Source of the DNA: Cellulophaga sp. 20_2_10
GTDB taxonomy: Bacteria; Bacteroidota; Bacteroidia; Flavobacteriales; Flavobacteriaceae
NCBI RefSeq assembly: GCF_023476645.1
Contig: NZ_JAMCOJ010000001.1
Coordinates: 372,001-436,000, forward strand
DNA length: 64,000 nt
Reading direction: 5' to 3'
In this document: positions 1 through 64,000 of the stretch, piece after piece
Layout of the letters: every line of letters starts with the position of its first letter
How positions within the stretch are numbered: the stretch's first letter is position 1
Notes under the pieces: generated by a model
The model's input: the letters and a program-made list of their open reading frames with translations, nothing else
Databases searched by the model: none
Told to the model about the DNA's origin: nothing
Translations under genes and position numbers: made by a program

Positions 1-168
1 GGTGCTGAAATGGCACAATTTTTCTATATTCTTGAGCTTGTGAGCTTATACTAAAAATAAGTACTAATAAGGAAATGTATTTTTTCATCTTTAATTATTT
101 TAGGACTCTGGTTAAGAGTGTTTTTATTAGTATTTATAATCGTTTTTTTTCTACGAATAAAAAAAAAG

Positions 169-1839
169 CTATTCTTTTTTTAGGCTTTTACTCGGTATTT
201 CAATTTCAAAGGGAACTTCTGTTGTATAATTATCAGTAGAATATTTCCAATCATAAGGTTTATGCCTAATAATTATTGTTTTAGGTTCAGTTTTAAAATT
301 TATAATTACGTGGTTCTCTTGATCTGATTCTAATACGTAATACGGTATTGATGTTTCTAAGTCTTCATTTGTAAATGCATATAAAAAGAATTGCCCTGAA
401 GAGCTATCTACTTTTGCATCTAAAGAATTGGTACGCTTATCATAACGATATGTTTTGGGTAGTTTATCTAATGTATAAACTTTTTCTTCAATTTTTTCTG
501 TACTTACACTTATTGTGCCACTTACTTTTGTATATAAAATAGTATCGTCTTGCATCTCAAACGTTCTACTTTGTATACTTTCTGGATTTCCTATTAAAAA
601 ACCATTGTAATAACTATCTGTTCTACCAACTTCTATAGAATCGTTCTCTTCTGTCTTTACATATAGATCTGTTACATAAATTTTATTAAGATTGTCATAA
701 TTAGAAGGTAAAGAAGTATATAAATTGTATTTATTGTCCTGGTTTAAAGCTACAAAACGCGTTTTTAATTCCTTTTTTATAATAGAATTAGTTAAAAGTT
801 CTAATTTTTTATATACTGGTTTTTCAATGTATTTATCTTCCTTTAAAACGGTGCTAGCAAGTACTTCATTTGCTACTGGTTTTAAACTTAAGACTTCCTT
901 TTTTCCCTTATTTGAACGAAGAAAAAAGTTTAACTTATCAATTTTACCCATACCTCTAAGGTTAACAACATACAGGGGATTATATTTGTGGTTTGGATCT
1001 TTACTTTCTTCTTTATACCTATCTCTTAAATTATAATAAGATTGTAATAACTCTGGATAAGGCATATCATTTTTTCTGTACCATAAATAATGTCTAAAAT
1101 CTATAATACTCCCATCACTTTTAATGGTTTTTCCTTTTTCGTCTGCAACACTAATACTTAACCTATCAAAAGTAACTTTTAATGTATCGTTTTTAAACTC
1201 TGTAAAACGACCTTTTTTATTTGGTTTTTTATAATTACCATCACTAAACAAATTGTTTTTATAACCTATTGGTTCTTCTGCAGTGTCTCCTCTGTTTGTA
1301 CGTATGCCATAGGTATAAGAATAATCGTTTGTTTCTGCTGTATTTTCTAATACTAAAGTTGCTGCATCATTTCTTACATCTAATACTGTAATATTTAAGC
1401 CATCTTTTATAAATTTAGTACCAACATCTTCTTTTGTTAAAGAAAACTTATCGTAACTATCTGGTACAAAGACAGAGAATTCTACATATACAGTATCTTC
1501 TACAACATCTTTAAAAACTACTTGGTGTGGGTATTGTAGAGGGTTACTAATGTTAGAATAACTGTAATTTAAGGTAGAGTTATCATCTTTCTTAATAGTA
1601 AAGTTCTGTTGTAATTCTTTTTCTAATTTTTTAATATCAAAAATACTATCATAAAAAACAGGCTCTTCTTCATAAAAACTCTGTAAATCTAAATTATAAT
1701 AGTAATTAGAACCTCCATACCTATTTTCTAGTTCTGCAAACTCTAAAAATACTTTTTGCTGTTCTGTTAGCTCCTTTTTACAAGAAAAAAAAGATGAAAA
1801 AACAACGATTATAGCACTTAAATAAATAAACTTTTTCAT
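169..1839 (-). CDS. Large predicted lipoprotein of unknown function
   Basis: This is an exported protein of about 556 residues that I do not recognise. Starting at the Met at 1839 gives a compact lipoprotein signal (MKKFIYLS..., hydrophobic core, SSFFSC lipobox with Cys20). An in-frame Met four codons upstream (1851) would only add MDHR before it. After the Cys, the chain is rich in Asp, Lys, Tyr and Thr, has no further membrane segment, and looks like several beta-rich domains, so it probably sits on the outer or periplasmic face of a membrane. The stop is TAG at 169-171. It is transcribed away from the Crp/Fnr gene at 2014. A TATTTTTG at 1866-1873 could be its -7 element. No enzymatic motif is visible. 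Confidence 0.6.
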   Translation of the reverse strand: MKKFIYLSAIIVVFSSFFSCKKELTEQQKVFLEFAELENRYGGSNYYYNLDLQSFYEEEPVFYDSIFDIKKLEKELQQNFTIKKDDNSTLNYSYSNISNPLQYPHQVVFKDVVEDTVYVEFSVFVPDSYDKFSLTKEDVGTKFIKDGLNITVLDVRNDAATLVLENTAETNDYSYTYGIRTNRGDTAEEPIGYKNNLFSDGNYKKPNKKGRFTEFKNDTLKVTFDRLSISVADEKGKTIKSDGSIIDFRHYLWYRKNDMPYPELLQSYYNLRDRYKEESKDPNHKYNPLYVVNLRGMGKIDKLNFFLRSNKGKKEVLSLKPVANEVLASTVLKEDKYIEKPVYKKLELLTNSIIKKELKTRFVALNQDNKYNLYTSLPSNYDNLNKIYVTDLYVKTEENDSIEVGRTDSYYNGFLIGNPESIQSRTFEMQDDTILYTKVSGTISVSTEKIEEKVYTLDKLPKTYRYDKRTNSLDAKVDSSSGQFFLYAFTNEDLETSIPYYVLESDQENHVIINFKTEPKTIIIRHKPYDWKYSTDNYTTEVPFEIEIPSKSLKKE

Positions 1840-1920
1840 TCTATGATCCACTTTAATGTGGCAACCAAAAATAGATCAATTTGCGATAGGAAGATATAGT
1901 GCGTATATATTTGAGTAGTC

Positions 1921-1934
1921 TTGACCTATATTCG
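1921..1934. promoter_or_regulatory. Crp/Fnr-like half-conserved box between divergent genes
   Basis: TTGACCTATATTCG lies in the divergent region between the lipoprotein at 169 and the Crp/Fnr gene at 2014. Eleven of its 14 bases match the box TTGACCTATATCAA found upstream of the old-yellow-enzyme gene (29269-29282). It may mediate autoregulation of the Crp/Fnr gene. One arm (TCG instead of CAA) is degraded, so the assignment is tentative. Confidence 0.4.
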
Positions 1935-2013
1935 TTGTAATTATAATTATAAATTGACGCATAAAAAACAGTAATGCTTATCTTTACAGGCTTAATTACT
2001 AGGATTAAAAGGT

Positions 2014-2583
2014 TTGGACCAGATAAAAGCATACTTAGATCAAATAGCAACAATTTCTAATGAAGATTGGGCGTTTTTTACGTCTAAATTACAACGTCGT
2101 GTAATTCCTAAAAAGACTGTTTTTTTAAAGGTTAATGAAATAGAAAATCATATCTCTTTTATAGAAAATGGCGTGGTGCGTTTGTTTATACCTAAAGAAA
2201 ATCCGGACAAAGAAATTACGTTTGGCTTTAGTTTTGACAATCAGTTTGTTAGTGCATACGATTCTTTTTTAACACAACAACCCTCTGCCTACGAGCTACA
2301 AGCACTTTCTAACACTACTCTTTTAAGTATAACGTATAACGATTTACAAGAGATTTACGCTAAAACGCAAATAGGTAATTTTATAGGTAGGTTAACAGCA
2401 GAACGTTTGTTTTTATTAAAATCTAAGCGAGAACAGAATTTATTAAATCTTACCGCAGAAGAACGCTACCTTAAATTATTTAAGGAAAGGCCAGAGCTTT
2501 TAAAGATAATTCCATTAAAGTACATAAGTTCTTACATTGGTATAACGGCACAAGCTCTAAGTCGTATAAGAAAGCGCCTATAA
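2014..2583 (+). CDS. Crp/Fnr family transcriptional regulator
   Basis: A 189-residue regulator of the short Bacteroidota Crp/Fnr type. Residues about 20-110 form the cyclic-nucleotide-binding-like beta-roll (conserved ...FIENGVVRLF... turn). The C-terminal helix-turn-helix is shorter than in E. coli Crp and ends in ITAQALSRIRKRL, whose recognition helix keeps the Ser-Arg of the Fnr ExxSR motif but has Gln in place of Glu. The start used is TTG, because no ATG occurs before the conserved domain. A TATCTTTA at 1979-1986 is a possible -7 element. The desaturase gene starts 70 bp downstream on the same strand behind a Crp-like box, so this protein probably controls it. The ligand is unknown. Confidence 0.8.
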   Translation: MDQIKAYLDQIATISNEDWAFFTSKLQRRVIPKKTVFLKVNEIENHISFIENGVVRLFIPKENPDKEITFGFSFDNQFVSAYDSFLTQQPSAYELQALSNTTLLSITYNDLQEIYAKTQIGNFIGRLTAERLFLLKSKREQNLLNLTAEERYLKLFKERPELLKIIPLKYISSYIGITAQALSRIRKRL

Positions 2584-2594
2584 GCCCATTTTTA

Positions 2595-2639
2595 TTGACT
2601 TAGGTTCATTGTTTATAGTAAAATAGCGGTATACCTTTG
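2595..2639 (+). promoter_or_regulatory. Desaturase promoter with Crp-like box
   Basis: TACCTTTG at 2632-2639 is a perfect Bacteroidota -7 element (TAnnTTTG), with TTG at 2609-2611 at -33 spacing (20 nt between). Just upstream, TTGACTTAGGTTCA (2595-2608) resembles an Fnr/Crp dyad and is centred about 30 bp from the -7 element, near -41, a class II activator position. The same box in the same orientation and at the same distance precedes the old-yellow-enzyme gene. Confidence 0.55.
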
Positions 2640-2653
2640 TAAAAAAAAGAGTT

Positions 2654-3397
2654 ATGGCAGTAGTCATTTTTATTATAGTACTTTGGTACGGAGGTTTATT
2701 TTTTCAATCTTTCTTTTTACACAGGTACGCAGCACACCAAGTTTTTACCATGTCCAAAACTATGGAACGTATTACGTTTGTATTAACTTGGATTTTTCAA
2801 GGTTCTAGTTACTTAAGCGCTTATGGTTATGGTGTTATGCACCGTATGCACCACGCGTATACAGACACAGAAAAAGATCCGCATTCACCATCTCATGATG
2901 CCAACTTATTTGCTATGATGTGGCGTACAAAAACAGTTTATCAGGATATAAATAAAGAACGCATTGCTGTTGATCAGCGTTTTACTAAAAACGTACCACA
3001 ATGGAAAGCTTTTGATACTTTTGCAAGTTCTAGATTTTCTAGATTGCTTTGGCTAACATTGTATATTTTGTTTTTTGCATACTTTACAACAGCAGTTTGG
3101 CAGTGGGCATTATTACCAATTGCTTTTTTAATGGCACCAATACACGGTGTTATTATTAACTGGTTTGGTCATATTTATGGCTACGTAAACTTTAAAATGA
3201 AAAACACCAGCAAAAACCTTTTCAGGTTCGATTTTTTAATGATGGGTGAAGGTTACCATAACAACCACCACAAATATGCTAGTAGAGCTAATTTTGGTGT
3301 AAAATGGTACGAGGTAGATGTTACCTATGTTATTATTAAAATACTAAATGCATTTGGTCTTATTAAGCTTAGAACTATTAGAGTTTCTAATAAATAG
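2654..3397 (+). CDS. Acyl-CoA desaturase (membrane fatty-acid desaturase)
   Basis: A 247-residue integral membrane di-iron desaturase of the stearoyl-CoA delta-9 type, which introduces a cis double bond into a saturated acyl chain. The three histidine boxes are present: HRYAAH (His23/His28), HRMHH (His63, His66, His67) and HNNHH (His202, His205, His206). Hydrophobic segments near residues 3-20, 40-60, 130-150 and 155-175 fit the usual four-helix hairpin layout. It lies directly downstream of a Crp/Fnr regulator and has its own promoter (2595-2639), which suggests membrane fluidity or redox control. It ends before a strong terminator. Confidence 0.87.
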   Translation: MAVVIFIIVLWYGGLFFQSFFLHRYAAHQVFTMSKTMERITFVLTWIFQGSSYLSAYGYGVMHRMHHAYTDTEKDPHSPSHDANLFAMMWRTKTVYQDINKERIAVDQRFTKNVPQWKAFDTFASSRFSRLLWLTLYILFFAYFTTAVWQWALLPIAFLMAPIHGVIINWFGHIYGYVNFKMKNTSKNLFRFDFLMMGEGYHNNHHKYASRANFGVKWYEVDVTYVIIKILNAFGLIKLRTIRVSNK

Positions 3398-3441
3398 TTT
3401 TGACGTCGCTTTATTTATTCTTTTATAATAGGTAAACAACG

Positions 3442-3484
3442 AAAAAAAGGAGGATAATTAGCATCTAATTATCCTCCTTTTTTT
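3442..3484. terminator. Strong bidirectional rho-independent terminator
   Basis: A perfect 20-bp inverted repeat, with arms 3442-3461 and 3465-3484 and a 3-nt loop, has an A-tract on one side and a T-tract on the other. It separates the convergent desaturase and DUF6515 genes and can stop transcription from both sides. Confidence 0.9.
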
Positions 3485-3508
3485 TAAACTAACCTAAACA
3501 AACCCAAC

Positions 3509-4099
3509 TTAATTCATATCTATAATACCAACAACCTCATAGGCTCTTGTTCCGTTTACTTGTACTTTTTCATACAATACATTAGCATACTCGTAATACG
3601 ATTGTCCGTCTAAGGTTACCTTTTCATAATCGTCTGGTAACTCATACACAATAGTACCAACTTCTGGATCTACAACCTCGTATTCATTATTTATTTGTGA
3701 GTAAAAAATACCTTGCACATTAAAATAAGTGTGATTGTTAAAGCGTACGCTTTTATAGTTTGTAGGCAATACTTTTATTCTAAACCCAACTTTTGGTGCA
3801 ATTACAATATACCTACCTCTAGATTGTGTATAAAACCTATTATTAGCATAGTAGTAATCTTGCCCTCTATGTTTTATAACTGTTCTATTAGGTACTGTTC
3901 TTACAGATACAACTTTCTTTTTAGGTGTTTTGTACGTTACTTTTGTACTTGGCACTCTTCTACTTGTTGTACTTCTTGTGGTTGTAGTTGTTACTACAGT
4001 TTTCTCTTTCGTAGTAAGTTTTCTTTGTGCCGAAACTTGTGTTGTAAACGCCACCAAAAGAGTTACAGGTACTATGTATTTTTTAATTAATGTTTTCAT
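3509..4099 (-). CDS. DUF6515 family exported protein
   Basis: A 196-residue secreted protein with a Sec signal (MKTLIKKYIV..., cleavage near QVSA-Q) and then a low-complexity Thr/Lys/Arg stretch (residues about 25-75). The C-terminal half has repeated short beta units with paired Tyr residues (GQDYYYANNRFY, NHTYFNVQGIFY, GQSYYEYANVLY), the pattern of DUF6515. The family's function is unknown. It is monocistronic, lies between a terminator and a long upstream gap, and its role is probably envelope-related. Confidence 0.65.
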   Translation of the reverse strand: MKTLIKKYIVPVTLLVAFTTQVSAQRKLTTKEKTVVTTTTTRSTTSRRVPSTKVTYKTPKKKVVSVRTVPNRTVIKHRGQDYYYANNRFYTQSRGRYIVIAPKVGFRIKVLPTNYKSVRFNNHTYFNVQGIFYSQINNEYEVVDPEVGTIVYELPDDYEKVTLDGQSYYEYANVLYEKVQVNGTRAYEVVGIIDMN

Positions 4100-4284
4100 A
4101 ATTGATACATTTTAAGGTTAAACTTTCTACTTTAATAAGACTCTATTTTTTATTAATAGTTTAAAAGTATACTCAAAAAGTGTGTTAAAAAAAGCAAATA
4201 GATAAATGCATAAATTGTATCTACGACTACAATGTTTTTATAGATTAAATATTATTAACTTATACAATTATTAAATATACCGCA

Positions 4285-4317
4285 TAAAAAAAGGCGCACT
4301 ATAAATGCACCTTTTTT
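4285..4317 (-). terminator. Terminator of the broken EF-hand gene
   Basis: A hairpin of A-tract, GGcGCA, a short loop, TGCaCC and T-tract lies about 20 nt past the stop of the leftward pseudogene at 4335-4634. There is one mismatch in the stem. Because it has T-tracts in both orientations, it may also act on rightward transcripts. Confidence 0.65.
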
Positions 4318-4334
4318 AAAATTACTTAAATGGA

Positions 4335-4634
4335 TTATTTTAATAACGCAAGTAAACCTGTTAACTCTGTTAAGTTTAAACTTGAATTACTATCTGTATC
4401 TAAAACATTAAAATTTTCTGACACAGATCCAATTGCTTCTGTAGAGCTAATAGCCTGATCTTTATTAGAATCTAATAAACTAAAAAGACTAGATATTTGT
4501 TGAACTGTAGAGTTAGAGCTTAATGAACTTAATAAAGTTGCTGCATCTGCAATATTTGATGTATTTACGTTTTTAACGCTATTACAACTTAATAAACTTA
4601 CTGTAACTACTTAGGTTAGTGCTATTTTTTTCAT
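4335..4634 (-). pseudogene. EF-hand lipoprotein interrupted by an in-frame stop
   Basis: Reading leftward from ATG at 4632-4634 gives MKKIALT, then TAA (4611-4613), then an open frame VVTVSLLSCNS... to the stop at 4335-4337, 100 codons in all. Without the TAA this would be a typical small lipoprotein: signal peptide, LLSC lipobox, a Ser/Asn linker and two EF-hand-like loops, DSNKDQAISSTE and DTDSNSSLNLTE. A single T-to-A change from TTA (Leu) would explain the stop. There is no ATG, GTG or TTG downstream from which the signal peptide could be remade. The body of the frame is otherwise intact, and it keeps a promoter (4665-4672) and a terminator, so the lesion looks recent or could be a sequence error. 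Confidence 0.75.
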
Positions 4635-4664
4635 GATCTATTTGTTTTATTGTTAATGTTACCG

Positions 4665-4672
4665 CAAAGATA
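4665..4672 (-). promoter_or_regulatory. Promoter -7 element of the EF-hand pseudogene
   Basis: CAAAGATA on the plus strand reads TATCTTTG on the minus strand, a perfect TAnnTTTG about 30 nt upstream of the ATG at 4634. The rest of 4100-4330 and 4673-4769 shows no other feature. Confidence 0.5.
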
Positions 4673-4769
4673 AGTGCTCCTCTAAATATTCAAGTGTAAA
4701 ATAGACAGGTACTAATTACTAATCTACCAAACACATTTTTTTATAGACCAAATAATAATTAGCATGTTT

Positions 4770-5498
4770 TTAAAGAGAGTTATTATTTGCAAATTCTAGA
4801 AAAGCAGATTTATACTGCTCTGAAACCGTTATACGTTGCTTATTAATAATAATCTGACTACGTTCTATAACATCTATATTTTTTAAAGAAACAATAAAGG
4901 ATCTATGAACACGCATAAAGTTGGTTTTTGGCAACTCCTCTTCCAAAGACTTTAAACTCATAAGTGTTAAAACAGGTTTAGGATTATCTTTTAACCATAT
5001 CTTTATATAATCCTTTAAACCTTCAAAATACAAAACGTCTGCAAGTTTAATTCGCAATTGTTTGTACTCAGATTTTACAAAAAGAAATTCTTTTTCTTCT
5101 GAAACTATAGGTTGGTTTTTTCCTTTCACTAACGAAAACCAAGTACTTGCTTTGTTTGCTGCTGCTAGAAATTCTGCATAATCAAAAGGTTTTAATAGAT
5201 AATCTAAAGCCTCTACATTAAAGCCTTCTAAAGCATACTCATCAAACGCAGTTGTAAATATTACACGTGTTTCTTTTGGTAGCATTTTAGAGAACTCTAT
5301 GCCTGTTAAATCTGGCATTTGTATGTCTAAAAATAATAAATCTACAGGTTCGTTTTTAATACACTCCAAAGCTTCAATTGCACTACTACACTTTTGCTTT
5401 AACTCTAGAAAAGGGGTTTTTTCAACATAGCTTTCTACTAAATTAAGCGCCATAGGTTCATCATCTACAATAACACAAGTAATTTTTATATTGCTCAT
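4770..5498 (-). CDS. LytTR family response regulator
   Basis: A 242-residue two-component response regulator. The receiver domain (about 4-120) has the acidic pair Asp12/Asp13, the phosphoacceptor Asp58 in LLFLDIQMPDLTG, the FTTA switch Thr and the LLKPF lysine. A LytTR DNA-binding domain follows (about 140-240: FLFVKSEYKQLRI..., FMRVHRSFIVSL). It starts 3 bp after its cognate kinase gene ends and is the last gene of the leftward efflux operon. It therefore probably adjusts export of whatever the MacAB/TolC-like pump carries, or controls other genes in response to it. Confidence 0.9.
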   Translation of the reverse strand: MSNIKITCVIVDDEPMALNLVESYVEKTPFLELKQKCSSAIEALECIKNEPVDLLFLDIQMPDLTGIEFSKMLPKETRVIFTTAFDEYALEGFNVEALDYLLKPFDYAEFLAAANKASTWFSLVKGKNQPIVSEEKEFLFVKSEYKQLRIKLADVLYFEGLKDYIKIWLKDNPKPVLTLMSLKSLEEELPKTNFMRVHRSFIVSLKNIDVIERSQIIINKQRITVSEQYKSAFLEFANNNSL

Positions 5499-5501
5499 AA
5501 T

Positions 5502-6542
5502 CTAGTTGGTTTCAATTTCTAAATGAGATACAAAATAGTTGTTCTCTAGAGTTGTTTTAAAGTTGTATTTCTTTGGATACAATAACTCTAAGCGCTTTTC
5601 TATATTAAGAAGCCCTATTCCAGAGCCACTTTTATCATCTATCTTTTTAGGAAAATCATTATTTTTTATAGTAAAATATACCGTCTTTTCTTTACAAATC
5701 ATTTCTATATTAATTATACTCTTTTTACTTGCAGATACACCGTGTTTAAAAGCATTTTCAATTAATGAAATAAATAATAATGGAGCAATTTTTATTCCTG
5801 TTTCTGTAGTAGGGAAACTATAATTTACTGTTGTTTTATCTGATACACGCAATTTCATTAATTCTATGTATTTTTTCATAAAATCTATTTCTTTAGATAA
5901 CGAAACCTGCTCTACATTAGTTTCATACAACATATAACGCATAAGTTTACTTAAACTATGTATAGCTGTTTTAGCCTCATCTGGCGATACATCTACCATA
6001 GCATAAATATTATTTAATGAGTTAAAAAAGAAATGTGGTTGCAATTGGTAATGCAAATGCTGTAGTTCTGATTTCAGTTTAAAATTAGCAGCCTCTTTAT
6101 GTTCTGCCTCTGTTTTAACCCAACGCTTGGTTGTTTTAACCGCAATAGAAAACAACAAAGGCGCCATATATGATACCATTTGAACATAAATAAACATTTT
6201 AAATCTTGGGGCTCCACCTTCTTTGGTATTGATACGATTTTTGGTTAGCTCTTCAAAAAAAGTTGCTTCTATAGTCTCTTTACAAAAAATGAAAAAAGAA
6301 ATTATAATTATGTTAATACCTACAAACCAAATTATTTTTTTTGGAAATAAAAATTTATCAATTAGCACAAAATAATTAAAGTAAAATAGAATTGCCGAAA
6401 ACACCAATGGAGTCCAAAAATGAATAACAACTCTATTTATTTCTTGTTCCTGTCCGTAAGATAATAAGTAAGGCATACTAAAGAGTACAATCCAAATCAG
6501 TATATGCGATAATAGGGTTATATTTTTGTTTTTTAACATCAT
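5502..6542 (-). CDS. LytS-type sensor histidine kinase
   Basis: A 346-residue membrane sensor kinase. I place the start at the Met at 6542 (or the next codon, 6539) because an upstream extension would overlap the permease gene that ends at 6548. Four membrane helices (about 13-28, 41-62, 70-88, 118-136) lead into a His_kinase domain with phosphoacceptor His170 in QLQPHFFFNSLNNIY and an ATPase region with the N-box LIENAFKHG and a GSGIGLLN glycine box. There is no PAS or periplasmic sensor domain, so sensing is likely through the membrane segment. Its partner is the LytTR regulator just downstream. Confidence 0.88.
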   Translation of the reverse strand: MMLKNKNITLLSHILIWIVLFSMPYLLSYGQEQEINRVVIHFWTPLVFSAILFYFNYFVLIDKFLFPKKIIWFVGINIIIISFFIFCKETIEATFFEELTKNRINTKEGGAPRFKMFIYVQMVSYMAPLLFSIAVKTTKRWVKTEAEHKEAANFKLKSELQHLHYQLQPHFFFNSLNNIYAMVDVSPDEAKTAIHSLSKLMRYMLYETNVEQVSLSKEIDFMKKYIELMKLRVSDKTTVNYSFPTTETGIKIAPLLFISLIENAFKHGVSASKKSIINIEMICKEKTVYFTIKNNDFPKKIDDKSGSGIGLLNIEKRLELLYPKKYNFKTTLENNYFVSHLEIETN

Positions 6543-6547
6543 ATATA

Positions 6548-7768
6548 TTATTCGTAACGTAATGCGGTTATTGGGTCTAAAGCCGATGCTTTTCGAGCAG
6601 GATACCATCCAAAAAAGATACCAGTTACTGCACAAACAGCAAAAGAAATCACAATAGAATACAAGGCTACGCTTGTAGGCCAATTTAAGAATTTTTCTAT
6701 AAACACGGTGGCACCAAGCCCTAATAAAACACCTAAGAGTCCACCGGTAATACTTATTAAAATGGCTTCAATTAAGAATTGCATTAAAATATCTGCACCT
6801 TTAGCACCAACTGCCATACGCAAACCAATTTCTTTTGTACGTTCTTTTACAGATACATACATGATATTCATAATACCAATACCTCCTATTAATAGAGATA
6901 TACTGGCTACTGCAACTAGTAAAATAGTAAGCATTTCACTAGTAGAACTAAATGTAGAAATTAACTCTTCCATAGATTTTACACTAAAATCATCTTCTTG
7001 ATTGTCTAATAACTCATGTTCGGTTCTTAATATATCTATCACTTGGGTAACCGCTTCGGTTGCTTCATCTTCACTTATTGATGATGCTATAATCTGATTT
7101 AAATGATCGATTGCCAAAATACGTTTCTGTACTGTTGTATAGGGTGCAATAACTACATCATCTTGATCTTGCCCAAAAGTATTTTCTCCTTTTTCTTCTA
7201 AAACACCAATTACTTTAAACGGAATATTATTAAAACGAATCATTTGCCCTACTGGCTCTTGACCATCTGGAAATACGTTTTCTACTACAGTCTGACCAAT
7301 TACAGCCACTTTAGAAGCAGACTTCACTTCTGCATCTGTAAACATACTTCCACTTTGTAAGCCTACTACTTTAATTTTAATATAATCTGGGTTTACACCG
7401 TAAATACTACTTGGCCAGTTATTAGAGCCATTAATAATTTGTCCACTTCCATTTACAAGAGGCGTTACATAGCTTAATAAATCAGCTTTTTCTTTAATAA
7501 CCTCGTAGTTTTCAAGTGTTAATGTTTGAACATCGCCTCCACTCCCTCTTGCAGGTCCTTTATCATCTGCTCCTGGTTTAATGGTAATCATATTAGAACC
7601 CATAGCAGAAATAGAAGTACGTATACTTTCTTTAGAACCTTCACCAATGGCTAACATAGCAATTACAGATGCTACACCAATGATGATACCTAACATGGTA
7701 AGCAATGTTCTTGTTTTATTAAGAATAATTGCCTTTGTTGCGATTTTAAATAAATTTAATAGTCTCAT
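6548..7768 (-). CDS. MacB-type ABC transporter permease
   Basis: A 406-residue permease of the type VII (mechanotransmission) ABC superfamily. Helix 1 (about 18-40) is followed by a long periplasmic MacB_PCD domain (about 45-270) and three C-terminal helices of the FtsX domain (about 280-400), including the GIGIMNIMYVSVKERTKEIGL motif after helix 2. Its ATPase is a separate gene upstream (7771-8514), unlike E. coli MacB where the two are fused. With the adaptor and TolC genes it forms a complete tripartite pump to the outside. Substrates of such pumps are peptides, siderophores or drugs; nothing here fixes which. Confidence 0.88.
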   Translation of the reverse strand: MRLLNLFKIATKAIILNKTRTLLTMLGIIIGVASVIAMLAIGEGSKESIRTSISAMGSNMITIKPGADDKGPARGSGGDVQTLTLENYEVIKEKADLLSYVTPLVNGSGQIINGSNNWPSSIYGVNPDYIKIKVVGLQSGSMFTDAEVKSASKVAVIGQTVVENVFPDGQEPVGQMIRFNNIPFKVIGVLEEKGENTFGQDQDDVVIAPYTTVQKRILAIDHLNQIIASSISEDEATEAVTQVIDILRTEHELLDNQEDDFSVKSMEELISTFSSTSEMLTILLVAVASISLLIGGIGIMNIMYVSVKERTKEIGLRMAVGAKGADILMQFLIEAILISITGGLLGVLLGLGATVFIEKFLNWPTSVALYSIVISFAVCAVTGIFFGWYPARKASALDPITALRYE

Positions 7769-7770
7769 AA

Positions 7771-8514
7771 TTAATGGTCTTGTTTAGGTAATTTTGCTAA
7801 CTCTTCTTTTGCCGATTGTACATTTTCATTTTTGTAATCTTGAATGATATTTCCATCTTTTAAAACAATGGTTCTACTACTAAATGTTGCAATATCTTCT
7901 TCGTGCGTTACAAAAGCGATAGTAATACCTTGTTCATTTAACTCTTGAAAAATGGACATAATTTCATAGGCAGTTCGTGTGTCCAAGTTTCCTGTTGCTT
8001 CATCGGCAAGTAACATAACAGGATTATTAACTAATGACCGTGCAATGGCAACACGTTGTTGTTGCCCTCCAGAAAGTTGTGAAGGTTTATGGTCTAATCT
8101 TTCGCCCAAGCCTACTTTTTGCAAAGCTTCAATAGCACGTTTTCTGCGTTCTTCTGTAGACACTTTACTATTATATAATAGCGGTAATTCTACATTTTCG
8201 ATAGCAGATGTTCTTGCCAATAAATTATAGGATTGAAAAATAAATCCGATTTTTTCATTACGTATGGTTGCTAACTGATTTTTAGTAAGGTCTTTAACCT
8301 TAACACCATCAATTTCATAGTTGCCAGATGTAGGTTGGTCTAAACAACCCAATATATTCAACATCGTACTTTTTCCAGAACCAGATGACCCCATAATGGT
8401 TACAAACTCACCTTCTTTTATATCAAACGAAATACCTTTTAACGCGCGTACCGTTTCGGATCCCATGGTAAATTCGCGTTTTAAATCTTCTATTTTTATA
8501 ATTGCTTTGCTCAT
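7771..8514 (-). CDS. ABC transporter ATP-binding protein (MacB/LolD type)
   Basis: A 247-residue ATPase. I start at the Met at 8514 because upstream codons overlap the adaptor gene, which ends at 8519. Walker A is GSSGSGKST, the signature is LSGGQQQR, Walker B is [12 protein letters not shown] (Ala where most members have Pro) and the switch His lies in FVTHE. It begins 5 bp after the adaptor gene ends and is followed within 3 bp by the permease, so the three are co-transcribed. It powers the tripartite efflux pump. Confidence 0.9.
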
Positions 8515-8518
8515 AGTA

Positions 8519-9763
8519 TTATCTTTTTCCTCCACCTCTTGTTGTTTGTGGCATAAATGGACTTTCGCTTTTATCTGTTGTTTTTGTTTCTGAAGCACTA
8601 ACGCCTTCTAAACTGTACACTAATTTATCACCTTCAGAAATACCTTCTAAAATTTGAACGTTAACACCATCACTTGTTCCTAAAGTGACTTTTTGAGATT
8701 TTATTTCTCCAGTACTACTGTAAACCCAAACAACGCTACCATTCTTTTTATTTGTTGATGACCTATCTGTTGATTTTTCATTTGATCTTTCATTAGATGC
8801 TTCAACCTTTATATTTTGTTGTTCGTTATACGCTTCAAGCTCTAGTCGTGTTGGCTTAAAATTAATGGCTTTGGCTTCAGCTGTTAACACATCTTTTAAT
8901 TCTAAAGTGTAAATAGAAATGGTAGCTGTTAAACCTGGTTTTAATTTTAAGTCTGGATTATCAGCTTTAATCACAACCGTATAAGTAACCACGTTAGAAG
9001 TTACGGTTGGGTTTAATCGTACTTGTGTAACAACGCCTTCAAATTCTTCTCCTAAATAAGCATCAACAGTAAAACTAACACGTTGCCCTTCTTTTACCTC
9101 TCCTATGTCTGCTTCATCAACATCAGCTTCTACCTGCATTTCTTTTAAATCTTGTGCAATGGTAAACAAGGTTGGTGCACTTAAACTTGCGGCTACAGTT
9201 TGACCTTCGTCAATGGCTCTCGATAATACCACACCATCAATTGGCGAAAATATATCGGCATAACTTAAATTGGTTCTCGCTTTTTGTAAATCAGACAAGC
9301 GTTGAGTCACTGTGCTTTTTGCAGTTTCATAATTGAAGTTTGCATCATCAAAATCAGACCTACTTATAACCTGACTGTCGTATAATGTTTTTTGACGGTC
9401 GTAAATGGTTTTTGTGTAGTTTTTTTGATTTACAGCATTATCATAAACAGCTTGTGCCTGCGATAATGTAGCTAACAGATTAGTTTTATCTAATTCTGCT
9501 ATTAATTGACCTGCTTTTACTTCACTGTTATAATCTACATATATTTTCTCTACAACACCAGAAACTTGTGTACCAACATCTACTTGGTTTGTTGGTTCAA
9601 TGGTTCCTGTTGCTGTTACCATTGTAGTAACATTTGCTTTTTTAGCACTAACTGTTTTAGGTTCTATAATTATTGCATTATCGCTTTTAAAAAAGCTGTA
9701 AACACCAATTGCTAGTGCAATTAATACAATACTGACTATTATTATGTTTTTTTTATTTTTCAT
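8519..9763 (-). CDS. HlyD/MacA-type periplasmic adaptor
   Basis: A 414-residue membrane-fusion protein with an N-terminal anchor helix (about 5-25), a split barrel-sandwich (lipoyl-like) domain around residues 45-80 and 165-200, a coiled-coil hairpin between (about 85-165, Gln/Asn/Lys rich), a beta-barrel domain and a C-terminal region. A Ser/Asn/Glu-rich insertion near residues 315-340 is unusual for the family. It connects the inner-membrane permease to the TolC channel encoded immediately upstream in the operon. Confidence 0.88.
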   Translation of the reverse strand: MKNKKNIIIVSIVLIALAIGVYSFFKSDNAIIIEPKTVSAKKANVTTMVTATGTIEPTNQVDVGTQVSGVVEKIYVDYNSEVKAGQLIAELDKTNLLATLSQAQAVYDNAVNQKNYTKTIYDRQKTLYDSQVISRSDFDDANFNYETAKSTVTQRLSDLQKARTNLSYADIFSPIDGVVLSRAIDEGQTVAASLSAPTLFTIAQDLKEMQVEADVDEADIGEVKEGQRVSFTVDAYLGEEFEGVVTQVRLNPTVTSNVVTYTVVIKADNPDLKLKPGLTATISIYTLELKDVLTAEAKAINFKPTRLELEAYNEQQNIKVEASNERSNEKSTDRSSTNKKNGSVVWVYSSTGEIKSQKVTLGTSDGVNVQILEGISEGDKLVYSLEGVSASETKTTDKSESPFMPQTTRGGGKR

Positions 9764-9774
9764 AACTATATTGA

Positions 9775-11103
9775 TTAAAGTTTTATGTCGTTTCCTTGGT
9801 AAAATTGTAATAATTCGTGATATAAAATATGTAGATACTTTGCTTGTAAATAGTCTTCTTGTGCACTGGTATAAGTGTTTTGACTAATTACTAAATCTGT
9901 TGTGCTTAAGCCTCCTAACTCGTATTTTTTTTGAGCTAATTGGTAAGACTGTTTAGCAGCTTCCATAGAAGATTCGGCAGCAAACAATTGCTCTTGAGCT
10001 GATACTGCATTTTGATAAGCAGTTTCTACTTTACGATATATTTCTTTTTCTGTAGATAGCTTTGCTATTTGTGCTTTTTCAATATTAATTTCTGCATTTT
10101 GAACAGCCGCTTTTGTTTGATTTTTATTAAAAATTGGAATGTTAAGAGACAAACCTATTCGTTGGTTAAAATTAACTTCAAACTGATCTGTAAATGTGTT
10201 ATTATTAATACTTGTATAACCTGTTCCTATGTTTGATGTTAAAGACAAAGTTGGTAAATAAGCTCCTTTGGCAATATCTAAATCTTTTTTACTAGACGCT
10301 ACACTTAAATTACTAGCATTTACCTCTGGTAGAATACCTAAAGCCTTACTATATATTTCTGTTTTATCTAATAATATAGATGAGTAATCTGTGTTGTTGT
10401 CTAGTGGCTCTATTACTATATCTTTAGCAGGGTTTAGCTCTAGTAATTGTTTTAAGGCTATCATATATTGCTGATATGTGTTTTTAGCATTTATTAGAAC
10501 ATACTTATTAGATGCCTGCTGACTTTGAGCTTCTGTATAATCATTAAGTGCTATTGTACCAGCATCTAACCTTGCTTTAGCACGTTCTACCTCTGCCTCT
10601 GATGATTTTAAGTTGTTTTCTGCAATAGCAATACCTTCTTTAGCGTGTAACACTTGTAAGTAATTTTCTAAAACACTTAAAATAATATTGTTTTTAGCCT
10701 CTTCCTGCAAAAACAAACTTTGGTTTGAAAGTATTTTATTTTTTGCAATTTCATTGTTAATTTGATTGCCCTGAAAAAGTGTAACTGCACTATTTAAACC
10801 TACATTGGTACTATATATTTGATCTGTTACAAAATCACTTGTAATAGGATCTATAGAGCTACCATTGGTAAAACTTTGAGACGCAGAGCCAAAAAGATTT
10901 GGCAACCTAGAAGATTTAGCTTTAAAATAAGCTACATCTGCTTGAGATTTGTCTAATGCTGCATCTTTTAGTGTTATGTTATTTTCTACAGCATAAGTAA
11001 TACAATCTTGTAGTGTCCAAGTTGTTTTTGCTAATGCTTCATTTGTTTGCGCAAAACTTACTTGCACTAAAAAGCCCATGGATATAATTAGTAATCGTTT
11101 CAT
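9775..11103 (-). CDS. TolC-family outer-membrane efflux protein
   Basis: A 442-residue outer-membrane channel with signal peptide MKRLLIISMGFLVQVSFAQ and two OEP repeats (about 30-220 and 240-430) dominated by Ala/Gln/Lys/Glu-rich helices. It is the first gene of a six-gene leftward operon (TolC, adaptor, ATPase, permease, kinase, regulator) with gaps of 2-11 bp. Its first 30 codons and upstream region are duplicated at 12498-12703. Confidence 0.9.
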   Translation of the reverse strand: MKRLLIISMGFLVQVSFAQTNEALAKTTWTLQDCITYAVENNITLKDAALDKSQADVAYFKAKSSRLPNLFGSASQSFTNGSSIDPITSDFVTDQIYSTNVGLNSAVTLFQGNQINNEIAKNKILSNQSLFLQEEAKNNIILSVLENYLQVLHAKEGIAIAENNLKSSEAEVERAKARLDAGTIALNDYTEAQSQQASNKYVLINAKNTYQQYMIALKQLLELNPAKDIVIEPLDNNTDYSSILLDKTEIYSKALGILPEVNASNLSVASSKKDLDIAKGAYLPTLSLTSNIGTGYTSINNNTFTDQFEVNFNQRIGLSLNIPIFNKNQTKAAVQNAEINIEKAQIAKLSTEKEIYRKVETAYQNAVSAQEQLFAAESSMEAAKQSYQLAQKKYELGGLSTTDLVISQNTYTSAQEDYLQAKYLHILYHELLQFYQGNDIKL

Positions 11104-11218
11104 TTAACGTGTATTTTAATTTACACTTCAAAAGTGAAACAAAAGACGACCATAATAAAGTGTAATAGACGTTAGGGGTAATTCTCTATACCAAAACCCT
11201 ATTTTAATCGATGAGATT
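11013..11218 (-). repeat. 206-bp segmental duplication, original copy (tolC 5' end and promoter)
   Basis: This segment covers the first 30 codons of tolC plus about 115 bp upstream and matches 12498-12703 without gaps, with roughly 13 base changes by eye. It should contain the efflux operon promoter. A clear TAnnTTTG was not found; GTCTTTTG at about 11138-11145 (minus strand) is the nearest. A small dyad CACTT-CAAA-AGTG lies in it. Confidence 0.8.
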
Positions 11219-11302
11219 TTGAGCAACTAATTACAATTATAGAATATAATTATAGGTATTAATACGTTGTATTTACAGCTAATTAAAAAAACATAACGCA
11301 AA

Positions 11303-11334
11303 AAAAAACCGACTACAGTTACGTAATCGGTTCT
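11303..11334. terminator. Terminator after the first Gly-rich gene
   Basis: An A-tract, ACCGAcTAC, a short loop, GTAaTCGGT and a T-rich tail lie about 45 nt past the stop of the gene at 11377. A related hairpin follows the second copy of the gene (16776-16808), so it was probably duplicated with the gene. Confidence 0.7.
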
Positions 11335-11376
11335 TAGATAAATTAAATATTTAATAAACTGTAATGGTTAGTGTTT

Positions 11377-12135
11377 CTATTTATTTTTTTTGGGATAAAG
11401 CTTAAACCAAAAATCTATTGTATTTTCTGTTGTTGCAGTTCTTTGCGCAGGTACACCACTGTTTCCTCTACCAGCGCCACCACGACCACCGCCTCTGCCA
11501 CCAGAAGGTCTACCTTGGCCACCACCTTGTCTACCGCCCATACTTACACTAGGTTGTTGTTGGTTTTGTGCTAACTTATTAGAAACAATACCTATAGATA
11601 GCTTAGTCAAATCTATGTTGTCCTCAGATATTTTTGAAGCCGGAATTTTTAAATGATATACTAAAATTGGTCCTTCATTCGCATCTTCATAATTATAGCT
11701 CATTGTAATTCCTAAATCATTTATATCTAAATTAAAATCTCTAGAAGAATCAAAATAGGTGTAATTTGCCTTTTTAGGAGCATTTTCAATCATTTTTGCT
11801 ATATCTGGACCTTTTTGCTCACTATTTTCATCTTTTTCTCTACGTTCTCCTCTTTCTGGTTTAGAACCTTTTTCTGATCGTCCTGCGTTTAAAGGATAGT
11901 GTATACTTACATTTTTCTTCTTCTTCCCTTTTACATCAAAATATATGGTATAGCCCCGGTGCAACATAGATTGCATCGTCTCTTTAAACTCTATACGTAA
12001 TGTTACATACACATCTTTACCATCAAAAATTGCTTTGTATTCTACATTATCTTCACTCCCTGTAAACGTTTCTTTATCCTGCGCTCTACTAATAGTGCAG
12101 ATTAAAAAATATAAGATTGCTAATTTTATTTTCAT
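11377..12135 (-). CDS. Secreted Gly-rich protein, copy 1
   Basis: A 252-residue exported protein of unknown function with signal peptide MKIKLAILYFLICTISRAQ. A beta-rich domain follows (about 20-180; it contains a strand pair around YTIYFDVKGKKKKNVSIHYPLNAG), interrupted by a charged Lys/Glu/Arg linker (about 85-110). A Gly/Arg/Gln-rich stretch (about 198-232) precedes a short conserved tail ending in IDFWFKLYPKK. It is a paralog of the gene at 16859. The two are nearly identical in the first ~130 codons and clearly diverged after that. This copy lacks the LytTR-type promoter of its sister; upstream lie a gene remnant and a duplicated tolC promoter segment that may now drive it. Confidence 0.65.
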   Translation of the reverse strand: MKIKLAILYFLICTISRAQDKETFTGSEDNVEYKAIFDGKDVYVTLRIEFKETMQSMLHRGYTIYFDVKGKKKKNVSIHYPLNAGRSEKGSKPERGERREKDENSEQKGPDIAKMIENAPKKANYTYFDSSRDFNLDINDLGITMSYNYEDANEGPILVYHLKIPASKISEDNIDLTKLSIGIVSNKLAQNQQQPSVSMGGRQGGGQGRPSGGRGGGRGGAGRGNSGVPAQRTATTENTIDFWFKLYPKKNK

Positions 12136-12157
12136 AGTGTTTTCTTTATTTTAGTCT

Positions 12158-12497
12158 TCATAATTTATAGTACTCTTCCTCCTTGTTTTCCTTAGCCGCA
12201 AACACTCTTTTTACCATAAAACCAATACCTATAATACAAAGTATTACAAATAAATTCTGATAAGAGAATATTGCTTGCTTCCTGTGTTGTACTCAATACA
12301 AAATTAGTATCCTGAGCATTTAACACTAACGTATGTTGGTTAGCATCATTTAGCACAAAACGCTCTTTTGTAAACCCTTTTTTTAATATTACTAGAGCAC
12401 TTTTACTTTTATAAACGTCTTAAAAAGCTGTATTTTTAACCAATAACTTGGTTTGTTTGGCTGGTACACCTCCAACCATAAAAACTACTTTTGTCTC
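12158..12497 (-). pseudogene. Remnant of a membrane-anchored protein (C-terminal part)
   Basis: Leftward reading from the junction with the tolC fragment gives ETKVVFMVGGVPAKQTKLLV..., an in-frame TAA, then DVYKSKSALVILKKGF... to about residue 75, then a one-base frameshift into QNLFVILCIIGIGFMVKRVF and an acidic/Lys tail ending at TGA (12158-12160). The last part is a clear membrane helix with a cytoplasmic tail. The stop and the frameshift show the gene is dead. It ends 22 bp before the Gly-rich gene, so the two probably once formed an operon. I do not recognise the family. Confidence 0.65.
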
Positions 12498-12703
12498 GTG
12501 TCCAAGTTGTTTTTGCCAATGCTTCATATGTTTGTGCAAAACTTACTTGCACTAAAAAGCCTATGGTTATAATTAGCAATCGTTTCATTTAAGGTGTATT
12601 TTAATTTACACTTCAAAAGTGAAACAAAAGCCAACCATAATAAAGTGTAATAGACGTTTGGGGTAATTCTCTATACCAAAACCCTATTTTAATCTATGAG
12701 ATT
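12498..12703 (-). repeat. 206-bp segmental duplication, displaced copy (truncated tolC plus promoter)
   Basis: This copy of 11013-11218 carries the tolC start (ATG at 12586-12588) and 30 codons (MKRLLIITIGF...TTWT), then runs straight into the unrelated remnant at 12497. The truncated frame soon meets a stop. It has the same orientation as the genes downstream (12135 leftwards), so it has placed the efflux-operon promoter region in front of the first Gly-rich gene. No inverted repeats or transposase mark the ends. Confidence 0.8.
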
Positions 12704-12749
12704 CTTTGTTAAGTGTTCTATACGTTAGTGTTAAAAAAAGCAAATGTGA

Positions 12750-15302
12750 TCAACCTTCTTTTCGTAATACTTCTAATGGCGGACTTTTTAAGACACCTCT
12801 AATATTGCTTAAACCAATAATTAAAACTAATAAAGTAATACCAGGAAGAAATACTAAAAAAGGAACAAGTGACGGAATAAAAGGTTCCTTAAATAAAAAT
12901 ATTGCTAATAATTGACTACTAATTAGCGATAATAAAATACCCGCCAAGCTTCCTAATATCCCTAAATAAATATATTCTAAAGCTGTAATTTGTAAAATTT
13001 GTTTGCTTTTAGCTCCTAAGGTTCTTAATAACACACTCTCTTTAATTCGTTGATACTTACTATTCCTAACTGAACCAATTAAAACAATAATTCCCGTAAG
13101 AATACTAAAGAAAGCCATAAAATTTATAATCCAAGAAATTTTATCTAAAATATCTTCAACTACAGCGTATACTTGCCTTAAGTCTAACACTGAAATATTT
13201 GGAAATTTAGCGACCAAATCTCGTTGTAAATCTGCAGAACTAGCTTCATTTGGAACATTGGTTGTTAAAACACTAAATTGAGGCGCATTTTCTAAAACAC
13301 CTTTGGGAAACACAACGGAAAAATTCAATTGCATTCGTCCCCAATCTACTTTTCTTATGCTACCAATAACGGTTTCCATTAAAACACCTTGCACATTAAA
13401 AACAAGTTTATCTCCAATTTTTAATGCTGCATCTCGAGCAATATTATCTGATATTGAAATTAAAATAGGTTCGCCCTCACTTCTTTCTCCTGTCCAAGTT
13501 CCTTCTAACAATTCTTCAGAATCTAATAATGAATCACGATAAGTTACCCTAAATTCATGATTTAAAATCCATTGATTCATAGTTGAAGTTGTATCTTTCT
13601 TAATATCATTTACCAATGCATCTTTAATTTGATGTAATCGCATTGTTACAATGGTAATGTTATCAATCACTTTTAAACCTTTAGGAACTATAGTTTTAAC
13701 AACTGCTTCTTTTTGTGCTGTTTGCACATCCATTACTATAATATTTGGATTGTCCAAGCCGTTCTCAGTAGAAGTTTTAGCGAGCAGAATATCTTTAGTA
13801 AAATACAACGTACTTATTAAAAAAGTACCCAAACCAATGGCTAAAATTAGCACCATTGTTTGATTGTTTGGCCGAAATAAATTTAATAAACTTTGTCGTT
13901 TTGTAAATTTCCAATTACTGGGGAAATACTTTTTAATAAGGTTCATAAAAAGGCTAGAAATACCTGCCATTATAGCAAAAACAATTAAAATTCCTACTGT
14001 AAAAGCCAAGCCAAACAAAGCATTTTTTAACAACCAGAAAGAGAATAAAAACATAAAAAGTAAAATAGCTGCCAAGGTAAAAAGTCTCGCCTTTCTAGGT
14101 TTCACTAAATTCTCATCTGTACCTCTTAAAACTTCTAAAGGTGAAACATACCATGTGCCCAATAACGGTAGTAAAGCAAATAAGACCGACATTAAAATAC
14201 CTAAGCTTATACCCATTAGTAATGGTTGTACCGTAATTGATATTTGTACATTAAAAGGCAAAAAATCTTGTAAAAAATACGGAAAAGCATATTGCAATCC
14301 AATTCCAATAGCAGCACCTAGAAGACCTCCAATTAGCCCTATACCCATAACTTGAATTAGGTAAATTAAAAAAGTTTGTGATCCCGTTGCTCCTAAGCAT
14401 TTTAAAACGGCAACATTTTTTAATTTTTCTTTAATATATATATGAACAGAACTTGCAATACCAACGCAGCCCAATAGAAGTGCTATAAATGCCGCTAAAT
14501 TTAAAAATTTACTCACGTTATCATACCTTCTTCCTAAGCGCTCACTTGTACTTGTATGAGTATCTAAATCTGCATTTTCGTCATCTAAAATAGGATCAAT
14601 CTTTTTACTTAACTCCTGCAAATCCATTGTTGGTGGTGCTATAAAAAAGTATTGGTATTCTTTTCTACTGCCTAATTGTAACAACTCGGTATCATCAATA
14701 AAACGCAAAGGAATAAGTACTAGTGGCGCTACGGAAGTAGAAATAGCGGTACTTCCAGGAATGGCTTTTAAAGCGCCTATAATTGGAAAAGTGATTTTCC
14801 CTAATTTAATAGAATCTCCTGGTTTTAAATTATATTGAAGCATTAGTGTTGCATCTACTAATGCGCCACCTAATTCTTGATAACTCCCAGCAGCATTGAC
14901 CGGCTCTGTATCTAAAGTGCCATAAAAAGGAAAGGCACCTTCTATAGCCCGCACTTTCACCAATTTTGTACCTTCATTTTTGGGAAATGCTGCCATAGAA
15001 ACAAAATTAACTTCTGAAGCTGCCACATTTAAAGAATCTATTATAGCTTCAACTTTTTCACTTGGGAGTTGTCTACTATCAATAATAAAATCAGCGCCCA
15101 TTAGGGCTTTACTCTGATTTTTAATATTTTGTTTTAAATTTTCACTAAACAATTGAATGGAAACAACAGCAGCTATACCCAAAATAATAGATGCCATAAA
15201 AAGCAGTAATCTTGAAAGACTAGCTTTTCCGTCTCGCCACGCCATTTTAAACAGCCATTGCAATGAAGTTTTTGAAGAAAAAAGACTCATTAAACTACGC
15301 AT
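12750..15302 (-). CDS. YbbP-like FtsX-domain ABC permease
   Basis: An 850-residue permease with two FtsX domains and about ten membrane helices: one N-terminal helix (about 30-50), a periplasmic domain, a group of helices around 265-450, a second periplasmic domain (about 510-700) and a last set at 725-845. This is the layout of the YbbP/LolC-like family. Its start overlaps the end of the ATPase gene by 13 bp, which suggests translational coupling. The conserved ybbA-ybbP-tesA neighbourhood is kept, with the esterase divergent. The transported lipid or peptide is unknown. Confidence 0.85.
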   Translation of the reverse strand: MRSLMSLFSSKTSLQWLFKMAWRDGKASLSRLLLFMASIILGIAAVVSIQLFSENLKQNIKNQSKALMGADFIIDSRQLPSEKVEAIIDSLNVAASEVNFVSMAAFPKNEGTKLVKVRAIEGAFPFYGTLDTEPVNAAGSYQELGGALVDATLMLQYNLKPGDSIKLGKITFPIIGALKAIPGSTAISTSVAPLVLIPLRFIDDTELLQLGSRKEYQYFFIAPPTMDLQELSKKIDPILDDENADLDTHTSTSERLGRRYDNVSKFLNLAAFIALLLGCVGIASSVHIYIKEKLKNVAVLKCLGATGSQTFLIYLIQVMGIGLIGGLLGAAIGIGLQYAFPYFLQDFLPFNVQISITVQPLLMGISLGILMSVLFALLPLLGTWYVSPLEVLRGTDENLVKPRKARLFTLAAILLFMFLFSFWLLKNALFGLAFTVGILIVFAIMAGISSLFMNLIKKYFPSNWKFTKRQSLLNLFRPNNQTMVLILAIGLGTFLISTLYFTKDILLAKTSTENGLDNPNIIVMDVQTAQKEAVVKTIVPKGLKVIDNITIVTMRLHQIKDALVNDIKKDTTSTMNQWILNHEFRVTYRDSLLDSEELLEGTWTGERSEGEPILISISDNIARDAALKIGDKLVFNVQGVLMETVIGSIRKVDWGRMQLNFSVVFPKGVLENAPQFSVLTTNVPNEASSADLQRDLVAKFPNISVLDLRQVYAVVEDILDKISWIINFMAFFSILTGIIVLIGSVRNSKYQRIKESVLLRTLGAKSKQILQITALEYIYLGILGSLAGILLSLISSQLLAIFLFKEPFIPSLVPFLVFLPGITLLVLIIGLSNIRGVLKSPPLEVLRKEG

Positions 15303-15979
15303 GTTTTTTCGTTCGACATAATTTTTCCACCTTTTAATCGTAGTATTTGTTGTGTTCTATTGGCTAAATCTAAATCGTGTGTAATGATGACTAAGGTAGT
15401 TCCTGCTTCTTTATTCAAATCAAACAATAATTGAATAACTTTTTCACCTGTTTCTTCATCTAGATTTCCTGTAGGTTCATCTGCAAATAAAATTGATGGT
15501 TTGTTACAAAAAGCTCTGGCCAACGCAACTCGCTGCTGCTCCCCACCTGATAATTGTGAAGGGTAATGATCAAATCGATCTCCTAACCCTACTTTTTTTA
15601 ACAGTTCCATACCTGCCTTATTGGCGTTTTTATCACCTTGTAACTCTAAGGGCACAATTACATTTTCTAAAGCTGTAAGCGTTGGTAATAATTGAAAATT
15701 TTGAAAAATAAAACCAACCTCTTTATTTCGTAATTGCGCGCGTTCATCTTCATCTAAGTTCTCTAAATTACTACCACATAACTCAATTTTACCAGCACTT
15801 GGGTAATCTAAACCAGCACATAAACCCAATAAGGTTGTTTTGCCACTTCCTGAAGGACCAACAATTGAAAAAATACTGCCTTTTTCAACTTTAAAAGAAA
15901 TATTAGATAATACCGTTAAATTTTTAGAACCACTTGTATATATTTTCTCTAGTTGGTCAATCTTTAATATCTTTGTCAT
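15290..15979 (-). CDS. YbbA-like ABC ATP-binding protein
   Basis: A 229-residue ATPase with Walker [10 protein letters not shown], signature LSGGEQQR, Walker [16 protein letters not shown] and switch His in IITHD. It pairs with the YbbP-like permease encoded directly downstream (13-bp overlap). The esterase gene begins about 31 bp away on the other strand, so the two share a short divergent promoter region. Confidence 0.88.
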
Positions 15980-16010
15980 AGTACTTACTAAATATAATGT
16001 TTCAATAAAA

Positions 16011-16748
16011 ATGCTGAATTTGAAAAATAATCAAATGATTTTAGATATAAAGGTTAATGCAGTAAAGCTTTTCCTAAAGTTTTGTTATTTCTCATTCGTA
16101 ATACTCCTACTCGCTTGCAAATCAGACAACTCTAAGAATAAGCTTCCCGAAGAGAAAGCAACTGAAGAAGCCATTAAAGAAAATAGTAGCACCAAAACCA
16201 TTTTAGTTTTTGGAGATAGTTTAACGGCTGGCTATGGTTTAGATGATGTAAACGATGCTTTTCCGGCAATCATTCAGACAAAAATAGATTCACTTTCTTT
16301 GAGGTATATAGTTATAAATTCTGGTTTAAGTGGAGAAACAACTGCTGGAGGAAAAAACAGAATAAGCTGGGTTCTAAATCAAAAAATAGACATTTTCATA
16401 TTAGAATTAGGTGCAAATGATGGTTTACGAGGAGTACCTTTATCAGAAACAAGAAAAAACTTACAAGCTATTATAGACGCAGTTCTAGCAAAAAATGCGA
16501 CAACAAAAATTATATTGGCGGGTATGCAATTGCCTCCAAATATGGGACAGGATTATAGTACAGAGTTTAAAACTATTTTTCCCGAGTTAGCTAAACAAAA
16601 CGAACTTTATTTAATCCCTTTTTTATTAAAAGATGTTGGCGGAATTCCTGAATTAAATCAAGCAGATGGTATTCATCCTACTAGTAAGGGGCAAAAAATA
16701 GTAGCAAATAATGTTTGGGACATATTAGAACCGATTATAAAAAAGTAA
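16011..16748 (+). CDS. GDSL arylesterase/lysophospholipase (TesA-like) lipoprotein
   Basis: A GDSL/SGNH hydrolase of about 245 residues. The catalytic Ser lies in FGDSLTAGYG, the Gly and Asn blocks are SGLSGETTAGG and ELGANDGLRG, and the Asp/His pair is in DGIHPT. It cleaves acyl esters or thioesters in the periplasm. An N-terminal lipoprotein signal (FVILLLAC) makes it membrane anchored, unlike soluble E. coli TesA. The start could be ATG 16011 or ATG 16035; both keep the signal, and codons further upstream overlap the ATPase gene on the other strand. It is divergent from the ybbAP-like pair. Confidence 0.83.
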   Translation: MLNLKNNQMILDIKVNAVKLFLKFCYFSFVILLLACKSDNSKNKLPEEKATEEAIKENSSTKTILVFGDSLTAGYGLDDVNDAFPAIIQTKIDSLSLRYIVINSGLSGETTAGGKNRISWVLNQKIDIFILELGANDGLRGVPLSETRKNLQAIIDAVLAKNATTKIILAGMQLPPNMGQDYSTEFKTIFPELAKQNELYLIPFLLKDVGGIPELNQADGIHPTSKGQKIVANNVWDILEPIIKK

Positions 16749-16775
16749 TGGACTAGCACATAAAAATGAATGCAT

Positions 16776-16808
16776 AAAAAAACCGATTACTATCAAGTAA
16801 CCGGTTTT
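16776..16808. terminator. Terminator between convergent esterase and Gly-rich copy 2
   Basis: The arms AAAAACCGaTTACT and AGTAAcCGGTTTTT, with an ATCA loop, make a bidirectional hairpin. It resembles the hairpin at 11303-11334 behind copy 1. Confidence 0.8.
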
Positions 16809-16858
16809 TAAAAGAAAATAAACTAAAAATTATAAATGGTTCGTGTTTAATTTTTATA

Positions 16859-17626
16859 CTACCTCTTTTTAGGATATAACTTAAACCAAAAATCTATTTT
16901 TTCTACTTCTATTGTTGTCGCATCCCTTTGTGGAGGTCTTCCGCCACTACCTCTTCCTGCACCACCTTGGCCATTGCCGCCACCTGGAGGTCCGCCTTGT
17001 CCGCCACCGCGTTGTTTGCCTCCCATACTAAAACCAGACTGTTGTCCGCTTTTCTTTTGTTCTTGTTTGGCAGATACAATACCAATAGACAATTTAGACA
17101 GATCCATAGTATTTTCAGATATTTTAGAAGCTGGTATTTTTAGATGGTATTCTAAAATTGGACCTACTTCACTATTTTCATAGCTGTAATTCATTACAAT
17201 ACCCAAATTATTCATATCTAAATTAAAACCTTTAGAAGAATCAAAATAAGTGTAATTTGCCTTTTTAGGAGCATTTTTAATCATTTTTGCTATATCTGGA
17301 CCTTTTTGCTCACTATTTTCATCTTTTTCTCTACGTTCTCCTCTTTCTGGTTTAGATCCTTTTTCTGGTCGTCCTGCGTTTAAAGGATAGTGTATACTTA
17401 CATTTTTCTTCTTCTTCCCTTTTACATCAAAATATATGGTATAGCCCCGGTGCAACATAGATTGCATCGTCTCTTTAAACTCTGTACGTAATGTTACATA
17501 CACATCTTTACCATCAAAAATTGCTTTGTATTCTACATTATCTTCACTCCCTATAAACGTTTCTTTATCCTGCGCTCTACTAATAGTGCAGATTAAAAAA
17601 TATAAGATTGCTAATTTTATTTTCAT
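16859..17626 (-). CDS. Secreted Gly-rich protein, copy 2
   Basis: A 255-residue exported protein, paralog of 11377-12135, with the same signal peptide (MKIKLAILYFLICTISRAQ), the same beta-rich N-terminal domain and Lys/Glu linker, and a Gly/Gln/Pro-rich stretch (about 200-235) before the conserved IDFWFKLYPKK tail. By hand alignment the first ~400 bp, including 13 bp upstream of the ATG, differ from copy 1 at only about six positions, while the 3' third is much more diverged. This copy keeps a strong promoter with LytTR-type repeats (17643-17708), shared with CotH and the EF-hand operon. Its function is unknown; it may be a surface or matrix protein. Confidence 0.68.
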   Translation of the reverse strand: MKIKLAILYFLICTISRAQDKETFIGSEDNVEYKAIFDGKDVYVTLRTEFKETMQSMLHRGYTIYFDVKGKKKKNVSIHYPLNAGRPEKGSKPERGERREKDENSEQKGPDIAKMIKNAPKKANYTYFDSSKGFNLDMNNLGIVMNYSYENSEVGPILEYHLKIPASKISENTMDLSKLSIGIVSAKQEQKKSGQQSGFSMGGKQRGGGQGGPPGGGNGQGGAGRGSGGRPPQRDATTIEVEKIDFWFKLYPKKR

Positions 17627-17642
17627 AGTGTTTTCTTTATTT

Positions 17643-17708
17643 CAAATCTATGTATAGAAACTATGCCAAAAAATAACTTTCTGTAAACGCTACTAGGTTT
17701 TCTGTGAA
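17643..17708 (-). promoter_or_regulatory. Promoter with LytTR-type direct repeats (Gly-rich copy 2)
   Basis: A perfect -7 element TAGATTTG (17643-17650, minus strand) lies 16 nt upstream of the ATG. TTCTGTAAA (17679-17687) and TTCTGTGAA (17700-17708), plus-strand reading, are 21 bp apart, two helical turns. The nearer repeat is exactly 28 nt from the -7 element. The same geometry occurs at 27921-27986 and 55089-55175. Confidence 0.72.
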
Positions 17709-17783
17709 ACCTTGGTTGTACTCGTTTTTAGATTTTATAAAATGAAGAACAGAGGTTTTCTTTATTTTTTCTGATAAGAAGAT

Positions 17784-17967
17784 GCTGTTTGTACAAGGGT
17801 TTTAATTGTAGTGAAATTAAATGTATCGAGAACCAATTGTACATTAAACAATAGTTGATCATTTTTTTCATTGATAAAAAAACGAACCAAAAAAATCTAG
17901 ACGCACGAACCCATTGCTATTGCTAAACTATAGTTTTACACAATACTTTCGTAGATCGGCCTAAAAA
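17784..17967. repeat. Tandem ~190-bp non-coding repeat, unit A
   Basis: Unit A is nearly identical to unit B (17991-18180); unit B carries a 6-bp insertion near its start. The unit has no open frame. It includes a small dyad ATTGT...ACAAT, an ATCAT...ATTGAT dyad and TACTTTCG, which resembles a -7 element, near its right end. The 868-bp gap from 17627 to 18494 otherwise holds only the two promoters described. Confidence 0.85.
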
Positions 17968-17990
17968 TATTATTCTAATTATGATAATAA

Positions 17991-18180
17991 GCTGTTAGTG
18001 CAAGTGTTTTAATTGTAGTAATAATAAAATTAAATGTATCTCTAACCAATTGTACATTAAACAATAGTTGATCATTTTTTTCATTGATAAAAAAACGAAC
18101 CAAAAAAATCTAGACGTACGAACCCATTGCTATTGCTAAACTATAGTTTTACACAATACTTTCGTAGATCGGCCTAAAAA
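17991..18180. repeat. Tandem ~190-bp non-coding repeat, unit B
   Basis: This is the second copy, separated from unit A by 23 bp of AT-rich DNA. The 110 bp at the right end (from the TTGTACATTAAACAAT dyad to CGGCCTAAAAA) differ from unit A at about one base, so the duplication is recent or the sequence is constrained. Confidence 0.85.
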
Positions 18181-18453
18181 GAAATATTTTTTGTGAAAAA
18201 GATATCTAAATAAAAGATATAAAAAAAGAAACTCCATTACTCCAGTTTATCGCTATTTTTTTAGGTTCTTTTTGATGTTTTTAAGTCAAATCATCAACCT
18301 AAAAGCAATTATTACTTTAGTATTTTATCAACTTTATATATAAAAATTAACGCTTATGCTATTTTTTAATAACAATACAACAACCTAAAAAACAATACTA
18401 TACACTCCACTTACAATAAAAACCCTTCTATTTAATAGCATAAATTTCTTTTT

Positions 18454-18476
18454 TAATAGTATTACTATTATATTTG
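18454..18476 (+). promoter_or_regulatory. TetR-gene promoter with palindromic operator
   Basis: TAATAGTATTACTATTA (18454-18470) is a perfect 17-bp palindrome that runs into a perfect -7 element TATATTTG (18469-18476), 18 bp before the TetR ATG. It fills the spacer of the promoter, the classic place for TetR autorepression of the regulator and the export genes behind it. Confidence 0.65.
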
Positions 18477-18494
18477 CACGTATAATTTGAATCT

Positions 18495-19175
18495 ATGAAA
18501 ACATTACTATCAAACATTAAAATAGAAATACCCACTGGCATCTACTTAAAAGATCCTGAATCTTCTACTTTGGGTAAAAAAATTATAGAAAACAGTATTA
18601 TTCTTCTAGAAGAAATTGGTTTTGAAGAGTTTAACTTTAAAAAACTAGGTGCTATTATTGGTTCTAACGAAAGTTCTATTTACCGTTATTTTGAGAGTAA
18701 ACACAAACTACTTATGTATTTAACGGCTTGGTATTGGGGTTGGGTAGAATACCAATTGGTAATAGAAACCTACAGTATTACAGATACTACAGAAAAGCTT
18801 AAAAAAGCCATAGAAGTGGTTACTAAAACTACGGAACAAGACAACAAATACACCCATATTAACGAGGTTTTACTTAACTCTATTATTATTAACGAGAACT
18901 CTAAGGTGTATTATACTAAAGATGTAGACGAGGATAATAAAGAAGGTTTTTTTATGCCTTACAAGCGTACCATACAGCGTATTGCAGACATTATTTTGGC
19001 ATACAACCCAGACTATAAATTTGCATTAAGCTATGCTAGCACTATGGTAGAGGGTTCTTTACACCAACATTTTATACAACAGCATTTTAAGTCTATTACC
19101 AATTGCAATAATATTACAACACCAACAGACTTTTTTACCGACTTAACTTTAAAAACAGTAGCAAATGCCAAATAG
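18495..19175 (+). CDS. TetR/AcrR family regulator of the export operon
   Basis: A 226-residue regulator. The helix-turn-helix is at about 40-80 (EEFNFKKLGAIIGSNESSIYRYFESKHKLLMYL), and the C-terminal half is the all-helical ligand-binding domain. The first ~25 residues are an extra N-terminal arm. It is the first gene of a four-gene rightward operon and overlaps the ABC gene by 11 bp. A palindrome in its own promoter is the likely operator. Confidence 0.82.
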   Translation: MKTLLSNIKIEIPTGIYLKDPESSTLGKKIIENSIILLEEIGFEEFNFKKLGAIIGSNESSIYRYFESKHKLLMYLTAWYWGWVEYQLVIETYSITDTTEKLKKAIEVVTKTTEQDNKYTHINEVLLNSIIINENSKVYYTKDVDEDNKEGFFMPYKRTIQRIADIILAYNPDYKFALSYASTMVEGSLHQHFIQQHFKSITNCNNITTPTDFFTDLTLKTVANAK

Positions 19176-20832
19176 TACTTTATCTCCTTGGAAACGTTTT
19201 TTAGGTCTATTACAATTAGAACGCAAAGACATTTTTCAAATAGGTTATTTTGCCATTTTTGAAGGTATTGTAGCTTTAAGTTTGCCTATTGGTATACAGA
19301 CTATTATTAACTTACTACAGGGTGCGCAGGTTTCTGCTTCTTGGGTTGTTTTAATTGTTCTAGTTACTATAGGTGTTGCATTTTCTGGCATTTTAAAACT
19401 AATGCAGATTCGTATTATAGAAACCATACAGCAACGTATTTTTACAAGATCGTCTTTTGAGTTAAGCTACCGTTTTCCAAAAATTAAGATGAACGAGTTG
19501 CGTAATTTTCACTTTCCAGAATTGGCCAATCGTTTTTTTGATACGCTTACCATACAAAAAGGCTTGTCTAAAATATTAATAGATGTGCCGTCTGCCCTAT
19601 TGCAAATTATATTTGCTTTAATTCTATTGTCTTTCTACCATCCGTTTTTTATACTATTTGGAGTATTGCTACTGCTTTTGGTATACATTGTTTTTAAATA
19701 TACGTCTCAAAGAGGTTTAGATACTAGTTTAAAAGAGTCTAAAAACAAATACAAGGTTGCGCATTGGTTACAAGAAATTTCGCGCTCTGTAATTAGTTTT
19801 AAACTATCTGGTAAAACAGCTTTGGCTTTAGAAAAAACAGATGATTTGGTTAGTGACTATGTAACATCTAGAGAAAGTCATTTTAAAATACTAAAGATTC
19901 AGTTTTTACAAATGGTTGGTTTTAAGGTTATTGTTACAGCCGGATTACTATCTATTGGTGGATTTCTAGTGCTAGACCAACGTATGAATATTGGACAGTT
20001 TGTTGCCGCAGAGATCATTATTCTTTTGGTTATAAACTCGGTTGAAAAACTAATTTTAGGTTTAGAGTCTTTTTACGACGTCTTAACTGCCATAGAAAAA
20101 TTAGGACAGGTTGTAGACAAACCTATTGAAGCACAAGAGGGTGAACTACTAGATAATAATGAAGACTTAACAGTTGAGCTTAAAAATGTTTTTTACAAAG
20201 TAAACGAGAATAATACGCCTTTACTTAAAGATATATCTTTTACCATAAATCCTAAAGATCGCATTTTAGTATCTGGAGAAAGTGGTTCTGGTAAGTCTAC
20301 CCTATTGCAACTTATTGCCGGTGTTACCTTCCCTACAGAGGGATATATACACGTGAACAATTTGTCTATAGAGAGTTTGTACATAAACAAATACAGAGCT
20401 ATTTTAGGAATGTCTCTTTTTGAGGAAACTACCTTTGAAGGAACTATTAGAGAGAACATTACGTTTGGCGATAAAGATATTACTGACGCCACTATTTACA
20501 ACACTTTTGAAAACTTAGGCTTAACCCCGTTTTTAAAGCAACAACCAAATGGTTTAAACACAATGTTAATACCAGAAGGCAAGCAAATTTCTTATACTGC
20601 TACTAAAAAATTGGTATTGGCAAGGGCTGTTGTTAAGCAACCAAAATTATTGATATTAGAGAATCCATTAGACTTGTTTGATGCACAAGAAGCTACGGCA
20701 ATTATTGATTATTTAACGCTATCTGCACACTCTTGGAGCTTGGTTATTGTGAGCAATAACAAGAGTTGGGAGAAAAAGTGTAACAAGCAAATTACACTTA
20801 AAAACGGAGTTGTAATTAACAATAAAAAATAG
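19165..20832 (+). CDS. HlyB-like ABC exporter with degenerate ATPase motifs
   Basis: A 555-residue half-transporter with six membrane helices (about 25-310) and a nucleotide-binding domain (about 335-550), without the N-terminal C39 or C39-like domain of bacteriocin and haemolysin exporters. Walker A is intact (GESGSGKST, 371-379). The signature LSGGQ is replaced by ISYTATKK (475-482), the Walker B Asp-Glu is replaced by Glu499-Asn500 (LLILENP), the switch His is Asn531 (VIVSNN) and the Q-loop Gln is missing. By family knowledge such a domain should bind ATP but hydrolyse it poorly. It lies between TetR and HlyD genes, so it should still form a type I secretion-like export complex. Confidence 0.82.
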   Translation: MPNSTLSPWKRFLGLLQLERKDIFQIGYFAIFEGIVALSLPIGIQTIINLLQGAQVSASWVVLIVLVTIGVAFSGILKLMQIRIIETIQQRIFTRSSFELSYRFPKIKMNELRNFHFPELANRFFDTLTIQKGLSKILIDVPSALLQIIFALILLSFYHPFFILFGVLLLLLVYIVFKYTSQRGLDTSLKESKNKYKVAHWLQEISRSVISFKLSGKTALALEKTDDLVSDYVTSRESHFKILKIQFLQMVGFKVIVTAGLLSIGGFLVLDQRMNIGQFVAAEIIILLVINSVEKLILGLESFYDVLTAIEKLGQVVDKPIEAQEGELLDNNEDLTVELKNVFYKVNENNTPLLKDISFTINPKDRILVSGESGSGKSTLLQLIAGVTFPTEGYIHVNNLSIESLYINKYRAILGMSLFEETTFEGTIRENITFGDKDITDATIYNTFENLGLTPFLKQQPNGLNTMLIPEGKQISYTATKKLVLARAVVKQPKLLILENPLDLFDAQEATAIIDYLTLSAHSWSLVIVSNNKSWEKKCNKQITLKNGVVINNKK

Positions 20833-20835
20833 ACT

Positions 20836-22197
20836 ATGTTAAATATATCTAACAATAAAGTATCTGAATTTATTGACTTGACAAAGTACAAGTCTGGAAA
20901 AGATATTTTTACAAAAGAATACCATAAAGGTTTTAGAAAGTTCTTATTAGTTTTTACTATTATTTTAATTCTTATTCTGTTTTTACCGTGGACACAAAAC
21001 ATATCTAGTCAGGGTAATGTTACTACCCTAAAACCAAACCAAAGACCACAGACATTACAATCTCAGATTCCTGGCCGCGTAGAAGAATGGTTTGTACAAG
21101 AGGGTAATTTTGTAAAAAAAGGAGATACTATACTTAGAGTTTCTGAGGTAAAAAGCGAGTATTTTGATGAGCGCTTGGCAGAGCGTACAGACAACCAAAT
21201 TACAGCAAAATCTTCTTCTGTTACAGCATATAAAAACAAAGTCAATGCATTGCAAAGTCAGATTAACGCATTGCAACAAGAACGTGGTTTAAAGCTAGAA
21301 CAAGCTAAAAATAAGGTCAAACAAACGTTTTTAAAAGTAATAAGTGACAGTATAGATTTAGAAGCCCTAAAAATTAATGCTGACATTGCTAACAAACAAT
21401 ATTTACGTACTGTACAATTGCAAGAAGATGGCTTAAAAGCCGTAAAAGATGTTGAAGAAAAACGCTCTAAATACCAAGAGGTAAACGCTAAATTACTATC
21501 GCAACAAAATAAATTACTAAGTACAAGACAAGATGCTATTAACAGTGAGCTTGCTATTGCTACTTTAGGCGCCACATATGGAGATAAAATTGCCAAAGCA
21601 CAAAGTAGTTTATACACGGCACAATCTGGTGGTTTAGATACAGAAGCACAAGTATCTAAATTAGAAACTAATTTAGCCAATTACAAAAAACGAAACAGTT
21701 TGCTTTTTATTACTGCGCCACAAGATGGCTTTATAAACAAAACAATAAAAGCTGGTTTGGGTGAAACTTTTAAAGAAGGTGAACCTTTGGTAAGCATTAT
21801 GCCTGCAGATTACGAGTTGGCCGTAGAAATGTATGTAAAACCAATAGACTTGCCTTTAATACACGTTGGTGAAGAAGTACGTGTTCAATTTGATGGTTGG
21901 CCTGCCATTGTATTTAGCGGTTGGCCAAACGTATCTTATGGTACGTATGGTGCTAAAATTGTTGCTATAGAAAACTTTATTAGTGATAATGGTAAATATC
22001 GTGTGCTCCTAAAACCAGATTCTAATATGGTAGAGTGGCCAACAGCAATACGTGTGGGTTCTGGTGCTAAAACAATTGCCTTGTTAGAAAATGTGCCTAT
22101 TTGGTTTGAGCTTTGGAGACAAATAAACAGTTTTCCTCCAAATTTTTATCAGCCTACAGAAAAAAAAACCGATTCTAAATACAAAAAGAAAGCCTAA
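20836..22197 (+). CDS. HlyD-family periplasmic adaptor
   Basis: A 453-residue membrane-fusion protein with an N-terminal cytoplasmic segment, one membrane helix (about 35-55), a lipoyl half-motif (RVEEWFVQEGNFVKKGD), a long coiled-coil hairpin (about 100-275, Gln/Lys/Ala-rich), the second lipoyl half (ITAPQDGFINKTI) and a beta-barrel domain. It starts 3 bp after the ABC gene and overlaps the outer-membrane gene in an ATGA-type junction (its stop shares bases with the next ATG). Confidence 0.87.
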   Translation: MLNISNNKVSEFIDLTKYKSGKDIFTKEYHKGFRKFLLVFTIILILILFLPWTQNISSQGNVTTLKPNQRPQTLQSQIPGRVEEWFVQEGNFVKKGDTILRVSEVKSEYFDERLAERTDNQITAKSSSVTAYKNKVNALQSQINALQQERGLKLEQAKNKVKQTFLKVISDSIDLEALKINADIANKQYLRTVQLQEDGLKAVKDVEEKRSKYQEVNAKLLSQQNKLLSTRQDAINSELAIATLGATYGDKIAKAQSSLYTAQSGGLDTEAQVSKLETNLANYKKRNSLLFITAPQDGFINKTIKAGLGETFKEGEPLVSIMPADYELAVEMYVKPIDLPLIHVGEEVRVQFDGWPAIVFSGWPNVSYGTYGAKIVAIENFISDNGKYRVLLKPDSNMVEWPTAIRVGSGAKTIALLENVPIWFELWRQINSFPPNFYQPTEKKTDSKYKKKA

Positions 22198-23591
22198 TGA
22201 AAAAAATACTAATTGTTGTTTGTTCTTTATGGTTTTCGGTAACATTTTCGCAAGAGACGGATACTATTTTAAGCCTAGAGGAATATTTAGGGTATGTAAA
22301 AAAGTACCATCCTATAATTAAACAAGCACGCCTTATAACCACAGAGGGCGAAGCTAAATTACTAAAATCTAGAGGCGCTTTTGATCCTAAATTAGAAGTA
22401 GATTTTGCCAATAAAAAATTTAAAAACACGGATTATTATGACAAGCTAAACGCTACTTTTAAAATACCTACTTGGTATGGCATAGAGTTAAAAGCAAATT
22501 ATGAGAATAACGAAGGTATTTACCTTAATCCAGAATATACCACGCCAGAAGATGGTTTATACAGTGCCGGCGTTTCTGTATCGCTTGCAAAAGGCTTGCT
22601 TACCAATAAAAGAATGGCAACCTTAAAACAAGCTAAACTATATACAGAACAAGCTGAAGCAAAACAGAAATTGGTAATAAGCGATTTTCTGTACAACGCA
22701 TCTGAGTCTTATTTTAATTGGCTTAAAAATTACAAAGCTGTCGTTGCCTACAAAAGCTATTTGATAAATGCAGATACACGTTTACAAAATGTAAAAAAGA
22801 GCTTTAGATCTGGTGATAAGCCTGCTATAGATACGTTAGAGGCAGGAATTAATTACAAAAACAGATTGTTAGATTTAGAAAAAGCAAAAATTGGTTATCT
22901 AAAATCCACCCTAGAAGTTTCTAACTTTTTGTGGTTGCAAAACAATGTACCCTTAGAGATTACAGACAATATTACACCAGACATAAACACCATTGCTACC
23001 ATAGATGTGGTACTTAATAGTTCGCTCTTAAACACTACCACAGATAATTTAATAGAACATCATCCTAAATTAAAAGCGTTAGAAATTAAAAAGGATATTT
23101 TAACAATAGATAAGCGCTATAAAACAAACAACCTATTGCCTAAAGTAGACTTACAGTATAACTTTTTAAGTGCAGATTATGAAAATCTTAATAGCTTTAA
23201 TACTACCAATTATAAAACTGGTTTAGCAATTAGTTTTCCTTTATTTTTAAGGAAAGAACGTGCCGATTTAAAGTTAGCTAAAGTAAAACTACAAGATGTA
23301 GATTTTGATATTATGGCTACAAAAGTGAGCTTAAAAAATAAAATAAACAGTAGTTTACAAGAAATTGAGTCTTACCAGGCACAACATTCTATTTTAAAGA
23401 GTTTGGTTACAGATTATACAAGATTGGTAACTGCTGAAGAACGTATGTTTAATTTAGGTGAAGGATCTCTGTTTCTTGTGAATTATAGAGAAGTAAAACT
23501 AATAGAAAGTCAGCTTAAAGAAATAGATACAGAATACAAGTTGTTTCATAGCAAATATAAATTTCTAAACATTATTAGTAGTTTAGAATAA
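22197..23591 (+). CDS. TolC-family outer-membrane protein
   Basis: A 464-residue channel protein with signal peptide MKKILIVVCSLWFSVTFSQ and OEP-type helical repeats (about 60-250 and 290-460). It is the last gene of the TetR-ABC-HlyD-TolC operon, whose exported substrate is not encoded next to it. The genes are translationally coupled, which implies a stoichiometric complex spanning both membranes. Confidence 0.87.
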   Translation: MKKILIVVCSLWFSVTFSQETDTILSLEEYLGYVKKYHPIIKQARLITTEGEAKLLKSRGAFDPKLEVDFANKKFKNTDYYDKLNATFKIPTWYGIELKANYENNEGIYLNPEYTTPEDGLYSAGVSVSLAKGLLTNKRMATLKQAKLYTEQAEAKQKLVISDFLYNASESYFNWLKNYKAVVAYKSYLINADTRLQNVKKSFRSGDKPAIDTLEAGINYKNRLLDLEKAKIGYLKSTLEVSNFLWLQNNVPLEITDNITPDINTIATIDVVLNSSLLNTTTDNLIEHHPKLKALEIKKDILTIDKRYKTNNLLPKVDLQYNFLSADYENLNSFNTTNYKTGLAISFPLFLRKERADLKLAKVKLQDVDFDIMATKVSLKNKINSSLQEIESYQAQHSILKSLVTDYTRLVTAEERMFNLGEGSLFLVNYREVKLIESQLKEIDTEYKLFHSKYKFLNIISSLE

Positions 23592-23791
23592 ATTTAAAAT
23601 GAACTCTTCCCTCCTATTAACAATGACTTTTAAGTTAGTTAATAAAGAATAAGATGTCTTTTTAGAAACAAAGTTGTGCGTCTTTATAATACTAATTAAA
23701 GAAAAAATCAGTTTACTATTTTATGCATTGGTATGTCAAATTTTAGATATACCATAGTTTTTACAACCTATTAAATTAGAAAAAAAACAAC

Positions 23792-25168
23792 ATGAAAAAA
23801 GTATCCCATTCTTTATTTTTAGCCCTACTTGTATGCCTAACATCTTGTAATAAGGACGAGTTAGACGTAGTTAACAAAGTTACCGCAGAAGACTTAGACG
23901 GTAAAGGCTTGCCAAAATTAGCCTTTAGCTCTAAACAACCAGAACTAACCAACATACAAGAATACATTATAGATTTAGAGCAATGGAACATACCCAACAA
24001 CGGCACAGACCCTACTACAACAACCGCTAATTTACAAGCTGCAATAGATTGGGCATATGACGAGGGTTTTGGTATGGTTACGTTACCAAAGGGAGAATAC
24101 CTTGTTGGTAAAGATGTAAACGAAATATACCAAGGCGGCATAGAAATACACAACAATACAGAGTTTGTTTTTAGCGAAGGTGCGGTATTAGAAATGGATA
24201 CAAACGACAAATGGAACTACTGCGTTATTAGCTTAGACGGCGATAATATTATTGTGAGAGATGGCACTATTAAAGGCGATAGAGATTCTCATATTTTTAC
24301 ACCTCGCGAAAGTGATGGTGCTACATCTCATGACGAAGGTCACGGAATTTGTGTTTGGAACGATAGTAACATTGTTTTAATAGACAATATGATTATTAAA
24401 GATACAACGGGTGATGGTTCTTTAGTCCTAGATGCTACAGATGTTACTTTTACAAACAATAACATTTTTAACAACCGCAGACAGGGAATCTCTGTTGTTG
24501 GTGGTACACGTATTACTATTACAGATAACGAAATACATCATATAAACGGTACTAGTCCACAATTTGGAATAGATATCGAAGGTGCTGGCCGTGTTGATGA
24601 AGATATTTTAATACAGAACAATTACTTTCACCATAACAAAGGCGGAGACATTGTAAACACTAGCGGTAAAAACGTTTATATTCTAGACAACATACTAGAG
24701 CAAGGAGATGGTAACGTATATATAGATGGCCCCCTTGTGTCTTGGCATAAAACCCATAATATTATTGCCAGAAATACAATTACAATGCTAAGCGGCTCTG
24801 TAAATGGAAGATTGGGTTATATACAATATTCAAGTGGCGGTGATAAAGGACACAACAGGGCTACTTACGTACACGATAACGTGCTTAACAATTGCGGAAT
24901 GTATATGTACAAAAGCGCAGATGCAGATGTACGTAGAAACAAGTTTTTAGGCTACTTTTTAGCCTTTTCAGATTTTGATAATGTAATTCTAGAAGATAAT
25001 TTAGTTACATATTCAGAAGAACATACCAACCTTAGATATTGTTGGTCTTATCGTTTTAAAAATGCTACTGGTTCTGCTAGTGGTAATTATTTGGGTGACG
25101 AGTTACAAGATTTACCCTTATCTTCAACCCAACCATATACGATGCAGTGCGTTTTAGACGGTTGGTAA
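23792..25168 (+). CDS. Right-handed parallel beta-helix lipoprotein (polysaccharide lyase/epimerase-like)
   Basis: A 458-residue lipoprotein (signal with lipobox CLTSC, Cys19). After a short linker it shows the N-terminal cap of pectate-lyase-like proteins (TTANLQAAIDWAYDEGFGMVTLPKGEYLVG) and then about ten beta-helix coils with repeated Asn/Ile/Asp patterns (NIVLIDNMIIKDTTGDG, RITITDNEIHHI, NVYILDNILEQG). Possible activities are polysaccharide lyase, glycosidase or C5-epimerase; no family-specific catalytic set was recognised. It stands alone between two gaps. Surface glycan processing in a seaweed degrader fits. Confidence 0.7.
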   Translation: MKKVSHSLFLALLVCLTSCNKDELDVVNKVTAEDLDGKGLPKLAFSSKQPELTNIQEYIIDLEQWNIPNNGTDPTTTTANLQAAIDWAYDEGFGMVTLPKGEYLVGKDVNEIYQGGIEIHNNTEFVFSEGAVLEMDTNDKWNYCVISLDGDNIIVRDGTIKGDRDSHIFTPRESDGATSHDEGHGICVWNDSNIVLIDNMIIKDTTGDGSLVLDATDVTFTNNNIFNNRRQGISVVGGTRITITDNEIHHINGTSPQFGIDIEGAGRVDEDILIQNNYFHHNKGGDIVNTSGKNVYILDNILEQGDGNVYIDGPLVSWHKTHNIIARNTITMLSGSVNGRLGYIQYSSGGDKGHNRATYVHDNVLNNCGMYMYKSADADVRRNKFLGYFLAFSDFDNVILEDNLVTYSEEHTNLRYCWSYRFKNATGSASGNYLGDELQDLPLSSTQPYTMQCVLDGW

Positions 25169-25189
25169 ATGTTAGATAAATTTAAGTAT

Positions 25190-25230
25190 AAAAATGCCTT
25201 TTTGAAGTATTCTTCAGAAAGGCATTTTTA
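25190..25230 (+). terminator. Terminator of the beta-helix gene
   Basis: AAAATGCCTTTtTGAA, a 6-nt loop, TTCAgAAAGGCATTTTT: a long hairpin with one bulged pair and a T-tract, about 22 nt after the stop. Confidence 0.85.
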
Positions 25231-25411
25231 GTTCGCTACCTATCAGCCTGTTAGTGTATTTTCTTGCTTTTATAAAAACTGTAGAAAAGTACTATTTTAA
25301 CCCTAAATAGCTTTTTTTTAATGTAAAATTGATAAAATATGCCTTTTAATTAGGAATTACGTAAATAAAATGGTATAATAAGGTAAGAGAAATATTAACT
25401 AAAACATATAT

Positions 25412-26272
25412 ATGAGGCAACTAAAGATCACGAAGCAAATTACAAACAGAGATACGAAATCATTAGAAAAGTATTTTCAAGAAATATCTAAGTTAGATAT
25501 GATTACAATTGATGAAGAAGTAGAACTGGCAAAAAGAATTCGAGAAGGTGATCAAGTTGCTTTAAACAAATTAGTAAACGCCAATCTACGTTTTGTAGTT
25601 TCAGTTGCAAAACAATATCAAGGAAGCGGATTGCGATTATCAGATTTAATTAATGAAGGAAATGTTGGACTAGTTAAAGCTGCACAACGTTTTGATGAAA
25701 CAAGAGGTTTTAAATTTATATCGTATGCCGTATGGTGGATTAGACAATCCATCTTACAAGCAATATCTGAACTATCTCGTATGGTACGTTTGCCTTTAAA
25801 TAAGATTGGTGAGATTAGTAAAATAAATAAAGTCTTTTCTTCTTTAGAACAAAATTACCAACGACCTCCTAGCGCCATAGAAATTGCTAGAGAATTAGAT
25901 ATGAGTACATCACAGGTTAAAACTGCTATGAAAAACTCTGGTAAACACTTGTCTATGGATGCTCCTTTTGAAGACGGAGAAACATCTAACTTATACACTG
26001 TTATACAATCTAAAGACGTAACAAGTCCTGATGTTAATATGATTAAAGAATCTTTAAGCTCTGACATTACGCAATTGTTAAAGACCTTACCTAGTAGAGA
26101 AAGTGAAATTATACGCTTGTATTACGGAATTGGAGAAAAAGCTCCTATGAGTCTTTCTGAGATTGGTGATGTGTTTGAATTAAGTCGAGAACGTGTTAGA
26201 CAAATTAGAGAAAAAGCAATTGTAATACTACGCAGAAAATCGCAAAACGAAGTATTAAAAGCATACCTGTAA
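25412..26272 (+). CDS. RpoD/SigA-family sigma factor (divergent paralog)
   Basis: A 286-residue group 1/2 sigma-70 protein of the short flavobacterial type, starting MRQLKITKQITNRDTKSLEKY. Region 2 (about 60-125, ANLRFVVSVAKQYQ, FDETRGFKFISYAVWWIRQSI) and region 4 (about 225-280, LSEIGDVFELSRERVRQIREKA) are complete. Many positions differ from the primary flavobacterial RpoD as I remember it, for example ISELSRMVRLPLNKIGE versus LAEQARIVRLPLNKIGS, and region 4.1 reads LPSRESEIIRLYYGIGEKAPM. This suggests a second, alternative group 2 sigma factor rather than the housekeeping one. It stands alone, with a 243-bp upstream gap and its own terminator. Confidence 0.82.
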   Translation: MRQLKITKQITNRDTKSLEKYFQEISKLDMITIDEEVELAKRIREGDQVALNKLVNANLRFVVSVAKQYQGSGLRLSDLINEGNVGLVKAAQRFDETRGFKFISYAVWWIRQSILQAISELSRMVRLPLNKIGEISKINKVFSSLEQNYQRPPSAIEIARELDMSTSQVKTAMKNSGKHLSMDAPFEDGETSNLYTVIQSKDVTSPDVNMIKESLSSDITQLLKTLPSRESEIIRLYYGIGEKAPMSLSEIGDVFELSRERVRQIREKAIVILRRKSQNEVLKAYL

Positions 26273-26295
26273 TAAAGTCCTTTTCCCCTCAAATA

Positions 26296-26325
26296 AAAAC
26301 CGACCTGAAAAGGTCGGTTTTTTTT
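26296..26325 (+). terminator. Terminator of the sigma factor gene
   Basis: AAAACCGACCT-GAAA-AGGTCGGTTTT followed by more T: a perfect 11-bp stem with a GAAA tetraloop, 24 nt after the stop. Confidence 0.92.
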
Positions 26326-26376
26326 ATGCCTTTTTTTAAAACCTAAAGCCATATGGGATTGTTTGTTTATACAACG

Positions 26377-26414
26377 CAAAAAAGCCAGCTATTTAAAATA
26401 ACTGGCTTAAAAAA
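26377..26414 (-). terminator. Terminator of the CotH gene
   Basis: AAGCCAG (26382-26388) pairs with CTGGCTT (26402-26408), with further ATTT/AAAT pairing inside and T-tracts on the minus strand. It lies just past the leftward CotH stop. Confidence 0.8.
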
Positions 26415-26430
26415 CGAACTCAACTAATTA

Positions 26431-27888
26431 CTAATCTAAATAATTTTGTACTGCTGTTGCACGTTCTGTAACGTGATTTTTTAATTCGTTTACTGCCGTA
26501 CTAAAATCTGTACTAGAGTTTAAAAATGTATGCCCCGCAATTTCTGTGGTTGCATACGGCTCTATTAAAGATGCATACGTAGTATATGTTGCTTGTAATG
26601 TACTTGCATTAAAGGCATTATCTATAACATCTTGCACATAAGAGTTGTATTGTAGTTTATATGTATCATCTGCATATAAATACCCAATTAAAGGCCATTC
26701 TTCTTCGTTTAAGTCAGAGAAATCTAAGGCTAAAGAACCTTGCATATTACCTTGTTGTAACGCCTCGTTATTATCCCAAGGAATCCATTGTAATTTATCG
26801 GTATCTGGATTGTTGTATAAAAAGTAATTGTGCGTCATTCTACCATAGGTATCCCAATTCTGAATTACCGTGTTTACGGCTACATATTTTAAAAACTGAT
26901 CTGTATCAAAAACCGATTCTAAATTTGTTCTCCAAGCTTCAGGATCTGTAGTTCTGTTGCTTGCATGCAAAGCATCAAAAACACGCAATATATCAGAATA
27001 ATCTGCTTCGTCTTCATTTGTTTTCTTTACAAATACCTCTTCAGAAAAAGAACCTTCTGCAAAACTAGCTCCATCGCCATCTGGTTTGTATAAATTTTCA
27101 TCATCATCAGAAAATTGTGTATCTATAACAGTATCATCAACTTCTTCTACCAAGGTATACAACCCAAAATATACAGGTCCGTCTCCGTGATCTACATATA
27201 CTGTATAAAATGCAGTATGCGAACTTACCAAGCCGGCAGCTGTAAATACATCGGCAGCAACTTTTTCTCTAAGCATAGATTTATCATTGTAGTTATTCTT
27301 TAAACTCAATTTTTTAAATCCGTAAAAGCGTTGGTTGTCTATTTGTGGGTATTCATCTTCAAACTCATCAAAATCAAGTTTAAAAGACAATTTTAAGTTT
27401 CCGCTAGACCAAGTAGATTGTAAGCTAGAGTTACCTTTAAAACGTATACCAACTCTATACCATTCTTTTCCTTCGTAAATTACATCTGCAGGAACAAAAA
27501 TAGGATCCTCGTCTACTGTTGTTAATCCGCCACCACCGGTTGGAGGAGCACCAGCTCCAGGACCACCTGTAGTGGTTCCAAATTCACCATAATTGGTTGT
27601 CATATCATCTAACATACTTTGCCAACGATCTTCGGTAACAACTAAGTCTAAACGATTTACTTCTGTATTAGGAAAAATTTCTTCAAAATTAGGATCTGCA
27701 CTTTTGCTATGTGTATTGTCTGTCCAATCTGCAGCCGTAAAATCTGAATCTTCGTACATTTCTACATACGATCCTGTTTCTTCCGTTTCTTCTGTATCAT
27801 CTGTAATAGCATCAGAATCTGAAGAACACGACAATAAAAACATAAAATTTAGTAGTGCTAAAAGCAATATCGAATTATTTTTTTTCAT
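26431..27888 (-). CDS. CotH kinase family lipoprotein
   Basis: A 485-residue lipoprotein (lipobox FLLSC) with an acidic Asp/Glu/Thr linker and a Gly/Pro-rich segment (about 100-118) ahead of and inside a CotH domain (about 75-400). Typical CotH motifs are RFKGNSSLQ, KKLSLKNNYNDKSMLREK, NWDTYGRMTHNYFLY and IPWDNNEAL. In Bacillus and some pathogens CotH is an atypical protein kinase that phosphorylates coat or secreted proteins; here it would face the periplasm or cell surface. Its promoter (27921-27986) carries the same LytTR-type repeats as the EF-hand/YHYH operon and Gly-rich copy 2, so they are probably co-regulated. No VTC or DUF4956 partner is adjacent. Confidence 0.85.
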   Translation of the reverse strand: MKKNNSILLLALLNFMFLLSCSSDSDAITDDTEETEETGSYVEMYEDSDFTAADWTDNTHSKSADPNFEEIFPNTEVNRLDLVVTEDRWQSMLDDMTTNYGEFGTTTGGPGAGAPPTGGGGLTTVDEDPIFVPADVIYEGKEWYRVGIRFKGNSSLQSTWSSGNLKLSFKLDFDEFEDEYPQIDNQRFYGFKKLSLKNNYNDKSMLREKVAADVFTAAGLVSSHTAFYTVYVDHGDGPVYFGLYTLVEEVDDTVIDTQFSDDDENLYKPDGDGASFAEGSFSEEVFVKKTNEDEADYSDILRVFDALHASNRTTDPEAWRTNLESVFDTDQFLKYVAVNTVIQNWDTYGRMTHNYFLYNNPDTDKLQWIPWDNNEALQQGNMQGSLALDFSDLNEEEWPLIGYLYADDTYKLQYNSYVQDVIDNAFNASTLQATYTTYASLIEPYATTEIAGHTFLNSSTDFSTAVNELKNHVTERATAVQNYLD

Positions 27889-27920
27889 CCTTAAGTCTTA
27901 TTATAGTTATTAATCTGAGT

Positions 27921-27986
27921 CAAAGATGCAGAGAAGAAGCATAGTATTTAGATACTATCTGTGAACAAGGTTTGGTTTTCTGTGAA
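27921..27986 (-). promoter_or_regulatory. Promoter with LytTR-type direct repeats (CotH)
   Basis: The -7 element is CATCTTTG (27921-27928, minus strand; one mismatch to TAnnTTTG). ATCTGTGAA (27957-27965) and TTCTGTGAA (27978-27986), plus-strand reading, are 21 bp apart. The nearer repeat is 28 nt from the -7 element, identical to the spacing at 17643-17708. Confidence 0.72.
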
Positions 27987-28035
27987 TATGCTTTTAAATC
28001 CTATAAGAAAAAATTAGAGATTTAAGAATAAACCA

Positions 28036-28070
28036 AAAAAGAGGCTCTATGGTTGCATAGAGCCTCTTTT
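28036..28070. terminator. Terminator of the old-yellow-enzyme gene
   Basis: AAAAGAGGCTCTATG, a GTT loop, CATAGAGCCTCTTTT: a perfect stem about 48 nt after the leftward stop at 28118, with T-tracts in both directions. Confidence 0.88.
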
Positions 28071-28117
28071 AAATAATGTTGAATTACACTTTAAGTGTTT
28101 TTCTTTTCTATAGTAAA

Positions 28118-29212
28118 TTACATAGAAGCTGTTGGGTAATCTGTATATCCTTTTGCTCCTGGCACATAAAATGTACTTTCATCCCACTCTGCTAATTCTA
28201 GATGATCTCTAAAACGCTCTACTAAATCTGGATTAGATATAAATGGCTTGCCATAAGCTACTAAATCTGCATCACCATCTTCTATAACTTTGTTTCCTTT
28301 TTCTTGATCAAAGGCAGAATTTATCATTAATGTTCCGTTGTACAAAGGTCTAAAATGCTTAGCTATTTCTTTTACAGCAAACGGAATATTAGAAACATCT
28401 GTAAATGGTTCTGATAAATGAACGTAAGCCAAATTGTAATCGTTCAATTTTTTAATAATAGACTCAAACGTTGGTATTGTTTCTTCATCCATAGTAATAC
28501 CAAATAAACCATCTAAAGACGGATTAAATCGTACGCCTATTTTTTCTTGCGGAATTACTTCTTTCATAGCATCTAAGACCTCAAAAAAGAAACGTGTTCT
28601 GTTTTCTATATTTCCACCATACTCATCTGTTCTTACATTAGATGTCCCTGTGAAAAACTGATGAAATAGGTACCCGTTAGAAGAATGAATCTCTACGCCA
28701 TCAAAACCAGCTTTTACAGCATTTGCAGCAGCGTTTTTAAAATCTTTAACCGTAGTTTTAATATCCTCTATAGTCATTGCTCTAGGCGTAACGGTATCTT
28801 TGAAGCCTTCTGGAGTATAAGATTTTGCATTAGGGTTTATTGCAGATGGCGCAAGAGGTAATTCTCCGTTATGAAAATCTGGATGAGACATTCTACCAAC
28901 GTGCCATAATTGAATAAAGATTTTTCCGCCTTTATTATGCACACGCTTGGTAACTTTTTTCCAACCTTCTACCTGTTCATCTGTATGTATACCAGCAGTG
29001 TGTATGTACCCTACGGCATCCTTAGATACTTGAGATCCTTCGGTTATTATTAAACCCGCAGATGCTCTTTGCTCATAATAAAGTCCGTGTAACTCGTCTG
29101 TGGCTACACTACCCTCATTATCTGCTCTACTACGGGTCATAGGCGCCATAGCAACTCTGTTTTTTAGATTTATATTCTTATGATATGGTGTTAATAACTG
29201 TTGCTTGTTCAT
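28118..29212 (-). CDS. Old yellow enzyme family alkene reductase (NemA-like)
   Basis: A 364-residue FMN-dependent, NAD(P)H-consuming reductase of activated C=C bonds (enals, enones, maleimides, nitro compounds). Markers: N-terminal NRVAMAPMTRSRADNEG, QLWHVGRMSHPDF, the substrate-binding His-Ser pair GFDGVEIHSSNGYLFHQFF, NIENRTRFFFEVLDA and the C-terminal phosphate-binding LVAYGKPFISNPDLVERF. It follows a Crp/Fnr gene on the same strand and has its own promoter with a Crp-like box, which suggests induction by redox or electrophile stress. Confidence 0.9.
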   Translation of the reverse strand: MNKQQLLTPYHKNINLKNRVAMAPMTRSRADNEGSVATDELHGLYYEQRASAGLIITEGSQVSKDAVGYIHTAGIHTDEQVEGWKKVTKRVHNKGGKIFIQLWHVGRMSHPDFHNGELPLAPSAINPNAKSYTPEGFKDTVTPRAMTIEDIKTTVKDFKNAAANAVKAGFDGVEIHSSNGYLFHQFFTGTSNVRTDEYGGNIENRTRFFFEVLDAMKEVIPQEKIGVRFNPSLDGLFGITMDEETIPTFESIIKKLNDYNLAYVHLSEPFTDVSNIPFAVKEIAKHFRPLYNGTLMINSAFDQEKGNKVIEDGDADLVAYGKPFISNPDLVERFRDHLELAEWDESTFYVPGAKGYTDYPTASM

Positions 29213-29227
29213 TTTAATATTTTATTT

Positions 29228-29282
29228 ATTTGTATATACAAATGTACAAGACTGTTCTATCAATTCCATTGACCTATATCAA
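29228..29282 (-). promoter_or_regulatory. Old-yellow-enzyme promoter: palindrome, -7 element, Crp box
   Basis: TACATTTG (29239-29246, minus strand) is a perfect -7 element. TTGATATAGGTCAA (29269-29282, minus-strand reading) matches the Fnr-type dyad TTGAT-N4-ATCAA with one arm altered and is centred about 30 bp upstream of the -7 element, near -40. A separate perfect 16-bp palindrome ATTTGTATATACAAAT (29228-29243) overlaps the -7 element and the start of transcription, fitting a repressor site. Confidence 0.6.
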
Positions 29283-29870
29283 TTAAGATATATTTAACTT
29301 TTTTAGTTGTTTCCGAACTCTACTTAAGTTTTCTGGAGATACACCTAAGTAATTGGCGATATCATAATTTGGAACTCTATTCTCTATATTAGCATACGCC
29401 TCACAAAATTCTAGATACCGTTCTTGCGTATTTTTTTCTAAAGAAGACAATATACGCTTACGTTGTGCAATAGTACTATTTGTTACTAAAATTCTATAGT
29501 AGCGCTCAAATATTGGCATATCATCATATATTTTCTGAAGACTATCGTAATCTATAGAAAGCAATTCAGAATCCTCTAAAACCTCAATATGTAGCTTAGA
29601 TGGCACGTTATTATAGTAGGCGTCAAAATCTCCAACCCACCAATTTTCTACTGCAAACTGAATTATGTGCTTATTTCCTTTTGGATCTATATAATATGCT
29701 TTTAAGCCTCCTTTAATTACAAAATATTTATGCTTGACAATTTGTCCTGGTTCTACTAAAAATTGGCCTTTATCAATAGTTATTTCCTTTAAAAATGAAG
29801 TAAACTGATACAACTCTTTTGCTGTTGGACTAACATGTTTAGTAATATGTTCTTCTATAGATTTATACAT
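29283..29870 (-). CDS. Crp/Fnr family transcriptional regulator
   Basis: A 195-residue regulator with a cNMP-binding beta-roll (about 20-115) and a C-terminal helix-turn-helix, YDIANYLGVSPENLSRVRKQL. The recognition helix has the ExxSR pattern (ENLSR) that in E. coli Fnr reads TTGAT. A matching TTGA-N6-TCAA box begins at the base next to its stop codon and precedes the reductase gene, the probable target. No cysteine cluster for an Fnr-type iron-sulfur centre is present, so the signal is probably not oxygen through Fe-S. Confidence 0.82.
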   Translation of the reverse strand: MYKSIEEHITKHVSPTAKELYQFTSFLKEITIDKGQFLVEPGQIVKHKYFVIKGGLKAYYIDPKGNKHIIQFAVENWWVGDFDAYYNNVPSKLHIEVLEDSELLSIDYDSLQKIYDDMPIFERYYRILVTNSTIAQRKRILSSLEKNTQERYLEFCEAYANIENRVPNYDIANYLGVSPENLSRVRKQLKKLNIS

Positions 29871-30105
29871 CTTACAAAGATGCTAAAAGCATTACCCTTA
29901 AGCAATACAAAGTTGATGATAACAGCTGCTGTTTGATAGTTTACATTTAATTAACCTACTAGATATTTAGTTCTAAAAACACATACTTAACTCATAACCA
30001 ACACATAAACTATTTAAAACACCACCTAAAACATAAAGAATGTAGATTTTAAACAGTAAATAAGAAGTTCTTAAGGTAAAATAATGCTAATTAACAGTAA
30101 AATAC

Positions 30106-30139
30106 TCTTACATATGTAAGAATAGACGTTATAAATTTG
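30106..30139 (+). promoter_or_regulatory. Carrageenase promoter with 16-bp palindrome
   Basis: TAAATTTG (30132-30139) is a perfect -7 element, 25 nt before the ATG. A perfect palindrome, TCTTACATATGTAAGA (30106-30121), covers the -33 region, the place for a repressor or inducer-dependent regulator. A 13-bp dyad TAAGAAgTTCTTA lies further upstream (30061-30073). Confidence 0.6.
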
Positions 30140-30164
30140 TCGTTATTAATAAAAAACATATACT

Positions 30165-31643
30165 ATGAAATTACAATTTAAACATTTTTATGTAACATCT
30201 ATGGCCTTATTAGCTATAGGATGTTCTAAAGAAATTGAAGAAAATGACAATGCGGCAATTTTAGAAACGCCAACCGAATTAAGTGCAAGCGTCGCTAGAT
30301 TTTACACACCGCCGAGTAATGCTGTAACATCTAATAAAAAAAATTTAGTAACAGATTACAATGTGAACAACAATGATACTAATGATGATAGTGCTAAATT
30401 AAATTTAGCAATTAAAGATTTATTTAATACTAATGGCGGTGTATTAACCATTCCTAAAGGAAAATATTATTTTAATAAAATTAGAATGCGTTCTAATGTA
30501 CACCTAGAGATTGAAAAAGGTACAGTCATATATCCTACCAAAGGGCTAACACCGGCTAAAAATCATAGAATATTTGATTTTGCGAATAAAACGGAAGATA
30601 AAATTGAGAACGCAAGTATTATAGGTAAAGGAGGAAAATTCATTGTAGATTTAAGAGGAAACACTTCAAAAAACCTTATTGTAGCCGATGTAGGTAATGT
30701 AGACAATTTTAAAATATCAAACTTTTCTATTAAGGATGAAAAAACTGTGTTTGCCTCCGTACTCATAAGTTTTACGGACAATGGAAGTAATGCTTGGCCA
30801 CACAATGGTATCATAGAAAATATAAGTCAGACCAATGCACACACAGGTTACGGACTTATACAAGCCTATGCTGCGGATAATGTATTATTTAACAATCTAA
30901 AATGTACAGGAGGCGTAACATTACGACTAGAAACTGATAACCTTGCTATGAAAACAGCTAACAAAGGTGGTGTAAGAGATATTTTTGCTACTAAAATTAG
31001 CAATACAAGTGGTTTAACGCCTGTAATGTTTTCTCCTCATTTTATGGAAAATGGTAAGGTAACTATAGATGATGTAACAGCTATTGGTTGCGCATATGCT
31101 GTGCGTGTAGAACACGGTTTTATAGAAATTTTTGATAAAGACAATAGAGCTAACGGACAAGCTTTTAAAACCTATATTGAGGGCATTTTAGGAGCTGGTT
31201 CTGTGTCTGAATTATACAAACGTAACAACGGAAGAACTTGGGCTGTACGTATTGATAATGATTTTAGTGAAGCTGCTTACAACCACTCTAACCCGGCTGT
31301 AAATGGTATTAAACCAGGAAACTTTAAAAATTCTACAGTAAGTAATGTCAAGGTAACCTATAAAAATACAGGAGCTAAATTAAAACATCTGTTTTTACCA
31401 TACTTACCTTGTTCAGAACGTTCTAAGGTGTGTAAACCTGGATCTTCTGGTTTTGAGTATAATGGTCCTTCTTTGGGCGTTTCCATAGATAATACCAAAA
31501 GAGATAATAGTTTAGGTAATTACAATGTAAATGTAACTACATCTAGAGTACAGGGATTTCCTAGTAACTATATCCTAAACGTAAAATACAATACACCCAA
31601 ACTTTGTAACCAAGGTGTTGGTACCATTACTTCTTGTAACTAA
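30165..31643 (+). CDS. cgiA: Iota-carrageenase, GH82 (EC 3.2.1.157)
   Basis: A 492-residue right-handed beta-helix lipoprotein (signal with LLAIGC, Cys20) that cuts beta-1,4 links of iota-carrageenan from red algae with inversion. The GH82 active-site pattern known from Alteromonas fortis CgiA (Gln222, Glu245, Asp247, His281) is reproduced with exact spacing: Gln233 in GLIQAYAADN, Glu256 and Asp258 in LRLETDN, and His292 in SPHFMEN. The length matches flavobacterial GH82 enzymes as I recall them. The lipobox suggests cell-surface anchoring. It is a single gene with its own operator-like palindrome and terminator, not inside a SusCD locus in this window. Confidence 0.9.
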   Translation: MKLQFKHFYVTSMALLAIGCSKEIEENDNAAILETPTELSASVARFYTPPSNAVTSNKKNLVTDYNVNNNDTNDDSAKLNLAIKDLFNTNGGVLTIPKGKYYFNKIRMRSNVHLEIEKGTVIYPTKGLTPAKNHRIFDFANKTEDKIENASIIGKGGKFIVDLRGNTSKNLIVADVGNVDNFKISNFSIKDEKTVFASVLISFTDNGSNAWPHNGIIENISQTNAHTGYGLIQAYAADNVLFNNLKCTGGVTLRLETDNLAMKTANKGGVRDIFATKISNTSGLTPVMFSPHFMENGKVTIDDVTAIGCAYAVRVEHGFIEIFDKDNRANGQAFKTYIEGILGAGSVSELYKRNNGRTWAVRIDNDFSEAAYNHSNPAVNGIKPGNFKNSTVSNVKVTYKNTGAKLKHLFLPYLPCSERSKVCKPGSSGFEYNGPSLGVSIDNTKRDNSLGNYNVNVTTSRVQGFPSNYILNVKYNTPKLCNQGVGTITSCN

Positions 31644-31660
31644 TTTTAGTTTTACAACAT

Positions 31661-31697
31661 AAAAAAACAGCTGTTTAAATTAATAAACAGCTGTTTT
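31661..31697. terminator. Bidirectional terminator after the carrageenase
   Basis: AAAAACAGCTGTTTA, a 6-nt loop, TAAACAGCTGTTTTT: a perfect stem separating the convergent carrageenase and mannitol operon. Confidence 0.9.
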
Positions 31698-31713
31698 TAG
31701 TTTTGGGGAACGG

Positions 31714-32598
31714 TTAATTGGGGGAAATAAATTTATAAATATCTTCTTCTTTAATTTCTGGGTTTGCACCTTCGCTACCAGCAACCAAAGCGCCTACTGC
31801 ACAAGCAAAATCTATTGCTTCTTGCGGATTGTTTTCATTAATTAGCTTATTAATTAATGATGCTAAAAACGAATCTCCTGCTCCAACAGTATCTACCACT
31901 TCTATTTGATAACCACTATTGTAATAAAAAACATCGTTATAATATAAAATAGCTCCGTGCCTTCCTTTTGTAACACAAATAGACTTGGTATTGGTATGCT
32001 CTGCTATAAACTTAATGTTCTGTTCTAAAGAATGTGTTTTAGAGTTTATTTTTTTTCCTATTTCAAAAATCTCATCATCATTAAACTTAATAAAGTCTGC
32101 TTGTTTCATTAAGTAATTTAAAACGTCCGTGGTATAGTATGGTTCTCTTAAATTAACATCAAAAATTTTATGTTTTGCTAATTTCAAAAGCTCATATAAT
32201 GTATGTCTAGAGGTACTATCACGTGCAACTAAACTACCAAACACAAAGGCATCTGCTTTTTCTGTTAAGGTTTTATTTGTATCTGTAAGCTTAATATTAT
32301 CCCAAGCTCTTGGAAATTTAATATCATAAGATGCAGAACCTTTTTGGTTAAGCATTACCTTAACTTTCCCTGTTTTTAATTTACGATCTACTTGTAAATT
32401 AGTTGCATTTACGCCATGTTCTTTTATGTAAGCTTCAATTTTTTTTCCTTTTTTATCATCACCAATACTACTAATAATAGATACATTATTACCTAAAGAC
32501 TGTAACCGTAAGGCTACATTTAAAGGTGCACCTCCTATTTTTTTATGGGTAGGAAAAACATCCCATAAAACTTCACCATAGCAAACTATGTTCTTCAT
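31714..32598 (-). CDS. PfkB-family fructokinase
   Basis: A 294-residue ribokinase/PfkB sugar kinase. I start at the Met at 32598 because upstream codons overlap the dehydrogenase gene. Motifs: N-terminal GEVLWDVFP and KKIGGAPLNVALRL (sugar site), and the C-terminal anion hole with catalytic Asp in DTVGAGDSFLA. In this operon it should phosphorylate the fructose made from mannitol to fructose 6-phosphate. It is the last gene of the leftward operon and begins 1 bp past the dehydrogenase stop. Confidence 0.85.
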   Translation of the reverse strand: MKNIVCYGEVLWDVFPTHKKIGGAPLNVALRLQSLGNNVSIISSIGDDKKGKKIEAYIKEHGVNATNLQVDRKLKTGKVKVMLNQKGSASYDIKFPRAWDNIKLTDTNKTLTEKADAFVFGSLVARDSTSRHTLYELLKLAKHKIFDVNLREPYYTTDVLNYLMKQADFIKFNDDEIFEIGKKINSKTHSLEQNIKFIAEHTNTKSICVTKGRHGAILYYNDVFYYNSGYQIEVVDTVGAGDSFLASLINKLINENNPQEAIDFACAVGALVAGSEGANPEIKEEDIYKFISPN

Positions 32599-32599
32599 A

Positions 32600-34096
32600 T
32601 TAATTGTTGTTTGCAAGGTTATTATTCATCTCAACAACACATTTTTCTACACCATTAGCGGTAATATTTTTATATGCTGATGTATATGCGTCTACAAAAG
32701 GTACAGCAGTAATAAGTTTCCCAAAAATAGAATCTATTTCTAAAAAAGCTTTTGGGTTTTCTTTTGCTGCATTTGCTTTAATATCTAAAAGTAATTTTAC
32801 GGCATCTTTAATATTTAAAACTTTCCCATTTTCATCTTTACCTAAGCTATAAATTGCCCAAGCAGCAACCACAAAAGCAGCCATTTTTATGGATCCGTTT
32901 TTCTTTAACTGTGAATTTACCGTTGGTACTATAAATATTGGAAACTTAGCAGAACTCTCTGAACAAATACGATCTATTTGATCTTTTATATTCATATTTC
33001 CAAACCTTTCTAGTAATGAGGCTTTATATTCACTTAAATTAATACCTTCCAAGTCACCCAAAACAGGAGTTACCTCGATATTCATATAATTATTTAAAAA
33101 CGTTTTAATGTTTTCGTTATTTACGGCTTCATCTATTGTAGAATACCCTACTAAAGCACCAAGTATACCCAACACAGAATGTCCTGCATTTAGTAAACTA
33201 AGTTTCATTTTTTCATAAGGCGCTACATTGGCTACAAATTGTGCTCCTACAATTTCCCAAGCAGGTCTGCCTTCAATAAAATTATCCTCAATAACCCATT
33301 GCTTAAATGGTTCACAAACAACTGGCCAAGCATCATCTATCCCAGAAGTTTCTTTTAAACTTAAAATATCTAATTCTGATGTAGCAGGTGTTATTCTATC
33401 TACCATTGCATTAGGAAAAGATACATTTGTTTCTATCCACTTTACCAAATTTGGCTCTGCAATCTTTACATAACTAAGCAACATTCTCTTCGTCATATGT
33501 CCGTTTCCTTGAATATTGTCACAAGACTGAATTGTACACCCTTTTATACCTCTTTCTTTTCTAAGTTTTAAAGCCTGAGTTAGGTAACCAAAAATAGTTT
33601 TTGGGGCATAAGCATTCTTTAAATCGTGCTGAATTAATGAGTTATTAAAATCGAAGTCTTTTGTAGCTTCATTATAATTGTAACCTCCTTCTGTAATGGT
33701 TAGCGTTATAATTTTAACCTCAGGACTAGCCATTTTCTCTATAACTTTTATTGGATCCTCAGGAGCAAACAAATACTCCACTATGGAACCAATTACTTGT
33801 TTTTTATGGGTCCCATCTAACTCCTTAACAATTAAAGTATACAGTCCATCTTGTTCTTTTAGGGTGTTGTATATTTTAGTATCAAAATCTAATAATGCTA
33901 CACCGCAAATTCCCCATTCTGTACTGTCCTGGTTATGTAATAACTGATCTGTATAAAAAGCCTCATGCGCTCTATGAAAGCCACCTATACCAACATGTAC
34001 TATTCCTGTTTTAAGTTTAGATCTATCGTATTTTGGAATTGAAATTCTTTCTGAAATCGAAGAAAGATTCTCACTATTTAATTTATAATTTTTCAT
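32600..34096 (-). CDS. Mannitol 2-dehydrogenase (long-chain polyol dehydrogenase)
   Basis: A 498-residue NAD(P)-dependent polyol dehydrogenase that oxidises D-mannitol to D-fructose. Motifs of the PSLDR family: HVGIGGFHRAHEAFYTDQLL (nucleotide site), QSCDNIQGNGHMTKRM, FPNAMVDRITPAT, and the catalytic Lys/Asn/His set in KLSLLNAGHSVLG. Mannitol as substrate is inferred from the neighbours (fructokinase and sugar ABC transporter) and from the similar mannitol locus described in the seaweed degrader Zobellia galactanivorans. Fructuronate or tagaturonate reduction is the alternative. Confidence 0.83.
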   Translation of the reverse strand: MKNYKLNSENLSSISERISIPKYDRSKLKTGIVHVGIGGFHRAHEAFYTDQLLHNQDSTEWGICGVALLDFDTKIYNTLKEQDGLYTLIVKELDGTHKKQVIGSIVEYLFAPEDPIKVIEKMASPEVKIITLTITEGGYNYNEATKDFDFNNSLIQHDLKNAYAPKTIFGYLTQALKLRKERGIKGCTIQSCDNIQGNGHMTKRMLLSYVKIAEPNLVKWIETNVSFPNAMVDRITPATSELDILSLKETSGIDDAWPVVCEPFKQWVIEDNFIEGRPAWEIVGAQFVANVAPYEKMKLSLLNAGHSVLGILGALVGYSTIDEAVNNENIKTFLNNYMNIEVTPVLGDLEGINLSEYKASLLERFGNMNIKDQIDRICSESSAKFPIFIVPTVNSQLKKNGSIKMAAFVVAAWAIYSLGKDENGKVLNIKDAVKLLLDIKANAAKENPKAFLEIDSIFGKLITAVPFVDAYTSAYKNITANGVEKCVVEMNNNLANNN

Positions 34097-34107
34097 AGAA
34101 TATTGTA

Positions 34108-35076
34108 TTATTTACTTTCAAATCTTTGAAGCAGTACTGCAAATATGATAATACCACCTTTTACTACCTGTTGTGGGTAAGATGGTACATTTAATAAGTT
34201 TAAAATGTTTCCTATTAATCCTAAAATAAGTACACCCATTAGTGTATTTATTGCGGTTCCTTTTCCGCCATTTAGGCTTGCGCCACCAATAACAACCGCT
34301 GCAATAGCATCTAGCTCCCAAGCCATTCCCATATTTGGAGAACCAAGGTTTGTTCTTGAAGCAACAATTATAGCCGCTGTAGCAGCCAAAGCTCCAGAAA
34401 TAGCATAGACTAAAAACTTGTATTTATTTACCTTAATACCAGACAAACGAGATGCTTCTTCATTACTGCCTATTGCAATAATTAATCTACCAAACACATT
34501 ATACCTAAGCATAACCATTGTTATAATCACAATTATAAAAAATACCAAAGCAATATTTGGAATACCTAAAGTAGAGTTGTTTGCAAAATTAGACATGAAC
34601 AAACCTCCATAGGTTTTAAATGTAATAGGAGATCCTTTAGAGTAAATAAAACCTAGTCCTCTAGCAATAGTCATTAATGCCAATGTGGCTACAAATGGTG
34701 CCATTTTTTGATAAGCAACCAAATACCCAGAAATACTACCCAATCCAAAACCAATAGCAATTGTTATTACAATTGCAAGAGGTAATACTACTAAGTTTAC
34801 AAGTATAGCAAAAGTTACAGCCAGTAATGCTACCATAGAGCCCACAGACAAATCTATACCTCCTGTTAAAATAACGATTAACATACCAATACTAATAATA
34901 CCTATTCCAGATACTTGTTTTAGTAAGTTTGATAAGTTTACTGACGTAAAAAATACATCTGATATTAGTGCTGAAAATATAAGTAGTAAAATAAATATAA
35001 ATACAGTATTGTACTTTACTAAAAACTTAAGAATACCACTAGGACTGCTTAATTGTTCTTTTAATGTTAAAGCCAT
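34108..35076 (-). CDS. Sugar/polyol ABC transporter permease (RbsC family)
   Basis: A 322-residue permease with about ten membrane helices and the CUT2-family cytoplasmic loop (GSNEEASRLSGIKVNKYKFLVY), followed by GGASLNGGKGT. As in other CUT2 systems, one gene forms the homodimeric channel. It is 11 bp upstream of the mannitol dehydrogenase gene and 28 bp downstream of the ATPase. Likely cargo: mannitol or a related polyol. Confidence 0.88.
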   Translation of the reverse strand: MALTLKEQLSSPSGILKFLVKYNTVFIFILLLIFSALISDVFFTSVNLSNLLKQVSGIGIISIGMLIVILTGGIDLSVGSMVALLAVTFAILVNLVVLPLAIVITIAIGFGLGSISGYLVAYQKMAPFVATLALMTIARGLGFIYSKGSPITFKTYGGLFMSNFANNSTLGIPNIALVFFIIVIITMVMLRYNVFGRLIIAIGSNEEASRLSGIKVNKYKFLVYAISGALAATAAIIVASRTNLGSPNMGMAWELDAIAAVVIGGASLNGGKGTAINTLMGVLILGLIGNILNLLNVPSYPQQVVKGGIIIFAVLLQRFESK

Positions 35077-35104
35077 AACGTTAGTTTTTTAATAATTTAA
35101 TTGG

Positions 35105-36619
35105 TTATTTTAATGTTTCTCCAATGGAGTAACGCAATATGTTTTCTTCAGAGAATTGGTCTTTTTGTAATTCTCCGTAAAAAGTACCTTCGTGCATCAC
35201 AAGAATACGATCAGAAATACCCATAATCTCTGGCATATCTGAAGATATTACAACAACACCTACTCCTTTTTTAGCTACTTCGTTTATTAATTTATAGATC
35301 TCTATTTTTGCACCTACATCTACTCCTCTTGTTGGCTCGTCTATAAAAATAACTTTACTATCTATGCTTAACCATTTGGCTAATGCTACTTTTTGTTGAT
35401 TACCGCCGCTTAAGTTTTTAACATTTACCTCCGAGCTTGGCGTTTTAATGTTCAATTTTTCAATTAGACCTAAAACCTTTTTATACTCGCGATCTATGTT
35501 AATAAAACCAAGTTTGCTAGATATAGACCCAAAACTGGTGACACTAATGTTTCGTCTAATAGACAATGGTAAAAACACACCTTCTTCTTTTCTATCTTCA
35601 GAAACAAAACCAATTTGATACGCTGCAGCATCTACTGGAGAGTTAATTTTTATTTCTTCTCCATCTAAAAATAGTGTTCCGGATTTCTTTTTATCGGCAC
35701 CAAAAATAAGTTTTGCAGTCTCTGTTCTTCCGCTACCTCCTAAACCTGCTATACCCACAACTTCTCCTGCTTTAACAGAGAAAGAAACATCATGTACTAT
35801 ACAATCTTTACCTGATAAATCTTTGACCTCAAAAATTGCTTTTTCTCCTATTTTAAAGTCTCTAACTGGGTATAAATCTTTTAACTCACGCCCTATCATC
35901 AAATGTATTACGCTGTCTTTGTCTGTCTCAGAAACAGGTACACTTCCTGTATCTACGCCATCTCTAAGTACTGTTATCGTATCTGCTATTTTAAAAATTT
36001 CATCTAAATGATGCGATATGTATATTATTGATATTCCTTTTTCTTTTAGCTTTAAAAGGTTGTTAAACAATTTTTTAATGTCTGTAGGATCAAAAACTGT
36101 TGTGGGCTCATCTAAAACCAAAACTTTAGTGTCTTCAGATATTGCTTTTGCTATTTCTACTACTTGTTTTTGAACAATACTTAAATCTCTTACGGTAGCA
36201 GTAGCATCAATCTTAAACCCTAAAGAATCTAATAACTCTTGTGCATTCTTAGTTAGTTCTTTCCAATTCATCCAAAATTTGCTTGCACCTAATTTGTGCA
36301 AATAAATATTTTCTGCAACTGATAAATCTTTAACTAATGACAACTCTTGGTATACTACGTTAATACCCAGAACTTGACCTTCATGTGTATTTTTAGGATT
36401 TATCTCAGCGCCATTTAAGACTACTGTTCCTGAATCTTTTTGGTGTACACCGCTTAGTATCTTTATTAATGTAGATTTACCAGCACCATTTTCACCTAGT
36501 AAAGCGTGTATTTCTCCGTGTTTAACCTTAATATTTACATCTTTAAGTACAGAAACAACACCAAAACTTTTTGATATCCCAGACATTTCAAGACGGTATT
36601 CACTTACTGGCTCCTTCAT
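35105..36619 (-). CDS. Sugar/polyol ABC transporter ATPase (RbsA family)
   Basis: A 504-residue protein with two fused ABC domains, the CUT2 hallmark. The N-terminal domain has Walker A GENGAGKST and Walker B VLVLDEPTTVFD; its signature region is weak (VRDLSIVQKQ), as is usual. The C-terminal domain has a degenerate Walker A (GLGGSGRTE), signature LSGGNQQK and Walker B VIFIDEPTRGVDVG. It energises uptake through the RbsC-type permease. Confidence 0.9.
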   Translation of the reverse strand: MKEPVSEYRLEMSGISKSFGVVSVLKDVNIKVKHGEIHALLGENGAGKSTLIKILSGVHQKDSGTVVLNGAEINPKNTHEGQVLGINVVYQELSLVKDLSVAENIYLHKLGASKFWMNWKELTKNAQELLDSLGFKIDATATVRDLSIVQKQVVEIAKAISEDTKVLVLDEPTTVFDPTDIKKLFNNLLKLKEKGISIIYISHHLDEIFKIADTITVLRDGVDTGSVPVSETDKDSVIHLMIGRELKDLYPVRDFKIGEKAIFEVKDLSGKDCIVHDVSFSVKAGEVVGIAGLGGSGRTETAKLIFGADKKKSGTLFLDGEEIKINSPVDAAAYQIGFVSEDRKEEGVFLPLSIRRNISVTSFGSISSKLGFINIDREYKKVLGLIEKLNIKTPSSEVNVKNLSGGNQQKVALAKWLSIDSKVIFIDEPTRGVDVGAKIEIYKLINEVAKKGVGVVVISSDMPEIMGISDRILVMHEGTFYGELQKDQFSEENILRYSIGETLK

Positions 36620-36636
36620 AGTAATGGATATTAAAT

Positions 36637-37701
36637 TTAAAATAAAGCTTTAGGGTTGTAATATTTAGCAGCATTTGCTTTTGTAATTAATAACGGGGCA
36701 GTAAAAGAAGTTTTATCAAAATCTCTTTTTCCGTTTATATATTCTACAGCGTATTTAACAGCATTTTTACCTATTTGTACAGGACTATTCATAGCCGTAC
36801 ATCCGTAAAAATCTGTATCCATAATGTATTTTATTGCTTCTTTTTGACCATCTGCGCCAGCTACAATTAAAATATCATTTGTTTTACCTGCTTGTTTAAT
36901 CGCTTTAATAGCTCCTAAAACACAAACATCTGACTCAGTAATTACAACATTAATATCTGGATGAGCCACTAAAATATCTTCCATAGCTTGCAAACCACCA
37001 GCATAAGACCATTCTGTATATGCTTGTGTTTTTATATTTAAATCTATTTTACCTTGTGTTCTAAGTTGTTCTTCTGTTATACCTTGTAATAAACCTTGCT
37101 TGCGTTTTTTACCAACAGGGTTGCCAGCATTACCACTTAATAAAGCAATGTTCATTTTTTTATTTCCCATTTTTTTTACCAACCACTCGCCTGCTAATTC
37201 ACCGTTTGCTAAATTGTTAGACTGTATTGTAGTTACAAAATCTGCTGAAGGGTTAATAGAGCTATCAATAATAAAAACAGGTATACCAGCAGCTTTAGCC
37301 ATTTTTGTTACACCAACTAAGGCATCTGGATCTTTAGGGTTTAACAACAAAGCATCTACACCTTTGGTAATTAAATCTTCTACAGCTGCTATTTGTTTGT
37401 TAATATCGTTTTGACCGTCTGCAGATATAAATTCCATACCATTTTTCTCGGTTGTAGATTTTATACTCTGGAACAATGCTTGGTAGTATGGTGCGTTTAA
37501 AGATGGTGTACAGTACCCAATTTTAATGCCTGTTAAATCTACTTTACTCTTAAAAATTTCGGCAGAATCTTCCGTGTCGTTTCCGCTAGATTGTGTTGTT
37601 TTTATTTCTTCTGCACAGCCAACTACATTTAAAAACAATGCAACAACCATTAGTGGTAAAAACATCTTATTAAAAGTGGCTTTTAAATTTTTAGTTTTCA
37701 T
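36637..37701 (-). CDS. Sugar/polyol-binding lipoprotein (RbsB family)
   Basis: A 354-residue substrate-binding protein of the Peripla_BP_4 type, anchored by a lipobox (LFLNVVGC). Motifs: IGYCTPSLNAPYYQALFQSIK at the N-domain, LLLNPKDPDALVG, IPVFIIDSSINPSADFVTTIQSNN and the hinge region SDVCVLGAIKAIKQAG. In Gram-negatives these are usually soluble; a lipoprotein form is common in Bacteroidota. It is the second gene of the operon, 17 bp before the ATPase. Confidence 0.88.
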   Translation of the reverse strand: MKTKNLKATFNKMFLPLMVVALFLNVVGCAEEIKTTQSSGNDTEDSAEIFKSKVDLTGIKIGYCTPSLNAPYYQALFQSIKSTTEKNGMEFISADGQNDINKQIAAVEDLITKGVDALLLNPKDPDALVGVTKMAKAAGIPVFIIDSSINPSADFVTTIQSNNLANGELAGEWLVKKMGNKKMNIALLSGNAGNPVGKKRKQGLLQGITEEQLRTQGKIDLNIKTQAYTEWSYAGGLQAMEDILVAHPDINVVITESDVCVLGAIKAIKQAGKTNDILIVAGADGQKEAIKYIMDTDFYGCTAMNSPVQIGKNAVKYAVEYINGKRDFDKTSFTAPLLITKANAAKYYNPKALF

Positions 37702-37722
37702 AATTATATATGTTTGGTTCGT

Positions 37723-38601
37723 TTAAAATAAAGTAACGTCTAACTGCAGTACCGTTTTTTCTTGTTCTGGATTCCACATTAAAGTAACATCTACAGGTAT
37801 CTTATAATCTCTTATTGCTAATTTTTCACTAAAAGTTACGCCAACATTTATAATATTTCCAGAACTTTCTGTGTAAAATGTTTTAGCTGTAATAAAAGAC
37901 CAAGCACCACCTGCAAAAAGAGATAAACTAGCGTTTTTATCTTGCCATACTTTACTACTAACTTCAAAATAGTGTGTCCAAGAATTTTCTAATGACCCGC
38001 TCTCTTTTATTTCATAATCTCCAGACCCACCATTTATAATAGTTGCCAAGTATAGTAAGGTATTTGGCGTAACATTATATCCAAAGTTTAAATCGACAAA
38101 ATTATATCCTTGCGTTTTATCGTAACTCCAATAGTGCAACTTATCTCCTCTTTCTTCTACACCTGTGTAATTGTTGTGAGATACAGCTTCAATAAAAAAC
38201 TTATCAGAAAAACGGTATTTAGTATAAATTGATAGTTCTTTATAATATGCACTAACATTTTCTCCTGTAGTAGTATTTGCAACATCTACAGTAGAAAAAC
38301 TTGCCCCTCCCCAAAAACCAAAGGTAAATTTGGTATCCTTTGAGTTGTATTCAAGATGTGTTGCAAAAAGGGCTCCTGGATGAACTACAAAGCCATGCCA
38401 AGTATGCATATTCTTTATATGTGCACCTATACTAAAAGGTTTATAGTCCTCATTTACTACTTTTTCTTGTGCTACTCCTAAATTTACACCAAAAAACAAT
38501 AAGATGACTGTAGCTGTAAAAAGTAATTTGCTTGGTTTTTTTATGCCTAAATCAGAAATATAATCAAGCATTGGTTTCGCTATTTTTTTCATGATTATCA
38601 A
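37723..38601 (-). CDS. Outer-membrane beta-barrel protein of the polyol operon
   Basis: A protein of about 292 residues (289 if the Met at 38592 is the start) with a long signal region and cleavage near GVAQ. It is made of alternating beta-strands with aromatic girdles (FTFGFWGGASF, YTKYRFSDKFFIEAVSHNNYTG, LLYLATIINGGSG) and ends in VLQLDVTLF, a C-terminal aromatic residue typical of outer-membrane barrels. As first gene of the operon it may be the outer-membrane entry pore for mannitol. The family name is not recognised. Confidence 0.65.
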   Translation of the reverse strand: MIIMKKIAKPMLDYISDLGIKKPSKLLFTATVILLFFGVNLGVAQEKVVNEDYKPFSIGAHIKNMHTWHGFVVHPGALFATHLEYNSKDTKFTFGFWGGASFSTVDVANTTTGENVSAYYKELSIYTKYRFSDKFFIEAVSHNNYTGVEERGDKLHYWSYDKTQGYNFVDLNFGYNVTPNTLLYLATIINGGSGDYEIKESGSLENSWTHYFEVSSKVWQDKNASLSLFAGGAWSFITAKTFYTESSGNIINVGVTFSEKLAIRDYKIPVDVTLMWNPEQEKTVLQLDVTLF

Positions 38602-38623
38602 TTTAGTTGGGTTATAAATTTAT

Positions 38624-38656
38624 AAACGTCATTTTTACGTTTGTTTTTCAAATGTA
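38624..38656 (-). promoter_or_regulatory. Mannitol operon promoter with operator 1
   Basis: TACATTTG (38649-38656, minus strand) is a perfect -7 element. AAACGT-N7-ACGTTT (38624-38642) lies right behind it across the likely transcription start, which fits repression. The same AACGT-N7-ACGTT dyad recurs at 38772-38788. Confidence 0.6.
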
Positions 38657-38771
38657 AATAAAAAATAACCTAACAACCTAATATTCAGTGAAAATATCTT
38701 CAATTTTAACATAAATCTATATTATTTTGCCCTTAAATTACGGATATAACAACAAATTAAATTTTGTTACT

Positions 38772-38788
38772 AACGTTAAAAACACGTT
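38772..38788. promoter_or_regulatory. Operator 2 in the mannitol operon/NUDIX regulator gap
   Basis: AACGT-TAAAAAC-ACGTT is a 5-bp dyad with the same 7-nt spacer as operator 1, 63 bp upstream of the NUDIX regulator ATG. A further ACGTTT half-site is at about 38844. Two matching dyads in one divergent gap suggest binding by the regulator encoded there. Confidence 0.55.
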
Positions 38789-38851
38789 TAAAATAAGTTT
38801 TACTATATTAGCATAATACTATTTAAGTCAATATTTTAAATACGTTTAGTT

Positions 38852-39583
38852 ATGGAGCCAGAAAAAATATTAAATATATCTGTAGATTGTGTTGTCTTTG
38901 GATATGATATAACTACAAAATCTTTAAATGTTTTAGTCATAAAGCGTTTTTTAGAAGCCGAAGGAAAAGTTTTGGTAGACGATTATGTTTTAACAGGATA
39001 TCACGTCTATAAGCAAGAGACATTAGACCAAACTGCAACTAGGGTATTAAAGGAATTAACAGGCTTAACAGGACAATATAAAAAACAGTTTAAAGCTTTT
39101 GGTAACCCAGACCGATTGACAAATGAAAAGGATCTTATTTGGATTAAAAATGAAGAATTTAACTTAAGAACTATAACAATTGCTTACTACTTTTTATTAA
39201 AAACTGAAGATGTAGACTTGTATAAAAATAAATACGAAGCCAAGTGGTTTCCTGTAGACAACTTACCAGAATTAGGGTTCGATCATAAAAAAATTATTGA
39301 AGAAGCATATGAAGACTTAAAAATAAAATGTTTGTCCGAGCCTATTATTTTTAAATTACTCCCAGATAAATTTACCATAAATGAAGCTCAAGATTTATAT
39401 CAATCTATTCTAGGTATAGAAATAGACAACAGAAACTTTAGGAGAAAGTTAATAAACAAAAAGTATATAATTGCTTTAGATGAAAAACAAGTAGGTGTTT
39501 CTAAAAAGCCAGCGCAGCTCTATATGTTTAGCCTAGATTTATACGAGAAAATGTTTAAGAAAAACTACTTAATAAATATATAA
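38852..39583 (+). CDS. NUDIX-domain transcriptional regulator (NrtR/AraR-like)
   Basis: A 243-residue protein with an N-terminal NUDIX fold (about 8-150) and a C-terminal winged helix (about 155-235, FTINEAQDLYQSILGIEIDNRNFRRKLI). The NUDIX box is degenerate (ETLDQTATRVLKELTGL, without the REUxEE glutamates), as in regulators of this type that sense a ligand rather than hydrolyse it. In Bacteroidota such proteins control sugar catabolic operons. It is divergent from the mannitol operon, with paired operators between them, so it is the likely repressor, responding to a pathway intermediate. Confidence 0.82.
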   Translation: MEPEKILNISVDCVVFGYDITTKSLNVLVIKRFLEAEGKVLVDDYVLTGYHVYKQETLDQTATRVLKELTGLTGQYKKQFKAFGNPDRLTNEKDLIWIKNEEFNLRTITIAYYFLLKTEDVDLYKNKYEAKWFPVDNLPELGFDHKKIIEEAYEDLKIKCLSEPIIFKLLPDKFTINEAQDLYQSILGIEIDNRNFRRKLINKKYIIALDEKQVGVSKKPAQLYMFSLDLYEKMFKKNYLINI

Positions 39584-39617
39584 TTTATTGTTCTCAACGC
39601 ATTAAAAGACCTTCATT

Positions 39618-39956
39618 TTACAAATCTATAGAATTCTTTTTTACTTGTATTTGATAAGATTCTTGTGCCCATACTACAAAGTCGTCTACATCTTCTAAAA
39701 CTACAGGTGGCAGAGTATAAAATGATGGTAACGGCGTGTTTGTTTTAAATATTTTTATAGGCGATTCTCCTGCTGCAATGTACTTTTTTATATTGGTATC
39801 ATCAATTTTTAAGGAAACAGTATCATTATAAACTAAACCAAACATTAGACCATCAAAAAACAGCCCTACACCACCAAACATTTTTTTAGTGTAAACACCA
39901 TGCCATTTTTGCAACTGATCTAAAACATAACCTAAAAAGTCTTCAGAAATTGCCAT
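39618..39956 (-). CDS. TfoX N-terminal domain protein
   Basis: A 112-residue protein made only of the TfoX_N domain (KKMFGGVGLFFDGLMFGLVYNDTVSLKID, then FYTLPPVVLEDVDDFVVWAQESYQ). Full TfoX/Sxy also has a C-terminal domain and controls competence; stand-alone N domains have no fixed role. It begins 2 bp after the Kef antiporter gene ends, so the two are co-transcribed. Confidence 0.78.
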   Translation of the reverse strand: MAISEDFLGYVLDQLQKWHGVYTKKMFGGVGLFFDGLMFGLVYNDTVSLKIDDTNIKKYIAAGESPIKIFKTNTPLPSFYTLPPVVLEDVDDFVVWAQESYQIQVKKNSIDL

Positions 39957-39958
39957 AT

Positions 39959-41845
39959 TTAAGAATCAGAATCATCTAAAGACTTTCTAATCTGCTCTGC
40001 ATCCCAATGACCATCAAACTCAACAATACCCCTTTTAAAGTCTTGCTCTAATAGCTTTTCTTGCTGCTCTAGTTCTTTACGTGCTTTAAAAATATAATTG
40101 TCGTCTCCTATTTTTTTCTCTTTTGATAAGCGCCTAATACTATCCTCATCATACTTTATAAAATTCTGGATTTGACGTTGTAATGTATATTTTCTAAAGC
40201 CCATTTGACTAAGAACTTCACTCGCTAATTTTAAAGAAGTTTCTAATGAATCTCTGTAAATATGATCTATTTCCATATTTAAAAACTCGTAAGCTGCATA
40301 CCTGCTTTTGGCACGTACCATTAGTTTTACTTGCGGGTACTTACTCTTCACCATTTTTGCTAGTTGCTTTATAACATCTGGGTTAGCCATAGCACAAATT
40401 AAGATATTAGCGTCTGCAATACCAGCCGATTCTAGCAAATCTGCTCTTGTAGCATCTCCATAATATACATTAAAACCCATTTTACGTAAAAAATCTACAC
40501 GATTAGAGTCGTGATCTAAAATAGTAGCTTCTACACCGTGTGTGCGTAAAAAACGGCCAATTGTACTTCCATAATGCCCAAAACCAACCAAAATTACTTT
40601 TTGTGACTTTGCTATATGGTCCATTGGTCTTTTTATAGATTCTTTAGTTCCTAAACGAGGTAATAGAACACGCTCATTAATTATTCCTATAATTGGTGTA
40701 ACTGTCATTGTTAAGGCAGTTACTACGAGCATAATATCCATTTGACCTTGCTCTAAAATATTTAATGAAAACGCAAAGGACAATAATACAAATGCAAATT
40801 CTCCTACTTGTGCTAAACTAAAGGTTAGCAACATTCTCTGATTCAATTTTAACTTGAAAACGGAACCCGTAATAAATAAAATTGCTGCCTTTAATGCTAT
40901 TACTGATAGTAAAATTCCCCCTATAGTTAGTGGACTTTTAGCAATTACAATAAAGTTTATTGATGCACCAACAGCCATAAAAAACAATCCTAATAACAAA
41001 TTTTTAAATGGTTCTAAAGTACTTTCTAACTCGTGCTTAAATTCACTGTTAGATAAAACTACGCCACCTAAAAAAGCTCCTAAAGCCGGACTTAAACCTA
41101 CCAATTCCATCAACAAAGAAATTCCAAAAACAATGAGCAATGCTGCTGCAATTAATAATTCTCTAACTCCTGTTTTAGCCACTTTACGCAACAATGGTAC
41201 TATTAAGTAGTTGCCTGCAACAATAATTGCTACTACAGAGGCTAAAATAGATAAGGTTTGTAGACCTAATGGTAAATTTTGAAGCAGACTAGTGTGCCCT
41301 TCTTTGTTTTCTAAAGGAACACTGCTGGTGTTTGCTAGCAATGGCAACATACCAAGCATAAAAATTACTATTATATCCTGAAAAAGTAATATTGAAAATG
41401 AAGATTGACCAAAAGTTGTATTTAATAAGCCCTTCTCTTTTATTGTTTGCAAGGCTATTGCCGTAGAAGATAATGCAACTGCCATAGCAAATGTTAAAGA
41501 CACTTTCCAGTCGAACCCAAATAAAATAAATAGGAAGTAAGACAATAACATTGTACCTGCTACTTGCAAACCTCCCATACCTAAGATGGTTTTCCGCATT
41601 TTCCAGAAATTTTTAGGTTCTATTTCTAAACCAATTAAAAACAACATCATTACAACACCAAACTCTGCAAAATGAAGAATATCTTCTCCCTCTTTACCAA
41701 TAAAACCAAGTACATAAGGACCAATTAACACACCTGCTAACAAATAACCTAGCACAGAACTTAATCCCAAACGCTTGGCTATAGATACACAAATAATTGC
41801 TCCTAATAAAAATACAATGGCTTCAAAAAGAATACTACCCGTCAT
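39959..41845 (-). CDS. Kef-type monovalent cation:proton antiporter (CPA2)
   Basis: A 628-residue antiporter with about twelve membrane helices (about 5-390) and a cytoplasmic TrkA-N/RCK domain (about 415-535, VILVGFGHYGSTIGRFL, LDHDSNRVDFLRKMGFNVYYGDATRADLLES). In E. coli, KefB/KefC export potassium during electrophile stress and are gated by glutathione adducts. The quinone-reductase-like partner gene lies 6 bp upstream (41852-42445), giving the usual Kef pair. Cation specificity is inferred. Confidence 0.86.
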   Translation of the reverse strand: MTGSILFEAIVFLLGAIICVSIAKRLGLSSVLGYLLAGVLIGPYVLGFIGKEGEDILHFAEFGVVMMLFLIGLEIEPKNFWKMRKTILGMGGLQVAGTMLLSYFLFILFGFDWKVSLTFAMAVALSSTAIALQTIKEKGLLNTTFGQSSFSILLFQDIIVIFMLGMLPLLANTSSVPLENKEGHTSLLQNLPLGLQTLSILASVVAIIVAGNYLIVPLLRKVAKTGVRELLIAAALLIVFGISLLMELVGLSPALGAFLGGVVLSNSEFKHELESTLEPFKNLLLGLFFMAVGASINFIVIAKSPLTIGGILLSVIALKAAILFITGSVFKLKLNQRMLLTFSLAQVGEFAFVLLSFAFSLNILEQGQMDIMLVVTALTMTVTPIIGIINERVLLPRLGTKESIKRPMDHIAKSQKVILVGFGHYGSTIGRFLRTHGVEATILDHDSNRVDFLRKMGFNVYYGDATRADLLESAGIADANILICAMANPDVIKQLAKMVKSKYPQVKLMVRAKSRYAAYEFLNMEIDHIYRDSLETSLKLASEVLSQMGFRKYTLQRQIQNFIKYDEDSIRRLSKEKKIGDDNYIFKARKELEQQEKLLEQDFKRGIVEFDGHWDAEQIRKSLDDSDS

Positions 41846-41851
41846 ACGTAC

Positions 41852-42445
41852 TTATGTGTTTAATTGTGGAATATCGTTTAAAAAAGAAAAATTACCAACA
41901 TCGGCCAACTTCAAACCTTGTTGTAATAAACCAATCAATTTATCATACTTATTGGCATAGTCGTGTAATTCTTTATCTTCTATTTTATGGGTTCCCATAA
42001 TTGTAAATGGTGGTAGGTAACGCATACCGCATAAATTTGCTGTTTGCTCAAAAGGTCGTAAAAACTCTGTTACGGAAAAACTATTGGTTCCTTTTTCACA
42101 ATACAAAGCTCTAGTACCACCAGTTGTTATTACATTTAAGCATTTTTTTGTGTGCAGTGCATTTCCATTAGGACCATAAGCCCAACCAAACTCTAACACC
42201 ATATCTATCCATTGTTTCATTAATGGCGGACAGCTATACCAATAAAATGGATGATGCCAAATTATAATATCGTGTGCCTTTAAAAGTTCTTTTTCTGCGT
42301 CTACATCTATATTAAAATCGGGATAAAGTTCATATAAATCGTGAAAAGTTACCCCTTCTTTATCTTTAATCTTGTCTACTAAAATGGAATTCGCCCTAGA
42401 TTTTTCAAACTTAGGATGGGAAAATAGAATTAGTATTTTTTTCAT
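41852..42445 (-). CDS. KefF/KefG-like NAD(P)H flavodoxin-fold oxidoreductase
   Basis: A 197-residue FMN quinone reductase of the Flavodoxin_2 family (KILILFSHPKFEKSRAN, HHPFYWYSCPPLMKQWIDMVL, VITTGG). In E. coli, KefF/KefG are ancillary subunits that activate the Kef antiporters. It is the first gene of a three-gene leftward operon (reductase, antiporter, TfoX-N). Confidence 0.84.
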   Translation of the reverse strand: MKKILILFSHPKFEKSRANSILVDKIKDKEGVTFHDLYELYPDFNIDVDAEKELLKAHDIIIWHHPFYWYSCPPLMKQWIDMVLEFGWAYGPNGNALHTKKCLNVITTGGTRALYCEKGTNSFSVTEFLRPFEQTANLCGMRYLPPFTIMGTHKIEDKELHDYANKYDKLIGLLQQGLKLADVGNFSFLNDIPQLNT

Positions 42446-42826
42446 TTTGCGAATTTAGTTGAAAATAATATAAAAAAATGAATCTTGTTTTTTTACTGCA
42501 AATATGTGTATGTGCACTAGAATATAATCTTTTAGTATTATAAAAATAAGCTCTTGCTTTGCTCTGTCTACGACAACAGATAATTATAAAATTAAATTTT
42601 AATATTGGTTGCATAAAAAAAGTCGCCCTAGAGCGACTTTTTAATTGGGGAACAGTCTTTTAGTAAGATACTAAAAAAACAGCCTCTAAGCGGTTAAGCT
42701 TATATTAAATATAATTACATTATAAGTAAATCTAAAAAAATAGAATCGTCTACTATGTATTTTTACAATTTGATATAATTAAAATAACTTATTCTTAATA
42801 CCTCAAAATATAATCGAAGTGATGTA
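42446..42826. other. Non-coding gap with a terminator
   Basis: This 381-bp stretch has no convincing gene. It holds a hairpin at 42614-42642 (AAAAAAGTCGCcctaGAGCGACTTTTT) that ends the leftward cupin transcript after a long tail, followed by TTGGGGAACAGT (42645-42656). Nothing else was seen. Confidence 0.6.
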
Positions 42827-43309
42827 CTAATCTTGTTTTTCTGTCTTTTTTAAATAATCTGGTAATTCTTTAGACAACCAATCTTGACGTACAGGCACGT
42901 GCACATCTAAATCTACAGTTTCTTCTAAAGCCCAAAATTCGTGTGGTACATTTTCAGGAAATACAATCACTTCTCCTGCTCCAACTTCTACAAATGTTTC
43001 TTTACCATCAATAATAGTTTTGATTTTAACCTTACCAGACATGATGTATGTTATCTGCTCGTTTGGGTGTTTGTGCCAAGGAATATGCGCTCCTTTTTCT
43101 AAATTAAAAATTGTCATTTGACCTTTTTCACCGTGGAACCACTTACGTTTAATTCCTTCACCGATAGTTTCCGATGCCATATCATCAAAATTGAAATGTT
43201 GCACTTTTGATGTCGCTACAGAATCTATAGTATTTACTTGTGCATTTGCAGTATTGCTCGCAAATAAAGCAGTTACAGCTACTGCTGCTATAATTGATTT
43301 GAAATTCAT
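42827..43309 (-). CDS. Secreted cupin-domain protein
   Basis: A 160-residue exported protein (signal MNFKSIIAAVAVTALFASNTANA) with a single cupin barrel (about 65-140): metal-site motif HIPWHKHPNEQITYIMSG and the second motif FPENVPHEFWAL. The His/His/Glu/His set suggests a bound divalent metal. Its substrate is unknown. It is monocistronic, with an 8-bp inverted repeat upstream (43360-43399). Confidence 0.78.
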   Translation of the reverse strand: MNFKSIIAAVAVTALFASNTANAQVNTIDSVATSKVQHFNFDDMASETIGEGIKRKWFHGEKGQMTIFNLEKGAHIPWHKHPNEQITYIMSGKVKIKTIIDGKETFVEVGAGEVIVFPENVPHEFWALEETVDLDVHVPVRQDWLSKELPDYLKKTEKQD

Positions 43310-43359
43310 TTTTCTATTTATATATTTCGTCAGTTCCAGTGATTTTTTTCTCAGAATTT

Positions 43360-43399
43360 TGTATCGAGAACCATTCTAAATATTGTACTTATCGATACA
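43360..43399. promoter_or_regulatory. Inverted repeat upstream of the cupin gene
   Basis: TGTATCGA (43360-43367) and TCGATACA (43392-43399) are perfect complements 24 nt apart, 50-90 bp upstream of the cupin ATG. A regulator site is plausible; its protein is unknown. Confidence 0.4.
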
Positions 43400-43472
43400 T
43401 TTTTATTTTCATTCTATTCCAATAAAAACACTCGAAAGAACAATTTTTACTTAATTATCTAACCCATTGGGT

Positions 43473-44480
43473 TTAAAATCCTTCTAAAACTATTTTACCT
43501 TTTGCGTTTCCGGTTTCTAAGAACGCGTGTGCTTTACGTAAGTTTTCAGCATTAATAGTTCCGAAATTTTCACCTAAAGTGGTTCTAATTGTTCCGTTGT
43601 CTATTAATTCAGAAACGTTGTTTAAAATGTTGTGTTGCTCAATCATATCTTCTGTTTGAAACATAGCACGTGTAAACATTAACTCAATGTGGGTAGACAC
43701 TGCTTTCCCTTTAAAAGGCATCACATTCATCACTTTTGGGTCATCAATAAATCCGAATTTCCCTTGTGGCTTAATCAGTTTTACAATTTCATCTACGTGA
43801 TGTTCGGTAGCATTTAAACTCACCACATATTCCGGAGCTGGTAAGTTGTATTTCTCAAACTCTTCACTCAATTTATTTCTGTGGTTGATAACCGTATCTG
43901 CACCTAATTCTTTTAACCAATCGGTAGTTTCTTCACGAGAAGCAGTCGCAATAATGTTCAATTTTGTTAGCTTTTTAGCTAATTGTACCATTATAGAACC
44001 AACGCCACCAGCTGCTCCTATTATTAAAATAGATGTATTGGCATCGTCTTTAGAAACCTCTAATCTATCAAATAACATTTCGTAAGCAGTCAATGTTGTT
44101 AATGGTAACGCAGCAGCTTCAGCATAAGATAAACTTGTTGGTTTTTTACCCACAATACGTTCATCTACTACTTGAAATTTCGCATAACTACCCTGACGTG
44201 TAAAATCGCCCGCATACCAAACTTCATCACCAACTTTAAATAATGTAACATCTTCACCAACTTCCTTTACAATACCAGTTGCGTCCCAACCAATAATTTT
44301 CCAATCGTCACCCTGTACAGGCATATTTGCACGTACTTTGTAATCTGCAGGATTTACCGAAATGGCTTTAATCTCCACCAAAATATCTCTTCCTGTTGCT
44401 TTTGGAGTCGCTATTTCTATGTCTTGTAGTGAATTTACATTGTCTATCGGTAAATTCTCTTTGTATCCTATTGCTTTCAT
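43473..44480 (-). CDS. Zinc-free quinone oxidoreductase (MDR family)
   Basis: A 335-residue medium-chain dehydrogenase/reductase with an N-terminal GroES-like domain (AISVNPADYKVRANMP, GWDATGIVKEVG) and a Rossmann domain (ILIIGAAGGVGSIMVQLAKKL). The structural zinc cysteines are absent, as in quinone oxidoreductases and zinc-type alcohol dehydrogenase-like proteins. It is 20 bp downstream of the nitroreductase gene in the same operon, which indicates a quinone/electrophile detoxification unit. Confidence 0.86.
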   Translation of the reverse strand: MKAIGYKENLPIDNVNSLQDIEIATPKATGRDILVEIKAISVNPADYKVRANMPVQGDDWKIIGWDATGIVKEVGEDVTLFKVGDEVWYAGDFTRQGSYAKFQVVDERIVGKKPTSLSYAEAAALPLTTLTAYEMLFDRLEVSKDDANTSILIIGAAGGVGSIMVQLAKKLTKLNIIATASREETTDWLKELGADTVINHRNKLSEEFEKYNLPAPEYVVSLNATEHHVDEIVKLIKPQGKFGFIDDPKVMNVMPFKGKAVSTHIELMFTRAMFQTEDMIEQHNILNNVSELIDNGTIRTTLGENFGTINAENLRKAHAFLETGNAKGKIVLEGF

Positions 44481-44500
44481 CTAAATTAAAATTTTTGCAA

Positions 44501-45166
44501 TTATATTACAGTGATAATTTCACTTTGTGGTAATCTAGATTTTGGAGTTTTGTCCGTCGAATTAAAATCAGATGCAGCTCTATACCCTAAAGAAACAACT
44601 ACTAAAGATGTAAACCCTTTTGCTCTTAATCCGAATTCTTCATCTAACGCTTTTACATCAATACCTTCCATTGGCGTAGCATCAATACCTAAACTTGCAA
44701 CTCCTAACAAAAAGTTTCCAATGTTAAGATATACCTGCTTTTCCATCCAATGTTGATAGTCTTTTAAATCATATTTATGAATGTCTCCAAAAGCGTTCAT
44801 TCCACCGTACATTCCGTTTTTTATATCTTCATTAGGGAATCTTCCGTCTTTATCCTGTACTTCTAAAAGGTGTTTAAAAAAAGTATCATCTGCACCTTCA
44901 CTTGTTTTTGAACAAAACAATACTACCGCAGAAGCATTTGTAATCTTAGGTTCATTAAAATGAAAAAAGCCTTGTGTTCCTTTTGTCATACGTGCTTTCC
45001 CTTCTGTAGTTTCAGCAACGATAAAGTGCCAAGGTTGAAGGTTAATACTTGAAGGACTCATTCGTAATAAGTTTTTAACTTGTGCCATATCTTGTTCAGA
45101 TATTTTCTTGGTTGTGTCGTATTCCTTCGTAGTATATCTCCAGTTTAATGTGTCTTGTAAATTCAT
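44501..45166 (-). CDS. Oxygen-insensitive NAD(P)H nitroreductase (NfsB-like)
   Basis: A 221-residue FMN nitroreductase: RYTTKEYD near the N-terminus, SPSSINLQPWHFIVAET (FMN-binding), and a C-terminal LVVVSLGYRAASDFN phosphate site. It reduces nitroaromatics and quinones. It is the first gene of a two-gene operon with the quinone oxidoreductase and has a promoter with paired inverted repeats (45188-45257). Confidence 0.88.
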   Translation of the reverse strand: MNLQDTLNWRYTTKEYDTTKKISEQDMAQVKNLLRMSPSSINLQPWHFIVAETTEGKARMTKGTQGFFHFNEPKITNASAVVLFCSKTSEGADDTFFKHLLEVQDKDGRFPNEDIKNGMYGGMNAFGDIHKYDLKDYQHWMEKQVYLNIGNFLLGVASLGIDATPMEGIDVKALDEEFGLRAKGFTSLVVVSLGYRAASDFNSTDKTPKSRLPQSEIITVI

Positions 45167-45187
45167 TTTTATATGTTTTTTTAATTA

Positions 45188-45257
45188 ACTATCATTTTTA
45201 TAGTGACAAAAGTAAGTATAGTATTAAAACCTCACAATAACGGTCATAAATGATAGT
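45188..45257 (-). promoter_or_regulatory. Nitroreductase promoter with inverted repeats
   Basis: TACTTTTG (45207-45214, minus strand) is a perfect -7 element. ACTAT-N7-ATAGT (45188-45204) covers the transcription start, and ACTATCATTT (45188-45197) is repeated inverted as AAATGATAGT (45248-45257), so two ten-base sites flank the promoter. This fits an HxlR- or MarR-type redox regulator, but none is encoded next to it. The rest of 45167-45437 shows nothing else. Confidence 0.55.
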
Positions 45258-45437
45258 ACAAAAATAACTAGAAAACCACCCCAAATTGATGTACGTAAAA
45301 AGGGAATACTGGTATAATTCAAGGCTAATTAGAGGTTAATTCTTAAATTTCTCATAAAAAAGAGTACAAACACGCTTTTAAAACAGAAAAACGCACCTAA
45401 AATTTAAACGAATCCTTTATTACTACCATTTTTGGTT

Positions 45438-46067
45438 TTATCCAACCCATCTAAAGGTTAAATTAATTCTTGGTTGAATTTGTTTTGTAGTTTTTGGTAT
45501 TTTATGCTTCCAATTGTCTTGTGTAGCACCTTGCATTAAAAGTAAGCTCCCGTGAGCTAACGGAATATCTATGCGTTTTAAATCTTTACGTGTAGTGTGT
45601 TTTAGTTGAAAAGGTCTTGTTTCTCCAAAAGTTACCGAAGCAATTACAGTATTTTTACGTTGATCGCCTTTATAATCTTGATGCCAATCTACACTGTCTT
45701 TTCCGTCTCTGTAATAATTAAGTAAACAACGTGTGAATTTGATATCAACTTCTTTTTCAATGCGCTCTTTGATAAACAACAAATCGTCATTCCATAAATG
45801 CATTTTACTTTTAGTATTGGTGTATTTAATGTCTTTGCTAATATCACCAAACCAAGCTGTTAATCTGGGGTAATCCACATTTTTACCGTGAATAGTAATT
45901 TGTTCTTGTTGCCAAGAGGTATTTTTTAATAAGCTATTATATAAATTGTTGCTTTCTTCCCTACTAAAGAAATTCTTGAATAAAACAACATCTGCTCCTG
46001 GTAAATTAAATTCTGTTTTACGGACTTCGTCTGTTGAAAAAAGGTTTGCTTGACTAAAAAAATCCAT
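45438..46067 (-). CDS. AlkB-like Fe(II)/2-oxoglutarate dioxygenase
   Basis: A 209-residue dioxygenase of the AlkB family, predicted to repair alkylated DNA or RNA bases. The iron triad is visible as His and Asp in VDWHQDYKGD and His in NWKHKIPKT; the 2-oxoglutarate-binding Arg is in PRINLTFR, and RPFQLKHT is the usual strand before it. The length suits the ALKBH2/3-like bacterial group. It is monocistronic. Confidence 0.86.
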   Translation of the reverse strand: MDFFSQANLFSTDEVRKTEFNLPGADVVLFKNFFSREESNNLYNSLLKNTSWQQEQITIHGKNVDYPRLTAWFGDISKDIKYTNTKSKMHLWNDDLLFIKERIEKEVDIKFTRCLLNYYRDGKDSVDWHQDYKGDQRKNTVIASVTFGETRPFQLKHTTRKDLKRIDIPLAHGSLLLMQGATQDNWKHKIPKTTKQIQPRINLTFRWVG

Positions 46068-46149
46068 CTCTTTTATTCTAAATCATTTTTTATTTAAATC
46101 GAACTAAAAAACCAAACAGTACCTGGAACTAATTTGTGTTATCTATACT

Positions 46150-46701
46150 TTATTTCCACTTAATGTTACAGCCCATACTTGGCTTCTGGTCTACATCTAC
46201 TTTATTCCCTGCTATTAAAACATCTAAAGCATTTGTTAAATCTTTACCTGACGGTTGTCCCATTCCTGGTCTGGTTTCATCAAAACGACCTCTGTAAGCA
46301 CACTCTAAATCTTTATTAAAAACAAAAAAATCTGGCGTACACTCAGCTTTGTAAGCTTTAGCAACATCTTGAGTTTCATCATATAAATAAGGAAAAGGAT
46401 ATCCTTCTTTTATTGCTGTTTCAGTCATATATTCAGGAGCATCTTGCGGATAATTAGCTACGTCATTACTGCTAATAGCTATAAAATTGACACCTTTTGC
46501 TTGGTAAGCATTTGCTACTTCTACTAATTTTGAATTAATATGATGTACAAACGGACAGTGATTGCATATAAAAACAACCACAGTGGCCATATCTGATTTT
46601 AATTCTGATAACCCCACCGTTTTTCCTGTTACTGTATTTAATAAAGAAAAATTGGGTGCTTTCGCTCCCAATTCCATCATATTAGAATATGCTAAAGACA
46701 T
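46150..46701 (-). CDS. Thioredoxin-fold redoxin (AhpC/TSA-like)
   Basis: A 183-residue cytoplasmic protein of the thioredoxin superfamily with active-site pair CNHC in FICNHCPFVHHI and the cis-Pro region ECTPDFFVFNKDLE. There is no signal peptide. These proteins are annotated as thioredoxin-family or redoxin-domain proteins of uncertain substrate; a peroxidase or disulfide role is possible. Confidence 0.83.
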   Translation of the reverse strand: MSLAYSNMMELGAKAPNFSLLNTVTGKTVGLSELKSDMATVVVFICNHCPFVHHINSKLVEVANAYQAKGVNFIAISSNDVANYPQDAPEYMTETAIKEGYPFPYLYDETQDVAKAYKAECTPDFFVFNKDLECAYRGRFDETRPGMGQPSGKDLTNALDVLIAGNKVDVDQKPSMGCNIKWK

Positions 46702-47037
46702 ACTATTACTATTTTATATTATTATTTTAGACGTAAAAATCAATCTACTTTTCTAATGTTCTTTTCAAATTATCTTGAAGCTGTAATCTTCCAAAGAACA
46801 ACACAGCTTATCTATTATCTTCTGTAATATTACTATTTCTATTGATCTCTTTATGTCATCCAGTACATAAATTGATTAAGCACTAAATTACCTCACAAAT
46901 ATACTTGCACAACATTTTCTTTTTGTGGTACATTAAAAGGATAATTCTGTACGATTAAAGGTTTGAAATACAAAAATAAGATTTTACAATGCTTTTTTAT
47001 CTAATTTAGCCTTTACTTTTTACTAAAACATACCACA
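46702..47037. other. Divergent non-coding gap before the AraC gene
   Basis: A 336-bp gap between the redoxin (leftward) and AraC (rightward) genes. CAAATATA at 46896-46903 reads TATATTTG on the minus strand and may be a -7 element for the redoxin gene. No gene is supported. Confidence 0.4.
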
Positions 47038-47931
47038 ATGCAAGTACTAGAAGCTTATAAACCTTTTGAAATACAAGAAATAGAATTAACTGATTGGAAA
47101 CAACGCCCCGTTAAAAACAATTTTTTTGAACTAGTCTTAATTAAAGACGGAGAAGGTACACAGTGTATAAACTATAATGATTATGCCTATGAAAAGAATA
47201 GTATGTTTTTGTTACCGCCTTTAAAATGTCATTCTTTTACGATAGAGAAACCCACAAGATTTGTATTTTTAAAGTTTACCGATTCATTTTTTAAAAATGC
47301 GAACGGAATAACCATTGATAGAAATGAATGGTTTAAAGAGGCTTCTTATATATTATCTAACTACAACCAGTTACCAGGAGATATTATTAAAAATGAATTA
47401 GATCGAAATTACTTAGAGAATCTTATTGGTATGATTCTTCAAGAGTCTAGAAATTATGGTGAAGAATCTATAAACTTAGTCACCAGCTTAATGACAAGTA
47501 TTTTAGAGATTTTAATTCGAAATATTAAAAAGAGTACTTATTTTGAAGTTCCAAAGAATAATTCTGATGATAGAATAACAAAAATGCTGACATATATTAA
47601 CGAAAATATTGATAAAACAGAACTGTTAAGAGTTGAAAATTTGGCAGCTGTTTTTACAATGTCTCCTACTTATGTTAGCGAGTTTTTTAAAAAACAGATA
47701 AATATGTCTTTGCGAGAATATATTATTAAAGCGAAGCTTAAACTAGCAGAAATACGTTTATTAAACTCTGACTTTACACTTACACAAATTGCAGACGAAT
47801 TAGGTTTTACAGATGTAAGTCATTTATCTAAAACCTTCAAACGTTATGCCGGCACAAGTATACGTGAGTTTAAAAACAATGGTGAGTATATGCTACTTAA
47901 AAGAGGTTCTTGTGCAACTGCCAGGGTTTAA
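47038..47931 (+). CDS. AraC family transcriptional regulator
   Basis: A 297-residue regulator with an N-terminal cupin-like sensor (about 20-90, FFELVLIKDGEGTQCINY, MFLLPPLKCHSF) and two C-terminal helix-turn-helix motifs (about 190-290: LLRVENLAAVFTMSPTYVSEFFKKQ and TLTQIADELGFTDVSHLSKTFKRYAGTSIREF). It is divergent from the redoxin gene. The target is unknown. Confidence 0.87.
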   Translation: MQVLEAYKPFEIQEIELTDWKQRPVKNNFFELVLIKDGEGTQCINYNDYAYEKNSMFLLPPLKCHSFTIEKPTRFVFLKFTDSFFKNANGITIDRNEWFKEASYILSNYNQLPGDIIKNELDRNYLENLIGMILQESRNYGEESINLVTSLMTSILEILIRNIKKSTYFEVPKNNSDDRITKMLTYINENIDKTELLRVENLAAVFTMSPTYVSEFFKKQINMSLREYIIKAKLKLAEIRLLNSDFTLTQIADELGFTDVSHLSKTFKRYAGTSIREFKNNGEYMLLKRGSCATARV

Positions 47932-47935
47932 AAGC

Positions 47936-47968
47936 AAAAAAGGCTACCTTTTTACAGGTAACCTTTTT
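47936..47968. terminator. Terminator between AraC and the lipoprotein gene
   Basis: AAAAAGGcTACCT, a TTTTAC loop, AGGTAaCCTTTTT: a bidirectional hairpin right after the AraC stop. Confidence 0.82.
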
Positions 47969-47997
47969 CTTAAAATTGGGGTTAGTATTTAGTATAT

Positions 47998-48621
47998 CTA
48001 GTCCTTAATAGTAACATTACCTTCTTCATCAGAAGAAAACTTAACTTCGTAAAAGTTAGTAACTATATTACGTCCTTCAACAGACTTATTATCTGGTTTT
48101 GTTACATGCAACTCAAAATCTGCAGTAACTTTATTTGTTTTAGAATCTACACTTAAATAGTAATTTCTTACTTGGTAGTTTTTTACTTCAATTTCTTCAC
48201 TAACTAAGGCAACAGCCTTGTCTATGTTTGCCATAATTGCAGTTACATCTATATCGCTAACCTTTAATTTTCCTTGAGCATTTTTAATAAAAAATGCGCT
48301 CTGAAAGTTCTTGCTCTGCAATTCTTCTTCTCCTAAAGCAGCCTCTTTATAATCTGTTTTACTATTATAAGTTCTAGTGTACAACTTACCATCTTTATGG
48401 TAACTTATAGCCAACGTACCTAAGTCAGAACTTAAATCCTCTGCTGAATTTAAACGTAATTTATATATCTCTAAATCTGGACCAAAAGAACTAACCATTA
48501 GCTCTTTTGCTTTTGCTAGACCCTCTGGCGTTGATATTCTAATTGTTTCTTCACTACTTCCTCCGCAAGAAGTAATAAGTACTAGCATAAAAACAGATGC
48601 AATTCTTCCTATAATTTTCAT
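47998..48621 (-). CDS. Hypothetical lipoprotein
   Basis: A 207-residue lipoprotein (lipobox LITSCGGSSEE) of unknown function. The body alternates helices and strands (LAKAKELMVSSFGPDLEIYKLRLN, DLGTLAISYHKDGKLYTRTY) with many charged residues and ends in DEEGNVTIKD. It is monocistronic, convergent with AraC. No enzymatic motif is visible. Confidence 0.6.
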   Translation of the reverse strand: MKIIGRIASVFMLVLITSCGGSSEETIRISTPEGLAKAKELMVSSFGPDLEIYKLRLNSAEDLSSDLGTLAISYHKDGKLYTRTYNSKTDYKEAALGEEELQSKNFQSAFFIKNAQGKLKVSDIDVTAIMANIDKAVALVSEEIEVKNYQVRNYYLSVDSKTNKVTADFELHVTKPDNKSVEGRNIVTNFYEVKFSSDEEGNVTIKD

Positions 48622-48760
48622 ATTATTTAGTTCTTTTATTTACAACAAAACTATTACAACAGAGGTTTTTAAAGAAACTAGAATGTAAATTTGTAGCTAC
48701 TTAATGTTTATTTAGGTGCATTAAGTTAATTTTCGTTTTTCGTACTATTTAATTTAAAAA

Positions 48761-49330
48761 CTACGATATAAGTAGTAATGATGTTCCAAATAGAGAACCC
48801 ACTACCAAACCAAGGACAACTTCTTTAGGCGTATGTCTTTCTAAAACAAGCCTAGACCAGAGCACCACAACTGTAAAAAGAGCCAATACGATACCTAATT
48901 CTAAACTCACCTTACTAATAGCTAAAGCCAGGTACATATTAATTGCTACGTGCATAGACACCTTTATATAAAAGTTAATACCGAAAGAGACCAACAATAA
49001 AAGTGTTGCTAATGCAAAGCTTGTTACAATATATTTAGGCTGATTGGTATATATTAAAAAAAACAAGGTTAGCACCATTACCGGTATAGTAAATACGTAT
49101 AAAGATTTTCGTTGTTTTTTATTAGACACATCTAAGTCTGTGTACTTCCCTCTTCTCTTACCAATGTATACCCAAGCTATTAAAATAAAGAAAAAAAGCC
49201 CAAGAACCATAGCTAATGTGTTCGAAAATAATACCTGTTCTTCCCTTAAATTAAAAAATAAAATTAAGAAAGGAAATAATAACAATGGATGTCCTATAAC
49301 TGATAAAAACTGAGCAATTTTAATTTTCAT
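48761..49330 (-). CDS. PAP2-superfamily-like membrane protein
   Basis: A 189-residue protein with about six membrane helices. Two late motifs recall the PAP2 acid phosphatase site: IKVSMHVAINMY (in place of PSGH) and SRLVLERHTPKEVVLG (SRxxxxxH-x3-E/D). The first PAP2 motif (Kx6RP) is not clear, so catalysis on lipid phosphates is uncertain. Confidence 0.6.
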   Translation of the reverse strand: MKIKIAQFLSVIGHPLLLFPFLILFFNLREEQVLFSNTLAMVLGLFFFILIAWVYIGKRRGKYTDLDVSNKKQRKSLYVFTIPVMVLTLFFLIYTNQPKYIVTSFALATLLLLVSFGINFYIKVSMHVAINMYLALAISKVSLELGIVLALFTVVVLWSRLVLERHTPKEVVLGLVVGSLFGTSLLLIS

Positions 49331-49410
49331 TTAAAGGTTTTATTAAAACAAATATAACTTTATTTGTAAAACAGAAGTAAATAGCAATCTTCTTCTGTAT
49401 TTACAATAAA

Positions 49411-50226
49411 ATGGATACAAATTCTAAAGACATAGAATTACAGATTATAGGCTATAGCAACACTCCTTTTTTATGGACTAAGCAGGCCATTTTTGGCTTA
49501 ACTCAATTAGATTATAAGACTAAAAAAAATAGTGTATTAAATGAGAGTATTCCTTTAAACTTGCGATTAGGAAAACGAGTAGAGCGTTTTGTAAGCGCAG
49601 ATTTGAGAAGCAATAAAACAATAAGTATACTAGCTGAAAACATACAAATACAAAACAATAAACTCACTATTGGTGAAATAGACTGTATTTTAAGACAGGG
49701 CAAAAAATTATATCACGTAGAAATAATTTTTAAATTTTATTTGTTTGATGCAACTGTAGGCACAACAGAGCTAGAACATTGGATTGGTCCAAATAGAAAT
49801 GACACCCTTATAAAAAAGCTAACTAAATTAAAAGAAAAGCAACTACCACTACTCTATAACGTACATACAAAGCCTACCTTAGATACTTTAAATATAAAAT
49901 CTCACGAATTAGAGCAACGTGTATTTTTTAAAGCACAGTTATTTATACCCTATAAAAGTGAGACAATAACTTTTGTTGCTTTAAACGAAGATTGCGTACA
50001 AGGTTTTTATATTAACGTTAAAGAGTTAAGTCAATTTAAGGATTGTAAGTTCTACATTCCGTCTAAAGTTAATTGGCTTCAAAATCCACAAACACAGGTA
50101 GACTGGCTACTGTATACTACCTTTACTAATGAAATAAATACACTTGTGGCTAATAAAAAATCTCCTTTATGTTGGATTAAGTTTCCTAATGGTGAATTAC
50201 AAAAATTCTTTGTTGTTTGGTGGTAA
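49411..50226 (+). CDS. DUF1853 family protein
   Basis: A 271-residue soluble protein with the DUF1853 pattern: LRLGKRVERFVSADL, NKLTIGEIDCILR..KLYHVEIIFKFYLF, a tryptophan-rich middle (EHWIGPNRNDTLIKKLTKL) and KSPLCWIKFPNGELQKFFVVWW at the end. The GEIDCIL...HVEI..KF arrangement resembles a PD-(D/E)xK nuclease core, but activity is unproven. It is monocistronic. Confidence 0.78.
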   Translation: MDTNSKDIELQIIGYSNTPFLWTKQAIFGLTQLDYKTKKNSVLNESIPLNLRLGKRVERFVSADLRSNKTISILAENIQIQNNKLTIGEIDCILRQGKKLYHVEIIFKFYLFDATVGTTELEHWIGPNRNDTLIKKLTKLKEKQLPLLYNVHTKPTLDTLNIKSHELEQRVFFKAQLFIPYKSETITFVALNEDCVQGFYINVKELSQFKDCKFYIPSKVNWLQNPQTQVDWLLYTTFTNEINTLVANKKSPLCWIKFPNGELQKFFVVWW

Positions 50227-50268
50227 AAAAATAACAGAAAATTATGATTTTATCTCGTTGTTAAGCCT

Positions 50269-50276
50269 TAATTTTG
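50269..50276 (+). promoter_or_regulatory. Promoter -7 element of the riboswitch/MetT transcript
   Basis: TAATTTTG is a perfect TAnnTTTG. It puts the transcript start at about 50283, exactly at the beginning of the riboswitch P1 strand. Confidence 0.6.
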
Positions 50277-50280
50277 CACA

Positions 50281-50376
50281 CTTAATTATCAAGAATCTCA
50301 AAAAGAGATAGCAACCTGCAGTAACGAGCAAGGTGCTAAAGCGATAAGCCAATACTTTGGAACAAACGTTAATTGT
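50281..50376 (+). ncRNA. SAM-I-clan riboswitch (short variant)
   Basis: The leader has the core of SAM-I/IV-type S-adenosylmethionine riboswitches: ATTATCAAGA at the 5' side, a short P2 stem ATCTC/GAGAT, GCAACCTGC, then GCAAGGTGCTAA, where CCTGC and GCAAGG form P3 and GGTGC/GCAAC-type joints follow. A short P1 can form between AATTA (50284-50288) and TAATT (50370-50374). P2 is much shorter than in classical SAM-I and leaves no room for the kink-turn/pseudoknot loop, so it resembles the SAM-I/IV variant group. It precedes an NhaC-family carrier that would then be a methionine transporter. No terminator hairpin lies before the ATG, so control may be translational. Confidence 0.65.
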
Positions 50377-50430
50377 AATCCCTTTTATTTGTCTTAAACA
50401 CCTTTTTGTTATTCTATAAAAACAATAGAA

Positions 50431-51747
50431 ATGACAACTGTTAAAAATAGCACTCCAAGTTTTACTGCATTACTACCACTGTTTGTATTTGTATTTACAT
50501 TTTTAGGCGTAGGTATTTATCAAAACGATTTTTATGCTCTACCAGCTCCTATTGCTGTTATAGCGGGTATAATAGTTGCCTTTTTACTATTTAAACAAAG
50601 TATAAACGCTAAAATAGAAACACTTTTAGCTGGTTGTGGTGATAGTAAAATACTAACAATGTGTCTTATATATTTGCTAGCTGGTGCATTTGCTGCCATT
50701 ACTAAAGAAACTGGTAGTGTAGATGCTATTGTAAATTTAGGCTTAGATTTTATAGCCATACAATATATATACTTTGGTGTGTTTATAATTGCTGCATTTT
50801 TATCTATATCTACAGGTACTTCTGTTGGTGCAATTGTAGCATTAACGCCTATTGTAATTGGTTTTTCAGATAAAGGCGGAGTATCATTAGCTATACTCTG
50901 TGGAGCCTTGTTAGGTGGCTCTATGTTTGGCGATAATCTATCGGTAATATCTGATACCACAATAGCTGCAACGCAATCTTTAGGTGTTAAAATGAGTGAC
51001 AAGTTTAAGCAAAACATAAAAATTGCGCTACCTGCTGCTCTATTTACTATAGTTATTCTAATATTTAAAGGTGCTGCTTTAGAATCTAACGATTTAGAAA
51101 ACATTACATATAATTATTCCTTACTTAAAATTGCGCCTTATATATTAGTAATTGGGCTATCTGTAATTGGCGTAAATGTATTTGTCACCTTACTACTAGG
51201 TGTGCTAATAGCAGCTGTAATTGGTATCTTTTATGGCGATTTTACACTTATTGAGTCCACCAAAATTGCATATACTGGGTTTACCAGCATGACAGAGATT
51301 TTTCTACTCTCCTTACTATCGGGTGGTTTAGCAGCACTAGTAGCCAAAAATGGCGGAATTGACTATATTTTAAATAAGATTAAAACCCTTATAAAAAGTA
51401 AAAAGTCTGCACAATTTGGTATAGCAACCTTAGTTAGCACGGTAAATATGGCTATAGCAAACAATACGGTTTCTATTATTATTTCTGGTTCTATTGCCAA
51501 AACTATTAATGACGAATACAAACTAGACAATAAAAGTACAGCATCTATACTAGATATATTTGCCTGTATAACTCAAGGTTTACTGCCTTATGGAGCACAG
51601 GTTTTAATGATTTTAAGTTTTTCTGAAGGAAACTTAACATATACCGACCTAATAAGTAACACTTGGTATTTGTTATTACTCTTAGTTTACACCATTCTTT
51701 ACATAACCTTTACCCCATTTAAATTGAAGAAAACTAGCATAAATTAA
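50431..51747 (+). CDS. NhaC-family carrier, probable methionine transporter (MetT-like)
   Basis: A 438-residue inner-membrane carrier with about eleven helices and NhaC-family motifs (STGTSVGAIVALTPI, GGSMFGDNLSVISDTTIAATQSLG, NMAIANNTVSI, CITQGLLPYGAQ). Annotation pipelines would call it a sodium:proton antiporter. The SAM-type riboswitch in its leader makes methionine uptake more likely, as proposed for MetT, which belongs to the same superfamily. Followed 46 bp later by an EamA gene. Confidence 0.82.
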   Translation: MTTVKNSTPSFTALLPLFVFVFTFLGVGIYQNDFYALPAPIAVIAGIIVAFLLFKQSINAKIETLLAGCGDSKILTMCLIYLLAGAFAAITKETGSVDAIVNLGLDFIAIQYIYFGVFIIAAFLSISTGTSVGAIVALTPIVIGFSDKGGVSLAILCGALLGGSMFGDNLSVISDTTIAATQSLGVKMSDKFKQNIKIALPAALFTIVILIFKGAALESNDLENITYNYSLLKIAPYILVIGLSVIGVNVFVTLLLGVLIAAVIGIFYGDFTLIESTKIAYTGFTSMTEIFLLSLLSGGLAALVAKNGGIDYILNKIKTLIKSKKSAQFGIATLVSTVNMAIANNTVSIIISGSIAKTINDEYKLDNKSTASILDIFACITQGLLPYGAQVLMILSFSEGNLTYTDLISNTWYLLLLLVYTILYITFTPFKLKKTSIN

Positions 51748-51793
51748 AGGTTCTACTCTTTTTAAACTTAGCTAAAAAGTTATCTTCGCGGCC

Positions 51794-52693
51794 ATGTGGA
51801 TGTATTTAGGCCTTTTATCGGCTTTATTTTTAGGGTTACATAACTTATGTAAAAAACACGCAGTACAAGGCAACGAGGTGTTTCCTGTGCTCTTAGGTAC
51901 TATTACATCTGGGTTTTTAGTATTACTACCTTTTTTTATTGGCTCTAAATTTTTTCCTGAATTCACTAAAGAAATAGGATTCTACATCACAGATATTCCT
52001 TGGCAACAACACGGTTTTATTATTATAAAATCCATGCTAATGGCTGGTTCCTGGGTATTGGCATACCAAGCACTAAAACATTTGCCAATAACTATTGTTA
52101 CACCTATACGTTCTGCTGGACCATTTTTTACGTTTATTGGCGCTATATTTATCTACCAAGAACGACCAAATAATTACCAATGGATTGGGTTTTTCTTAAT
52201 TATTTTCTCTGTATTCTTATATTCTAGAATTGGCAAAAAAGAAGGCATTAATTTTAAAAACAACAAATGGATATTTGCTATAATTGGAGCTACCTTTTTA
52301 GGTTCTTCTAGTGGTTTGTATGATAAGTTTCTAATACAACATATACATTTAAACCCGCAAACTTTACAATTTTGGTTTTGTTGGTACACTATCTTGATCC
52401 TTTTAATAATCTTAGCAATTACGTGGTTTCCAAAAGCAGAAAAAAGAAAGGCTTTTAAATGGCGCTGGTCTATACCAGCAGTTGGAATTTTATTGCAGAC
52501 AGCAGACTACTTTTATTTTAAAGCTTTACAAGACCCAGATGCTTTAATTATGTTATTATCAGCAATAAAAAGAAGTCAAATTTTAATTGCTGTTGTATTA
52601 GGCGGAATTTTGTTTAAAGAAAAAAACAAGCGAAAAAAACTTATTCCGCTTGCTGGTATAATGCTGGGCGTAGCATTAATTCTATACTCATAA
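51794..52693 (+). CDS. EamA/DMT family transporter
   Basis: A 299-residue inner-membrane protein with about ten helices and the drug/metabolite exporter duplication (two EamA halves, about 1-140 and 150-295). Pro/Gly patterns such as ITIVTPIRSAGPFFTFIGAIFIYQE and VVLGGILFKEKNKRKKLIPLAGIMLG mark the ends of each half. The substrate is unknown. It may be co-transcribed with the MetT-like gene. Confidence 0.84.
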   Translation: MWMYLGLLSALFLGLHNLCKKHAVQGNEVFPVLLGTITSGFLVLLPFFIGSKFFPEFTKEIGFYITDIPWQQHGFIIIKSMLMAGSWVLAYQALKHLPITIVTPIRSAGPFFTFIGAIFIYQERPNNYQWIGFFLIIFSVFLYSRIGKKEGINFKNNKWIFAIIGATFLGSSSGLYDKFLIQHIHLNPQTLQFWFCWYTILILLIILAITWFPKAEKRKAFKWRWSIPAVGILLQTADYFYFKALQDPDALIMLLSAIKRSQILIAVVLGGILFKEKNKRKKLIPLAGIMLGVALILYS

Positions 52694-52722
52694 AAATTAT
52701 AATAAGCTAAAAAACAAAACAG

Positions 52723-53388
52723 TTAAAACTCCTCTTCTAAAGTTTTAATGTCCTTAATTAATTGCTGTATAGCCGTTTTATTTAACCCGTTATAAATACC
52801 TCTTATGTGTTTATCTTTATCAATAAGCACAAAGTTTTCAGTATGTAAAAAGTCATCATCAGTTTTTAATTCGCCCAAGTCCTCTTCTATAAAATAAGAG
52901 TCTCTACCAAGACTATAAATTGTACTTCTGTCGCCTGTAGCCAAATGCCATTTATTTGTAATAACTCCTTTAAAATCCGCATATTCTTTTAACACAGAAG
53001 CAGAATCTGTCTCTGGAGTTACAGAATGAGATAATAAAAGCACATTATCATCATCTTTAAAAGCATCTTGAATAACAGCCATATTTGATGTCATTTTAGG
53101 ACAAATTCCTGAGCAAGTAGTAAAGAAAAAATCGGCTACATAAATCTTATTATTAAACTCTTTTTCTGTAATAGTTTTACCTTCCTGATTTTGTAAACTA
53201 AAATCTGGTATAGTGTGTAAGTTTTCAACTTCCGCGCTATTAGCAGCTAACCATTTTGGAGTAAAACTAGATTCTTGATAGTACGGTAAGGCACTAATCT
53301 TGTTTGGAGTAGCATTTTGTTTACAGCTAAAAACTGTAGCGACAACTATAAAAACAGCTACTACCCTACTTAACTTGTACAACTTCAT
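52723..53388 (-). CDS. SCO1/SenC family lipoprotein
   Basis: A 221-residue lipoprotein (start Met at 53388; lipobox VATVFSC). The thioredoxin-like SCO domain has the copper/redox motif FTTCSGICPKM and a downstream conserved His in LLSHSVTPETD. SCO proteins deliver copper to cytochrome oxidase or keep thiols reduced. It overlaps the end of the MORN-repeat lipoprotein gene by 23 bp and is the last gene of the EF-hand/YHYH operon. Confidence 0.85.
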   Translation of the reverse strand: MKLYKLSRVVAVFIVVATVFSCKQNATPNKISALPYYQESSFTPKWLAANSAEVENLHTIPDFSLQNQEGKTITEKEFNNKIYVADFFFTTCSGICPKMTSNMAVIQDAFKDDDNVLLLSHSVTPETDSASVLKEYADFKGVITNKWHLATGDRSTIYSLGRDSYFIEEDLGELKTDDDFLHTENFVLIDKDKHIRGIYNGLNKTAIQQLIKDIKTLEEEF

Positions 53389-53983
53389 TCTCCAATTGAA
53401 AACATAAATTTGCTCTTTTAAGTCCAAAAATACGTCCATCTTTTGCCTCATAATTGTTATAAACTTTTCCATTTTTTCTCCAAGATTTTTGAATTCCATT
53501 TTCTTTGCCATTTACAATATTCATTTCTTTAAACTTAGCTCCGGTATTGTACCATTGTTTTTGTAATCCGTTTACAATACCCTTTGTAAAAATAGATTTA
53601 GATCTAAGGTTACCGTTAGCCCACCAAGACTTAGCAACTCCTTCTTTTTTACCGTTTTTATAATATGCTTCATAACTAAGATCACCAGAACTAAACCACT
53701 TTTGATAATCACCGTGCTTTTTACCATTTTGGTAACTAATACTTTCTGACGTACCTCCGTGTTTGTAAAAAGTTACAGCTAAACCAGTAAAAAGCTCGTT
53801 GTTATAATATACAAGTCCTAGGTTATTTTTTACTTCAAGTTTTTTCTTAGATACTAAGTTAACAGGCGTACAACTAGATATAGAGGCTACCAGTAAAATT
53901 AATACTAGCTTATAAAATAGTAGCTGGCGTACCTTGGTAATCTCCTGGAAATAAGATATAAAACTGATTAAGGTATAATTCAT
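53366..53983 (-). CDS. MORN-repeat lipoprotein (YwqK-like)
   Basis: A lipoprotein of about 205 residues with four or five MORN/YwqK repeats (about 60-175: NGKKHGDYQKWFSSGDLSYE, NGKKEGVAKSWWANGNLRSK, NGLQKQWYNTGAKFKE, NGIQKSWRKNGKV). I use the Met at 53983, which gives a long but workable lipoprotein signal ending in ASISSC. The frame extends further upstream and overlaps the YHYH gene end by over 70 bp in any case; an ATT start at about 53941 would give an ideal signal. The YwqK 'antitoxin' label in databases does not fit here, since no toxin is adjacent. Confidence 0.72.
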   Translation of the reverse strand: MNYTLISFISYFQEITKVRQLLFYKLVLILLVASISSCTPVNLVSKKKLEVKNNLGLVYYNNELFTGLAVTFYKHGGTSESISYQNGKKHGDYQKWFSSGDLSYEAYYKNGKKEGVAKSWWANGNLRSKSIFTKGIVNGLQKQWYNTGAKFKEMNIVNGKENGIQKSWRKNGKVYNNYEAKDGRIFGLKRANLCFQLENEVVQVK

Positions 53984-54746
53984 TTTGTATGTGATAATGA
54001 TATTCTTGTTCTGTTGTATGCTGTGTAGTACTTGTGTGTCCGCCAGATGCATCTAAATCTTCTGGATAAGCACTGGTAGAATTGCATTTTCTTCCATAAA
54101 GAAAAAAACCATCTGCCATCACTCCAATTAAATTTTCGTCATCATTAGACCACGCTTTTGTCTCTAAATGATAATGGTAACTCTGCGGTCCTGTATGCGC
54201 TGCTGTATAATCTAAAGATCCTACAGCATCATCTAAAGGCACATTTGGCCCTTCTTCATCATTATAGATCATTGCACCACTAATAGCAACACCAATTGCT
54301 CCTAGGCCCGTAGAGCTACTCGCAGATGCCTTAATTGGTGTTTGCGGAACAGTTAAAGAATATGAACCATTAAAATCGTCTATATTTCCTGGTGCCATTT
54401 GCTCATAACTTGTAACTGTAGGCTCTACAAATAAAGGATGGTTTACATCTGCTGCTTCTGTAGTTAATGTGTTACCCATAGGATCTACTGTAGAACGCTC
54501 TGTTGTATTAGACCAATAAGGAGAAGAATGATTTGGCATACCATTAGTTTCTATTTCTACATCTGTCCCAGATAACATAATTGTTACATTATCAGCATCA
54601 AACTCACCAAAAGCTGCGTGTAATTCTCCTGTTGTAGCTACTGTATCATCTGTTGAGTTACTATCACTGCTACAAGCAATAAATGCAACTGCAAATAAAG
54701 CTAATGTGCTTAGTACTCCTATTCTTAATTTATTAGATTTTTTCAT
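53910..54746 (-). CDS. YHYH-domain lipoprotein
   Basis: A 278-residue lipoprotein (lipobox AFIAC, Cys25). The conserved domain (about 55-270) contains the name-giving motif twice, in QSYHYHLETK (190-193) and EYHYHIQN (249-252), plus ADGFFLYGRK. The His/Tyr pairs suggest metal binding, but the function of the family is unknown. It lies between an EF-hand gene and MORN/SCO genes in one operon under a LytTR-type promoter. Confidence 0.82.
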   Translation of the reverse strand: MKKSNKLRIGVLSTLALFAVAFIACSSDSNSTDDTVATTGELHAAFGEFDADNVTIMLSGTDVEIETNGMPNHSSPYWSNTTERSTVDPMGNTLTTEAADVNHPLFVEPTVTSYEQMAPGNIDDFNGSYSLTVPQTPIKASASSSTGLGAIGVAISGAMIYNDEEGPNVPLDDAVGSLDYTAAHTGPQSYHYHLETKAWSNDDENLIGVMADGFFLYGRKCNSTSAYPEDLDASGGHTSTTQHTTEQEYHYHIQNELYLNQFYILFPGDYQGTPATIL

Positions 54747-54764
54747 TGTATTATAAATTTAGTA

Positions 54765-55055
54765 TTAGTTTTTAGTTGGTTTCTTTGACTTTCTCTTCGG
54801 CATTTTCTCTATTTCTTTTTTAGATAAAAATCCGTCTTCATTAGCGTCAATCTTTTTAAAATCATCTTTTAAAGGCCCTTTTACTTCTTTTTTAGATAGT
54901 TTACCATCTTTATTGGCATCCATTTGTTTAAAAAGCTCTTCTATTGTTGGTCTTTTACCTTGCTCCCCTTTTGGTGGTTGTGCTTTTACTCCTAGTACAC
55001 CAAATGCAATCATAACTGTTGCTAAAACCCCTTTTTTTACTATTGTAGAAATCAT
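54765..55055 (-). CDS. Secreted EF-hand protein
   Basis: A 96-residue exported protein with signal peptide MISTIVKKGVLATVMIAFGVLGVKA and two canonical calcium loops, DANKDGKLSKKE and DANEDGFLSKKE, ending in a basic Lys/Pro tail. The start at 55055 is chosen over 55076 because the -7 element (55089-55096) puts the transcript start near 55082 and because it yields a normal signal peptide. It is the first gene of the EF-hand/YHYH/MORN/SCO operon. The protein is probably calcium-binding in the periplasm. Confidence 0.82.
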   Translation of the reverse strand: MISTIVKKGVLATVMIAFGVLGVKAQPPKGEQGKRPTIEELFKQMDANKDGKLSKKEVKGPLKDDFKKIDANEDGFLSKKEIEKMPKRKSKKPTKN

Positions 55056-55088
55056 ATTTTTTATTTTTAAATTCAATTATTTAGATGT

Positions 55089-55175
55089 CAAAGTTGAACA
55101 TAAGTTTAATGCGGATGTACTGTTTTAAGCGAACGCCAAGAAACTTTCTGTGAATCTGGTTTTATATTCTGTAAA
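55089..55175 (-). promoter_or_regulatory. Promoter with LytTR-type repeats (EF-hand/YHYH operon)
   Basis: The -7 element is CAACTTTG (55089-55096, minus strand; one mismatch). TTCTGTGAA (55146-55154) and TTCTGTAAA (55167-55175) are 21 bp apart, and a weaker third repeat TTAAGCGAA (55125-55133) sits another 21 bp closer to the promoter, exactly 28 nt from the -7 element as in the other two promoters. The array also lies upstream of the LytS/LytTR genes that start at 55247 on the other strand. Confidence 0.72.
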
Positions 55176-55246
55176 ACCAATTATAAAGAAGCTAAATGAG
55201 CTTGTTTTAAGCTATCTATTGATTTTTATTTTCATTTATTTGCAGT

Positions 55247-56278
55247 ATGAATGCAACAATGAGATTTATATTTCAGTCGGTTTTATGGTTAATATTATGG
55301 TTTGTGCTGTGGTCCCAACAAGCCTATGATACAATGTTTTTAGAACAAAATGGAATTTCTTTTCTGGGACAAATTATAGTTATTGCTTTATTAATTTATT
55401 ATACAGCGCCTAAATTTTTATTCACAAAAAAACACCTTCAGTTTGTTATAATATCTAGTATTGCACTTGCAATTTTTATTTTAATACCCACATTAGTATT
55501 ACCACCAAACCAAGAATTACCTATGCCCAGAATGCCAGAAATGGGTAATTTAAACAGACCTTTACCAATGCCACCATCTAGGCACCTAACACAAATATTA
55601 TTACTTTTAATAGCCTATATTTTAGCAACTGTAGTTGAGTTTATTGTTTATACTAAAAAGAAAGAAGAAGAAATAATTAGAAGTAAAAATGAAAATTTAG
55701 AAACAGAATTAAAGCTTTTAAAATCACAGATAAATCCGCATTTTTTATTTAATGCCCTAAACAACATCTATGCTTTATCTGCAATAGACACAACTAAAAC
55801 ACAAGAAAGTATTAGCTACTTGTCTACAATGTTACGCTATGTTTTATACGAGTGCGAAAGACCATTTGTACTACTCTCTAAAGAAGTAGAATACATAGAA
55901 AATTATATTAAATTATTCGCCTTAAAAAGCAGTAAAAAATACCCTATAGAAACTAACTTTAATATAGAAGATAGCACTCTTAAAATAGCCCCAATGTTAC
56001 TTATACCTTTTGTAGAAAATGCTTTTAAACACAGTAATGTAGAGCAAATTAGAGGTACTTATATAAACATAAACTTAACATCTAAAGGCAATACAATTAC
56101 ATTTAATGTGGAGAATACTATTGCACAAGATAATATCATAAAAGATGCTGTTGGTGGTATTGGTTTAGAAAATGTAAAAAAGAGACTAGAAATTCTATAT
56201 CCTAAAAAGCATAACTTGTCTATTTCTAAAAACGATGGTATTTTTAAAGTTGAATTAAAGCTAGAGAATTATGTATAA
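55247..56278 (+). CDS. LytS-type sensor histidine kinase with Met-rich loop
   Basis: A 343-residue sensor kinase with four membrane helices (about 8-24, 38-54, 66-84, 115-135), a coiled linker (KKKEEEIIRSKNENLETELK), phosphoacceptor His165 in QINPHFLFNALNNIY and the ATPase motifs VENAFKH and GGIGLENVKKRL. The predicted periplasmic loop between helices 3 and 4 is Met/Pro-rich (Met93, Met96, Met99, Met108, His113), including MxxMxxM, a motif often used to bind Cu(I). It overlaps its LytTR partner by 8 bp. A TTTATTTG just before the ATG may be the -7 element, in which case the Met at 55259 would be the start. Confidence 0.85.
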   Translation: MNATMRFIFQSVLWLILWFVLWSQQAYDTMFLEQNGISFLGQIIVIALLIYYTAPKFLFTKKHLQFVIISSIALAIFILIPTLVLPPNQELPMPRMPEMGNLNRPLPMPPSRHLTQILLLLIAYILATVVEFIVYTKKKEEEIIRSKNENLETELKLLKSQINPHFLFNALNNIYALSAIDTTKTQESISYLSTMLRYVLYECERPFVLLSKEVEYIENYIKLFALKSSKKYPIETNFNIEDSTLKIAPMLLIPFVENAFKHSNVEQIRGTYININLTSKGNTITFNVENTIAQDNIIKDAVGGIGLENVKKRLEILYPKKHNLSISKNDGIFKVELKLENYV

Positions 56279-56951
56279 GTGTATTGTTATTGATGATGAA
56301 GAACTGGCAAGAGCTTTACTTACTAGCTATATTGATAAGTTAGATTTTTTAGAACAAATTGGCTCGTTTGAAAACCCAATAGAAGCTATTTCTTTAGTTA
56401 AAAGTAAAGCAGTAGATGTTATTTTTTTGGACATACAAATGCCTAATCTAAAAGGAACCGACTTTGCAAAAATTGTACCTGCATCAACAAAAATAATATT
56501 TACAACAGCCTATTCAGATTATGCATTAGAAGGTTATGAACTTAACGCTTTAGATTATTTATTAAAACCAATAACGTTTCAACGCTTTTTAAAAGCTGTA
56601 GATAAGTTAGAGACTAAAACCGTTATAGAAGATAAGCAGGTTACAGCTACTACCATTACAATAAAATCTGGGTACGATTTACACAAACTTCAAGTACAAG
56701 ATATTACACATATAGAGAGCGATAGTGAGTATGTTGTTTTTTATACTGATTCAAAAAAAATTATGAGTCACCAAACATTAAAGTCGTTAGAAAAAACTCT
56801 AGATGCTACTATGTTTATGCGTGTACATAGATCTTTTATAATTAACAAAACTAAAGTTACAAGCCTAAAAGGCAGAGACTTATTGCTATCTAACTTAAGT
56901 ATCCCTGTAAGTGACAGTTATTATGACAAAGTGAAAAAAGAGTTGTTTTAG
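56271..56951 (+). CDS. LytTR family response regulator
   Basis: A 226-residue response regulator with receiver domain (acidic pair in VIDDEEL, phosphoacceptor Asp in VIFLDIQMPNLKGTDF, FTTA, LLKPI) and a LytTR DNA-binding domain (about 125-225, FMRVHRSFIINKTKVTSL). It is co-transcribed with its kinase and is the best candidate to bind the 21-bp-spaced repeats upstream of the divergent EF-hand operon, CotH and Gly-rich copy 2. Its end overlaps the convergent GNAT gene by 4 bp. Confidence 0.9.
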   Translation: MYKCIVIDDEELARALLTSYIDKLDFLEQIGSFENPIEAISLVKSKAVDVIFLDIQMPNLKGTDFAKIVPASTKIIFTTAYSDYALEGYELNALDYLLKPITFQRFLKAVDKLETKTVIEDKQVTATTITIKSGYDLHKLQVQDITHIESDSEYVVFYTDSKKIMSHQTLKSLEKTLDATMFMRVHRSFIINKTKVTSLKGRDLLLSNLSIPVSDSYYDKVKKELF

Positions 56952-57385
56952 TAATAGAACAACTCTTCTTGACCTCCATTAAAATGGATCGTTTTTTTAT
57001 AGACAAACCCAATCTTCTTATAAAACTTGCGCAACATTTTATCTTCTGTTACCAACCAATAATGTTTGTTTTTATCTGCCCTAAATAACTCCTTAAACCA
57101 TTGAGAACCGTAGTTCTGTTTACGCTTATTTTCTGGCACCCAAACATACCCTACATAGAGGTAATTTTTAGAAAAGTAATACAATGCCTCTTGCTTACAA
57201 CTATCCATTTCTGGAGTAATTGAAGAGAAAATAATACCTCCTGCACATATTTCTGCATCGTTTTTCAATACAAAAACTGTTGCATTATTCCTTAGTAAAT
57301 TCCAATGCGGCACTAAGCCATCTGCCCAATCTTTAGGTAGTAAATTAAAAAAAGGAATTGGATTATTAGTAATATCTATGAACAT
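56948..57385 (-). CDS. GNAT family N-acetyltransferase
   Basis: A 145-residue acetyltransferase (start at Met 57385; upstream codons overlap the ATP-grasp gene). Motif A is seen as YLYVGYVWVPENKRKQNYGSQWFKELF and the C-terminal strand as KFYKKIGFVYKKTIHF. It begins 7 bp after the PurD-like gene, so both are co-transcribed. The substrate is unknown. Confidence 0.78.
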   Translation of the reverse strand: MFIDITNNPIPFFNLLPKDWADGLVPHWNLLRNNATVFVLKNDAEICAGGIIFSSITPEMDSCKQEALYYFSKNYLYVGYVWVPENKRKQNYGSQWFKELFRADKNKHYWLVTEDKMLRKFYKKIGFVYKKTIHFNGGQEELFYY

Positions 57386-57392
57386 CTTAACC

Positions 57393-58688
57393 TTATAAAA
57401 GACCCCAAGACCATAACTTATCACAATCCTCTTGCCAACGATCTCCAATATCTGTACGGTAGTAACTATTGTTTACAATTACATTATGTACCCTGCCATA
57501 CATACTACGTTGCGCATCTTTCATTGTTAAGCCAGTACCTGTTACCAAAAGAGCTATACCAGTATCGCCCGTAATTAACCACTCATCATTAATCTTTTTT
57601 AAATGCATTGGGTGTATACCATCTTTTGCATTCTTTTTAAGTATAACCACAGCATCTTTAGAGAATAGTTTAAACGCCTTTTTATCGTTAAAAGGAAAAG
57701 GAGGAACAACAATAAATACACCTGCCTGAAATCCTTTTTTTGTATCAATCGTAAAATTTAAACCTTGAGCTAGTTTATAAAACATTTGACCAATAGGCTC
57801 CGTAATACCAGCTCTTTGTATCATTATTTGCGGGTAACCAAATCTAGATGTAAACTCCAACGGATAAATACCATTACCGTTTACAATACAATTAATATCT
57901 ATATGGCCAATAAAGTTAGATGTAGCCAAAGTAGGCTCAAACTTTTTAAGTGTAGCATCATAAATAGGCGAATCTTTAGTCCAAAACATACTAGAACCCA
58001 TTTCTCCTGTAGAAACCCCTAGCTCTTTCGGAAACAGTTTTTTATGTTCAAAAGTAATATTATAAGGTTTTAAAAACTCTTTCCCATTAAAATAAGCTGA
58101 TACAGAAATCTCTACTCCTTTTACCTTTTTCTGAAGTTGAAAATCGCCAAAGTCATTACCCCAAGATTTTTCATATGCTTTTAAGACTCTAATTACATCT
58201 AAACCTTCGTCATCACTACCAACAAAAAGCAGTTGTTTTAATTCTTGAGTTTCTCCAGAGGGCTTAATTACGTAAGAGTCTGGATGCTTTTCTATGTGTA
58301 AAATTGCATCCTTAAAGTTAGTAAACTCATACGATGGTAATACCTTTATTTTATGTGCTTTTAGTTGTTGATGCCCGTAATTACGATCCATCTCTAACAA
58401 ATCTGTAAATGCAGAGCCACCAACAACCAGTTTGCCAGCAGCGCGCAGTTCTTCACAAATTGCACCGTAGCCAGTGTAATCAAAAATTAGTAAGTCTGCC
58501 CAATCTATATGCTTTTTCCAATCTGTAACCTTTGGGACAAAGCCATACCCAATTTCTTTACAGCCTTTTTCTTGTATAAACATTTTAATACTATGCCCTT
58601 CTTGGCTCATAGCATATGCAATATCTAAGGTTTCTCCGTATTTAGAAACCAAAAGTATTTTTCTACTTATCCCTTCTTCTTTCTTCAA
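57393..58688 (-). CDS. PurD-like ATP-grasp ligase
   Basis: A 431-residue ATP-grasp enzyme related to phosphoribosylamine-glycine ligase: an N-terminal pre-ATP domain (ILLVSKYGETLDIAYAMSQEG), ATP-grasp core (VIKPSGETQELKQLLFVG, LQKKVKGVEISVSAYFNG, GHIDINCIVNGNGIYPLEFTSRFGYPQ) and a C-terminal domain (GTGLTMKDAQRSMYGRVHNV). It lacks close similarity in the N-domain glycine/PRPP region and stands outside a purine cluster, paired with a GNAT gene, so a different peptide- or amide-forming reaction is possible. Confidence 0.72.
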   Translation of the reverse strand: MKKEEGISRKILLVSKYGETLDIAYAMSQEGHSIKMFIQEKGCKEIGYGFVPKVTDWKKHIDWADLLIFDYTGYGAICEELRAAGKLVVGGSAFTDLLEMDRNYGHQQLKAHKIKVLPSYEFTNFKDAILHIEKHPDSYVIKPSGETQELKQLLFVGSDDEGLDVIRVLKAYEKSWGNDFGDFQLQKKVKGVEISVSAYFNGKEFLKPYNITFEHKKLFPKELGVSTGEMGSSMFWTKDSPIYDATLKKFEPTLATSNFIGHIDINCIVNGNGIYPLEFTSRFGYPQIMIQRAGITEPIGQMFYKLAQGLNFTIDTKKGFQAGVFIVVPPFPFNDKKAFKLFSKDAVVILKKNAKDGIHPMHLKKINDEWLITGDTGIALLVTGTGLTMKDAQRSMYGRVHNVIVNNSYYRTDIGDRWQEDCDKLWSWGLL

Positions 58689-58858
58689 TTTAATTTAAAA
58701 AATAATATAAGTTATATACGCTTTACAATACATTTTAGTTGTAAAAAAAAGCGCGTAAATTTATATTTTATTTTGATACGTTATTCAAAATAATAAAGTG
58801 ATTTAAAGGATGTTTTACAGCTTTAAAAAGCGACAAGTCTAGTAAAACAATTTACCAT

Positions 58859-58898
58859 AAAAAAAAGCCTAATTAGTTGCACACTAATTAGGCTTTTA
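58859..58898. terminator. Terminator of the TonB-dependent receptor gene
   Basis: AAAAAAGCCTAATTAG, a TTGCACA loop, CTAATTAGGCTTTT: a perfect stem just past the leftward stop at 58917. Confidence 0.9.
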
Positions 58899-58916
58899 AC
58901 AAATCTAACAATTTAA

Positions 58917-61424
58917 TTAAAACTCTCTTTTTCCAAATTCACTATCTATGAATTTAGATTTATTTTTATTTGCATTAAAGGTGTATGATAGATTTAAAGA
59001 AACCATATCTACCTCATATTTATAATTTGTAGTTGTATAAAATTGCCCTGGTCTAGATGTAGAAATTCGTTGTTCATTAGTATTTAAAAGCCCCATATCT
59101 ATATTTTGCCATTGCAAAGTAGCAGTTAATTTATTGTCTAAAAACGATTTTCTAAAGGTTACATTGGGTGAGTAAAACCTAGAGTCTTCACCCATTGCTG
59201 TATTTCTGTCTGATAAATAATTAAAAGAAAACTGTGCACTTGCATTTTCCCAAAAATTATAGGTAGAGTTTAGGTTAACAGAGTAAATAGTTGCCTTGCT
59301 ATTTATACCGTAAGTACGAGCAATACCGTCTCTATGGTTAAAATTTAAAGCACCCTTTATATCATAACTATATACATTGGCTCCTATAAAATTAGACCAG
59401 TTTTTAGTAGGTTTAATAGTTGCGCCTACTTCTAAACCATATGCATTACTTTTACCAACATTAGAAAAAACACGATTAATAATGGTATCTATTACAGCGC
59501 CATTTTCTTGGTATGCCAATACGTTAACACGGTTAATTACATTTTCTACGTGTCTGTAATAGGCTGTAGCAAAAAATGAATTTCCGCCTTTTAATTTCTG
59601 TATTATACCCACTTCTACCAAATCTATAAACTCTGGTTCTAGTCTATTGTCTCCTTGCTCAAAAACCTCTGAATGTTCGCGTTCTGCAAAGCTATTCATT
59701 TTTAAGGTAGTTGTACGCTCTACTCTTTTACTGTAAGCCGTTTTTAATTTTGTTTTATCACTTAACTTGTACTGTAAAGAAGCTGAAGGGAAAAGCTTTA
59801 CAAAATCATACTTATAAGTATTAGGTAATGCTTCACTTTTTAAAGATTCTGTATACTCCCGATCCATAGACTCTAAACGTATACCAGCAGCATAATCCCA
59901 CTTATTTTGTGTTCCTGTTAATTGAGTGTAACCAGAATGTATGGTTCTGTCTAAAGACACATCACTAGAAAACTCAGGTACTAAAACACCATCTCTTTGG
60001 TAAACAAATTCTCCTGTATGGTCTAAGTTACGATATTGATACCCTGCTTCAATTGTTCCAAAAGAAAAAGGCCTAAACTTATAATCTAAATTTACACGTG
60101 TACCATACAATGGGTTATCATTTGTGTTGTATTCTTGTTGATAAATAATAGTATTATCCGGATTTCCTAAGTTATCATTTACTGTTGGTCCGCCTAAAAA
60201 AGTATATTCATATAAAAATGAAGCGGAGATATTAGACTCATTATCAAATTTATGCTCATAATCAAAACTACCTAAAGCAAAATCTCCTTTTCTAATTCTT
60301 AGGTTGTGATTGTAATATGTAAATGTATATAATCTATTATCGCCCCCGGACGGTGACACTGCGTGATTATCATAATAAACAATGTCTGCCAAACGGTCTT
60401 TGGTATGTTTGCCTGCAAAAAAACCAACAGAATAACTATCTCTTTTATTAGGGGTATGGTCTACATTAAATCTTCCGTTATAACTAATCTCATCAAAACT
60501 ACGTTCACCATCAGAAGGCAAAAAAGTAGTTTTATTTTCTGCATCATTCACAATAAACATATCTCCTTCTCTTCTACCCGTTTTATCATTGCGCTGGTAA
60601 CTAGCACCTAAAGAAAAGTTCCATTTATCTGTACGCTTATTTAAGGTTGCATCTATACCGTAACGTTGTGCAGCTTCTTTTGTATCGTATTCTTCAATAG
60701 ACGGAAAACCTCCACGTACATTTACTTGTGCGTAGGTACCATTTGTAGCTCCTTTTTTTGTTATAATATTTAAAATTCCGCCTTTTCCTTCTGGATCATA
60801 TTTTGCAGATGGTGCTGTAATTAGTTCTACAGATTCTAAAGCATTAGCTGGTAATTGTGCTAAAATGGCACTAGCATCTCCTTGGGTTGGCTTTCCGTTT
60901 ATTAATACAGAAAAACCTTGGCTACCTCTAACACTTATTTCTCCTTGACCATCTACAGTTACTGATGGTAAATTTTTAACTACATCTACAGCAGAACCAC
61001 CCTCACTATTTTGATACTTTTTTGTATCAAAAACTTGACGGTCTATTTTATGTACAACAGCAACACGTTCTGCCTGTACAACTACCTCATTTAATTGGTT
61101 GCCTAAAGATAATTGTATGGTTCCTAAATCTATATTAGTACCTTTTTTCGAAAAAATAACTTCTACTTTTTTTGTAGTATACCCTAAAAAAGAAGCTTCT
61201 AGGTAATATACACCAGCTTTAACATTTGGTATTTTAAAGGTACCGTCTAGTTCTGTAATTACACCTGTAACTAAACTAGCATCTTGTGTTTTATACAATG
61301 CAGCCGTTGCATATTCTAAGGATTCACCATTGCTAACGTCTGTTATTTTACCCGTAATTTGTGCAGTAACATTTGTAATTATAAAGTACATTACAAAAAA
61401 TGTAATGAGTGTTTTAAATTTCAT
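58917..61424 (-). CDS. TonB-dependent outer-membrane receptor
   Basis: An 835-residue outer-membrane protein with signal peptide (MKFKTLITFFVMYFIITNVTAQ), an N-terminal CarboxypepD_reg-like domain (about 23-105), a plug domain (about 120-215, DVVKNLPSVTVDGQGEISVRGSQGFSVLINGKP) and a 22-strand barrel of the OMP_b-brl_3 type. The last residue is Phe. No SusD-like partner is adjacent, so it is a stand-alone transporter; the ligand is unknown. Confidence 0.87.
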   Translation of the reverse strand: MKFKTLITFFVMYFIITNVTAQITGKITDVSNGESLEYATAALYKTQDASLVTGVITELDGTFKIPNVKAGVYYLEASFLGYTTKKVEVIFSKKGTNIDLGTIQLSLGNQLNEVVVQAERVAVVHKIDRQVFDTKKYQNSEGGSAVDVVKNLPSVTVDGQGEISVRGSQGFSVLINGKPTQGDASAILAQLPANALESVELITAPSAKYDPEGKGGILNIITKKGATNGTYAQVNVRGGFPSIEEYDTKEAAQRYGIDATLNKRTDKWNFSLGASYQRNDKTGRREGDMFIVNDAENKTTFLPSDGERSFDEISYNGRFNVDHTPNKRDSYSVGFFAGKHTKDRLADIVYYDNHAVSPSGGDNRLYTFTYYNHNLRIRKGDFALGSFDYEHKFDNESNISASFLYEYTFLGGPTVNDNLGNPDNTIIYQQEYNTNDNPLYGTRVNLDYKFRPFSFGTIEAGYQYRNLDHTGEFVYQRDGVLVPEFSSDVSLDRTIHSGYTQLTGTQNKWDYAAGIRLESMDREYTESLKSEALPNTYKYDFVKLFPSASLQYKLSDKTKLKTAYSKRVERTTTLKMNSFAEREHSEVFEQGDNRLEPEFIDLVEVGIIQKLKGGNSFFATAYYRHVENVINRVNVLAYQENGAVIDTIINRVFSNVGKSNAYGLEVGATIKPTKNWSNFIGANVYSYDIKGALNFNHRDGIARTYGINSKATIYSVNLNSTYNFWENASAQFSFNYLSDRNTAMGEDSRFYSPNVTFRKSFLDNKLTATLQWQNIDMGLLNTNEQRISTSRPGQFYTTTNYKYEVDMVSLNLSYTFNANKNKSKFIDSEFGKREF

Positions 61425-61694
61425 AAAAAAAGTGATTTATTTTAATAATAAAATATAGGTTAGTTATAGTAAATGTATATAATTTATCAACTTTTAAACT
61501 AAAATGAAACCCTTAAATATGTTAAATCCACGAAAACCTTTTAGTAAATAGATATCAAAAAATGCTAAAACAATTCGTTAACCATAGAGTTAATTATATC
61601 TTGAACAAAAGCAAACTCTTAAAACTATCTTAAATCAATCATCATTTTAACAAGAAGTAGTATTTTCATAGCAAATAACTAACAAACTCAACTA

Positions 61695-63314
61695 ATGAAA
61701 TTAAAACTACAGTATTTGTTGCTGGGATGTATTTGTTTTGCATCTACTTCTTCCCTATTTGCGCAACAAAATTACCAAACAACAACACAATTAACATCAA
61801 ACTTAAAAAGCCTTGTTTCTAAACACAAAAGCAATGCTAAACTTACATCTTTAACCAAAACTTTAGGCGGTAAAGACATTTGGGTACTAACACTGTCTAA
61901 TGGTAATCCAGAAAATAACCCTGCAATGGTAGTTGTTGGTGGTGTAGAAGGCAATTATTTAGTAGGTACAGAATTGGCCATTAAGTTTGCAGAAAATGTT
62001 TTAACCAACAACAAAAGTGTTTTAGACAATACAACGTTCTATATTTTTCCTAATATGAGTCCAGATGCTACTGAACAATATTTTAGCAAATTAAAATATG
62101 AGCGTCAAGGAAATGCTAAAAAGACAGATGATGATAGAGACGGACAACTAAATGAAGATCCTTTTGAAGATTTAAACAAAGACGGACAAATTACACTTAT
62201 GCGTATTGAAGATCCTACTGGAGACTATATGATGCTTGAAGAAGACAACCGCATTATGATTAAAGCAGATACTAATAAAGGCGAAAAAGGAACTTATAAA
62301 GTATTTACAGAAGGTATAGATAACGATAAAGATGGCGAGTATAATGAAGACGGCGAAGGTGGTGTACACTTTAACAAAAACTTCACTTACAATTCTCCTT
62401 ACTTTAAGCCAGGCGCTGGCGAACACGCTGTTTCTGAATTAGAAAATAGAGCTATGCTAGATTTTTTATATGAAAAATGGAATGTATACAGTATTTTTTC
62501 ATTTGGACCAGCAAATAATTTATCAGAACCTCTTAAGTACAGTGCATCTAATGCTAAAAAACGTGTTGTTACAAGTATTTTAGAGAATGACGCTAAACTA
62601 AACAAACAATTATCAGAAAAGTATAATGAACTTATACCCAACAAAAACACTCCTGCTTCTATTACAAATGGAGGTGGTTTTTTTGAGTGGTCTTACTTTC
62701 ATTTTGGAAGATTAGCTTTAAGTACGCCTGCGTGGTGGGCACCAGAGTTTAAAGGAGATTCTATTAACAAAGCTCCAAAAAACAGAGATGCCAACTTTTT
62801 AAAATGGGCAGAGCAAGAAGGTATAACAAGTGCATTTGTAGATTGGAAAGAAGTAAAGCACCCTGATTTTCCTAATAGCAAAGTAGAAGTTGGTGGTATA
62901 GCTCCATTTGTACAAAACAACCCTCCGTATAAAATGATAGATAGTATTGCGCAAAAGCACAATACATTTATTTTGGATGTTGTTAAAATGCAACCATCTT
63001 TACTTTTTACAAACCTAAAACAAGAAAAATTAGGTTCTGGACTTACCCGTGTAACAGTAGATTTACACAACCAAGGTTTATTACCAACGCAAACAGAAAT
63101 GGGCGCAAAATCTAGATGGCTACGTAAAATAAACATTGCTTTAGATTTAGGTAACGGTCAAAAAATAATATCTGGCAAACAACGTCAGCTTATTACTAAA
63201 ATAGACGAAGATGGTACTAATCATTTTACGTGGTTAATTAGTGGAAAAGGGAAATTGGTTTTAAAAGCTGGTGCACCGCAAACAGGAACACAACAAATAA
63301 CCATAAACCTTTAA
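61695..63314 (+). CDS. M14-family carboxypeptidase homolog lacking zinc ligands
   Basis: A 539-residue secreted protein (signal MKLKLQYLLLGCICFASTSSLFAQQ) with the M14 fold in its first ~320 residues. The zinc motif HxxE is replaced by Glu85 and Tyr88 (GGVEGNYLVGTE), and the third ligand His region reads YSIFSFGPAN instead of a His-containing turn, so it is probably inactive. Acidic DxDxDG insertions (about 142-165 and 205-220) look like calcium loops. The C-terminal ~130 residues are a beta-rich domain. It is followed 10 bp later by an active-looking M14 gene. Confidence 0.8.
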   Translation: MKLKLQYLLLGCICFASTSSLFAQQNYQTTTQLTSNLKSLVSKHKSNAKLTSLTKTLGGKDIWVLTLSNGNPENNPAMVVVGGVEGNYLVGTELAIKFAENVLTNNKSVLDNTTFYIFPNMSPDATEQYFSKLKYERQGNAKKTDDDRDGQLNEDPFEDLNKDGQITLMRIEDPTGDYMMLEEDNRIMIKADTNKGEKGTYKVFTEGIDNDKDGEYNEDGEGGVHFNKNFTYNSPYFKPGAGEHAVSELENRAMLDFLYEKWNVYSIFSFGPANNLSEPLKYSASNAKKRVVTSILENDAKLNKQLSEKYNELIPNKNTPASITNGGGFFEWSYFHFGRLALSTPAWWAPEFKGDSINKAPKNRDANFLKWAEQEGITSAFVDWKEVKHPDFPNSKVEVGGIAPFVQNNPPYKMIDSIAQKHNTFILDVVKMQPSLLFTNLKQEKLGSGLTRVTVDLHNQGLLPTQTEMGAKSRWLRKINIALDLGNGQKIISGKQRQLITKIDEDGTNHFTWLISGKGKLVLKAGAPQTGTQQITINL

Positions 63315-63324
63315 AATACTACAT

Positions 63325-64000
63325 ATGAAATCTTATATATATTTTATAGCTCTTCTAGTTTTTGGTCTAAGTACCACAACTATAGAAGCACAAAGTGCAA
63401 ACGATATTTTTAGAGCCGCAGGATCTCCTCATAACCCTAAGGTAACTGTTGCGTTTAACAAATACTATACTGCAGAAGGTTTAGCTACTATTAGTAAAAA
63501 AATTGCTGATGCATACCCAGAATTGGTAAAAAGAAAATCTATTGGTAAATCTACTCAAGGTAGAGATATTTGGATGTTAGCAATTACAGACTACTCTGTT
63601 GGTGATGCAGACCGTAAACCTGCTTTTTATGTAGATGGTAACATACACTCTAACGAAATACAAGGAGGTGAAATTTGTACCTATACAGCCTGGTACTTAA
63701 CAGAGAGTTTTAAAGATGTTGATTATATAAAGCAGCTGCTTAAAGATCGTATTTTTTACATTGTACCTACCATAAACCCTGATGCACGTAATAACTATAT
63801 GAAAGAAGGTAATACTGCTCACAGTCCTAGGGCTGGTTTAATTGCTTTAGATGATGATAGTGATGGTTTGTTTGATGAAGATGGTTATGATGATTTAGAT
63901 AACGATGGTTCTATTACTAGAATGCGTAGAAAAAATCCTAATGGCACCATGATTGTTGATCCATTAGATCCTAGAAAAATGATACAAATAGGGCCAGATG
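63325..64000 (+). CDS. M14-family zinc carboxypeptidase (partial, runs off the window)
   Basis: The first 225 codons of a secreted carboxypeptidase are present (signal MKSYIYFIALLVFGLSTTTIEAQ). The zinc pair His108/Glu111 is intact in VDGNIHSNEIQGGE, and the substrate-site motif is INPDARNNYM. An acidic calcium-loop insertion (about 175-195, DDDSDGLFDEDG) matches that of the upstream homolog. The two genes are 10 bp apart and co-transcribed, giving one likely active and one likely inactive peptidase. The gene continues beyond 64000. Confidence 0.82.
   Translation, partial: MKSYIYFIALLVFGLSTTTIEAQSANDIFRAAGSPHNPKVTVAFNKYYTAEGLATISKKIADAYPELVKRKSIGKSTQGRDIWMLAITDYSVGDADRKPAFYVDGNIHSNEIQGGEICTYTAWYLTESFKDVDYIKQLLKDRIFYIVPTINPDARNNYMKEGNTAHSPRAGLIALDDDSDGLFDEDGYDDLDNDGSITRMRRKNPNGTMIVDPLDPRKMIQIGPD

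Follow-up and report, generated by a model that had tools for sequence, protein, structure and literature searches.

A predicted LytTR regulon with conserved 21-bp repeat operators in Cellulophaga and other Flavobacteriaceae

LytTR proteins are known to use direct repeats that lie close in front of the promoter and are spaced by about two turns of the helix. Among described systems, BtsS/BtsR (YehU/YehT) of E. coli has the same combination of a LytS/LytTR pair and 21-bp direct repeats; the YehT (BtsR) probe for yjiY is given as ACCGCTTA-N13-ACCACTCA, a 21-bp step (PMC4847170). RgaS/RgaR-SpoZ of Clostridioides difficile is described as a VirR-like two-component system with the same 21-bp spacing of G, in which repeats with a critical G at -51 and -72 drive protein genes and the small RNA (sRNA) SpoZ; the same account names RNAIII and VR-RNA as parallels (PMC10602386). 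VirS/VirR-VR-RNA of Clostridium perfringens likewise combines a regulon of small size with a regulatory RNA and with boxes that come in pairs at a fixed distance upstream of the promoter (PMC2838878). On the RNA side, the FopS family of Bacteroides thetaiotaomicron is reported as multicopy sRNAs with intrinsic terminators, one of them 3ʹUTR-derived (PMC11697453). For F. johnsoniae coevolved with Burkholderia, mutations in the LytTR-type FJOH_RS09515 or the histidine kinase FJOH_RS09520 are recorded in 5/5 lines (PMC10197871).

Here we analyse three repeat arrays, S1 to S3, and an adjacent LytS/LytTR pair in a 64,000-nt stretch of the Cellulophaga sp. 20_2_10 genome (the window). By our own comparison, a C[A/G]CT (CRCT) core is common to this motif and to that of BtsR as published. 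BtsR is also the nearest NCBIfam model for the LytTR protein, but the protein scores 137.6 bits against the equivalog NF008677, below its cut-off of 246. Unlike the E. coli system, the arrays here have two or three repeats and a Bacteroidota-type -7 box, and their predicted targets are envelope or secreted proteins, with candidate sRNA genes in relatives, rather than a pyruvate transporter. RgaS/RgaR has one sRNA and was tested by experiment (PMC10602386), whereas here a family of sibling candidates in relatives is predicted. VirS/VirR differs in its box spacing, toxin targets and Gram-positive host (PMC2838878), and the FopS RNAs are shorter (about 65-70 nt) and, as far as they are described in PMC11697453, have no known regulator. 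Each element has precedent; what is new is the combination, in Flavobacteriaceae, of a rigid, divergent three-repeat array with clustered sibling RNAs. Our literature searches, for which subscription papers were mostly out of reach, found no paper defining a flavobacterial LytTR operator. For the operator described here we provide a sequence and a spacing, together with a regulon that is small across the whole genome and a set of loci for tests across the family.

Repeat arrays and neighbouring genes

All three arrays are on the minus strand. S1 (17679-17708) has two repeats, at 17700-17708 and 17679-17687, before a gene for a Gly-rich protein; S2 (27957-27986) has two, at 27978-27986 and 27957-27965, before a CotH gene; and S3 (55125-55175) has three, at 55167-55175, 55146-55154 and 55125-55133, before an EF-hand/YHYH/MORN/SCO operon and divergent from lytS. 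The preliminary description of this DNA had reported three leftward promoters with direct repeats exactly 21 bp apart and a constant 28-nt gap to the -7 element. Indeed, every step that we measured is 21 bp, and in S1, S2 and S3 alike the distance from the start of the last copy to TTTG is 41 nt, so that 28 nt separate the 9-mer from the 8-nt -7 box. The boxes themselves, on the same strand, are TAGATTTG for S1 (17643-17650), CATCTTTG for the CotH promoter (27921-27928) and CAACTTTG for the promoter of the EF-hand operon (55089-55096), 154 nt from the lytS start. The TAnnTTTG form proposed earlier fits the box of S1 and neither of the other two.

Read in order, the copies are TTCACAGAA / TTTACAGAA in S1, TTCACAGAA / TTCACAGAT in S2 and TTTACAGAA / TTCACAGAA / TTCGCTTAA in S3, and the exact 9-mer TTCTGTGAA occurs once per promoter, at 17700, 27978 and 55146. 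A matrix built from 90 repeat copies, taken from 31 ortholog loci outside the genus, gives the consensus TTC[A/G]CT[G/T]AA. Because of this consensus the copy at 55125-55133 (TTCGCTTAA), which had been called degenerate, is the best-scoring copy of all, with a matrix score of 17.9.

A single 9-mer is not enriched in the window, where 15 matches with at most one mismatch compare with 21.8 expected; only the pairing of repeats and its position are informative. Scored by the matrix, the 21-bp pairs of the window reach 29.0 (S3), 26.7 (S1), 23.4 (S2) and 19.8 (outer pair of S3), and the next best 21-bp pair scores 11.1. At the other spacings from 15 to 28 bp, the highest scores of single pairs are 22.5 (18 bp), then 18.1 and 16.3 (24 bp), so that one chance pair, at 18 bp, comes within the range of the real ones. 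One hundred dinucleotide shuffles yielded 4 pairs in total at or above 19.75 at 21 bp, with a maximum of 21.5.

The LytS/LytTR pair beside S3 is encoded on the plus strand. The gene lytS (55247-56278) encodes a sensor histidine kinase (Pfam His_kinase, 5.5e-23) with a Pro/Gly-rich loop; its membrane helices and loop were read by eye, and its product was aligned across 45 sequences. The lytTR gene (56271-56951) encodes a response regulator with a receiver (Response_reg, 3.5e-21) and a LytTR DNA-binding domain (5.2e-20). We considered copper or Met sensing by the LytS loop and dropped it, as no Met or His is kept across the 45 sequences when these are inspected by eye.

The S3 operon, on the minus strand, begins with a gene for an EF-hand protein that has a signal-peptide-like start, judged by eye (54765-55055), followed by genes for a YHYH protein (53910-54746), a MORN_2 repeat protein (53366-54052) and a SCO1/SenC-type protein (52723-53511). 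The MORN_2 frame is a mechanical ORF that overlaps the YHYH gene, and hence its true start is probably internal. The predicted YHYH fold has a pLDDT of 64.5 and no PDB match at E<=0.001, so that structure assigns it no function; the predicted fold of P0001, with a pLDDT of 33, is unusable. Also on the minus strand are the gene behind S2, for a CotH-kinase-family protein (26431-27888), and that behind S1, for the Gly-rich protein (16859-17626), which again has a signal-peptide-like start by eye and to which Pfam and NCBIfam assign no family. A duplicate of the Gly-rich gene at 11377-12135 encodes an 83% identical protein and has a 5ʹ leader in common with the S1 gene, and it is without a repeat array: the duplication left the operator behind. 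As a side observation, the EF-hand protein has a weak NCBIfam similarity to lanmodulin, below the cut-off (28.4 of 135 bits), which is probably no more than the shared EF-hand signal.

Conservation of the predicted operator and co-occurrence with the regulator

Orthologs of the LytTR gene are present in 14 of the 18 genus genomes (at least 61% identity to the 56271-56951 protein) and in 21 of 299 genomes drawn from Flavobacteriaceae (E<=1e-60); further loci, from named genomes, came from the best 80 loci of one collection scan. The resulting ortholog set has 45 loci above 55% identity, including the window and with presumed duplicates removed, and 63 paralog loci below 50% serve as controls. 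Four loci (L139, L147, L154 and L156) were dropped because they duplicate, or presumably nearly duplicate, L109, L122, L134 and L131, respectively; L136 (43% identity) was excluded from the set, and the locus of G093 was not fetched at length. The 45 loci are not independent, since several come from close relatives (e.g. four Maribacter).

Across the ortholog set, pairs scoring at least 15 number 99 at a 21-bp spacing and 0-7 at each other spacing from 12 to 31 bp; at the paralog loci they number 13 at 21 bp and 0-11 at the others. The matrix, like the profile described below, is not fully blind, because the copies were picked by the window and genus consensus and in 21-bp register. A motif-free count of recurring 9-base stretches, with one mismatch allowed, is blind: in 44 regions upstream of lytS it peaks at 105 for 21 bp, followed by 42 at 24 bp, with a median of 8. 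With the plain consensus, a 21-bp pair in which both copies match at 8 or more of 9 positions lies upstream of lytS in 32/44 loci.

The position of the array is conserved as well. In 44/45 ortholog loci, 31 of which supplied the matrix, and in 13 of the 14 genus loci that were not used for training, the 500 nt upstream of lytS contain a pair scoring at least 15. An array in 21-bp register with a TTTG reaches the score threshold in 37/45 loci (L122 is doubtful) and falls below it in 8, and a copy scoring at least 3 stands exactly 41 nt before TTTG in 31/45. Counted from the lytS start codon, the divergent TTTG is 154 nt away in 31/45 loci and 153 nt away in 3 others. In the 31 loci chosen for the 154-nt geometry, the repeats are 71, 92 and 113 nt away from lytS; all 31 have TTNATTTG directly before the lytS start. 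In the window, a predicted -7 box for lytS, TTTATTTG, is at 55235-55242 on the plus strand and ends 4 nt before the ATG. Since the TAnnTTTG box of F. psychrophilum is placed at -12 to -5 (PMC9723704), the lytS transcript should start at the ATG. We infer a leaderless lytS mRNA, whose promoter would share the rigid array with the divergent operon. S3 may therefore regulate lytS too, as the array lies a fixed distance behind this predicted promoter.

To search whole genomes, we used a 78-nt promoter profile, R1, made from 30 promoters outside the genus; L120, with a spacing one base shorter, was left out for that reason. The E-values obtained with R1 and R2 are approximate. In the 4.17-Mb genome that contains the window, R1 matches at E<=0.01 are S2 (1.1e-6), S3 (2.5e-5, where the match spans no more than the last repeat and the promoter) and S1 (6.3e-5), and nothing else; the next match, at 0.03, covers no repeat. 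The element is thus not randomly placed. The two other genomic pairs with at most one mismatch (C12:264991 and C58:1157) are inside reading frames and have no R1 match at E<=0.01.

The profile also follows the regulator across the family. At E<=1e-5, an R1 match is found in 18 of the 21 family genomes with a LytTR ortholog (and is absent from 3), compared with 1 of the 278 without one. When the 13 training genomes are removed, the contrast is 5/8 versus 1/278 (Fisher p=2e-8). In the one exception, G050, the array adjoins a LytS/LytTR pair, and the regulator of this pair shares 48% identity with the ortholog-set member that it matches best. When the threshold is relaxed to E<=0.01, 68/299 genomes have an R1 match, mostly a weak one, and we read these weak matches as chance. 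Within the genus, the best E-values are 6e-12 to 1.7e-3 (weakest in G002) in the 14 genomes with an ortholog, and 8e-4 (a partial match, in G007), 0.053, 0.059 and 0.19 in the four without, so that the two ranges overlap slightly. Outside this comparison, the Rikenella microfusus record L214, with a 40.6%-identical LytTR, has two pairs at 21-bp spacing, each with its TTTG 41 nt away, located +1229 and -2630 relative to its LytTR gene; because of these pairs, the operator type may reach beyond Flavobacteriaceae.

Other genomes also keep the element in front of CotH, YHYH and EF-hand genes. The ORFs that a simple script called less than about 10 kb from the ortholog, on the strand opposite lytS, include an EF-hand gene in 38/45 loci, YHYH in 38/45, SCO in 35/45 and a MORN-type gene in 25/45. 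Ten distal R1 matches (E<=1e-5), in other genomes, lie outside the fetched LytTR loci, and none was used for training. Three of them precede EF-hand genes (one being the entire EF-hand/YHYH/MORN/SCO operon), four CotH, one YHYH and one a PAP2/haloperoxidase-like gene; the tenth stands before the G050 regulator pair. Neither the PAP2 match nor the G050 match has a TTTG at 41 nt. A Cthe_2159 carbohydrate-binding gene lies behind a weaker match (4.3e-5), and a partial match at L296 (2.2e-4) has no array by the matrix. At 12 CotH loci in the genus, an upstream repeat pair reaches the threshold in 10; those without it are in G013, where the regulator is absent, and in G010. The common theme of these targets is that they are secreted or envelope proteins.

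Proposed regulation from the arrays

What protein reads these arrays? The preliminary description had proposed a LytTR regulon, and the two tests that we ran, of placement in the genome and of conservation upstream of target genes, both came out in favour of this reading. A LytTR regulon with conserved operators is well supported, and the arrays are very probably the landing site of the neighbouring, sensor-controlled regulator. We propose, with a probability of roughly 0.86, that S1, S2 and S3 are operators of the LytTR protein encoded at 56271-56951, which is partnered with LytS and activates three transcription units. LytS would phosphorylate LytTR on an envelope signal. LytTR subunits would next occupy the rows of two or three 9-bp repeats, one repeat for every two helical turns and all on one face of the DNA; the centre of the last repeat would be near -45 relative to the predicted start. 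From these positions they would activate the EF-hand/YHYH/MORN/SCO, CotH and Gly-rich protein units. In relatives, such promoters also stand before candidate sRNA genes. The analysis itself establishes the repeats, their spacing and distance from the promoter, the conservation of these features, the co-occurrence with the LytTR gene and the target families in common; phosphorylation, binding, start sites, activation instead of repression, signal, autoregulation and production of the RNAs are what we infer. Such a regulon would tie the YHYH, CotH, secreted EF-hand and DUF6702-like families, which are of unclear role, into one response.

The direction of control cannot be told from sequence, and the regulator might instead repress from the arrays until a signal relieves the repression. 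We consider this unlikely, since the position of the last repeat, before the core promoter and not over the start site, is that of an activator, and VirR and RgaR are described as activating from comparable sites (PMC2838878, PMC10602386). It is also possible for a paralog to bind, because 31 places in the genome match the regulator at E<=0.001, although some may be receiver domains only; each genome of the genus has 24-36 such matches. If the arrays were mainly bound by another LytTR protein (e.g. that encoded at 4770-5498, 38% identical), the adjacent pair would be a passenger. The abundance of related regulators fits this idea, as do the pairs at some paralog loci, e.g. L214 with its TTTG at 41 nt, and the G050 array that adjoins a 48%-identical regulator. 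It is nonetheless distinctly improbable: the array accompanies the ortholog of this very pair at 44/45 loci (31 of them training loci) and at 13/14 non-training loci, no R1 match in the four genomes of the genus that lack the ortholog is better than 8e-4, and the paralog-locus count at 21 bp (13) is little above that at other spacings (0-11).

We give very little weight to the possibility that a protein from outside the LytTR family reads the repeats, with LytS/LytTR merely co-regulated: direct repeats at 21 bp just upstream of a promoter fit LytTR sites, their core resembles the BtsR site, and they are linked to and co-occur with LytTR. The idea that the repeats arose by chance in AT-rich DNA draws on the lack of enrichment of the 9-mer alone and on the 18-bp chance pair that scores 22.5 in the window. 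It is refuted by conservation, and the spacing peak, the whole-genome profile result and the shuffles also speak against it, which makes its probability negligible.

Candidate small RNA genes

Some R1 matches in the genus have no gene downstream. In 13 units, TTTG at 41 nt is followed, after about 80-140 nt, by a strong hairpin and T-run, and a scan of ten segments for ORFs of at least 15 codons found only one that starts inside the RNA. An RNA model built from these 13 units has 20 matches in the genus at E<=0.01 (7 in G003, 6 in G016, 2 in G006 and 1 each in G001, G005, G008, G013 and G017). A LytTR array precedes 17 of the 20: sixteen have an R1 match at E<=5 directly upstream, and the array of the seventeenth (G016:94695), with a degenerate second repeat, was seen by eye. 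Among matches outside training, 4/7 follow an array. There are thus 17 candidate sRNA genes behind LytTR arrays, short and terminator-ended, in six Cellulophaga-group genomes, and these predicted units have their own promoter, an intrinsic terminator, no conserved ORF and several copies. Array promoters before candidates are at L277 (G003) 5279-7549, L278 (G016) 4696-5557, L293 1004, L294 4900, L295 2554, L347 (G001) 2748 and L351 (G016) 2696. The arrays provide a promoter-defined route to sRNAs in Flavobacteriaceae.

Seven of the candidates form one cluster in G003, in two runs (two and five); a tandem-repeat origin of this cluster was rejected, as Tandem Repeats Finder was negative. In G006, where a CotH gene was not found, the array and RNA persist between the same neighbours as in G005. 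Many of the candidate RNAs have in common a core like GTTGAGTTAGTT. Their consensus fold is weak (-0.17 kcal/mol, with a covariation term of +0.21); 5/6 terminator pairs show a double change, and each pair is broken in 1-3 of the 13 sequences. Four RNAs folded singly give -27 to -36 kcal/mol, with the terminator strongest. Rfam returned two sub-gathering matches only (E 0.18 and 0.82) at four loci with candidate RNAs. Outside the genus, the RNA model has 20 weak matches, in 19/299 genomes at E<=0.01, the best at 3.1e-5. Its best E-value in the window genome is 0.208, and hence we claim no such sRNA gene there. However that may be, the end of the CotH gene and its 3ʹUTR (26378-26434, minus strand) resemble the 3ʹ half of the candidates in relatives, with a core, TTAGTTGAGTTCGTT, and an intrinsic terminator, and are without a promoter of their own.

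We give about even odds to a post-transcriptional arm, in which LytTR would drive sibling sRNAs that base-pair with mRNAs and the window species would keep an RNA derived from the CotH 3ʹUTR. If true, Bacteroidota would have an sRNA cascade like Qrr/FopS that is controlled by a LytTR two-component system. Within the window, which was the scope of our complementarity search, the CotH 3ʹUTR has 12 bp of complementarity to the start-codon region (61685-61696) of the M14 peptidase gene at 61695. G004, whose protein is 95% identical, retains this site, and G012 and G014 do not; as the site comes from an after-the-fact scan, the peptidase is only a lead as an RNA target. Elsewhere in the window, a SAM-I/IV riboswitch (Rfam RF01725, 56.4 bits) lies at 50281-50376, upstream of the gene at 50431.
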